NCBI GenBank assembly: GCA_017463985.1
Contig: JAFUEH010000029.1
Location: 1 to 34,802 of the forward strand
Reading direction: 5' to 3'
Length of the DNA: 34,802 nt
From: Eubacterium sp.
GTDB lineage: Bacteria; Bacillota; Clostridia; Oscillospirales; Acutalibacteraceae
The notes below the pieces were generated by a model. That model had not been told where the DNA came from and did no database searches. It saw only the letters and a list, made by a program, of their open reading frames with translations. Position numbers and translations under genes: made by a program. Position 1 is the stretch's first letter. The number at the start of each line of letters is the position of its first letter. This document shows positions 1-34,802 of the stretch, one piece after another.

Positions 1-180
1 AGCGACCGTTAACCCACTGCCAGCCGGTCTGCATCGCGCCGGAACCGTTCATAAAGTACCAGCGACCGTTAACCCACTGCCAGCCGGTCTGCATCGCGCC
101 TGAACCGTTCATAAAGTACCAGCGACCATTAACCCACTGCCAGCCGGTCTGCATCGCGCCGGAACTGTTCATAAAGTACC
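1..180 (-). repeat. Three near-identical 60-bp tandem repeats encoding wall-binding modules
   Basis: Units 1-60, 61-120 and 121-180 differ from each other at only one to three positions each. A fourth unit, 181-240, is clearly diverged. Each unit encodes one 20-residue wall-binding repeat in the minus-strand CAP gene. The array runs off the left edge, so the copy number is unknown. There are no spacers and the array is coding, so it is not a CRISPR. Confidence 0.93.
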
Positions 181-1354
181 AATGACCGTTGATATACTTC
201 CAACCAGTAAGCGCTCGGCCGTAGTCATAAAAATACCATGTATCACCGAATCTCTGCCAGCCGTTCAGCAAGGTAGGCGCTACAGGTTGGAGAATGTCAT
301 CTTCACTATCTCCACTGTCATCATTATCTGCCGGAGGCGTTTCAGGATCTTGTTGCGGCTTTACAGAATCAGTTTTCTTTATTGAAATGGTAACCGGATA
401 TTTTCTGCCTTGATATTCAGTGAACATCGTTGCCGTTGTATTTTCATTAACAAGAACAGTAAACACGCCGTTTTCGTCAATACTAACTTTACTCGGCTCG
501 CTGGTTGAATAGCTCACTTTCGATGGGTCAATAATCAATGTGTCATATCCTTCGATATTGTCTCTGATGCGAAGGACCAATTTATCCTTATCACCCACAC
601 AATAGTTCGCATCACCTGAATACTGTTCTTGGCTGTATTCCACATCCATAATATCAGTGAACAAAATGTACTTTCTTGCAAACAGATTACCGTCAACATT
701 ACAAGCTTCAACCTTTATCGTTCTCAAGACAGGTTCAACAGAACAATCCGAAGCAGTAATCACTTGTTCTGCTTCATAAGTACAAAAAATCTGAATATAC
801 ACAGAGAAACCTACGCCTTCAAAACAACCGACGCCTGTTGATTTAGCTGACTGCAAGAAATTATTTCTATGTCCTGAGGAATTGTACCATGAAAGAGCGG
901 CAGTTTTTCCGTCAAAACAACCGCTAACCAGGTTCTCGCCACTGAACCCTCCATAGTTATTACCAGTATAGTTCCCGTAATACTTGCTTCTGTCAAAAAC
1001 AAGAATGTCGTATTCAACCCCGTCATAAACTATCGAAGTTTCTCCGGTTACCAATTCATCAATGTGTTTGCCATTGGGTCTTCCGTGACTATAATCGACA
1101 GCACACTCGGCAGCACGACACATAGCAATTTCCATAAGGGTTTTATCCATCACCAACGGCTGCCGCCCATAGTCAGCACGATACTGATTTATACAATCAA
1201 GGCACTTGAACGCTTCCTGATAATTACAGTAACCGTAAACATCAAGAACATCAAGCTCATCGGCGGTAGGTCTGGAAGCGGCCTGCGCAGTAATCGGCGT
1301 TGTGCTTACAAGGAGCAGCACAGCCGTTATCAACATAATCAATATTTTTTTCAT
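1..1354 (-). CDS. Secreted CAP-domain protein with cell-wall-binding repeats (partial)
   Basis: The frame is open from an ATG at 1354 to the left edge (451 codons, no stop), so the C-terminus is missing. AAAGGAGG at 1363-1370 sets the start. Residues 1-26 form a signal peptide (MKKILIML..., cleavage near AQA-A). Residues about 45-195 are a CAP/SCP-like domain: INQYRA, an active-site-type His in DYSHGRPNG, Glu in GENL, and SSGHRNNF. A beta-rich Ig-like stretch (about 200-325) and an acidic, Pro-rich linker follow. From about residue 355 there are choline-binding-like repeats of the form GWQWVNGRWYFMNGSGAMQT. CAP proteins of Firmicutes are secreted; the Trp/Tyr repeats normally bind wall polymers, so a surface-attached protein is inferred. 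It is the downstream gene of a two-gene operon with the membrane protein at 1369-1860. The precise activity is unknown. Confidence 0.88.
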   Translation of the reverse strand, partial: MKKILIMLITAVLLLVSTTPITAQAASRPTADELDVLDVYGYCNYQEAFKCLDCINQYRADYGRQPLVMDKTLMEIAMCRAAECAVDYSHGRPNGKHIDELVTGETSIVYDGVEYDILVFDRSKYYGNYTGNNYGGFSGENLVSGCFDGKTAALSWYNSSGHRNNFLQSAKSTGVGCFEGVGFSVYIQIFCTYEAEQVITASDCSVEPVLRTIKVEACNVDGNLFARKYILFTDIMDVEYSQEQYSGDANYCVGDKDKLVLRIRDNIEGYDTLIIDPSKVSYSTSEPSKVSIDENGVFTVLVNENTTATMFTEYQGRKYPVTISIKKTDSVKPQQDPETPPADNDDSGDSEDDILQPVAPTLLNGWQRFGDTWYFYDYGRALTGWKYINGHWYFMNSSGAMQTGWQWVNGRWYFMNGSGAMQTGWQWVNGRWYFMNGSGAMQTGWQWVNGR

Positions 1355-1368
1355 TTGTAAAACCTCCT

Positions 1369-1860
1369 TTAACGCGCAAATATAAGTACCAGTTTTAAAA
1401 TCGCAAAAGAAAGAGCAACGCCAATCACAATTGTAATCAGAATCAACGCCACACACGCAAAAGCTGTCAAAAGCATAGCAACTACCATCCCCAGCACAGC
1501 ACTTCCGATGGAAGTCAGATATTCCGCAAAGCCATAAGAAGATAGTTTACGCAAGGAGAAATTAAACCGAAGCCACAGAATGGCAGTAATTATCGGAACG
1601 GAATAGGGAGCTGCCTCTTGTGTAAAGGCTACAACGCCTTCAGCAAACAGCAACAGCGCTTTTGGTTTTATCCAGTTCATATCAAACTCAAAATTCACTA
1701 CTACCGGCAACAACCACATTTCGACTGCTGCAACTATACCGGCGGAAAGTAGAAAAGTAATCAACCAAAAAGCAACTGGCTTATTGTACCAATGGTTGTT
1801 ACTTTTTGGCACATAATCTTCAGCGATATTATATGCCAGCACCTTTGAATTATTTGTCAT
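1369..1860 (-). CDS. Small multi-pass membrane protein of unknown function
   Basis: A 163-residue protein starting at ATG 1860 after a clear AGGAGG (about 1866-1872). Hydrophobic segments are visible at about 29-52, 63-79, 86-99 and two more between 113 and 162. The N-terminal 28 residues are polar. I see no catalytic motif and do not recognise the family. Its stop lies 14 bp before the start of the CAP protein gene, whose ribosome binding site overlaps this stop, so the two are almost certainly co-transcribed. This suggests, without proving, a role in export, anchoring or sensing linked to that surface protein. A promoter with a palindrome in its spacer lies just upstream. Confidence 0.8.
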   Translation of the reverse strand: MTNNSKVLAYNIAEDYVPKSNNHWYNKPVAFWLITFLLSAGIVAAVEMWLLPVVVNFEFDMNWIKPKALLLFAEGVVAFTQEAAPYSVPIITAILWLRFNFSLRKLSSYGFAEYLTSIGSAVLGMVVAMLLTAFACVALILITIVIGVALSFAILKLVLIFAR

Positions 1861-1893
1861 AACAAAACCTCCTGAACTATAATTTACACTTTG

Positions 1894-1922
1894 ATATTAA
1901 CAAACGGACGTTTGTAATGCAA
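1894..1922 (-). promoter_or_regulatory. Promoter with a 16-bp palindromic operator in its spacer
   Basis: On the minus strand a TTGCAT -35 (1917-1922) and a TAATAT -10 (1894-1899) are separated by 17 bp. The perfect palindrome ACAAACGTCCGTTTGT (1900-1915) fills the spacer. A repressor bound there would block polymerase. The size and position are typical of TetR-type or other small dimeric repressors (inference). A second possible promoter is TTGTCA/TATATT with a 16-bp spacer at 1982-2009. Confidence 0.5.
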
Positions 1923-2114
1923 ATGTGTAATTATATTTTTATAGTAACTGTACTGATATTGGTACAGAAAGTTATAAATTTAATATAACAAAAAGATTTC
2001 ACTTGACAATGCTTATTGCAAAAATGTACAAAAAAATGACAAAAAAAGCATATTTCAAATAAAAAACAGGGGTTGACAACCGAAAATCACTCGTTCTTAT
2101 CGGCACAGTAAATA

Positions 2115-2144
2115 AAAAAGTCTCTCATAATTGAAAGACTTTTT
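2115..2144 (-). terminator. Rho-independent terminator of the coiled-coil gene
   Basis: The arms AAAAAGTCT and AGACTTTTT flank a loop of about 12 nt and are followed on the minus strand by a T-rich run. The hairpin overlaps the stop codon at 2143-2145. Confidence 0.7.
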
Positions 2145-2778
2145 AATGTCTGCTAAACTCTGTTTTCGCTTTGTAGGCTGCAATCCGTGCCTTTAGGTCG
2201 CGGTTTTCGGTCTGCAGATTTTCAATTTTTAATTCCAGTGCTGCAATCGTTTCGCGTTTCTCCGCTATATCACATCGCAAATCCCTGTTTTCAGCAGATA
2301 ATAATTCATTTTGCTGATAAAGTACATTGATACCGTCAATAAAATAATCCTTGCTTTTTCCGTTATCAATAAGTTCTTTTTTAAGTTCTTTATGATATTT
2401 CATATCATCGTATAATTCTTGAAGTTGTGATGACATTATGGTGTTACCGTGTTTTTCCGATTCAATAGTAGGTAGCAGCCTTTCTAATAAAACATCTCTC
2501 ACTTTGCGAGAATTATCGTTGATATTGTCAATTTTTGGTGCCATTGTCCCTGTGTCTCCCTTAACAGAGTTCACTTTATCGTCAATCGCCTTTCCTTGCT
2601 TTGATGAGCGAATAACATCCGCTAATATGACACCAATCACACCAATTATCGCAACAATCAATGACACTATTTCTGTTGTCAAACCAACTCCACTTCCTTT
2701 ACCGTTATTTAATTCACATAGTATTAGTGCATAAATAATTATAATAAATGAAGTAGTTCTTGTCAATTTGAAATCCAT
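2143..2778 (-). CDS. Membrane-anchored coiled-coil protein, unknown function
   Basis: The ATG at 2778 is preceded by GAGGAG with about 10 nt spacing and gives 211 residues. Residues about 9-22 are hydrophobic (TSFIIIIYALIL), and a second, better membrane helix (IVSLIVAIIGVIGVILA) follows at about 36-53. The rest is charged. The last 55 residues form a clear heptad-rich coiled coil ending in LKIENLQTENRDLKARIAAY. An alternative TTG start at 2682, with GGAAGTGGAG in front, would give 179 residues with only the second helix. The frame stays open further upstream to 2877 but without good start signals. I do not recognise the family. An N-terminal anchor with a long cytoplasmic coiled coil suggests a scaffold or a small element-borne accessory protein. 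A terminator overlaps the stop. Confidence 0.7.
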   Translation of the reverse strand: MDFKLTRTTSFIIIIYALILCELNNGKGSGVGLTTEIVSLIVAIIGVIGVILADVIRSSKQGKAIDDKVNSVKGDTGTMAPKIDNINDNSRKVRDVLLERLLPTIESEKHGNTIMSSQLQELYDDMKYHKELKKELIDNGKSKDYFIDGINVLYQQNELLSAENRDLRCDIAEKRETIAALELKIENLQTENRDLKARIAAYKAKTEFSRH

Positions 2779-3026
2779 CGTATCGATACTCCTCAAAATA
2801 TATAAATTAGGACAAACGCGTTTAAAACCGAACCTTCCGAAGCGGATGAGCTTCACTTCTGACCTTGTGAGCATCAATCCGCCTCGGTGGTTTTTCTTGC
2901 CGTGTGCAAGCGGAGTTAGGAGGTTATTAGAATCGCCGATAAATCGGCAGTGGAAACCGCAACTTGAACTTTTATTCTTTTTTATATAAAATATATTTGA
3001 AATAACTAAATGAAAATGGTGATTAT

Positions 3027-3713
3027 ATGAAAAACAACAGCGACATCCAAACGCTCATCGATAACATTATCGCTTCAAATGCCTTGAAGGAATTTAAATA
3101 TCAAAAGGAGTTCCTCAAATTGTGGAAACAAAAGCTACTTAAGTACTCTAAATCAGAATTTGCTTTTGTAAGCAATCCAAATGATAATAGCCAAATTTAT
3201 CATTATGACGGAATTGTATTTGATACATATATCTGTTTTGATATAAACGTTGATTATTTATTATCTGCACTTCAAGTAGAACGAAAGCTTGATAAAGAAC
3301 ATCAATTCGCTGAAGTAGAATTAAACACTCAAGGTTACGAATTGTTCTATGGTAAAGAAGAATGCTTTTATACACATTATTCTCCGAGTGAATTGCAACC
3401 TTACTATGATAATCTTCATCCAGTTCTCATAACGCCATTCCCGCTTGTGCCTGCCAAATTAACAGTTATTGATGGCAATCATCGCGTATGTAAACAGATT
3501 TTGGAGAAGAAAACCACAATTGGAGCATACTACGTGCTTGACGGCGCTATTTGCTTATCGTTAATGACACAATTTCAGATTTGCCTTTACTGTTTTTTGT
3601 TTGATGTCTCAAGAATTATTTACAACACAGGTAAAATCAGCGATGGAAACATCCGCAATGGGTTATATATTTTTAATAGTAATTCATCTATGCATATTGC
3701 TCTTAATAGATAA
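3027..3713 (+). CDS. ParB/sulfiredoxin-like domain protein, function unknown
   Basis: A 228-residue protein with ATG at 3027 after GGTGAT. The central motif VIDGNHRVCKQ (about residues 148-158) matches the G-(N/H)-x-R signature of the ParB N-terminal nuclease/CTPase-like fold, preceded by PLVPAKLTV as expected for the strand leading into it. There is no DNA-binding HTH as in partition ParBs, and the protein is short. Similar stand-alone domains occur in many Firmicutes accessory regions with unknown roles. The strongly AT-rich composition contrasts with the backbone and suggests transfer. The 3' end contains a short AT-rich inverted repeat (TAATAGAT/ATCTATTA, 3704-3724) across the stop. The last 30 bp overlap a convergent small frame on the minus strand. 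Confidence 0.7.
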   Translation: MKNNSDIQTLIDNIIASNALKEFKYQKEFLKLWKQKLLKYSKSEFAFVSNPNDNSQIYHYDGIVFDTYICFDINVDYLLSALQVERKLDKEHQFAEVELNTQGYELFYGKEECFYTHYSPSELQPYYDNLHPVLITPFPLVPAKLTVIDGNHRVCKQILEKKTTIGAYYVLDGAICLSLMTQFQICLYCFLFDVSRIIYNTGKISDGNIRNGLYIFNSNSSMHIALNR

Positions 3714-3833
3714 GCAATCTATTAGTCCGTTCATATACTGTATTTCAAAATGAGGGTTAATTTCTAACAGTTTGTTATAGTCCTCCTGCGGATTAACTAT
3801 AACCAGTTTTCGATTATCCATTGACTCTTTCAT
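3684..3833 (-). CDS. Possible small protein (49 aa) coupled to the upstream gene
   Basis: An ATG at 3833 lies 1 bp beyond the stop of the upstream gene (3835-4509) and is preceded by GGGAGG, so translation could be coupled. The 49-residue product begins MKESMDNRKLVIVNPQEDYN and has no membrane segment or known motif. It overlaps the 3' end of the convergent gene ending at 3713 by 30 bp. It could be a genuine small protein or the surviving N-terminus of a longer gene. The ribosome binding site and spacing are the main support. Confidence 0.45.
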   Translation of the reverse strand: MKESMDNRKLVIVNPQEDYNKLLEINPHFEIQYMNGLIDCLSIKSNMHR

Positions 3834-3834
3834 A

Positions 3835-4509
3835 CTACCTCCCTTGAACTATATCGCCTCTGCTCTGATGAGGCGCAATACTCTTTTCTGATTCCTCAAG
3901 GCAGGCAAGAAGGTCTCTGTAATTCTGTGAAGTTGCATTGCCGGCAAGGTAGCCGTGAAGTTCTCCGATCCACGCTTCGCAAAAATCATCCTTGTCCGGA
4001 TACTGACGTACCCAGTGGCGTTTTGTAAACTCTTTTAAGTGCCGCTGGTGCTTCTCGATGAAGCCGGTATAGTCGCAAATGGCATTTTTCGGGTCAACTG
4101 TTTCAATATGCGTGTATAAGAATCGGCATAATTGGTAATACGGCTCATTTTGATGCTTTACAAACTCTTCAGGAGAAATATAGCAAGCAGTAACAACCTC
4201 ATCAAATTCCTTGTCGCCGGTATCCAAATCGCTTTGTTCACAATAAAGCAACCCGTATAAAGTTGAATTGTCGAATAGGTTAATTGCTTCGTGGCAGCCT
4301 ACACCGAGATTCTTCATATCTTTTATTTTCTGAATCTTTTCCGGCTCACTGTACCAAAAAGCACAATTTACCAAATGAGAGTGAACAGGGTTGGGAAAGC
4401 GACAGCGAAATTCGTTAATTGCCTCCTGCATCGTTCTTGCCTCAATGGTTAAATAACCTCTTTGGTACGGAAATTGTCTGTCCGAACCGAAAGTAAATAA
4501 AGTCTCCAT
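3835..4509 (-). CDS. Hypothetical protein of accessory/mobile DNA
   Basis: A 224-residue soluble protein starting METLFTFGSDRQFPYQRGYL; ATG 4509 follows AAGGAGG with good spacing. No membrane segment or signal peptide is present. The N-terminal 45 residues (YLTIEARTMQEAINEFRCRFPN) have the look of a small alpha/beta domain of the kind found in hypothetical proteins of Clostridia integrative elements; this is an impression, not a search result. The middle is rich in Cys, His and aromatic residues without a clear metal motif. It lies 11 bp downstream of the gene at 4521-4901 and 1 bp upstream of the 49-residue frame, so a three-gene operon is likely. The function is not recognised. Confidence 0.72.
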   Translation of the reverse strand: METLFTFGSDRQFPYQRGYLTIEARTMQEAINEFRCRFPNPVHSHLVNCAFWYSEPEKIQKIKDMKNLGVGCHEAINLFDNSTLYGLLYCEQSDLDTGDKEFDEVVTACYISPEEFVKHQNEPYYQLCRFLYTHIETVDPKNAICDYTGFIEKHQRHLKEFTKRHWVRQYPDKDDFCEAWIGELHGYLAGNATSQNYRDLLACLEESEKSIAPHQSRGDIVQGR

Positions 4510-4520
4510 AATCGTCCTCC

Positions 4521-4901
4521 TTAAACGATAAAGCCAAGCTCTTCGGCAAGGCTCTGAATGATTAAATCAATGTCGTTATTGGCGCGGATTTCCTCTTGCA
4601 AATCAAAAAATTCCGCATCTTTTAGTTTTCCGTAAAAATCATCAAGCCGTTGCAGCACCTCGGCTTCAGGCTCGGCAAAACAATAGTGACCAAAAGCACT
4701 AACTGCCCCGCCGAAACTGTTCTGCTCGTTGATTACCATACTCACTATATAGCCTTCCTTCTGATACGATGCTATATAAACTCTTTTTTGTAAGTTCAAA
4801 AAGAAGATGACTGCTGCATCACCCAAATCTGTTAAAAATCCCCGACCATCGCCGCCTTTTTCTTTCACTTTATCAAGCAAGAGGTCAAGCTGTCTGTTCA
4901 A
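4521..4901 (-). CDS. Hypothetical protein, first gene of a small operon
   Basis: A 126-residue acidic soluble protein. The only plausible start is TTG at 4901; AAAGGG lies about 10 nt upstream. The N-terminus NRQLDLLLDKVKEKGG is helical. Residues 25-55 look like beta strands (AAVIFFLNLQKRVYIASY), and the C-terminal third is helical and acidic (LQEEIRANNDIDLIIQSL). There are no catalytic motifs. It lies 11 bp upstream of the 224-residue gene on the same strand. Its family is unknown to me; the context (ParAB, tRNA genes, low GC) suggests an accessory or mobile-element gene. Confidence 0.65.
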   Translation of the reverse strand: MNRQLDLLLDKVKEKGGDGRGFLTDLGDAAVIFFLNLQKRVYIASYQKEGYIVSMVINEQNSFGGAVSAFGHYCFAEPEAEVLQRLDDFYGKLKDAEFFDLQEEIRANNDIDLIIQSLAEELGFIV

Positions 4902-5384
4902 TAACCGTCAACCCTTTCTTTTAGCACAAGCGATGTATACTTATTCACTTACGCATAAAACAATAATTAAAAATGCTCAATTTGTTTATTTTACGCATTC
5001 GGGCGAATATTTCCTTTCAGTAGGGTATTGATATTCACTCTCTTTTGAACTAACTTGGTACTTTACTACGCCTTAAAGAAACGAAAATTTAAAGCACTTA
5101 CAAACTTAAATTCCAGCAACTTATGGCTTATTGCAATATAAAAAGCCTAAAAAATACTGTTTTTCAGCGGTTTGTTCAAATGTGAAAATCGCAGTTAAAA
5201 ATGAGCATAAAAAATGAGCCGTCATCTAACCAAATTCCGACGGCTCCCGTGCTTGCGGCAGAGGAGAAAAAAGCCGAATACACACTGAACAAGATGTCCT
5301 TTTTTAGCAAGCGCTATGGATTTACTTTAGGGTATAAATCAAATTGTGGTTAACACAACGACTTATTGTATAATTAACACCTTA
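4902..5384. other. 483-bp intergenic stretch without a convincing gene
   Basis: This gap lies between the small hypothetical operon and tRNA-Gln. It contains a minus-strand terminator at 5207-5246 and scattered AT-rich promoter-like sequence near 4935-4975. A 50-codon plus-strand frame (5201-5353) has no ribosome binding site and runs over the terminator, so it is not called. No integrase, origin or direct repeat is seen. Confidence 0.6.
5207..5246 (-). terminator. Rho-independent terminator downstream of tRNA-Gln
   Basis: The arms GAGCCGTC (5216-5223) and GACGGCTC (5239-5246) form a perfect 8-bp stem. On the minus strand the stem is followed by ATTTTTTAT. It would end transcripts carrying tRNA-Gln and possibly parA-parB. 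Confidence 0.7.
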
Positions 5385-5459
5385 TGGCTGGGGAGGCGGG
5401 GTTTGAACCCGCGTGTGACGGAGTCAAAGTCCGTTGCCTTACCTCTTGGCTACTCCCCA
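5385..5459 (-). tRNA. tRNA-Gln (anticodon UUG)
   Basis: On the minus strand the acceptor TGGGGAG (from 5459) pairs with CTCCCCA, followed by discriminator G and an encoded CCA. The anticodon loop CTTTGAC lies between CGGA and TCCG and reads TTG, which gives glutamine. The T arm carries GGTTCAAAC. It lies 93 bp downstream of parB on the same strand. Its 3' end faces the accessory DNA to the left, a position often used for integration of elements. Confidence 0.95.
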
Positions 5460-5552
5460 ACGATTGGTGCAGCTCCCTATTATAGAATGTTTATAATATA
5501 GCAGGCTCAGAAGTAACCTTCTTCTCCCTGAGCCGAGCCACAACCTCGCCCG

Positions 5553-6665
5553 CTATTTCGTTTGTGTTGGTGTCTGACCTGACTTTGAGCGTCCGTAGTC
5601 AACAAGGAGCTTTTCCACCATGTTGGCAAGCTGCTCATCGGTCAGCGTTTTACCTTTTACGTGCCTTTCAACTGCCGCGCGGATTTTCTTCATCCCGTCC
5701 AGCGTTTCAAACACTCTTGCCTCTGCCTGCTTTGGTGTGAGGCTTTCTTTGAAATAGCCACCGAGCCTCTCATAATCGACCTTGACCGTTTCCTTTTGGT
5801 TTGGTTTCGCCTGCATCAGAATATGTATAACATCGGTCTGCGTTAAGAGACTATCCTGTGACAGACGCTTAATCTGCGTTGCCTGCTGAACCGATGGTGT
5901 TTTACCAAGTTCTTTAACCGTGTCATAAAAGAACTTCTGCTCAGTAGGTGTAAGATACGATATTTCCACCGCCGGCTTTAACGCCATTGACGGACTTTGC
6001 TTCAATGCGTCGTTATCAACCAAGTCAAGAAGCTGGGGAATGAGATTGGTAAGGCGAACATAGCGGCTAACTTGTTTTCCGCTCATTCCTTCCTCTAAAC
6101 CCAACTTATCCCTTGTTTTATCACTTGTGGACCTCGGGTCCACAAGTTCACCACTTAAATCGCTGCGTCGCCCTTGCCTGCTCATTGCCTCCATTTTCAT
6201 CTTATAAGCAAATGCTCTTTCAGATGGAAGAATCAATTCGCGCTGCTTGTTGCTGTCAACCATCATAATGGTTGCTTCCGCATCGGAAAGGTTCTTTTTG
6301 ATGATAACGGGAACTTCGCTGATTTTCGCCAACTCTGCCGCCTTATTTCTTCGATGGCCGGAAATGATTTCATAACCGCCAGCCTGTCGGGGTCTGACAA
6401 GCAGAGGAAGCAATATTCCGTTGTCTATGATGCTATCCCTCAAATCAAGCATTTCATCATCGACAACAACCTTAAACGGATGATGCGGAAATTCGTGGAG
6501 TTGTTCTCTCAGTACAACCTTATATTCTGTATCAGAGCCGTCCACATCTGCAGGTTGGTTGAATATCGCCGTATAGAACGGATTAGTTGCCGGATTCTGT
6601 TTTTCAGCGTTCACATCGCTGTAATCTAAATCTTCCGGCTTTACATCAAAATCCTTTTTAGCCAT
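5553..6665 (-). CDS. parB: ParB-family partition protein, plasmid/ICE type
   Basis: A 370-residue protein. The ATG at 6665 overlaps the 3' end of parA by 8 bp, with GGGAGG upstream. Residues about 55-150 are the ParB N-terminal CTPase/nuclease-like domain, with GGYEIISGHRRNKAAE as its signature box and PVIIKKNLSDAEA after it. A KorB-like HTH follows (EGMSGKQVSRYVRLTNLIPQLL). The C-terminal part (TLDGMKKIRAAVERHVKGK) is helical. It is longer and different from chromosomal Spo0J. No TGTTTCACGTGAAACA parS is seen, which supports a plasmid or integrative-element origin. It would load on a centromere site and work with ParA. A 25-bp perfect inverted repeat lies inside the gene (6123-6147). Composition is poorer in GC than the backbone. 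Confidence 0.9.
   Translation of the reverse strand: MAKKDFDVKPEDLDYSDVNAEKQNPATNPFYTAIFNQPADVDGSDTEYKVVLREQLHEFPHHPFKVVVDDEMLDLRDSIIDNGILLPLLVRPRQAGGYEIISGHRRNKAAELAKISEVPVIIKKNLSDAEATIMMVDSNKQRELILPSERAFAYKMKMEAMSRQGRRSDLSGELVDPRSTSDKTRDKLGLEEGMSGKQVSRYVRLTNLIPQLLDLVDNDALKQSPSMALKPAVEISYLTPTEQKFFYDTVKELGKTPSVQQATQIKRLSQDSLLTQTDVIHILMQAKPNQKETVKVDYERLGGYFKESLTPKQAEARVFETLDGMKKIRAAVERHVKGKTLTDEQLANMVEKLLVDYGRSKSGQTPTQTK
6123..6147. repeat. 25-bp perfect inverted repeat inside parB
   Basis: ACTTGTGGACC (6123-6133), spacer TCG, and GGTCCACAAGT (6137-6147) form an 11-bp perfect inverted repeat within the parB coding sequence, encoding part of GELVDPRSTSDK. It may be a ParB binding site or an mRNA hairpin; the function is not shown. 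Confidence 0.55.
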
Positions 6666-7452
6666 TCTGTAATACCTCCCTTACCAAGTTTTTATAGGCT
6701 TCGGCAACCTTGCCTTTGCCGTCGTATTTTACAACGCTCTGATGCTTCCGAGCAGCCTCAGACACGCGCACACTATAAGGTATCACCGTGTTATAAAGCC
6801 TCACGGCGCTAAAGCCTTGCTGAATGCTGTTTCTCATATAGTTATCTTCGTTCCTTCTGCCGTCAAACATTGTCAGAAAGATACCGGCAACCTTGAGGTT
6901 TGAATTGGAATACTGCCGAATCATCTGTACCGTGTTCAGCACCTGACGAATACTTGTCGCCGAGTATTCCTGCGGCTGTGCCGGGATAAGCAATTCATCG
7001 GCAGCCACCAGCGCGTTAATCGTCAGCATACCGAGGTTGGGCGGACAGTCAATGATGATATAATCGTAATCGCCTCTTACCATATCGACATACTTTTTAA
7101 TAAAGTATTCACGGCTGAGCGACATTGACATCAGGCGCACCTCAGTACCGGCATACGCGTCGCTGCTTGGAAGCAAGTCAAAGCCTTCCTCTGTTTGAAC
7201 AATGCCGCGATTGGCACTCAAAGCCTTAAAATTGATAAGGTCGTCAATCACATCTGCAATAGACTCATTGACGGCGCCTCGCTTTAAGGCGCGTGTGGAA
7301 TTGTGCTGCGGGTCGTTGTCAATCAACAAGACCTTATAGCCTTCCGACGCCAGCACCGCACTCATCGCAACGGAACTCGTTGTTTTTGCTACGCCTCCTT
7401 TTTGAATTGCCAGCGCAACAACCTTACATTCGTTTGTCTTTTTCGTATTCAT
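6658..7452 (-). CDS. parA: ParA-family partition ATPase
   Basis: A 264-residue MinD/ParA-type ATPase. ATG 7452 follows GGGAGG. The deviant Walker A is QKGGVAKTTS (residues 17-26), with the signature Lys18; the fourth glycine of the common KGGVGKTT is Ala here. Walker A' is LLIDNDPQHNST, where DxDPQ is typical, and Walker B is YDYIIIDCPPNLG. It has no N-terminal HTH, so it is of the short type Ib/chromosomal kind. ParA forms ATP-dependent gradients on DNA that move ParB complexes. It overlaps parB and is co-transcribed with it. The pairing with a non-Spo0J ParB next to tRNA genes in lower-GC DNA points to an integrated element. Confidence 0.92.
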   Translation of the reverse strand: MNTKKTNECKVVALAIQKGGVAKTTSSVAMSAVLASEGYKVLLIDNDPQHNSTRALKRGAVNESIADVIDDLINFKALSANRGIVQTEEGFDLLPSSDAYAGTEVRLMSMSLSREYFIKKYVDMVRGDYDYIIIDCPPNLGMLTINALVAADELLIPAQPQEYSATSIRQVLNTVQMIRQYSNSNLKVAGIFLTMFDGRRNEDNYMRNSIQQGFSAVRLYNTVIPYSVRVSEAARKHQSVVKYDGKGKVAEAYKNLVREVLQNG

Positions 7453-7480
7453 TCTGAATACCTCCCTAAAGTAAAATATA

Positions 7481-7515
7481 AAAAATGGGGAGCATCGTTA
7501 AAAACAATGCTCCCC
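7481..7515 (-). terminator. Second terminator behind tRNA-Ser
   Basis: The arms GGGGAGCAT (7487-7495) and ATGCTCCCC (7507-7515) are followed on the minus strand by ATTTTTTAT. It lies about 30 bp upstream of parA and separates parA from tRNA-Ser transcription. Confidence 0.75.
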
Positions 7516-7544
7516 GTTTTTACGGATGTATTCATCATTGCGAC

Positions 7545-7580
7545 AAAAAATAAACCCCTCTGACTTAACAGAGGGGTTTA
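7545..7580 (-). terminator. Terminator of tRNA-Ser
   Basis: TAAACCCCTCTG (7551-7562) and CAGAGGGGTTTA (7569-7580) make a perfect 12-bp stem with a 6-nt loop. The stem is followed on the minus strand by a T run and begins 5 nt after the tRNA 3' end. Confidence 0.88.
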
Positions 7581-7585
7581 TGGTT

Positions 7586-7678
7586 TGGCGGAGAGCAAGG
7601 GATTCGAACCCTCGAGTAGGCGTTGACCCACTACACGATTTCCAGTCGTGCTCCTTCGGCCAGCTCGGACAACTCTCC
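7586..7678 (-). tRNA. tRNA-Ser (anticodon GGA)
   Basis: On the minus strand GGAGAGT (from 7678) pairs with GCTCTCC, followed by G and an encoded CCA. The anticodon loop CTGGAAA sits between CACGA and TCGTG and reads GGA. A long variable arm, as in class II tRNAs, is present, and the T arm has GGTTCGAATCC. It lies at the border between the GC-rich backbone and the lower-GC ParAB arm, with its 3' end toward the latter. Confidence 0.96.
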
Positions 7679-7711
7679 AAATCACATAGTCAATATTTAA
7701 TTGACTATGCC

Positions 7712-7740
7712 ATTATACATTATTGAAGCTGAAAATGCAA
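7712..7740 (-). promoter_or_regulatory. Promoter of tRNA-Ser
   Basis: On the minus strand TTGCAT (7735-7740), a 17-bp spacer and a perfect TATAAT (7712-7717) lie about 33 bp before the tRNA. It overlaps the end of the PAP2 gene. A perfect inverted repeat CATAGTCAAT/ATTGACTATG (7685-7709) lies at the likely transcript start. Confidence 0.7.
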
Positions 7741-8553
7741 GAGAAATTTTTTATCAATTATTTTTATCGCGATCAGCACCGCCGTAAAGCCAATGACGCC
7801 GCCTACCGTCACGTCGCTCAGATAGTGTGCGCCCATGACCAGACGGGTATAGGCCACTACCGAGGTAAACACCAGCGGCAGCACGAAGCACCACACCCGA
7901 TGCTTTTCCCATTTCTTAGAAATGTATGGCAGCAGCAACATCAAATAGCTCATGGCTGCACCGGCCGTATGACCGGACGGGAAAGACTTATTGCCGTTCA
8001 GGCCGTTCGGATGGTACCAAGCGGTGAAGGCATCGTAGCTCCCCTGCTTGAGCAGATCACGGAAACGTACCCTGCCCCACAGGTATTTGGTGACCTCGAT
8101 CGTAGCGAGCTGCGCAAACAGCACAGCAATACCGGCGACAGACAAGATGATCAACGGATTTTTCAGCTGCTCCGGCACGTGAAAATACTGCCCGATATAC
8201 AGCGCGATCGCACCGATGCCCAGCCCAAAAACGATGCCGACCGCCAGCGGCAGATCGTCACGGAAGAAATAGCGATGCAGATGGTAACCAAGATAGGCGG
8301 CACCGCCAAAATTGGCCAGCAAGCCGAACAGCCTCATAACCGGTTTTTCGCACAGATAAAACAGGAGCACTCCGGCGACGGTTGTCAGCAAGCGGCTCGG
8401 CATTTCACCGGTCGCCTCAAACCAGCGTGCAAATATATCCGTCGGATCGTTCAGCTGAATATCCAGCTTCAGATCGACAAAGCTCGCGGCAGCCAATGCA
8501 CCGGCAGCCAGCACATAAAAGCAGATAATAAAGGGTCTGTATTTTTTCAGCAT
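7720..8553 (-). CDS. PAP2-superfamily membrane phosphatase
   Basis: A 277-residue integral membrane protein. ATG 8553 follows GAGGTGA. Several hydrophobic helices are visible (about 8-27, 57-72, 77-92, 101-120, 133-153, 202-216, 220-240, 249-268). The three PAP2 phosphatase motifs are in order: C1-like KYLWGRVRFR (about 155-164), C2 FPSGHTA (about 191-197) and C3 TRLVMGAHYLSDV (about 236-248), with the catalytic His residues in C2 and C3. The family removes phosphate from lipid phosphates such as undecaprenyl diphosphate or phosphatidic acid at the outer membrane face. The exact substrate is not visible. It is a single gene with its own near-consensus promoter; a terminator upstream isolates it from rplT. 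Confidence 0.9.
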   Translation of the reverse strand: MLKKYRPFIICFYVLAAGALAAASFVDLKLDIQLNDPTDIFARWFEATGEMPSRLLTTVAGVLLFYLCEKPVMRLFGLLANFGGAAYLGYHLHRYFFRDDLPLAVGIVFGLGIGAIALYIGQYFHVPEQLKNPLIILSVAGIAVLFAQLATIEVTKYLWGRVRFRDLLKQGSYDAFTAWYHPNGLNGNKSFPSGHTAGAAMSYLMLLLPYISKKWEKHRVWCFVLPLVFTSVVAYTRLVMGAHYLSDVTVGGVIGFTAVLIAIKIIDKKFLLHFQLQ

Positions 8554-8570
8554 CCAATCACCTCGGTTTT

Positions 8571-8599
8571 ATTATAGCTGCCCTTGGCGGCAATGTCAA
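8571..8599 (-). promoter_or_regulatory. Consensus promoter of the PAP2 gene
   Basis: On the minus strand TTGACA (8594-8599), a 17-bp spacer and TATAAT (8571-8576) match the SigA consensus fully. The leader before the ATG is only about 11 nt. Confidence 0.85.
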
Positions 8600-8607
8600 A
8601 TCTTCTC

Positions 8608-8644
8608 AAAAAAAGAGGCTGCTTCACTTCTGTGAGGCAACCTC
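8608..8644 (-). terminator. Terminator of the infC-rpmI-rplT operon
   Basis: GAGGTTGCCTCAC and GTGAAGCAGCCTC (minus strand) pair with one mismatch and one wobble around a 4-nt loop, then run into seven T's, 15 bp after the rplT stop. Confidence 0.85.
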
Positions 8645-8658
8645 GTTCATTTTCATGA

Positions 8659-9012
8659 TTATAAAGCCTTCTTTGCAGCCTCCGTCAGCGCGGTGAAGCC
8701 CTGAGGATCGGATACAGCGATTTCAGCCAGTACCTTTCTGTTAAGGTCGATTTCTGCCTTCTTAAGGCCGTTCATGAAGGTGGAGTAGTTCATACCGTTT
8801 GCCTTGCAGGCAGCAGAAATACGGGTGATCCACATTCTTCTGAAGTCTCTCTTCTTCTGCTTTCTGCCGATATAGGCATACTGGCCGCTCTTCATCACGG
8901 CCTGCTTCGCTGTCTTAAACAGTGCGTGCTTTGAACCGTAGTAGCCCTTCGCAGCCTTTAATACCTTTTTTCTTCTCTTGCGAGTCATCATAGCGCCTTT
9001 AATTCTAGCCAT
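8659..9012 (-). CDS. rplT: Ribosomal protein L20 (bL20)
   Basis: A 117-residue very basic protein, the usual L20 length. It starts [19 protein letters not shown], with the family stretch [20 protein letters not shown] and the C-terminal [19 protein letters not shown]. It binds 23S rRNA domain II early in 50S assembly. It is the last gene of infC-rpmI-rplT; GAGAGG precedes the ATG. In Firmicutes L20 also represses its own operon through the infC leader, and a fitting attenuator is present upstream of infC here. Confidence 0.98.
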
Positions 9013-9081
9013 AGTTAATTACCTCTCTTTCGATAAATGGAAAAGGAAAAATCCTTATTAAGTCGATAAAACGAGTTGTTC

Positions 9082-9279
9082 TTATTTATAAGGAACAAGT
9101 CTCTTTAACTGCTTCTGATTGGTGACATCAGCAACAGCCTGCTTGCGCAGATTTCTCTTGCGCTTTCTGGACTTTTTCGTCAGAATATGAGAGGTGTAAG
9201 CGTGTGATCTCTTAACCTGTCCGCTCTTCGTTGTCTTGAAGCGCTTCTTTGCGCCGCTGTGAGTCTTAATTTTTGGCAT
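9082..9279 (-). CDS. rpmI: Ribosomal protein L35 (bL35)
   Basis: 65 residues, full family length, beginning [20 protein letters not shown] and ending QLKRLVPY-K. It is highly basic. GGAGGA precedes the ATG. It is a component of the 50S subunit. It lies 30 bp after infC and 69 bp before rplT in the conserved order. Confidence 0.98.
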
Positions 9280-9309
9280 AATCTATTCCTCCAAACAAAA
9301 ATTTACTGA

Positions 9310-9828
9310 TTACTTTACCGGCTTAGGCGACAGGAACATCAGCACCTGACGGCCTTCCAGCTTCGGCTTTTTATCCACGTTAGCTTCCTCGCTGAGCTCC
9401 TCGGCAAAGCGAACGCAGTTATTCACTGCCAGGTCGGAATGCGCCATCTCTCTGCCGCGCAGACGGATCGACACCTTCACCTTGTCACCCTTAGAAAGAA
9501 ACTTGCGTGCCTGATTAACCTTGGTGGTGAAATCGCCAATGTCAATATTGATAGAAAGACGGATTTCCTTCGTTTCCACAATTTTTTGCTTCTTGCGATT
9601 TTCCTTTTCACGCTTTGACTGCTCATACCGGAACTTGGAATAGTCCATAATTTTCACGACAGGCGGCTTTGCCTGCGGTGCGATTTTCACTAAATCCACG
9701 CCCTTTGCGTCAGCGAGCTGCTGCGCTTCCTTTGCGCTCATAATGCCGAGCTGCTCGCCTGTGTCGGAAATAACACGGACTTCCTTGTCTCTGATTTCGC
9801 CGTTAAGCTGCGGAGCATTCTTGCTGAT
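9310..9828 (-). CDS. infC: Translation initiation factor IF-3, probable AUC start
   Basis: IF-3 binds the 30S subunit, blocks 50S joining and proofreads the start codon and initiator tRNA. The 172-residue reading from an ATC codon at 9828-9826 begins (M)SKNAPQLNGEIRDKEVRVI, colinear with Bacillus IF-3. The N-domain (EQLGIMSAKEA, KPPVVKIMDYSKFRYEQ), the lysine-rich linker and the C-domain (KEIRLSINIDIGDF, RLRGREMAHSDLA) are all present. The only upstream start in frame, GTG at 9837, overlaps the Shine-Dalgarno GAGAGGTG itself and would add MFF. The ATC sits 8 nt from GAGG, the right distance. Non-canonical AUU/AUC starts are known for infC and allow IF-3 to repress itself. Confidence 0.95.
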   Translation of the reverse strand: MSKNAPQLNGEIRDKEVRVISDTGEQLGIMSAKEAQQLADAKGVDLVKIAPQAKPPVVKIMDYSKFRYEQSKREKENRKKQKIVETKEIRLSINIDIGDFTTKVNQARKFLSKGDKVKVSIRLRGREMAHSDLAVNNCVRFAEELSEEANVDKKPKLEGRQVLMFLSPKPVK

Positions 9829-9856
9829 AAAAAACACCTCTCAAAAATTAATCATG

Positions 9857-9911
9857 ATAAAAAATAAGTACGAACGCAGTCCGTCCGTACTTAATAAAAC
9901 CCAATTAAGTA
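9857..9911 (-). promoter_or_regulatory. infC leader attenuator (L20-leader type)
   Basis: On the minus strand two mutually exclusive hairpins are visible. The terminator has arms AAGTACG/CGTACTT (9866-9892) followed by ATTTTTTATC. The alternative hairpin TACTTAAT/ATTAAGTA (9888-9911) uses part of the same arm and would prevent the terminator. The infC-rpmI-rplT leader in Firmicutes is controlled by L20 binding that favours termination; the layout here fits. The L20-binding structure itself was not modelled. Confidence 0.75.
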
Positions 9912-9971
9912 TTGCCCTTTTTACTGTACGCTGAAGGGGAGAACGGGACGTTCTGCTTTGTTGTGTATGTT

Positions 9972-10000
9972 ATGTTAACACAAATCCCCTCGAATGTCAA
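9972..10000 (-). promoter_or_regulatory. Promoter of infC-rpmI-rplT
   Basis: On the minus strand TTGACA (9995-10000), a 17-bp spacer and TAACAT (9972-9977). It starts 9 bp beyond the folA stop and gives a leader of about 135 nt containing the attenuator. Confidence 0.75.
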
Positions 10001-10008
10001 GAAAAACT

Positions 10009-10488
10009 TTACTTATTTTTCCGGTAAAGATAATGGGCAAAATGCACGCCGTCGACCGTAAAATCACTCAGCTGCTCACGGTGATACAGCGATCGGTCAA
10101 AGGCGGGAAAAAAGGTATCCGCGTCCGCACAGGCGGCGTCGATCTCGGTCAGGTAAAGCTTATCGCAAAGCGGCAGCAGCTCACGGTACACCCTGCCGCC
10201 GCCGATCACAAACGCCTCGCCTTCACCGGCAAGCGCCAACGCCGCCTCCACAGAGTCGGCTGTCTCGGCACCGGCTGCGCAATAGGCGCTGTCAGCGGTG
10301 ATCACGATATTCCGGCGGTTCGGCAGTGCCTTTGGCAGCGATTCAAACGTTTTGCGGCCCATAATCACTGTATGCCCTGTCGTCGTTGCCTTAAAGAACT
10401 GCATATCCTCCCGAAAGTGCCAGATGAGGTCGTTCCCCCTTCCGAGCTCATTATTTTTGCCGATAGCGGCAATCAGAGAAAGCGACAT
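10009..10488 (-). CDS. folA: Dihydrofolate reductase
   Basis: 159 residues, normal length. It reduces dihydrofolate to tetrahydrofolate with NADPH, restoring the cofactor oxidised by thymidylate synthase. The sequence shows LIAAIGKNNELGRGNDLIWH, the active-site Asp in REDMQFFK (about residue 28), the NADPH-binding VIMGRKTFESLP and FVIGGGRVYRELLP. The ATG at 10488 has GAGGTGA in front, overlapping the thyA stop 9 bp away. It is the last gene of GNAT-mltG-thyA-folA. No terminator is seen before the infC promoter, so some read-through into infC is possible. Confidence 0.96.
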   Translation of the reverse strand: MSLSLIAAIGKNNELGRGNDLIWHFREDMQFFKATTTGHTVIMGRKTFESLPKALPNRRNIVITADSAYCAAGAETADSVEAALALAGEGEAFVIGGGRVYRELLPLCDKLYLTEIDAACADADTFFPAFDRSLYHREQLSDFTVDGVHFAHYLYRKNK

Positions 10489-10497
10489 GATCTCACC

Positions 10498-11400
10498 TCA
10501 CTGCGCGATCGGGAAAGCAATCTTGCCAAGGTGCTGATAGTCCACCAGCTTCACATCCTTGCAATCCCGCGAATTGTCAAATTTGAAAAAGTCGTCCACC
10601 TCCGGATTCAGCCAAAGCTTCGGCGCAGGCAGATCACCGATCTCCTCCTGACGGCGAATCTGCTCACGAATACCGTCGATCTGATTCACATAGATATGCG
10701 CGTCCTTGATCGACCAGTCGATCGTGCCGGGCTGTAAGCCGGTGACCTGTGCCAGCATACACAGCAGCACCGCATACTGCGTCACGTTAAACGGCAGCCC
10801 GAGTGGTACGTCGCAGGAGCGCTGGTGCACCCAGCAGTTCAGCTTACCGTCGGTAACGTCCCATTCGCTCGACCAAACGCAGCTCGGCAGCACAGCCGTA
10901 TCCAAATAATCGTTTTGCCACAGGGTCATCACCATACGGCGGTCCTTCGGGTTGTTTTTGATCGTATCGATCAGGTGCTGCGTCATCTGGAATTTACGCA
11001 CAATATAGCCGTAAGCGGTACCGATTGTGTGGGCATATTCCTTGCCGAAATGCTTATGCACCGTCTGCTTGACCAGCCTGCCGTTTTCGTCCGGCAGCAT
11101 CTGTGTGGCTGTCCAGACGCCCTCTTCGTCGATCTCCCATTCGTTCCAGATCTTCACATCACGTTCCTGCAGCCAGCGCACATCGTTCGACTGTGCCTGA
11201 TAGATCCACAGCATCTCCAGCACCGCCTGACGGATAAACAGCTGCTTTGTGGTTAAGATCGGAAACTCCTGGCTCAGATCAAAATGAAAATGATGGGACG
11301 GCACCTTGATTGTATTCGTGCCGGTCCTGTTTTCTACCTCCACGCCCTCCGAAAGAATACGGCGGCATAAATCTAAATAATCCTTATCCCACTGTGACAT
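10498..11400 (-). CDS. thyA: Thymidylate synthase (ThyA)
   Basis: A 300-residue protein that methylates dUMP to dTMP with methylene-tetrahydrofolate. Catalytic Cys174 lies in LPSCVWSSEW; dUMP-binding QRSCDVPLGLPFNVTQYAVL follows. Arg25 in ENRTGTNT and the RRMVMTLWQND stretch are as expected. The Cys is followed by Val-Trp, not the His of the LPPCH form; Bacillus subtilis ThyA (TPCVYETQW) shows the same kind of variant. AAGGAG lies in the last codons of mltG, so translation is coupled to it. Linkage with folA is common because ThyA produces dihydrofolate. Confidence 0.96.
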   Translation of the reverse strand: MSQWDKDYLDLCRRILSEGVEVENRTGTNTIKVPSHHFHFDLSQEFPILTTKQLFIRQAVLEMLWIYQAQSNDVRWLQERDVKIWNEWEIDEEGVWTATQMLPDENGRLVKQTVHKHFGKEYAHTIGTAYGYIVRKFQMTQHLIDTIKNNPKDRRMVMTLWQNDYLDTAVLPSCVWSSEWDVTDGKLNCWVHQRSCDVPLGLPFNVTQYAVLLCMLAQVTGLQPGTIDWSIKDAHIYVNQIDGIREQIRRQEEIGDLPAPKLWLNPEVDDFFKFDNSRDCKDVKLVDYQHLGKIAFPIAQ

Positions 11401-11406
11401 AAAGCA

Positions 11407-12453
11407 TTACTCCTTCCAAGGATACTGTTCTTTTAACTGTTCAAATTCCTGATAGGTTTCGGCAAAGTGAAATTCCTGCTGCAGATCCGAAAAGAAGAAA
11501 ATATAGTTCGTCTCCGGATAGTGCAGCACCGCGTCGATCACTGCCTCGCCGGAATTGGTGATCGGTCCGGCCGGCAGCGCCTTGCATTCATACGTATTAT
11601 ACGCGTCGTACGCCTCCTGCGAAATACCGGCAGTGTCGCGCAGCGCCCTGGCGTAAAAGATCGTTACGTCAGACTGCAGCTGCATACCGCTGTTCAGCCG
11701 GTTCATAAAGACAGAGGCGATGTTTTGTGCGCTTTCGTTCGTGAGCGCCTCCTCCTGTACCACACTCGCCAGCGTGATCAGCTCGTAGAGGGTCATGTCA
11801 TGCGCCTCACAAAACTGATCCATTGCTTCGGTGCGCCGGTCCGCAAAGGCACCGAGCATGATGTCCGCGATCTTATGCGCGTCACTGTTCATGGCAAAAT
11901 CGTAAGTGGCCGGGAACAAAAAGCCCTCCAGCTTATACGGCACCAGCGCATTATCCGGAATTTCTTTGATAAAATTATAGTCGTAGCCCTCGGTCGTTTC
12001 GCAAGCAGCTAAAAAGTCCTGCGCAGAGCAGATGCCGTTTTCCTCCAGGCGTGCGGCAATGTCCATACAGTTAAAGCCCTCCGGAATCACCACCTTCACC
12101 ACCTCGTGTGAAATATCGGGGTCTTGCAGCTTCTCAGCGATCGCCTCATAGCTCATATCGGCTGTCAGCGTATATTCACCGCGGACATATTCAAAATCCG
12201 GATAATGGTTAGCCATCCAGTTCGTCCACAGCACATCGCTGAGGACAATGCCGTTATCCGCCAGATCGGCGCCGACGACCTCCTCGTAATTCTGTGAGCC
12301 GATGATGAGCGTATATTCCTTTGTCTCCTGCTTCACGCCGTTAATATCGTTTGTAGCGGCTGTATAGACCAGATAACCGAGCACGCCGAGGATCGCGATC
12401 AACAGCACTGTCAGGACGGCGATCAAGCCCTTATGTGTTTTGCGTTTTGCCAT
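11407..12453 (-). CDS. mltG: Endolytic murein transglycosylase MltG (YceG-like)
   Basis: 348 residues. A basic N-terminus is followed by one membrane helix (about 10-31), and the rest lies outside the cell. YceG motifs are in order: PEGFNCMDIAARL, LEGFLFPATY (about 173-182), LASVVQEEA (about 228-236, containing the catalytic Glu), VFMNRLNSGMQLQSDVT and LPAGPITNSGEAVIDAVLH. The family cuts nascent glycan strands and helps set their length with the elongation machinery. It starts 2 bp after the GNAT stop and its stop is 6 bp before thyA. Placing a wall hydrolase with thyA-folA is probably co-transcription of housekeeping genes and not a shared pathway. Confidence 0.95.
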   Translation of the reverse strand: MAKRKTHKGLIAVLTVLLIAILGVLGYLVYTAATNDINGVKQETKEYTLIIGSQNYEEVVGADLADNGIVLSDVLWTNWMANHYPDFEYVRGEYTLTADMSYEAIAEKLQDPDISHEVVKVVIPEGFNCMDIAARLEENGICSAQDFLAACETTEGYDYNFIKEIPDNALVPYKLEGFLFPATYDFAMNSDAHKIADIMLGAFADRRTEAMDQFCEAHDMTLYELITLASVVQEEALTNESAQNIASVFMNRLNSGMQLQSDVTIFYARALRDTAGISQEAYDAYNTYECKALPAGPITNSGEAVIDAVLHYPETNYIFFFSDLQQEFHFAETYQEFEQLKEQYPWKE

Positions 12454-12455
12454 TT

Positions 12456-12890
12456 TTATAATTCCTTTATCATTCGTTTATGCGCAATGCCTGCGTCCAT
12501 AATGATTGCATCGGCGGCAACATGAAAGCCGCATTTTTCGTAAAACGGAATAGCATGCAGTTGCGCGTCCAGCTGCACTGACGGCGCGCCGTTACGCCTT
12601 GCCTCCTCGCACAGCGCCGCTACCACCGCCGCGCCGGCGCCGGTGCCGCGATACGCCTTCAGCGTAGCGATCCGTCCCAGCTTGACGCCCGTTTCTGTAA
12701 CGATCAGCCTGCCGGTAGCGACGGGAGCACCGTCACGGAAGATCAAGACAAAGCGCGTTTTTTCATCGCTGTCATAGCGGTCGATCTCCTCTTCAAGAGC
12801 AACGCCCTGCTCCTCACAGAATACCTGATAGCGAATAGAAACGGCCGTCTCTAAGGCACTGTCTGCACAGCCGAAAAGCTTGCTGTTCAT
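12456..12890 (-). CDS. GNAT-family N-acetyltransferase
   Basis: 144 residues from the ATG at 12890, which has AAGGAG seven nt upstream; an in-frame ATG further out (12938) lacks such a site and lies upstream of the likely transcript start. GNAT motif A is LGRIATLKAYRGTGAGAAVV (about 81-100), with the acetyl-CoA pyrophosphate loop RGTGAG, and motif B is LDAQLHAIPFYEKCGF (about 115-130). VRYQVF-like SIRYQVFCEEQGV near the N-terminus is typical of the YjcF/ElaA-like group. The acetylated substrate is unknown. It is the first gene of the mltG-thyA-folA operon, read from its own promoter divergent to the P-loop gene. Confidence 0.88.
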   Translation of the reverse strand: MNSKLFGCADSALETAVSIRYQVFCEEQGVALEEEIDRYDSDEKTRFVLIFRDGAPVATGRLIVTETGVKLGRIATLKAYRGTGAGAAVVAALCEEARRNGAPSVQLDAQLHAIPFYEKCGFHVAADAIIMDAGIAHKRMIKEL

Positions 12891-12910
12891 CTCATCACTC
12901 CTTATCCAAC

Positions 12911-12938
12911 ATTCTAACATAAACGCCGAAAAAAGCAA
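12911..12938 (-). promoter_or_regulatory. Promoter of the GNAT-mltG-thyA-folA operon
   Basis: On the minus strand TTGCTT (12933-12938), a 16-bp spacer and TAGAAT (12911-12916). It stands back to back with the plus-strand promoter at 12947-12975. Confidence 0.6.
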
Positions 12939-12946
12939 TACTAATA

Positions 12947-12975
12947 TTGACTAAAGCGGCGTTTTATTTTATACT
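12947..12975 (+). promoter_or_regulatory. Promoter of the P-loop/lipoprotein operon
   Basis: TTGACT (12947-12952), a 17-bp spacer and TATACT (12970-12975). The TTG of the -35 box is in frame with the gene but is not its start. Confidence 0.78.
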
Positions 12976-13006
12976 ATATTCTAATAAGTTAGAGGAAGGT
13001 AACCTT

Positions 13007-13735
13007 ATGCCGTTTTATGACATCGCCGGTTTACGGGTAGAAATCAAAAATAACAAAGGCAGAACGCTACGGCAGTCAAAGGCCTATTTGGCCGACAACC
13101 AAGACCCGACCCTGCCTGCGGATATTGTGATCGACATCACGCCGGAGCGTGTGCAGGCAGCGCGCGAGGAGCATCCGGAGCTGAACTCCGACGATTGGGA
13201 GTATATGCTGACCGGCTCTGATTTTTACGCCCGTCTGCTCGGCTATGACGGTATTTTGCTGCACTCCTCCTGTATCGTCGTGGACGGCGTCGCCTACGCC
13301 TTTTCCGCCGACAGCGGCACCGGCAAATCCACCCATACCCAGCTGTGGCTGAAGCGCTTTGGCGAGCGTGCCTATATGCTCAACGACGACAAGCCGGCAC
13401 TGCGCGATATTGACGGAAAAATATACGCCTGCGGCACCCCTTGGAGCGGCAAGCACGACTACTCCACGCCGGTCATCGTACCGCTCGGCGGCATCTGCTT
13501 TTTAGAACGCAGTGAAACAAATTGGATCAAGCCGGCGGACACCAAGCGCGCTGTTTACAATATATTTGCGCAGACGGTACGTAATCTCGGGCCGAACGCC
13601 ATGAACAAGCTGTTTGATGTGCTGGAAGCAATTTTTGAAAAGGTGCCGTTGTGGGAATTCGGCTGCAACATCTCGCCCGAGGCGGTCGATGTCTCCTACA
13701 ACGCCATGAAGCAAGGCTATGAAGAACAGAAATAA
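13007..13735 (+). CDS. P-loop protein, HPr kinase/PEPCK-like fold
   Basis: 242 residues from ATG 13007, which follows GAGGAAGG. Walker A is FSADSGTGKSTHTQLW (about 101-116), preceded by LLHSSCIVVDGVAYA as in HprK C-terminal and PEP-carboxykinase-like P-loop proteins. NDDKPAL (about 130-136) could supply the Walker B-like acidic pair. It lacks the HprK N-terminal domain and the HprK signature, so it is not the phosphocarrier kinase itself. Similar stand-alone proteins occur in Clostridia with unknown substrate. It overlaps the lipoprotein gene by 17 bp, indicating tight coupling and perhaps joint function. Confidence 0.82.
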   Translation: MPFYDIAGLRVEIKNNKGRTLRQSKAYLADNQDPTLPADIVIDITPERVQAAREEHPELNSDDWEYMLTGSDFYARLLGYDGILLHSSCIVVDGVAYAFSADSGTGKSTHTQLWLKRFGERAYMLNDDKPALRDIDGKIYACGTPWSGKHDYSTPVIVPLGGICFLERSETNWIKPADTKRAVYNIFAQTVRNLGPNAMNKLFDVLEAIFEKVPLWEFGCNISPEAVDVSYNAMKQGYEEQK

Positions 13736-14444
13736 ATACCTCCGTTTTGCTGTATGCCTTTGGCTCTGTCTGCTGCTTGGCGGGTTGATCAGCGCCTGCA
13801 ACGCCGGCGTGATCACGAACGAGCCTTCAACGGAGGCAACGGCAACGCAAGCCGTGACAGATACGGTCCATACAGAAGCCGCCGAGCCGGAGACAGTCTT
13901 TTCCTCAGCGGAAAGCACTTCGCTCACGGAGGCTGACACCACAGCGGAAACGGCTACAGAAACGACCGGTTCAACAACAGCGGCTGCCGGCGAGCACAGC
14001 ACCCGCAGTCCGTCTACCACTGCCGCCAAAACCACTGCACCGACAACAACGGCGACGCCGACAGCGCCAAAGACACAGGAATGTACGCTGACCATCGACT
14101 GTACCGCTGCGCTGGCCAACAAGGATAAGCTGGTCGAAGGTCATGAGAACGTCGTGCCCTCCGACGGCTATTTGCTGCGTAAAACGGCCGTCACGATACA
14201 GAACGGCGATACGGTTTACGACGTGCTCAAGCGCGCCTGCAGCGCGAACGGCATCAGCATCAACGGCACAAAAACCTATATCCGAGGGCTGCAGCAGCTT
14301 GACGAATTTGACTGCGGCACCAACAGCGGCTGGCTGTATTACGTCAACGGTGAGCTGCCGATGACGCCCTGCGGCAAATACGCGGTCAGCTCCGGGGACA
14401 ACATCGTATTTTACTACACAGTGGATTATTCCACCGCCTATTAA
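13719..14444 (+). CDS. Lipoprotein with DUF4430-like domain
   Basis: 241 residues. A signal peptide ends in the lipobox LISAC (Cys27), so the mature protein should be lipidated and surface-anchored. Residues about 30-115 are a low-complexity Thr/Ala/Ser/Glu linker. Residues about 118-241 look like the DUF4430 domain, related to the cobalamin-binding fold of transcobalamin: NGDTVYDVLKRACSANGI, LQQLDEFDCGTNSGWLYYVN and GKYAVSSGDNIVFYY. In this family the domain binds small ligands or sits in surface proteins; cobalamin binding is not shown. The start lies inside the previous gene. A strong terminator follows 17 bp after the stop. Confidence 0.85.
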   Translation: MKNRNKYLRFAVCLWLCLLLGGLISACNAGVITNEPSTEATATQAVTDTVHTEAAEPETVFSSAESTSLTEADTTAETATETTGSTTAAAGEHSTRSPSTTAAKTTAPTTTATPTAPKTQECTLTIDCTAALANKDKLVEGHENVVPSDGYLLRKTAVTIQNGDTVYDVLKRACSANGISINGTKTYIRGLQQLDEFDCGTNSGWLYYVNGELPMTPCGKYAVSSGDNIVFYYTVDYSTAY

Positions 14445-14460
14445 ACTGATAACTGCAACC

Positions 14461-14490
14461 AAAAAATCACGCCAAGCGGCGTGATTTTTT
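14461..14490. terminator. Bidirectional terminator between convergent operons
   Basis: AAAAAATCACGCC (14461-14473), loop AAGC, GGCGTGATTTTTT (14478-14490): a perfect 13-bp stem with A/T tails in both directions. It ends the lipoprotein operon and the pseudo-sortase operon. Confidence 0.93.
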
Positions 14491-14518
14491 ACTATTGCTT
14501 AAAGCTTTTCGTGATTTT

Positions 14519-15475
14519 TTATTCCTCAAAATCAATTTTCATGACATGGCGCTCCAGTTCCTCGCCCTCTGCGCGCTGACGCGTCGGCTTCGGTGCGTCC
14601 ATAAAGTCCTCCTGCAGCTTCTCATATTCTTGACGGGACAATTTTGCGCGCTCGAGCTTACCGGCGTAATAGCGGTAATTGAAGACCAGCAGCACAATAC
14701 CGCCGACCAGTAGCACAGCGCCGATCACCGTCAGCCATTGCAGCACCGCAGCATAGCAGTCGCGGATCATGCTGTCATAAGATCCGTAAACGCAGAAACG
14801 GAATTTTTCTAACAGGCCAGTCATGCGAACAGCCAGCGGAACAAACAGCAGCAGGTAACCGGCTACGTTCAGTCCCATCCCGATATACGAGAACCGACGG
14901 TGTCTTCCGTCGTTAATCAAATCAATTGCCACCAAACTGATAACCAAACACACGGCGCAGGCGACGATCACATAGAGCGCGGTCATACCGGAGGCAAAGC
15001 GCAACGCACCGACCGTTTTGGTGTCATTGCCCTTCATCCGGTAATTGATATAGCTGACCGCCAGCGAGGCGGCGCTCTGCACCTCCTCGTCCGTCAGTCC
15101 TAAGCTGTTCTGCACGGCATAATCGGCAAGGCAGGAATAGTACATATTATAGAATGTTTTGCTGTCGGAATAATCGGCCGTATAGCCGTAATTAAACATC
15201 CTCGCGATCTCAGAGGCGATCCCCGAAACATTTTCGCTGTTCACGGCGCCCTCAAAGGCAGCCTCCGGCAGTCCGGCGACCGCGGCGGCATCGGCAGCAG
15301 CCTCCTCCATATCGGCAATCAGCTCCGCGCTGTTGCGTTCACAGGCGCTGCGCAGAAAGCTTTCGCTCTTAAAAAAGCCCACGGTCAGCGCACTGACTGC
15401 GATCCCCACCAAGGAAGCCGCCAGCACCAGCGACAGCACGATACACGCCAGTCGATTGAAATAATAACGAAACAT
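14519..15475 (-). CDS. Membrane protein of unknown function, partner of the sortase-like gene
   Basis: 318 residues with ATG 15475 after AGGAGG. Helix 1 (about 9-31) is followed by a 134-residue, Ala-rich, acidic extracytoplasmic region (about 32-165). Three more helices follow (about 166-187, 196-217, 243-267), then a charged cytoplasmic tail of 50 residues. No catalytic motif is seen. It is downstream of the sortase-like gene by 9 bp and shares its operon. The topology, one loop domain outside and a coiled tail inside, would suit a membrane partner or scaffold for the sortase-like protein (inference). The family is not recognised. Confidence 0.82.
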   Translation of the reverse strand: MFRYYFNRLACIVLSLVLAASLVGIAVSALTVGFFKSESFLRSACERNSAELIADMEEAAADAAAVAGLPEAAFEGAVNSENVSGIASEIARMFNYGYTADYSDSKTFYNMYYSCLADYAVQNSLGLTDEEVQSAASLAVSYINYRMKGNDTKTVGALRFASGMTALYVIVACAVCLVISLVAIDLINDGRHRRFSYIGMGLNVAGYLLLFVPLAVRMTGLLEKFRFCVYGSYDSMIRDCYAAVLQWLTVIGAVLLVGGIVLLVFNYRYYAGKLERAKLSRQEYEKLQEDFMDAPKPTRQRAEGEELERHVMKIDFEE

Positions 15476-15484
15476 ATTACCCTC

Positions 15485-16075
15485 CTACGCCGGCTCAGCG
15501 ATACATACGATATACAGGTCCGCATTGCTGCCTACCGCCAGATTTTTGTACGGAAAGGCGACAACCAGTGTATTTTCCTGCAAATAAGAAGCTAAGTTTT
15601 CTTCGGTAACACCGGCGTCAATACGGGTGACAGTGTAAGGATAAGTATCCCGACCGATCACGGTCAGCGTTAAGTCGCTGCCGACCTTCGCACGGTGCAT
15701 CGCCGCCAGCTGGTTCTCAGTATCTGTACCGGTGATCAGCATAGCGCCGCCGTTCCACGGTGCGGTAGAGCCCTCCGCCATGGCCAGCTGTGAACGGTCC
15801 GTCGGCTGATAGCAAACGACCTTATCCGATAACGCGCCGTCCAAGCCGGACAGCGTACCGATCAGCGCGCCGTCAGTCAGCTGCTCGAAGGAGTCATATA
15901 ACGAGGAGCTGTAGCCGGAAAGGTCCGGTGCCGCTGCTGCCGCCGGCGTCAGCTTTGCCTGTGACGCGGTTGCTGCACGGCCGCCAAGCGTCAGGAGCAG
16001 CGCCAGCACTGCCGCCGTCACCACTACCTGAACCAGCACGGAACGTTTGATAAAATTAAAAATGAGTGAACGCAT
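15485..16075 (-). CDS. Sortase-like protein lacking catalytic His, Cys and Arg
   Basis: 196 residues; one membrane helix (about 13-31), then an outside domain. It follows the class D/E sortase pattern: GALIGTLSGL (69-78; sortases have G-x-x-IGTI-x-IP), a central LAMAEGSTAPWNGGAMLITG, VGSDLTLTV (131-139; GDEI-x-V), YPYTVTRI, and NTLVVAFPYKNLAVGSNADLYIV (168-190; TLVTCYPF...RYIV). At the three catalytic places it has Thr117 for His, Ala173 for Cys and Leu187 for Arg, so no transpeptidase activity is expected. It is the first gene of a two-gene operon. The fold assignment is by eye; a structure prediction would decide it. It could act as a binding or regulatory pseudo-enzyme. Confidence 0.75.
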   Translation of the reverse strand: MRSLIFNFIKRSVLVQVVVTAAVLALLLTLGGRAATASQAKLTPAAAAAPDLSGYSSSLYDSFEQLTDGALIGTLSGLDGALSDKVVCYQPTDRSQLAMAEGSTAPWNGGAMLITGTDTENQLAAMHRAKVGSDLTLTVIGRDTYPYTVTRIDAGVTEENLASYLQENTLVVAFPYKNLAVGSNADLYIVCIAEPA

Positions 16076-16116
16076 TTCGACACCTCATCCATCTCTTGAA
16101 TTGAATAGACGGAAAT

Positions 16117-16155
16117 ATTATATATCATTATGCTGTAAAATTCAAGACACGTGTC
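16117..16155 (-). promoter_or_regulatory. Promoter of the sortase-like operon with an upstream palindrome
   Basis: On the minus strand TTGAAT (16140-16145), a 17-bp spacer and TATAAT (16117-16122). The perfect 10-bp palindrome GACACGTGTC (16146-16155) directly abuts the -35 box and may be a regulator site. Confidence 0.65.
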
Positions 16156-16192
16156 AGAACTTTTTCCGGTTCCGTTTTCGGATCGGATCAGA

Positions 16193-16214
16193 GGAAAATG
16201 TACCGCCATTTTCC
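16193..16214. promoter_or_regulatory. Inverted repeat upstream of the alpha-galactosidase promoter
   Basis: GGAAAATG (16193-16200), 6 bp, CATTTTCC (16207-16214). It lies 20 bp upstream of the -35 box, where an activator would bind; no regulator gene is adjacent. Confidence 0.4.
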
Positions 16215-16234
16215 GTGAATTTGGGTTATTTTTA

Positions 16235-16263
16235 TTGCATTCATTAAAAAGGTATTATATATT
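16235..16263 (+). promoter_or_regulatory. Promoter of the alpha-galactosidase gene
   Basis: TTGCAT (16235-16240), a 17-bp spacer and TATATT (16258-16263), about 33 bp before the ATG. Confidence 0.6.
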
Positions 16264-16295
16264 ATGATTGTAAAAACTTGAAAGGAGTGTTCCGC

Positions 16296-18380
16296 ATGTC
16301 AATCCTCGCTAACGGAAACATCTATATTCTGGAAACCAAGAACACCCACTATGTTGTCGGCATCGACCGGCACGGCTATGCCCATCGGTTGCACTGGGGC
16401 GCAAAATGCCCTATCACGGATTACGACTTTCCGCGCGGCGTCAATGAAAACGCCACGATTCCGGAGCTGGACAGCTGCCGGCTGGAGTACACGCCGTTTG
16501 GCAAAACCATGTACCGCGAATGCGCGATCAAAGCCAGCTTTGCAGACGGCTGCCGTGAGATCAATCCGGAGGCGGTTGGCGCAAAGGCAACGGACGATAC
16601 CCTTTCCCTGACCTTCCGCGACGAATACTATCCCCTGTCCTACACCCTGCAATACCGTGTGTATGAAGGCTTTGATATTATCACCAGAACCGTCACAGTG
16701 ACCAATCACGGCACAGACGACATCCACTTTGAAAAGCTGATGAGCGCGGAGATCGCTCTGCCTGGGACGAAGCCGTTTCATATCATGAACACCAACGGCG
16801 CATGGGGTGCTGAGGGCACGCCGACCAACACGCTGCTCGACGGCGGCGAGCTTGTCTTTGAAAGCCGGCGCGGTCACAGCGGCCATAATATGTCGCCGTA
16901 TTTCATCGCTTACCGCAACGCCGACGAACGCAGCGGCGAGGTATTCTATGCCCACCTAGCGTGGAGCGGTTCGTTCAGGATAGAGGTCAGCCGCGATCTC
17001 TTCGGCGTGACCAGAGCGGAGCTTGGTATGAATTCCTTTGATTTTGAGCACGTGCTGGAGGGCGGCGAAAGCTTTACAGCGCCGGCTGTGATCTTAGGAA
17101 GAGGCATTGGCTTTGGCGATATGAGCCGTCAGCTCAACCGCTTTGGCGTACAGCACGTACTGCCGAAAAATTTTGCTGACAAGCCGCTGCCGGTGCTATA
17201 TAACTCGTGGGAGGCAACGGAATTTGACGTCAACGTGACGGACCAGACCGCCCTTGCCGTCAAGGCGGCTGCCGCCGGCTGTGAGCTATTCGTGATGGAC
17301 GACGGCTGGTTCGGCGCCAGAAATACCGACCACGCCGGACTGGGCGACTGGTTTGTGAACAAAGAAAAATTCCCGAACGGGCTTGGCGAGCTGATCCAGA
17401 ACGTCAATGAGCTGGGCATGGATTTCGGTCTTTGGGTGGAACCGGAAATGGTCAATCCCGACAGTGATCTGTTCCGCGCACATCCAGACTGGGCTTATCA
17501 TTATCCCACCAGAAAGGCGAACGAGATCCGCTGGCAGCTGGTACTCAATATGACAAAGCCGGAGGTGCAGGCTTATATCTTTGACTGTCTGGACACCCTG
17601 CTACGTGAGAACAACATCAAATACATTAAATGGGATATGAACCGTCCCTTCTCCGAAACCGGCGGCGAAAACCTGGCGCATCCGAAGATGCTGTGGTATT
17701 ACCACACCAAGGCGGTATACGATATTGTTGACCGGCTGAAGGCAGCGCATCCTGAGGTACAGTTTGAAAGTTGCTCCTCCGGCGGCGGTCGCTGCGACTG
17801 GGGCGCACTCTATCATTACGATCAGGTATGGACCAGCGATAACACCGACGCAATCGACCGTATCGTGATCCAAAAGGCCTACGGGCTTACGCACCCGATC
17901 AAAACGATGCGCGCCTGGGTCACAGACATCAACTGGTATAACCGTAACACGCCGCTCGCCTTCCGCTTTAATATTGCCATGCGCGGCGCGCTGTCGCTCG
18001 GCGGTAATCTGAAGCATTACAGCGATGAAGATATTGCCCTCTGCCGCCATTACACAGACCTGTATAAAAGCGTTCGCAACACTGTGCAGTTTGGTGATCT
18101 TTACCGTCTGCTGGACATTGACGAGGATGAGATCGCGGCCGATTTATATGTCAGCAGCGGTAAAACAGAAGCGGTGCTGTTTATCGCAAGCGTGAACACC
18201 CGTTGCATGAAAAAGCCCCAGCCGCTGTATTTTGACGGGCTGGAGGACGACCGTATTTACACGTTCGACATCGAAGATCAGCATGTTGAAAAGAGCGGCG
18301 CTTATCTGAAAAACGTCGGGCTGCCGCTGGACATCAAGAAGCAGTATTATAACCAAGTCATCGTTATTAAGGCAAAATAG
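16296..18380 (+). CDS. GH36 alpha-galactosidase
   Basis: 694 residues from the ATG at 16296, with AAAGGAG upstream (a TTG at 16278 overlaps the ribosome binding site region and is not used). It hydrolyses terminal alpha-1,6-galactose from melibiose, raffinose and similar sugars. An N-terminal beta-sandwich domain (about 1-290) precedes the barrel: FVMDDGWFGARN, WVEPEMVNPDSDL, KYIKWDMNR with nucleophile Asp447, ESCSSGGGRCD and TSDNTDAIDR with acid/base Asp515. No signal peptide is present, so it is cytoplasmic. Length and motifs match the about 720-residue tetrameric GH36 group. No sugar transporter or regulator lies next to it, so uptake must be encoded elsewhere. Confidence 0.95.
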   Translation: MSILANGNIYILETKNTHYVVGIDRHGYAHRLHWGAKCPITDYDFPRGVNENATIPELDSCRLEYTPFGKTMYRECAIKASFADGCREINPEAVGAKATDDTLSLTFRDEYYPLSYTLQYRVYEGFDIITRTVTVTNHGTDDIHFEKLMSAEIALPGTKPFHIMNTNGAWGAEGTPTNTLLDGGELVFESRRGHSGHNMSPYFIAYRNADERSGEVFYAHLAWSGSFRIEVSRDLFGVTRAELGMNSFDFEHVLEGGESFTAPAVILGRGIGFGDMSRQLNRFGVQHVLPKNFADKPLPVLYNSWEATEFDVNVTDQTALAVKAAAAGCELFVMDDGWFGARNTDHAGLGDWFVNKEKFPNGLGELIQNVNELGMDFGLWVEPEMVNPDSDLFRAHPDWAYHYPTRKANEIRWQLVLNMTKPEVQAYIFDCLDTLLRENNIKYIKWDMNRPFSETGGENLAHPKMLWYYHTKAVYDIVDRLKAAHPEVQFESCSSGGGRCDWGALYHYDQVWTSDNTDAIDRIVIQKAYGLTHPIKTMRAWVTDINWYNRNTPLAFRFNIAMRGALSLGGNLKHYSDEDIALCRHYTDLYKSVRNTVQFGDLYRLLDIDEDEIAADLYVSSGKTEAVLFIASVNTRCMKKPQPLYFDGLEDDRIYTFDIEDQHVEKSGAYLKNVGLPLDIKKQYYNQVIVIKAK

Positions 18381-18416
18381 CGCCGAACCGTCCGCTTTCG
18401 GCGCCGGGCATCAAAG

Positions 18417-18455
18417 AAAATAGCCACGGACTACTTTACAGTCCGTGGCTATTTT
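18417..18455. terminator. Bidirectional terminator between alpha-galactosidase and argF
   Basis: AAAATAGCCACGGACT (18417-18432) and AGTCCGTGGCTATTTT (18440-18455) form a perfect 16-bp stem with a 7-nt loop. A second hairpin without a T run, GCGCCGAA/TTCGGCGC, lies at 18380-18404. Confidence 0.93.
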
Positions 18456-18497
18456 AATATATTATTTCAATAACGGAGCACCGTCAACCAGTCTTTG

Positions 18498-19403
18498 TTA
18501 GTCGCCCAGCAGCTTTACCAGGACCGCCTTCTGTGCATGGAGACGGTTTTCCGCTTCGTCAAAGATCTCAGCGGCGTGCGCCTCAAACACCTTGGCGGTA
18601 ATTTCCTCCTCACGGTGCGCCGGCAGGCAGTGCAGCACCATCGCCTCCGGCTTAGCGAGTGCCATCACGGCATCGTTGATTTGGAAGTCCTTAAATACCT
18701 TTTCACGCGCCGCCTTTTCTGCCTCCTGACCCATGGACGCCCATACGTCCGTATACAGCACGTCCGCGTCCTTTACGCAGGCCGCGATGTCGTCAGAGCA
18801 GGTAAAATCGCCGTTTTCCTGCGCCCAAGCCATCAGGGCGGCATCCGGCTCATAGCCCTTTGGACAGGCGATCGCACACGCCATGCCCATCGTGATCGCG
18901 CCGACGATCAGGCTGTTCGCCATATTGTTGCCGTCACCGACAAAGCAAAGCTTCAGCCCGTCAAAGCTGTTTTTATATTCACGGATCGTCATCAGATCCG
19001 CCAACACCTGACACGGATGGCAGTAATCGGTCAGGCCGTTAATGATCGGAATGGAGCCGTATTCCGCCAGCGCTTCCACCTCTGCCTGCTCAAAGGTACG
19101 GATCATGATGCCGTCCAGGTAGCGCGACAGCACGCGCGCCGTATCCTGTACCGGCTCTCCCCTTCCGATCTGCAGATCACGGTTAGAGAGAAACAGCGCC
19201 TGACCGCCGAGCTGATACATACCGGTTTCAAAGCTGACGCGTGTACGGGTCGAGCTTTTCTGGAAGATCATACCCAGCGTTTTGCCCTTCAGATAATGAT
19301 GGGTCACGCCGCTTTTTTGCTCATATTTCAGCTGATCCGCCAAATTGAGCAGCTCCAAAATTTCATTTTTCGATAGATCTTGCAGTTTAAGCAGATGCTT
19401 CAT
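18498..19403 (-). CDS. argF: Ornithine carbamoyltransferase
   Basis: 301 residues; makes citrulline from ornithine and carbamoyl phosphate. The carbamoyl-phosphate motif is KSSTRTRVSFE (about 49-59), with IIRTFEQ-like IMIRTFEQ, DYCHPCQVLADL and the ornithine-side HCLPAHREEEI with its catalytic Cys. The start ATG 19403 lies within argD (17-bp overlap), with GGGGAGG upstream. It is the last gene of argC-J-B-D-F; a terminator follows. argG, argH and carAB are not in the window. Confidence 0.96.
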   Translation of the reverse strand: MKHLLKLQDLSKNEILELLNLADQLKYEQKSGVTHHYLKGKTLGMIFQKSSTRTRVSFETGMYQLGGQALFLSNRDLQIGRGEPVQDTARVLSRYLDGIMIRTFEQAEVEALAEYGSIPIINGLTDYCHPCQVLADLMTIREYKNSFDGLKLCFVGDGNNMANSLIVGAITMGMACAIACPKGYEPDAALMAWAQENGDFTCSDDIAACVKDADVLYTDVWASMGQEAEKAAREKVFKDFQINDAVMALAKPEAMVLHCLPAHREEEITAKVFEAHAAEIFDEAENRLHAQKAVLVKLLGD

Positions 19404-20562
19404 GTTCCAGTACCTCCCCGAGGATCGCTAAGCCCTCGTCAATTTCTTGATAGGTGATATTAAGCGCAGGCAAAAGCCTGACTTTATTTTTATGGGCTGT
19501 CAGCACCAGCAGTCCCTTTTCAAGGCATTTTTGCGCCAGCACCGCGGCGTCGAACGGTGTGCTGATACCGATCATCAAGCCCAGTCCGCTGAGCGCCGTC
19601 ACGCCCGTCATCGCCGCCAGCTGCTGATGGATATAGTCGCCCTTTGCCGTAACCTCCTGTAGCAGTGCGTCATCAATACGCTGTACAATACTGAGCGCGC
19701 CTGCTGCGGCAACCGGATTGCCGCCAAAAGTAGAGCCGTGGCTGCCCGGCGTCACCGTGTCCTTGACCTTGTCGCCAAACAGCACCGCGCCGATCGGCAG
19801 TCCGCCGCCAAGCCCCTTCGCCGTGCTGACAATATCCGGCGTTAGTCCGTAATGCTCGTAGGCAAAATATTTTCCGGTTCTGCCGTTGCCTGTCTGCACC
19901 TCGTCTGCCAGCAGCAGAATATCGTTCTCCGCAGCAACAGAGGCAAGGCAGTCGGCAAACGCCTGCGTCATGTTATTCACGCCGCCCTCGCCCTGCACCG
20001 GCTCAAACAAAATGCCGCAGACCGACGGCGTGATCAGCGAGCGCAGCGCCGCGCAATCATTCGCCGGACAGTACACAAAGCCTTCCGTAAACGGCGCAAA
20101 CACCGTATGAAATTCCTCCTGACCGGTGGCCGCCAGCGTGGTAACCGTTCTGCCGTGGAAGGAATCCGTCAAGGTAATAATCGTTTTGCGTCCTTCGCCG
20201 TACTTGTCAAAGCTGTACTTGCGGGCAAACTTGATCATGCCCTCGTTAGCCTCGGCGCCGCTGTTTGCAAAAAACACGCGCTTCATACCGGTCTTTTGGC
20301 ACAGCGCCTCCGCCAGCAGCGCACACGGCTCTGTGTAATACAGATTGCTGATATGCTGCAGCTTGCCGAGCTGCGCCGTCACAGCGCTCACCCAAGCCGC
20401 GTCGGCAATACCAAAGGCGTTCACGCCGATACCGGCTGTCATGTCAATATATCTTTTTCCGTTTTCATCATACAGCACTGAGCCCTTTCCCTCTGTCAGC
20501 ACGGCGTCAAACCGGCCGTAGGAATGGGCAATATAGCGGCTGTCCAGTTCTTTGATACTCAT
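19387..20562 (-). CDS. argD: Acetylornithine aminotransferase
   Basis: 391 residues, a class III PLP aminotransferase that converts N-acetylglutamate semialdehyde to N-acetylornithine. It shows FFANSGAEANEGMIKFARKY (phosphate-binding), TLTDSFHGRT, LLADEVQTGNGRTGK and the PLP lysine in STAKGLGGGLPIGA, then HGSTFGGNPVAAA. The length is typical. ATG 20562 follows AGGGGTGA; the argB stop is 13 bp away. It overlaps argF. Confidence 0.95.
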   Translation of the reverse strand: MSIKELDSRYIAHSYGRFDAVLTEGKGSVLYDENGKRYIDMTAGIGVNAFGIADAAWVSAVTAQLGKLQHISNLYYTEPCALLAEALCQKTGMKRVFFANSGAEANEGMIKFARKYSFDKYGEGRKTIITLTDSFHGRTVTTLAATGQEEFHTVFAPFTEGFVYCPANDCAALRSLITPSVCGILFEPVQGEGGVNNMTQAFADCLASVAAENDILLLADEVQTGNGRTGKYFAYEHYGLTPDIVSTAKGLGGGLPIGAVLFGDKVKDTVTPGSHGSTFGGNPVAAAGALSIVQRIDDALLQEVTAKGDYIHQQLAAMTGVTALSGLGLMIGISTPFDAAVLAQKCLEKGLLVLTAHKNKVRLLPALNITYQEIDEGLAILGEVLEHEASA

Positions 20563-20575
20563 CGGCTTGTCACCC

Positions 20576-21430
20576 CTATATGCTGAACATCGTTCCCATA
20601 CCTTCGTCTGTCAGCAGCTCCATCAAAATGGAATGTGGAACGCGCCCGTCAATAATAAATGCTTTTTTGCATCCCTGGCGCAACGCCGTCGTCATGGAGT
20701 CAATTTTCGGGATCATACCGCCGCTGATGATACCCTGCGCGATCAGCGCCGGTGTGTTAGAAACAAACACCTTATGGATCAGCGTTTCCGGATCGTCCTT
20801 ATCACGGCACAAGCCCACAATGTCCGTCATCGAGATCAGCGCTTCCGCCTTCAGTGCGCCGGCGACGGCAGCCGCTGCCGTGTCGGCATTGATATTATAG
20901 CAATGATTGTCTTCATCAAAGCCGATAGTGGAAATCACCGGTATCCAGCGGTTTTCCAGAATTTCCTGCACCGCCTCCATGTTGATCTCCACAATATCGC
21001 CCACATAGCCGTGCACCGTATCGTGCGGCTTGCACTTCATCATGGAACCGTCCAGACCGGACAGGCCGATCGCATGGCCGCCGAGGTTGCCGATCTGGCA
21101 CACCAGGTCCTTATTCACCTTACCGGCCAGCACCATCTGCACGACCGAAACCGTTTCTTCATCCGTCACGCGCAGACCGTCCTCAAAGCGGCTTTCGATC
21201 TGCATTTTATCAAGCGTTCGGTTGATCTCAGGACCGCCGCCGTGCACCAGCACCACCTTGATACCGATCGTAGAGAGCAGCACCAAGTCATGCATAACGG
21301 CCTTTTTCAGCGTCTCGTTGACCATCGCGTTGCCGCCGTACTTGACAACGATAATTTTATTTCTGTATAGCTGGATATTCGGCAGTGCTTCCGCCAGAAT
21401 TTTTGCCTTTTGCTGGTTATCAATATTCAT
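20576..21430 (-). CDS. argB: Acetylglutamate kinase
   Basis: 284 residues; phosphorylates N-acetylglutamate, the usual feedback point of the pathway. It shows VVKYGGNAM (about 28-36), VVLVHGGGPEINRTL, the substrate loop LSGLDGSM and NINADTAAAAVAGAL near the C-terminal half. The N-terminal extension before the first strand (about 24 residues) is compatible with the longer, arginine-sensitive hexameric type, but this is only an inference. It is 11 bp downstream of argJ; AAGGA overlaps the argJ stop region. Confidence 0.96.
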   Translation of the reverse strand: MNIDNQQKAKILAEALPNIQLYRNKIIVVKYGGNAMVNETLKKAVMHDLVLLSTIGIKVVLVHGGGPEINRTLDKMQIESRFEDGLRVTDEETVSVVQMVLAGKVNKDLVCQIGNLGGHAIGLSGLDGSMMKCKPHDTVHGYVGDIVEINMEAVQEILENRWIPVISTIGFDEDNHCYNINADTAAAAVAGALKAEALISMTDIVGLCRDKDDPETLIHKVFVSNTPALIAQGIISGGMIPKIDSMTTALRQGCKKAFIIDGRVPHSILMELLTDEGMGTMFSI

Positions 21431-21441
21431 CGCGTTATCCT

Positions 21442-22692
21442 TCAGGTTCTGTAATCGCCGTTGATTTTTACATAGTCATAAGTCAGATCGCAGCCCCAGG
21501 CCGTCGCCTGCGCCTCCCCTTGATGCAGATCCACCAGTATCTGAATTTCGTCGCTCGCCAGTACCTTAGCCGCCGTCTCCTCCGAGAACGGAACGCCGCT
21601 TCCGTTTTCACAGACCGTCACCGTACCGTACTCGCTGGCAAAAGCAGCCGACACCTTGTCAATATCAAAATCAGCGTCCGCATAGCCGACTGCACACAGC
21701 ACACGTCCCCAGTTGGCGTCCTCACCGAACATCGCCGCCTTGAGCAGGTCGGAGCAGATCACACTTTTTGCGACCGTGATCGCCGTATCCAAGTCCGGCG
21801 CACCGCTGCAAAGGCACTCCAGCAGCTTGGACGCGCCTTCGCCGTCCTTCGCCAGCATTCTGGTAAGCGCTGCCATCACCTGATACAGCGCCGCCTTAAA
21901 GGTTTCGTAGTGCGTTCCTTCCGCGCTGATCTCATCATTGCCGGCCAATCCGTTGGCCATCAGCAGTACCATATCGTTCGTAGAGGTATCGCCGTCCACC
22001 GACAAGCAGTTATAAGTAACCTTCACCGTTTCGGAAAGCGCCTGCTGCAGCATCGCCGCGGATACGGCACAGTCAGTGGTAATAAAATTCAAGGTAGTCG
22101 CCATGTTGGGGTGGATCATACCTGAGCCCTTCGCCATGCCGCCGATCTTGCACGGCACGCCGTCCAGCTCAAAAATAACGGCAGCCTCTTTTTTGACCGT
22201 ATCCGTCGTCATGATCGCCGTAGCCGCCTCTGCATTCTTACGGTAGCACAGTCCCTTCACGAGCGCCGGCACAGCGGCTTCGATCGGCTCGATCGGCAGC
22301 ACTTGTCCGATCACACCAGTAGAGGCCACCAGTACCTGCTCCGCAGGAATACCCATCTCCGCCGCTACGCACCGGCACATTTTCTCTGCTTTTTCCACGC
22401 CGTCAGCATTACAGGTATTGGCGTTCTTAGAGTTGGCGATCACCGCCAGCGCCGTATTACCGCCGGCCGTCAGGTGAGCCTTCGTCACTAACAGCGGCGC
22501 ACCCTTGACTTTATTTTGTGTGTAGACAGCCGCGGTGTTGCACGGCACATCAGAGGCAAAAAGGCAAATATCATTTTTATGCTTTACCGACGGATCAGGA
22601 TTCGCCGGTTTTTTGATACCGCAATACAGGCCGTTTGCCTTAAAGCCGGTGGCGGCACAGATGCCGCCCTCTATCCATTCAAACTGTTGCAT
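21442..22692 (-). CDS. argJ: Glutamate N-acetyltransferase / amino-acid acetyltransferase (ArgJ)
   Basis: 416 residues from ATG 22692 (GAGG 8 nt upstream); an in-frame GTG at 22710 overlaps argC and is less likely. ArgJ recycles the acetyl group from acetylornithine to glutamate. The autocleavage site is KGSGMIHPNMATTL, where the precursor is cut before the nucleophilic Thr (about residue 187) to give alpha and beta chains. AVIANSKNANTCNA, ASTGVIGQVLPIE and CLSVDGDTSTND are all present. With ArgJ, ArgE is not needed, and if it is the bifunctional form ArgA is not either. Confidence 0.96.
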   Translation of the reverse strand: MQQFEWIEGGICAATGFKANGLYCGIKKPANPDPSVKHKNDICLFASDVPCNTAAVYTQNKVKGAPLLVTKAHLTAGGNTALAVIANSKNANTCNADGVEKAEKMCRCVAAEMGIPAEQVLVASTGVIGQVLPIEPIEAAVPALVKGLCYRKNAEAATAIMTTDTVKKEAAVIFELDGVPCKIGGMAKGSGMIHPNMATTLNFITTDCAVSAAMLQQALSETVKVTYNCLSVDGDTSTNDMVLLMANGLAGNDEISAEGTHYETFKAALYQVMAALTRMLAKDGEGASKLLECLCSGAPDLDTAITVAKSVICSDLLKAAMFGEDANWGRVLCAVGYADADFDIDKVSAAFASEYGTVTVCENGSGVPFSEETAAKVLASDEIQILVDLHQGEAQATAWGCDLTYDYVKINGDYRT

Positions 22693-22702
22693 AGCTCTAT
22701 CC

Positions 22703-23647
22703 TCAGTCACCTAGCGTTAAGCCCTTGGTTTCGTCCTCAACCCCCATTGCAAGGTTGAGCAGCTGGATCGCAGCGCCGCTGGCGCCCTTGCCCAGGTTAT
22801 CAAAGCGCGTCGTAATCAGAATACGCTCGTCATTGCCGTTGACCTCCAGCTCCATATCGTCGCGCTTGGCAAAATTGTTGGCGCCGATCATGTTGTCGCT
22901 GTGGTGCAGCTCACGTACCTTGACGATCGGTTCGCCGGCGTAATGCGCGGCAAAAAACTGCTGCAGCTCGCCGGGCGTCATCCGCTTTTCCATCATATCG
23001 GCAAACAGCGGCACCGACACGACCATCCCGTAGCGGTAATCACAGATATGCGGCGCAAAAAACGGCACGCGTTCCAATGCAGGAATTGCCGTCATTTCCT
23101 TCAGGTGCTTATGCTCCTGTGACAGTGCATACTGCCGCGGCGCGTCCAGCTCACGGCTGCGGTCAACGATCTCATACTGCGCAATGCCCTTTTTGCCGGC
23201 GCCGGTGTAGCCGCTGATCGCATAGCACGTGATCGGATAATCCGGCGCAATAATGCCGGCCTTCACCAGCGGGTAGACAATCGCGTTAAAGCCGCTGGCA
23301 TAGCAACCCGGCAGAGCGATCCGCTTGGACTCCTTGATCGCCTCGCGGAAGGACGGCGCCAGCTCCGGAAAGCCGTAAGCCCAGTCCGGATTCGTCCGGT
23401 GCGCGGTCGAGCAGTCGATGATCTTGACGCGGTTGTTCTGCACGAACGATACCGCCTCAATACTGGCTGCATCCGGCAGGCACAGCACGGTAATATCCGA
23501 GGCATTGATCATTTTGATCCGCTCGTCAATATTTTTACGCTTCGCTCGGTCAATCGACAGCAGCTCGATATCGTCCCTGCCCTGCAGGCGGCGCTTGAGC
23601 TTCAAGCCGGTTGTTCCCTCCGAGCCGTCAATAAACACTTTTTTCAT
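22703..23647 (-). CDS. argC: N-acetyl-gamma-glutamyl-phosphate reductase (type 2)
   Basis: 314 residues from ATG 23647, with GGAGAG 9 nt upstream; upstream in-frame starts lack this. It begins KKVFIDGSEGTTGLKLKRRL, the NADP-binding GxxGxxG-like turn. The catalytic Cys is in IALPGCYASGF (about 117) and the His in PFFAPHICDYRYGM. The short form, about 310 residues, is the type 2 ArgC family, distinct from the about 345-residue type 1. It is the first gene of the operon and lies behind a near-consensus promoter with candidate ARG boxes. Confidence 0.95.
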   Translation of the reverse strand: MKKVFIDGSEGTTGLKLKRRLQGRDDIELLSIDRAKRKNIDERIKMINASDITVLCLPDAASIEAVSFVQNNRVKIIDCSTAHRTNPDWAYGFPELAPSFREAIKESKRIALPGCYASGFNAIVYPLVKAGIIAPDYPITCYAISGYTGAGKKGIAQYEIVDRSRELDAPRQYALSQEHKHLKEMTAIPALERVPFFAPHICDYRYGMVVSVPLFADMMEKRMTPGELQQFFAAHYAGEPIVKVRELHHSDNMIGANNFAKRDDMELEVNGNDERILITTRFDNLGKGASGAAIQLLNLAMGVEDETKGLTLGD

Positions 23648-23660
23648 AAATATACACTCT

Positions 23661-23677
23661 CCGTATACCAATTCACC
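23661..23677 (-). promoter_or_regulatory. Candidate ARG box in the argC leader
   Basis: GTATACCAATTCA (23663-23675) resembles the ArgR/AhrC half-site pattern TGAAT-N4-ATTCA with one good half (ATTCA). It would lie about 15-25 nt downstream of the argC transcription start. Confidence 0.35.
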
Positions 23678-23694
23678 TTTTTATCTTGCTATTT

Positions 23695-23722
23695 ATTATA
23701 CATAATCTGCGTTTTGTGTCAA
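23695..23722 (-). promoter_or_regulatory. Promoter of the arg operon
   Basis: On the minus strand TTGACA (23717-23722) and TATAAT (23695-23700) are separated by 16 bp, both at full consensus. Confidence 0.85.
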
Positions 23723-23759
23723 CACTTTTGCAAAAAATAGTTATATTTATACATATTTA

Positions 23760-23793
23760 TTGAATTTTTATACTCGTTTTCGTGAATATTCAC
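23760..23793. promoter_or_regulatory. Candidate upstream ARG box and adjacent palindrome
   Basis: On the minus strand AGTATAAAAATTCA (23761-23774) matches the Bacillus ARG-box pattern TGAATAAAAATTCA at 12 of 14 positions. The perfect palindrome GTGAATATTCAC (23782-23793) follows. Both lie between argC and the divergent YitT gene. Confidence 0.45.
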
Positions 23794-23888
23794 AAGGATT
23801 CCTCTGCCTCTTTGCGCCGCCTGTCCTTCGAGCAAAATTGCCATAAAAAATTATCTATGACAAATAATATAGAATGTCAACAAAGGGG

Positions 23889-23916
23889 TTGCATTCTTTT
23901 TTTAAAAGCGTATAAT
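23889..23916 (+). promoter_or_regulatory. Promoter of the YitT-family gene
   Basis: TTGCAT (23889-23894), a 16-bp spacer and TATAAT (23911-23916). The transcript should begin near 23923, which argues for the GTG start at 23972. Confidence 0.65.
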
Positions 23917-23971
23917 AGGGTAGCTTTGTATATTTATGTATTTTCTGTATATTAGTAAAGGTCGTGATCCT

Positions 23972-24853
23972 GTGAGTAAACTCAAGAAAGGCATTTTGGA
24001 CTATACAAAAACCGGCTTATGCATCATAGCCGGTAATGCACTGCTGGCGTTTTTAGTCGCCGCCTTCATTATTCCGCACAATATCATCATGGGCGGCACC
24101 ACCGGCATTGCTATCGTACTCCACCAATTTTTTCCGATCGATACCGCGGCAACGGTGTTTGTGCTGAACCTCGCCTTGCTGCTGTTTGGACTGATCGTGC
24201 TGGGCAGAAAATTCTTTTTCACCACCGTCGCCAGTTCCCTGCTCTATCCGGTCATGTTGGCGCTGTTTCAGCGGATTCCCAATATTGAAAACCTGACGGA
24301 TGACTCGCTCTTGGCCTCGCTCTTTGCCGGCGTCCTGATGGGGCTGTCGCTGGGCTTAGTCATGCGCGTAGGCTCCTCCACCGGCGGCATGGACGTCGTG
24401 AACCTCGTCTTCCACAAGTGGTTTCACGTGCCGGTTTCCATCCTGGTATGGATCACAGATATACTGGTCGTCGGCGGTCAGGCGATCATCAGCAGCTCCG
24501 AAAGTATTCTGCTCGGCATTGTCGTTCTGGTGCTGGAAACGCTGGTGCTCGATCAGGTCATGATCTTTGGTAAGGCGCAAACCCAGCTGTTCATCGTATC
24601 GGAAAAATATGAAGAGATCCGCCGCGGCATCTTAGAGGAGCTGAACTTCGGCGTCACCATGCAGCTGATCGAGACCGGCTACCTCAACAAGCCGCAAAAG
24701 GGCGTGATGTGCGTGATCCCGACCCGAAAGCTATACGATACCGCAGAGCTGGTACACTCGATCGACGAAAACGCTTTCATCACCATTACCAAAATCAAGG
24801 AGGTGCGCGGCCGCGGCTTCACGCAGGACCGTATCACCCTTGAGAAGGAATGA
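23972..24853 (+). CDS. YitT-family membrane protein (DUF161 + DUF2179)
   Basis: 293 residues from GTG 23972, with AAAGG upstream; an in-frame ATG at 23936 is only about 13 nt from the predicted transcript start. Five to six membrane helices are visible in the first about 195 residues (IIAGNALLAFLVAAFIIPHN, VFVLNLALLLFGLIVL, LLASLFAGVLMGLSLGLVM and others), with the family signature IMGGTTGIAIVL and VGSSTGGMDVVNLV. The C-terminal about 90 residues are a soluble DUF2179-type domain (GILEELNFGVTMQLIETGY, KGVMCVIPTRKL). The family is widespread in Firmicutes and its transport role is not settled. It is a single gene with a terminator behind it. Confidence 0.92.
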   Translation: MSKLKKGILDYTKTGLCIIAGNALLAFLVAAFIIPHNIIMGGTTGIAIVLHQFFPIDTAATVFVLNLALLLFGLIVLGRKFFFTTVASSLLYPVMLALFQRIPNIENLTDDSLLASLFAGVLMGLSLGLVMRVGSSTGGMDVVNLVFHKWFHVPVSILVWITDILVVGGQAIISSSESILLGIVVLVLETLVLDQVMIFGKAQTQLFIVSEKYEEIRRGILEELNFGVTMQLIETGYLNKPQKGVMCVIPTRKLYDTAELVHSIDENAFITITKIKEVRGRGFTQDRITLEKE

Positions 24854-24880
24854 CCCAACACAACACAGAAAACAGAAATA

Positions 24881-24915
24881 AGAGGCTATCTCACTGCTGA
24901 TGTGAGATAGCCTCT
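24881..24915. terminator. Bidirectional terminator between yitT-like and CAP genes
   Basis: AGAGGCTATCTCAC (24881-24894) and GTGAGATAGCCTCT (24902-24915) form a perfect 14-bp stem with a 7-nt loop. It resembles the sequence of the rplT terminator and the half-hairpin after ddl. Confidence 0.9.
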
Positions 24916-24928
24916 GTTGTTATTTGTG

Positions 24929-27085
24929 TTACGGATTCAGGCAGACGCCGGAGCTGTTGAACCGATAGGTCTTACTGCCCTGCTTCAGGTTCGCCGTACG
25001 CATAGCGCCGCTGGACTCGAAGTAATACCAGCTGCTGCCGATCTTCTTCCAGCCGGTGACCATGTCGCCGCCGGTGTTGAAATAATACCACTTACCGCTG
25101 AGCTTTTGCCAGCCGGTCAACATCGCACCGGAGGCATTAAAGTAATACCACTTGCTGCCGGATTTTTGCCAGCCCGTGAGCATAGCGCCGGACGAATTGA
25201 ACAGATACCACTTACCGCTGAGCTTCTGCCAGCCGGTCAGCATCACGCCGGAAGCGTTAAAATAATACCACTTGCCGCTGAGCTTTTGCCAGCCCTTCTG
25301 CTTGACGTTATTCTTGTAATAGTACCACTTGCCGTTTTCCTTCTGCCAGCCGTTTTTCGCCACCAGCTTTGGCACAGTGACCGTATAGCTGTCATGACAT
25401 TCGCTGCATTCATATACCATGGAACCGGCGGCAGTGTAGGTAGGCGCGGTTTCGCTCACCTTCACATAACGGTGATCCAGCATCGGCAGTACCGTCACGA
25501 CGGTATCACCGCAGCTGCTGCAGACCTTCGTAATACTGCCCTCCTGCGTACAGGTAGCCACACGCTCCGTCGTTTGATACTGATGCGCCAGCTTCGGCAG
25601 TACGGTCGTCACAGTGCGGCCGCACATTGTACATTTTTCGATACGCTCGCCGGCGGCGGTACACGTTGCCGGCGTTTCGCTATCCGGCACATAGTGATGG
25701 TCAATTTTGGCGGTCGGGGTAATACGGGTGGCGCCGCACAGCGAACACACCTCTGTCACAGCCCCCTCAGCAATACAGGTAGCCGGCGTTTCAGACGCCT
25801 TCACATATTGATGTGCGATCATCGGCAGCACCGTACGCTGCGTATCGCCGCACACCGTACAGGTAAGGGTAATGCTGCCCTCATTCACACAGGTAGGCTC
25901 TGTTTTGCTTTCCGCATAGCAATGCTCACCGAGCGGCAGATGCGATACTAAAATCGTACCGCAATTTTTACAGATGCGCGTGATACTGCCTTGTTCCAGA
26001 CAAGTGGATTCAATACGCTCTTCCTCAAAGTCGTGATCCTTCAGCGGGATCGCCTCCTGTACGACCGTACCGCACTTGGTACAGGTCTTTTCCAGCAGGC
26101 CCTCTTCCGTACAGGTAGCCTCCTGCAGCACGACCTCGTTAAACTCGTGACGGCAGCCCTCAACATGAATCGGCACGGTAACGGAAGCTTTCAGGGAAGC
26201 GGTTACCGTATAGCTGGCCGTCAGCGTGGTATCACCGGCGCTCACGCCCTTGATCTTACCGCCGGACACGGTGGCAATGCTTCTGTCGGCAATGCTCCAG
26301 CTTGGCGAGTCGAGCCGGGCGTCGATATAAATTCTTTCCGGCCAGTGCTCCTTCGTAAACAGGCAGGCATGGATCGTCGGCAACGCAGCCGTTTCGCCCA
26401 CCGCGGTCTCCACCTCGTGCTGCTCTGACGCCAAGGTGATACCGGTAATACTGCTTTTCAGTACCTCAACGGGCACGGCTGTCTCGCTGTTATTCGGTGC
26501 CTGATAGGTGGCATCGACACCGCCCTTGCGGAACTCCTGTACCCAGTAGTCCACGCCGTTCATCACAAAGTGGGCAATGCCGACCGTCGTAAAGGAGGAC
26601 GACAGCATCGAACGGCGGTGTCCCTGATCCTCATACGGATTATTGATCTCCTGCCAGCCCTCAAACACAGAGGCGGCCGAATTATACATGACGGCAATAT
26701 TCTCACCGACAGCGGTGATCTCGTCATACGCTGTCCAGCAGAACGTGCCGTCCGGACGCGTATGGTCGTAATCCACCGCGATCTCCGCCGCGCGCTGCAT
26801 GGCGATACGCTCCAAACTGTAATCATACGCGTAGGGCTGCAGCTTGCCTTTTAAATTCGTTTTTGTTTTGTTGTCCTCATTCCAGTACCAAGCGTCATTG
26901 CCGGCACGGAACTGATTGATCATGTCCAGCATCTTGCGCGCGCCGGTCTGGTCATATTTACCGACCACGTTCACCGTCACGGTATCGCTGTCAGCGCCGA
27001 AGGCAGTGCCGCTCAGAGCCGTGCCTACGGACAGCAGCATCACGACCGACAGTAACAGGCTGATCCATCTTTTCGAGTATTTCAT
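24929..27085 (-). CDS. Secreted CAP protein with Cys/His repeats and wall-binding repeats
   Basis: 718 residues. Signal peptide 1-30; CAP domain about 48-187 (MLDMINQFRAG, DYDHTRPDG, VGENIAV, DQGHRRSML, DYWVQEF); bacterial Ig-like (Big2-type) domain about 212-307 with IKGVSAGDTTLTASY. Seven repeats follow from His313 to about 573, with a 37-38-residue period, each His...Cys...CxxC; the CxxC pairs are 335/338, 372/375, 409/412, 447/450, 485/488, 522/525 and 560/563. The last unit has Tyr550 in place of the first Cys. Residues 579-718 are seven choline-binding-like GWQKLSGKWYYFN repeats. ATG 27085 follows GGGGGA. A surface-attached protein is inferred; the role is unknown. It shares its architecture with the CAP protein at the left edge but not the Cys/His block. 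Confidence 0.93.
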   Translation of the reverse strand: MKYSKRWISLLLSVVMLLSVGTALSGTAFGADSDTVTVNVVGKYDQTGARKMLDMINQFRAGNDAWYWNEDNKTKTNLKGKLQPYAYDYSLERIAMQRAAEIAVDYDHTRPDGTFCWTAYDEITAVGENIAVMYNSAASVFEGWQEINNPYEDQGHRRSMLSSSFTTVGIAHFVMNGVDYWVQEFRKGGVDATYQAPNNSETAVPVEVLKSSITGITLASEQHEVETAVGETAALPTIHACLFTKEHWPERIYIDARLDSPSWSIADRSIATVSGGKIKGVSAGDTTLTASYTVTASLKASVTVPIHVEGCRHEFNEVVLQEATCTEEGLLEKTCTKCGTVVQEAIPLKDHDFEEERIESTCLEQGSITRICKNCGTILVSHLPLGEHCYAESKTEPTCVNEGSITLTCTVCGDTQRTVLPMIAHQYVKASETPATCIAEGAVTEVCSLCGATRITPTAKIDHHYVPDSETPATCTAAGERIEKCTMCGRTVTTVLPKLAHQYQTTERVATCTQEGSITKVCSSCGDTVVTVLPMLDHRYVKVSETAPTYTAAGSMVYECSECHDSYTVTVPKLVAKNGWQKENGKWYYYKNNVKQKGWQKLSGKWYYFNASGVMLTGWQKLSGKWYLFNSSGAMLTGWQKSGSKWYYFNASGAMLTGWQKLSGKWYYFNTGGDMVTGWKKIGSSWYYFESSGAMRTANLKQGSKTYRFNSSGVCLNP
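25367..26149 (-). repeat. Seven zinc-ribbon-like Cys/His protein repeats
   Basis: This segment encodes seven units of about 37-38 residues (first His at 313, 351, 388, 425, 464, 501 and 538). Each has a Cys 11-12 residues after the His, in a TCxxxG context, and a CxxCG ten residues later. Similarity is at protein level; the DNA units are diverged, so the duplication is old. Confidence 0.8.
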
Positions 27086-27126
27086 GAGAATCCCCCTAAC
27101 GAAATATGGTATCGTTTTTCACCGGT

Positions 27127-27132
27127 ATTATA
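27127..27132 (-). promoter_or_regulatory. Extended -10 promoter of the large CAP gene
   Basis: On the minus strand TGCTATAAT provides an extended -10 (TATAAT at 27127-27132), about 42 bp before the ATG. No good -35 is seen, as expected for an extended -10. Confidence 0.5.
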
Positions 27133-27209
27133 GCATAATTACTAAAATAAATCCACAAGATTTCTAAAATATATTAATTATTGATAAAAATTTTGTTAAA
27201 AGCTGATCG

Positions 27210-30032
27210 TCAGGGGAGTATTTTTTTCAAATACTGACCGGTGTATGATTTTTTCACCTTGGCGATCTCCTCCGGCGTACCGGCCGCCACCACGGTACCG
27301 CCGCCTTTACCGCCCTCGGGGCCAAGGTCAATGATGTGATCCGCACATTTAATAACATCCAGATTATGCTCGATCACGACCACGGTATTGCCCAAATCGG
27401 TCAGGGCGTTCAGCACCTCCAGCAGCTTCGCCACGTCCGCCGTATGCAAGCCGGTGGTAGGTTCGTCCAAAATATAGATCGTCTTGCCCGTGGAACGCTT
27501 CGACAGCTCTGTCGCCAGCTTCACGCGCTGCGCCTCTCCACCGGACAGCGTTGTTGCCGGCTGGCCAAGCTTAACATAACCGAGACCGACATCGGACAGT
27601 GTCTGCAGCTTACGGGCAATTTTCGGCTGTGTTTCAAAAAACACTACCGCTTCGTCCACCGTCATCTCCAGCACATCGTAAATGCTCTTGCCCTTAAACT
27701 TGACCTCCAGCGTTTCGCGGTTATAGCGCTTACCGCCGCAGACCTCACACGGCACATAGACATCGGCCAAAAAATGCATCTCGATCTTCACGATACCGTC
27801 GCCCTGGCACGCCTCACACCGACCGCCCTTTACATTAAAGGAAAAGCGGTTTGCCTTGAAGCCCTTTTTCTTCGCGTCGGCAGTTGAAGCAAACAAATCA
27901 CGAATATCGTTAAACACGCCGGTATACGTCGCCGGATTAGACCGCGGCGTTCTGCCGATCGGTGACTGATCAATATTGATCACCTTGTCCAGTGCGTCCA
28001 GTCCCTTCATGGAGGAAAACTTGCCGGTATGCTTTTTCGCATGATTCAGCCGGTTAGCAAGATGCTTATACAGTATCTCATTCACCAGCGAGCTTTTTCC
28101 GGAGCCGGAAACGCCGGTCACCGCCACGAATTTGCCGAGCGGAATTTCCACATCAATTTTTTGCAGATTGTTCTCCTGTGCGCCGTAGATGGTCAGCTTT
28201 TTGCCGTTTCCCTTGCGGCGCTCCGTCGGCACGGGAATACTGCGCTTGCCGCAGAGGTACTGACCGGTCACCGACGCCTCACACGCCATGACCTCCTCCG
28301 GCGTACCGGCCGCCACCAGCTCGCCGCCGTGGATGCCGGCGCCAGGGCCGATATCCACTAAAAAGTCAGCCGCGCGCATCGTGTCCTCGTCGTGTTCCAC
28401 CACGATCAAGGTATTACCGAGGTCACGCAGATGGCGCAAGGTAGCCAGCAGCTTTTCGTTATCGCGCTGGTGCAGCCCGATCGACGGCTCGTCCAGGATA
28501 TAAAGCACGCCCATCAGGGAGGAGCCGATCTGTGTGGCAAGGCGGATACGCTGCGCTTCGCCGCCGGACAGTGTACCGCTGTCACGTGCCAGAGAAAGAT
28601 AGTCCAGCCCGACGGAGTTCAGGAAGGTCAGCCGCTCCTTGATCTCACGGATCACAAGGTTGCCGATCAGCTGTTCCTTTTCAGTAAGCTGCAGCGCGTC
28701 GATAAACGCCAGCTCCTCATTAATAGATAGCTGACAAAATTCATAAAGATTTTTGCCGCCGACCGTCACGGAAAGCGACTGCGGCTTCAGGCGCGCACCG
28801 TGGCAGGCATGACACCGGCAATCGCGCATGACTGCCTCAATATCCGCCCGCGCCCAATCCGAGGTCGTCTCCTTATACCGGCGCTTCAGGTTGTTGATCA
28901 CGCCCTCAAAATCGTTCATATACGTGCCGGAGCCGTAAGAGGTAACACGTTTCATTTTAATTTTCTTGCCGTCAGTGCCGTACAGGATCACCTTGACAGC
29001 CTCGTCACCGAGCATCTCCACCGGCATATCCATCGAAAAGCCGTATTCTCGCGCCAGCGCCTCGATATACATTCGTGCAATCGAGCCGCCCTCCGCCACG
29101 TTCCAGCCGCTGGCTTTGATCGCGCCTTGGTTGATCGACAGCTTTTTATCGGGAATGATCAGCTCCTCGTCGATCTCCTTAAAGGTGCCGAGGCCGTCGC
29201 ACTGCGGGCAGGCGCCGAACGGATTGTTGAAGGAGAACATCCGCGGACTCATCTCCTCGATCGACGCACCGTGCTCCGGACAGGCATAATTGAGCGAAAA
29301 CAGCTCCTCACGCTCACCGGGGATGTCGATCAGCACCGTACCGTCAGACAGTGCGGTAGCCGTTTCCACAGAATCAGAAAGGCGCGACTTGATCTCCGGC
29401 TTGACCACCAGCCTGTCCACGACTACTTCAATATGATGCTTGATATTTTTGGCAAGCGGCGGCACCTCGCTGACATCATAGACCGTGCCGTCTACGCGCA
29501 CACGTACAAAGCCTTGCTTGGCAATATCGGCAAGCTCCTTTTTATACTCACCCTTTTTACCGCGTGCGATCGGCGCCATCACCTGTATTTTCGTGCGCTC
29601 CGGCAGCTGCAGCACCTTATCGACGATCTGATCCACCGTCTGCTGGCTGATCTCTCTGCCGCAAACAGGACAGTGCGGAATACCAATACGCGCCCACAGC
29701 AAACGCAGATAGTCATAGATTTCCGTGACGGTACCGACGGTGGAACGCGGGTTTTTGCTGGTCGTTTTTTGGTCGATAGAAATCGCCGGCGAAAGCCCTT
29801 CAATATAATCCACATCCGGCTTTTCCATCTGTCCGAGGAACATACGCGCATAGCTGGAAAGCGACTCCACATAGCGCCGCTGACCCTCCGCATAAATCGT
29901 ATCAAAGGCCAACGAGCTTTTGCCGGACCCGGACAGACCGGTAAACACCACCAGCTTATCGCGCGGGATCTCAATATCAATATTTTTCAAATTGTGCTCA
30001 CGCGCACCCTTTACCACAATGTTTTTAATCAT
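27210..30032 (-). CDS. uvrA: Excinuclease ABC subunit A
   Basis: 940 residues; the damage-recognising ABC ATPase of nucleotide excision repair. Two ATPase modules: Walker [12 protein letters not shown] (about 31-41) with signature LSGGEAQRI, and Walker [12 protein letters not shown] (about 640) with LSGGEAQRV. Zinc modules ACPEHG...CPQCDGLG and [16 protein letters not shown]...CEVCGG are present, and so is the UvrB-binding region [19 protein letters not shown]. It overlaps the MATE gene by 4 bp (ATGA), so translation is coupled. No strong terminator follows; only a short CTGA/TCAG stem precedes the next promoter. Confidence 0.98.
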
Positions 30033-31444
30033 AGCGTTTCTCCGTTAAATTTTGCCAGCGCCGTTCGACCCTCCTCCGTTACGGGGCGGAGCCATTTCAG
30101 CGTTTTATAATATTTCAGACACAGCAGCAGCTTGACGTAATCCTCGAACACAAACATCACGATGTAGCAGACGAGGAACGGCAGCTTGAACACATACGCC
30201 GCCACCAGCGTGGCCGGCAGTGAGCAAAGCCATAGCGAGCCCAAATCCATTTTCGCGGCCGTAGCGGTATCGCCGCCGGAACGCAGGACGCCCACAATAA
30301 AAGTAAAGCCCAGCGTGCGCATCGGCAGCTCTACGGAATAGATCAGGATCAGCCACTGCGCTGTCTCCACCGTCAACGCACTGATATTGTTACCCATATC
30401 AAAGATGGACACCAGCGGTGCGCGGAAAACGATCGCTACCGCGCCGATCACCACGGCCGCCACCGGTATCATGATCAAAAAGCGTTTAGAATCATCAATG
30501 CCCTGCTTGATCTTGCCCATGCCGACGGATTTACCGACCATCACCGAGCAGGCGCTGCACAGACCGATAAACAGCACGTAAGACAGGTTTTCAAACGTTT
30601 TCAGAATCGTGATTGAGGCATAGTATTCATAGCCCATGTTGGCATAAATTAAATTGAATACAAAGGTACCGCCGCCCCACAGGCTCTCGTTCGCGATCAC
30701 CGGCAGCGCACGGCCGAAAAACAGCTTCAGCTCCTTACCGCGGAAGCCGAACACCTCTTTCAGACCGGCGGCGAGAATATTCCTTTCAGCTAAGGAGATC
30801 ACCACCAACAGTATCACACCGAGCCAGGCGGCGATGACCGTCGCCAGCGCTGCGCCGCGTGTTCCCATCGCCGGAAAGCCGCATTTACCGGTGATCATGG
30901 CATAATCCAAGAAAATATTCAGCACGGTCGTCACGACGGACACATACATCGGCAACCGCACCTTTTCCGTTGAGCGCAGCACCACTGACAGCACATTGCT
31001 CAGCGCCAGCGCCGGATAGGACAGTGCGATCAGCGCCAGATAGCGGCTGCCCTCAGCGATCACGGCCTCGTCCTTATTAAACAGGTGTATCACCGCTTCC
31101 GGAAATACAAAGCTAGGCACAAAAAACGCTGTCGCTACCGCTAACGCAAGACTGAGGGCAATGCCCATGATTTTATGAATACGCAAACGGTCCTGTACGC
31201 CCCAAAACTGTGCCACCAGCACGCCGGTAGCAGAGCAGGTGCCGAATATGACCATATTCATTAACCAGCTCCACTGCCCTGCCATGCCGACAGCCGCCAG
31301 CGTAACGTCGCCCAGCGTGCTCACGAGCAGCGTATCCGCTAACGTGAACGAGCTCACCAGCATATTCTGTACCGCCACCGGCATCGCCAGCCTCATGGCG
31401 TTTTTCCAGAAACGTTTATCGTTAAAAAATGCTAATTTTGTCAT
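30029..31444 (-). CDS. MATE-family efflux transporter
   Basis: 471 residues with about 12 hydrophobic helices. It begins [29 protein letters not shown], with the MATE N-lobe pattern and [13 protein letters not shown]; the mirrored C-lobe has [23 protein letters not shown] proteins export cationic drugs or metabolites with Na+ or H+; the substrate is not visible. It lies between uvrB (14 bp upstream) and uvrA (4-bp overlap) in one operon, so it should be induced with repair. The overlap makes uvrA translation dependent on it. Confidence 0.93.
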
Positions 31445-31458
31445 GTATCTTACCGTTA

Positions 31459-33414
31459 TTACTCCTCTGAAAGCTCCTTGATCTTATCGCGCAGGAAAGC
31501 AGCGTGCTCAAATTCCAGCATCTTAGCTGCCTCTTTCATTTCACGGGTCAGCTTTTCAATCATGACGCGGCGTTCCTTCGCCGTCAGCTTTTTGCCGCGT
31601 GCATCGAGCGCCGTTTTATCAGAGATCTCGATCACATCGCGCACGCTCTTTTTGATCGTCTGCGGTCGGATACCGTGCGCCTGATTATAGGCCTCTTGCA
31701 GCGCGCGGCGGCGGAGCGTTTCGGTAATGGCGCGTTCCATCGAGGGCGTCACGCAGTCGGCGTACATAATGACCTCGCCGTTTTCGTTACGCGCTGCACG
31801 GCCGATCGTCTGCACTAAGGAGGTTTCACTACGCAGGAAGCCCTCTTTGTCAGCGTCCAAAATGGCTACCAGCGATACCTCGGGAATATCCAACCCCTCG
31901 CGCAGCAGGTTGATACCCACGAGCACATCAAAGTTGCCGAGGCGCAGGTCGCGGATAATTTCCATCCGCTCGATCGTGTCAATATCGTGGTGCATATAGC
32001 GCACCTTAATGTCAAAGCCCTCCAGGTACGCCGTTAGATCCTCCGCCATCTTTTTTGTCAGCGTGGTAACGAGCACGCGCTCGCCGCGCTCAATACGCAG
32101 GTTGATCTCAGAGACCAGGTCGTCCATCTGGTCCTCGGTCGGCTTAACGGTAATATTCGGATCCAACAGGCCGGTAGGACGGATCACCTGCTCCACGATC
32201 TGCGTTGAGCAATTCTTTTCAAATTCGCCCGGCGTGGCCGAGGTGAAGATCACCTGGTTGACCTTTCCGTAAAATTCGTCAAAGGTCAGCGGCCGGTTAT
32301 CAAACGCCGACGGCAGGCGGAAGCCGTAATCGATCAGGCTTTTTTTGCGCGAATGGTCACCGCCGTACATCCCGTGCACCTGCGGCAGCATCACGTGGCT
32401 TTCGTCCACAAACAGCAAAAAGTCCTCCGGAAAATAATCCAGCAGCGTAAACGGCGCTGCCCCCGGCGCTCTGCCGCTCATGATACGGGAATAGTTTTCG
32501 ATTCCCTTACAAAAGCCCGTTTCCTGCAGCATTTCTATATCGTTCATGGTGCGCTCTCGGATACGCTGCGCCTCCAACAGCTTGCCGTCAGCCTCAAACG
32601 CTGCCACACGCGCGGTCATCTCATCATAAATTTCCTTAATAGCGCGCTGCATTTTTTCCTGATTGACAACATACAGCGACGCCGGATAAATAGCAGCATG
32701 GCTGAGGTTCGCCTGCACCCTGCCGGTCAACGGATCGATCTCGCTGATCCGGTCGATCTCATCACCGAAAAACTCCACGCGGATCGCCGTACCGCTGCTG
32801 CCTGCCGGAAAGATCTCTACCGTATCGCCGCGTACGCGGAACTTATTGCGCACAAAGTTAATATCGTTGCGCTCATACTGAATTTCCACCAGCTTGTTGA
32901 TCAGCTCGTCGCGTTCACGCGTCATGCCCTGCCGCAGTGAAATAACCATATTCTGATAATCCACCGGATCACCGATCGAGTAAATACAGGAAACGGAGGC
33001 GACGATAATGACATCGCGCCGTTCAGAAAGAGCGGAAGCTGCGCTGTGACGGAGCTTGTCGATCTCATCGTTGATGGAGCTGTCCTTTTCAATATAGGTG
33101 TCCGTCGTCGGCACATACGCCTCCGGCTGGTAATAATCATAATAGGAAACAAAGTATTCGACCGCGTTGTGCGGAAAGAATTCCTTAAATTCGCTGCACA
33201 GCTGTGCCGCCAGCGTTTTATTATGCGCCAGCACGAGCGTCGGCCGGTTGACCTTTTCAATAATGTTCGCCATGGTAAAGGTTTTGCCGGAGCCGGTAAC
33301 GCCCATCAGCGTCTGTTCCCTGTCGCCGCGCAAAACGCCCTTCACCAGCGCGTCGATCGCTTCCGGCTGATCTCCCGTAGGACGGTACTGACTGACTAAT
33401 TCAAAATGATCCAT
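31459..33414 (-). CDS. uvrB: Excinuclease ABC subunit B
   Basis: 651 residues from ATG 33414 (AAGGAAAA upstream); the frame continues to 33459 but that part overlaps the -10 region. UvrB verifies damage and recruits UvrC. Walker A is [13 protein letters not shown], the beta-hairpin region is [16 protein letters not shown]-like DESHV, motif [11 protein letters not shown], and the C-terminal UVR domain is [19 protein letters not shown]. It is the first gene of uvrB-MATE-uvrA. Confidence 0.98.
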
Positions 33415-33449
33415 TGTCTCTATTTTCCTTAAAGAATTATATTCAGTGT

Positions 33450-33502
33450 ATTGTAGCATATATTTTAAATAAATGCAACTGTTATTTTAGAACATTTGTT
33501 TT
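33450..33502 (-). promoter_or_regulatory. uvrB promoter with candidate LexA (DinR) box
   Basis: On the minus strand TTGCAT (33473-33478), a 17-bp spacer and TACAAT with TGC in front (33450-33455). AGAACATTTGTTTT (33489-33502) resembles the Firmicutes LexA site CGAACRNRYGTTYC at 11 of 14 positions and lies 10 bp upstream of the -35 box. Confidence 0.6.
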
Positions 33503-33524
33503 TCTTTGTTGGACTAATTTTTTG

Positions 33525-33553
33525 TTTACTTTTACAACAAGATATAGTATAAT
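33525..33553 (+). promoter_or_regulatory. Promoter of ddl
   Basis: TTTACT (33525-33530), a 17-bp spacer and TATAAT (33548-33553), about 38 bp before the ATG. Confidence 0.65.
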
Positions 33554-33591
33554 GTATTGAAATCATCAGAATATTTACGGGAGTTAGGAAT

Positions 33592-34629
33592 ATGAACATA
33601 GTAGTTTTAGCCGGCGGCATCAGCACGGAGCGCGATGTTTCGCTCACGAGCGGACAAAATGTCGTTAACGCACTGCGCAAAACGGGCAATAACGCGGTGC
33701 TCTTGGATGTTTACCTGGGCTATGACCATGACGACTGGCGCGATTTTTTCAGCCAATCCACCGACGCGCTTTCCGCCGTATCCGGCATCGGGACGGATGA
33801 CCCCAGCATTGACGCCGTGAAGGCAGCCAGAGGCGCAGCGGCCGACGGTTTTTTCGGGCCGAACGTGCTGAACATCTGCCGTATGGCGGACTTCACCTTT
33901 TTAGCACTGCACGGCGAGGACGGCGAAAACGGCAAGGTGCAGGCCTGCTTTGACCTGCTCGGTATCCAGTATACCGGCACCGGCTGCCTCGGCAGCGCCA
34001 TTGCCATGAACAAATATAAATCCAAGCAGATCATGCAGGCGAACGGCATCACCAACGCTGACTATATCGTCCTGCGCAAGGGTGTCAACGAAGCAGAACG
34101 CTTTCCGGTCCCCTGCGTCATCAAGCCAAGCTCCGGCGGCTCCAGCGTCGGCGTATCCATCGTGACCGACGAGGCGGACTATGACCGCGCCGTTGCCGCT
34201 GCGTTCAAATATGAGGACGAGGTCGTTGTAGAGCAATACATTAAGGGACGCGAGTTTTCCATCGGTATCCTCGGTGACAGGGTGTTGCCGCCGATCGAGA
34301 TCATCCCAAAGGAAGGCTTTTACGATTACGCCAATAAATACCAACCGGGCATGACGGAAGAAATTTGTCCGGCTGTGCTGACAGAAGCGCAAACAAAGGC
34401 CGGCCAGGAAGCGGCTATGGCGGTATTCAAAGCCTTAGGGCTGGAGGTTTACGGCCGCGTAGACTTTATCCTTAACGAGGAGGACGGCCTGTTCTATGCG
34501 CTGGAGGCGAATTCTCTCCCCGGTATGACCGGCATGAGTCTGCTGCCGCAGGAGGCCGCTGCGATCGGTATCGGCTACGAGGCGCTGTGCGCTGAGATCA
34601 TTGCCCTGTCCGCTCAAAAATATCAATAA
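33592..34629 (+). CDS. ddl: D-alanine--D-alanine ligase
   Basis: 345 residues; an ATP-grasp enzyme that makes the D-Ala-D-Ala dipeptide for peptidoglycan. The N-terminal NIVVLAGGISTERDVSLTSG, FLALHGEDGENGKVQ, the ATP-binding PCVIKPSSGGSSVGV, the omega-loop YDYANKYQPG and ALEANSLPGMTGMSLLP all fit. The Tyr in the omega-loop is that of D-Ala-D-Ala ligases and not of the D-lactate-type ligases of glycopeptide resistance. ATG 33592 has GGGAG upstream. It is divergent from uvrB. No complete terminator follows: only the left half of the family seen elsewhere in the window, next to the IS-like element. Confidence 0.95.
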   Translation: MNIVVLAGGISTERDVSLTSGQNVVNALRKTGNNAVLLDVYLGYDHDDWRDFFSQSTDALSAVSGIGTDDPSIDAVKAARGAAADGFFGPNVLNICRMADFTFLALHGEDGENGKVQACFDLLGIQYTGTGCLGSAIAMNKYKSKQIMQANGITNADYIVLRKGVNEAERFPVPCVIKPSSGGSSVGVSIVTDEADYDRAVAAAFKYEDEVVVEQYIKGREFSIGILGDRVLPPIEIIPKEGFYDYANKYQPGMTEEICPAVLTEAQTKAGQEAAMAVFKALGLEVYGRVDFILNEEDGLFYALEANSLPGMTGMSLLPQEAAAIGIGYEALCAEIIALSAQKYQ

Positions 34630-34687
34630 AAAACGGCAACAGAAAAGGCTGTCTCACAAAAATGAACAAGTCCGTAAAAAATAGACA

Positions 34688-34717
34688 ATGACAAAAAAGG
34701 GCCTCCTATGGTAGAAT
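34688..34717 (+). promoter_or_regulatory. Internal promoter of the transposase gene
   Basis: ATGACA (34688-34693), an 18-bp spacer and TAGAAT (34712-34717). The predicted start near 34724 lies between the two arms of the 34701-34739 hairpin. Confidence 0.5.
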
Positions 34718-34739
34718 TAAAGGAACTACCATAGGAGGC
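34701..34739 (+). repeat. 14-bp perfect hairpin sequestering the transposase ribosome binding site
   Basis: GCCTCCTATGGTAG (34701-34714), an 11-nt loop and CTACCATAGGAGGC (34726-34739). The right arm contains the AGGAGG (34733-34738) of the gene starting at 34747. Only transcripts from outside include both arms. Confidence 0.85.
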
Positions 34740-34746
34740 TTAAATA

Positions 34747-34802
34747 ATGGCACGACAATACCGAAACATACAGCAATATTCAAAAGAAATCTATGAATTG
34801 CA
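34747..34802 (+). CDS. Transposase-type HTH protein (IS3 OrfA-like), N-terminus only
   Basis: ATG 34747 follows AGGAGG with 8-nt spacing. The 18 complete codons read MARQYRNIQQYSKEIYEL, a beginning shared by small helix-turn-helix OrfA proteins of IS3-family elements in Firmicutes. The HTH itself is beyond the window, so the family is inferred from this short stretch and the surrounding structure. Confidence 0.55.
   Translation, partial: MARQYRNIQQYSKEIYEL

Follow-up and report, generated by a model that had tools for sequence, protein, structure and literature searches.

A family of apparently non-catalytic sortases with a constant membrane partner across the loci examined in one genus

Sortases are transpeptidases with a His-Cys-Arg site that fix proteins to the cell wall. 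Enzyme folds kept as scaffolds are known in the iRhoms, which are pseudoenzymes. We found no paper on non-catalytic sortases in the open-licence PubMed Central literature; the one match for a degenerate sortase concerned, in the available part of its text, a degenerate sorting motif and not a sortase. The available portion of one report describes Clostridium perfringens SrtD as encoded in one operon with a sorting-signal protein, and states that Cys catalysis in sortases needs His and Arg for efficiency (PMC4498605). Lit, the lipoprotein intramolecular transacylase (PDB 7b0p), uses two outside His residues according to the accessible part of its description (PMC8275575).

The window analysed here, a 34,802-nucleotide stretch of DNA from a gut bacterium, carries on its minus strand (15485..16075) an ORF of 196 amino acids, in which the structure model places an N-terminal membrane helix at residues 3-31 and an outside sortase domain at about residues 49-196. 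The frame is intact, a ribosome-binding site is present and GC3 is similar to that of the neighbouring genes. On its own, the protein gave no sortase match in Pfam or NCBIfam, nor any match to the class D models NF033746 and NF058671. For the window-type family (18 members from 60 genomes of the genus, the window's own copy included), 16/18 members matched sortase models at E<=1, with a best value of 4.3e-8. The sortase fold that had been proposed from the letters alone is borne out by the eight-stranded barrel typical of PF04203, which the window protein possesses, and by homology at the sequence level, hhalign giving 98.5% for the family. Class D models were the best-scoring ones for those intact relatives of the same arrangement that were scanned, and the intact relatives L029, L030 and L037 fall below the NF033746 and NF058671 cut-offs but exceed the cut-off of TIGR01076, the general sortase model.

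At the catalytic positions, the profile alignment reproduces the three residues that the sequence-only reading had picked out by eye: Thr117 at the His site (codon 15725..15727, minus strand), Ala173 at the Cys site (15557..15559, minus strand) and Leu187 at the Arg site, for which a second alignment chooses Asp186 (Asp186-Leu187 codons, 15515..15520, minus strand; all coordinates calculated from the ORF). Across the 18 family members His never occurs at site 117, where N, T, S, K, A, D, E or a gap stands instead, and Arg is absent from sites 186 and 187 in all 18. A survey of homologues at the three sites, suggested earlier as a check, thus gave a divided answer: none has His or Arg, but site 173 is Cys in 13/18 and Ala only in the other 5/18. 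Because none of the 18 has His or Arg, the site as a whole was not lost recently, nor does a sequencing error account for its absence. The Cys-bearing members are also unlikely to be active, since efficient Cys catalysis requires both His and Arg (PMC4498605, in its available portion). We conclude, from fold and sequence comparison, that the window gene encodes a predicted pseudosortase, a membrane-anchored, outward-facing sortase fold incapable of transpeptidation.

The start codon of a second gene lies 9 nt past the end of the pseudosortase ORF, with AGGAGG in front. This partner (14519..15475, minus strand) is a 318-aa membrane protein with a predicted topology of four helices, a GRHR loop and a KIDF tail. 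Among the parts of it that are conserved are the KIDF tail and a loop predicted to lie inside (GRHRK-YIGMG), and these two elements hold its only His residues, 192 and 310, the side following from the predicted topology. Pfam gave no consistent family for the partner: the most shared, LiaI-LiaF-like_TM1, was matched by 4/9 members (best E 0.0059), DUF2776 was matched by one member at 6.8e-6, and Lit was absent from the best 25 of the 39 Pfam families listed for partner members. PF07314 (Lit) matched neither the window partner in Pfam nor anything in the window's genome. An assignment of the partner to Lit by sequence was rejected, the hhalign scores being at decoy level (best, A6 against Lit, 29.0; top decoy, 28.7). 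Intact and degenerate loci have homologous partner families, with hhalign scores of 101, 72 and 140, and reversed decoys of these families reach at most 28.7.

The pair is flanked in the window (11407-14444) by mltG (YceG), a GNAT-like ORF recognized by eye, a weakly ScmC-like ORF below the cut-off and a DUF4430 protein. An mltG-like ORF, again by eye, is also found near the pair in L042-L044, L048 and L049. Farther away (24929-27085), the window encodes a 718-aa protein with a CAP domain, choline-binding repeats and, between them, Cys-containing repeats.

The partner adjoins the pseudosortase in 18/18 window-type loci. Partner-profile matches occur in 86/398 genomes (E<=0.001) and 44/135 genera of the taxonomic family and in 42/60 genomes of the genus; a profile of the window-clade partner, searched at order level, matched 6/394 genomes. 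Directly upstream of 107 distinct partner ORFs, a sortase-like gene is present in 99 (67 with the triad and 32 without, one of these a fragment), a figure that takes in 30 ORFs from loci fetched by their sortase or pseudosortase, where adjacency is favoured. A fairer figure comes from the partner-fetched loci, in which 70/77 partner ORFs follow a sortase-like gene, intact in 61 of the 70; by HMM the other seven have none, and two of them have a very divergent pseudosortase by eye. In loci added later, 31/41 partner-like ORFs have a sortase match upstream: 24/25 in the genus and 4/13 in other families, where many of the 13 are weak matches and 9/13 are without one. Other families of the class likewise have pairs of an intact sortase and a partner (L200, L201, L202 and L204). 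No fusion of the two genes was found among the ORFs of 157 loci. In further genomes of the class, L205, L206, L208 and L215 carry partner-like ORFs of greater length (433-531 aa) with no upstream sortase match; those of L208 and L215 are preceded by an ORF of about 220 aa whose start is signal-like. In L141 (2390-3349), a partner gene with no adjacent sortase match lies a few kb from a second partner that has a pseudosortase. A proline in the membrane helix was considered as a mark of partner linkage (59/67 intact, 22/32 degenerate) and set aside because it also occurs, by the same crude window, in 3/9 controls.

The window's genome itself carries three pairs: that of the window, a second next to ilvD (L004), and a third, on contig C18, that is very divergent. 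The pseudosortase profile of the window family matched only itself in this genome, and the paralogues were revealed by the sortase model and the partner profiles; the sortase part of the C18 pair went unseen by the HMMs used. That pair (65010-70852; pseudosortase L153, 3358-3915, minus strand, with partner L095) lies near a glutamate racemase-like gene, as judged by eye. In L155 (3374-5754) an ilvD-linked pair adjoins genes resembling, by eye, a polysaccharide-type ABC ATPase, a capsule kinase and a phosphatase. When the whole family alignment was used as seed for related loci, no stretch was conserved enough, and a narrower alignment gave 8 loci.

Directly upstream of intact sortases there is often a gene for a secreted protein, in most cases some 190 aa long, ending in a PIKxTG-type or similar motif, a hydrophobic stretch and a basic tail. 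With a loose regular expression, broader than PIKxTG, an upstream sorting-signal ORF was detected in 44/67 intact and 2/32 degenerate loci (Fisher p 7.3e-9, both degenerate matches counted). One of the 44 sits in a locus with <500 bases upstream, and the test on 43/63 intact loci gave p 3.1e-9. The two degenerate matches, in L020 and L022, were judged false: each is a neighbour of 182 aa, the two being similar, which was taken by eye for a putative ribosome-hibernation factor. At the window locus, no sorting-signal neighbour was found upstream. A profile built from 17 substrates gave long matches (>37 bits over 148 or more profile columns) in 39/200 genomes of the taxonomic family; at E<=0.001 it matched 82/200, the matches beyond the 39 being short and <31 bits. 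Among the 60 genomes of the genus, of which 40/60 are at >=90% completeness and <=5% contamination, no long match, and hence no full-length member of this co-operonic family, was found; the 25 matches at E<=0.001, in 20/60 genomes, stay <25 bits, start at the signal peptide and never pass column 109 of 182.

These data bear on the roles proposed in the sequence-only reading, in which the pseudosortase would bind sorting signals or wall polymer as a receptor, or regulate the true sortases of the organism. Retention of the sortase fold would suit such roles, as would the presence of three intact sortases elsewhere in the genome. However, these roles fit poorly with the lack of any long match to the co-operonic substrate family in the 60 genus genomes, and the three intact sortases lie on other contigs, apart from the pair. 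Site 186, moreover, is aromatic in 13/18 family members, and what travels with the pseudosortase is the membrane partner, which the earlier proposal had left out of account. We consider a receptor or regulator of this kind unlikely.

That the protein is non-catalytic, as had been supposed, agrees with the triad being intact in 0/50 genus sequences, which come from fetched loci, form a subset of all genus matches and include the window's own. None of the 50 shows His; two of them, L144 and L153, both spotted by eye, are gapped at that position. The triad is intact in 71/78 partner-linked sortases outside the genus and in 9/9 control sortases not flagged as partner-linked, a small set taken from loci at hand in which L038 lies near a weak, unflagged partner-like match (E 1.2e-4). 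On the tree (98 rows; the fragment L146 was excluded from it and from the 50/78/9 count), loss of the triad needs three changes, and a single origin is not rejected (AU p 0.459). The Cys at site 173 in 13/18 family members would be expected of an enzyme with other chemistry, either a Cys-only activity or a new site built on the Tyr and Asp that other lineages have in place of His and Cys; Tyr stands at the His site in 18/50 genus sequences and in 7/7 non-intact sortases outside the genus, with Asp at the Cys site in 5/7. Yet residues at the three sites are highly variable within the genus, and in the window copy Thr and Ala occupy the His and Cys sites; we regard such chemistry as unlikely.

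Purifying selection acts on the pseudosortases of relatives. Nei-Gojobori dN/dS for the three most similar pairs is 0.038 (L014/L015), 0.149 (L008/L012) and 0.169 (L135/L142, from another genus), in keeping with the earlier suggestion that the fold is kept by selection; the other 12 pairs, with dS of at least 1.39 or undefined and so less reliable, give 0.125-0.270 where defined. The best-conserved stretches of the family include the start of the anchor helix (mean column identity 0.62; K10 in 18/18, P16 in 17/18), the SxEPWNxG motif (0.63) and the Cys-site strand (0.65), compared with 0.31 in the stalk. The motif region, located by the family alignment at residues 101-113 just before the His site (15737..15775, minus strand), has S103, P106 and W107 in 94% and G110 in 100% of the 18 members; the window protein has Ala in place of Glu105. 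Its changes at conserved family positions are P16Q, E105A, D133S, Y140I, C173A and Y191C, and all dN/dS pairs are between relatives, so the window copy, whose nearest relative is 36% identical, may be drifting. Decay of the pseudosortase into a functionless remnant, to which that divergence and the restriction of the dN/dS estimates to relatives lend some colour, is very improbable given the intact frame, the ribosome-binding sites, dN/dS well <1 in relatives and three pairs retained in one genome.

The reading that we favour, and hold to be probable, is that the pseudosortase and its partner form a membrane complex of two proteins, in which the pseudosortase, having lost triad and substrate and taken a scaffold or gating role, is the extracytoplasmic subunit. 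Counting against this reading are the absence of gene fusions among the 157 loci, the departures of the window's own copy from its family and the partner ORFs that have no sortase upstream. The ancestor of both genes would have been the three-gene set seen outside the genus, comprising a secreted sorting-signal substrate, an active class D-like sortase and the membrane partner; in the genus, catalytic residues and substrate gene would have gone while sortase fold and partner were retained. As triad and substrate are gone and fold and partner kept, the sortase domain would still do a job for its partner, and this would most likely be the positioning or gating of the partner's outside domain. 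In the simplest account, the domain either had this job already or gained it. The former active-site region may have been converted: an EPW motif is conserved just ahead of the His site, and site 186 is mostly aromatic. The conserved helix start, SxEPWNxG motif, Cys-site strand and partner loop and tail would fit contact along the membrane helix and the former active site. The relatives examined in the genus, non-catalytic yet still beside one membrane protein, suggest that an old enzyme is now a structural or binding partner. What is real is a family of non-catalytic sortases that keeps one membrane partner throughout the genus loci examined; its function, including co-transcription, a physical complex and the scaffold or gating role, is what we infer.

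More tentatively, an intact operon of substrate, class D-like sortase and Lit-like membrane protein may have become non-catalytic sortase/membrane complexes in which the fold is a receptor or gate for the partner's membrane activity, possibly acyl or lipid chemistry. If so, the intact version would link that activity to surface anchoring.

That triad and substrate are absent together should surprise a specialist. A fold under selection without its catalytic site, in several paralogous copies, points to a second use of the sortase fold, the intact three-gene arrangement suggests that class D-like sortases have a membrane partner that has been overlooked, and together they raise the question of what sortases do besides cutting. 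Compared with known systems, the pseudosortase shares its beta-barrel fold with class D sortases such as C. perfringens SrtD (PDB 4d70), but lacks the His, Cys and Arg and the substrate gene, and is tied to a membrane partner that the available portion of the SrtD report does not mention (PMC4498605). The partner differs from Lit, as described in the accessible part of its source, in that His192 and His310 are on the predicted inside and two extracytoplasmic catalytic His are missing. The iRhoms differ from the pseudosortase in fold and organisms, but they too have kept an enzyme fold, lost catalysis and bind a membrane partner, as the pseudosortase presumably does.
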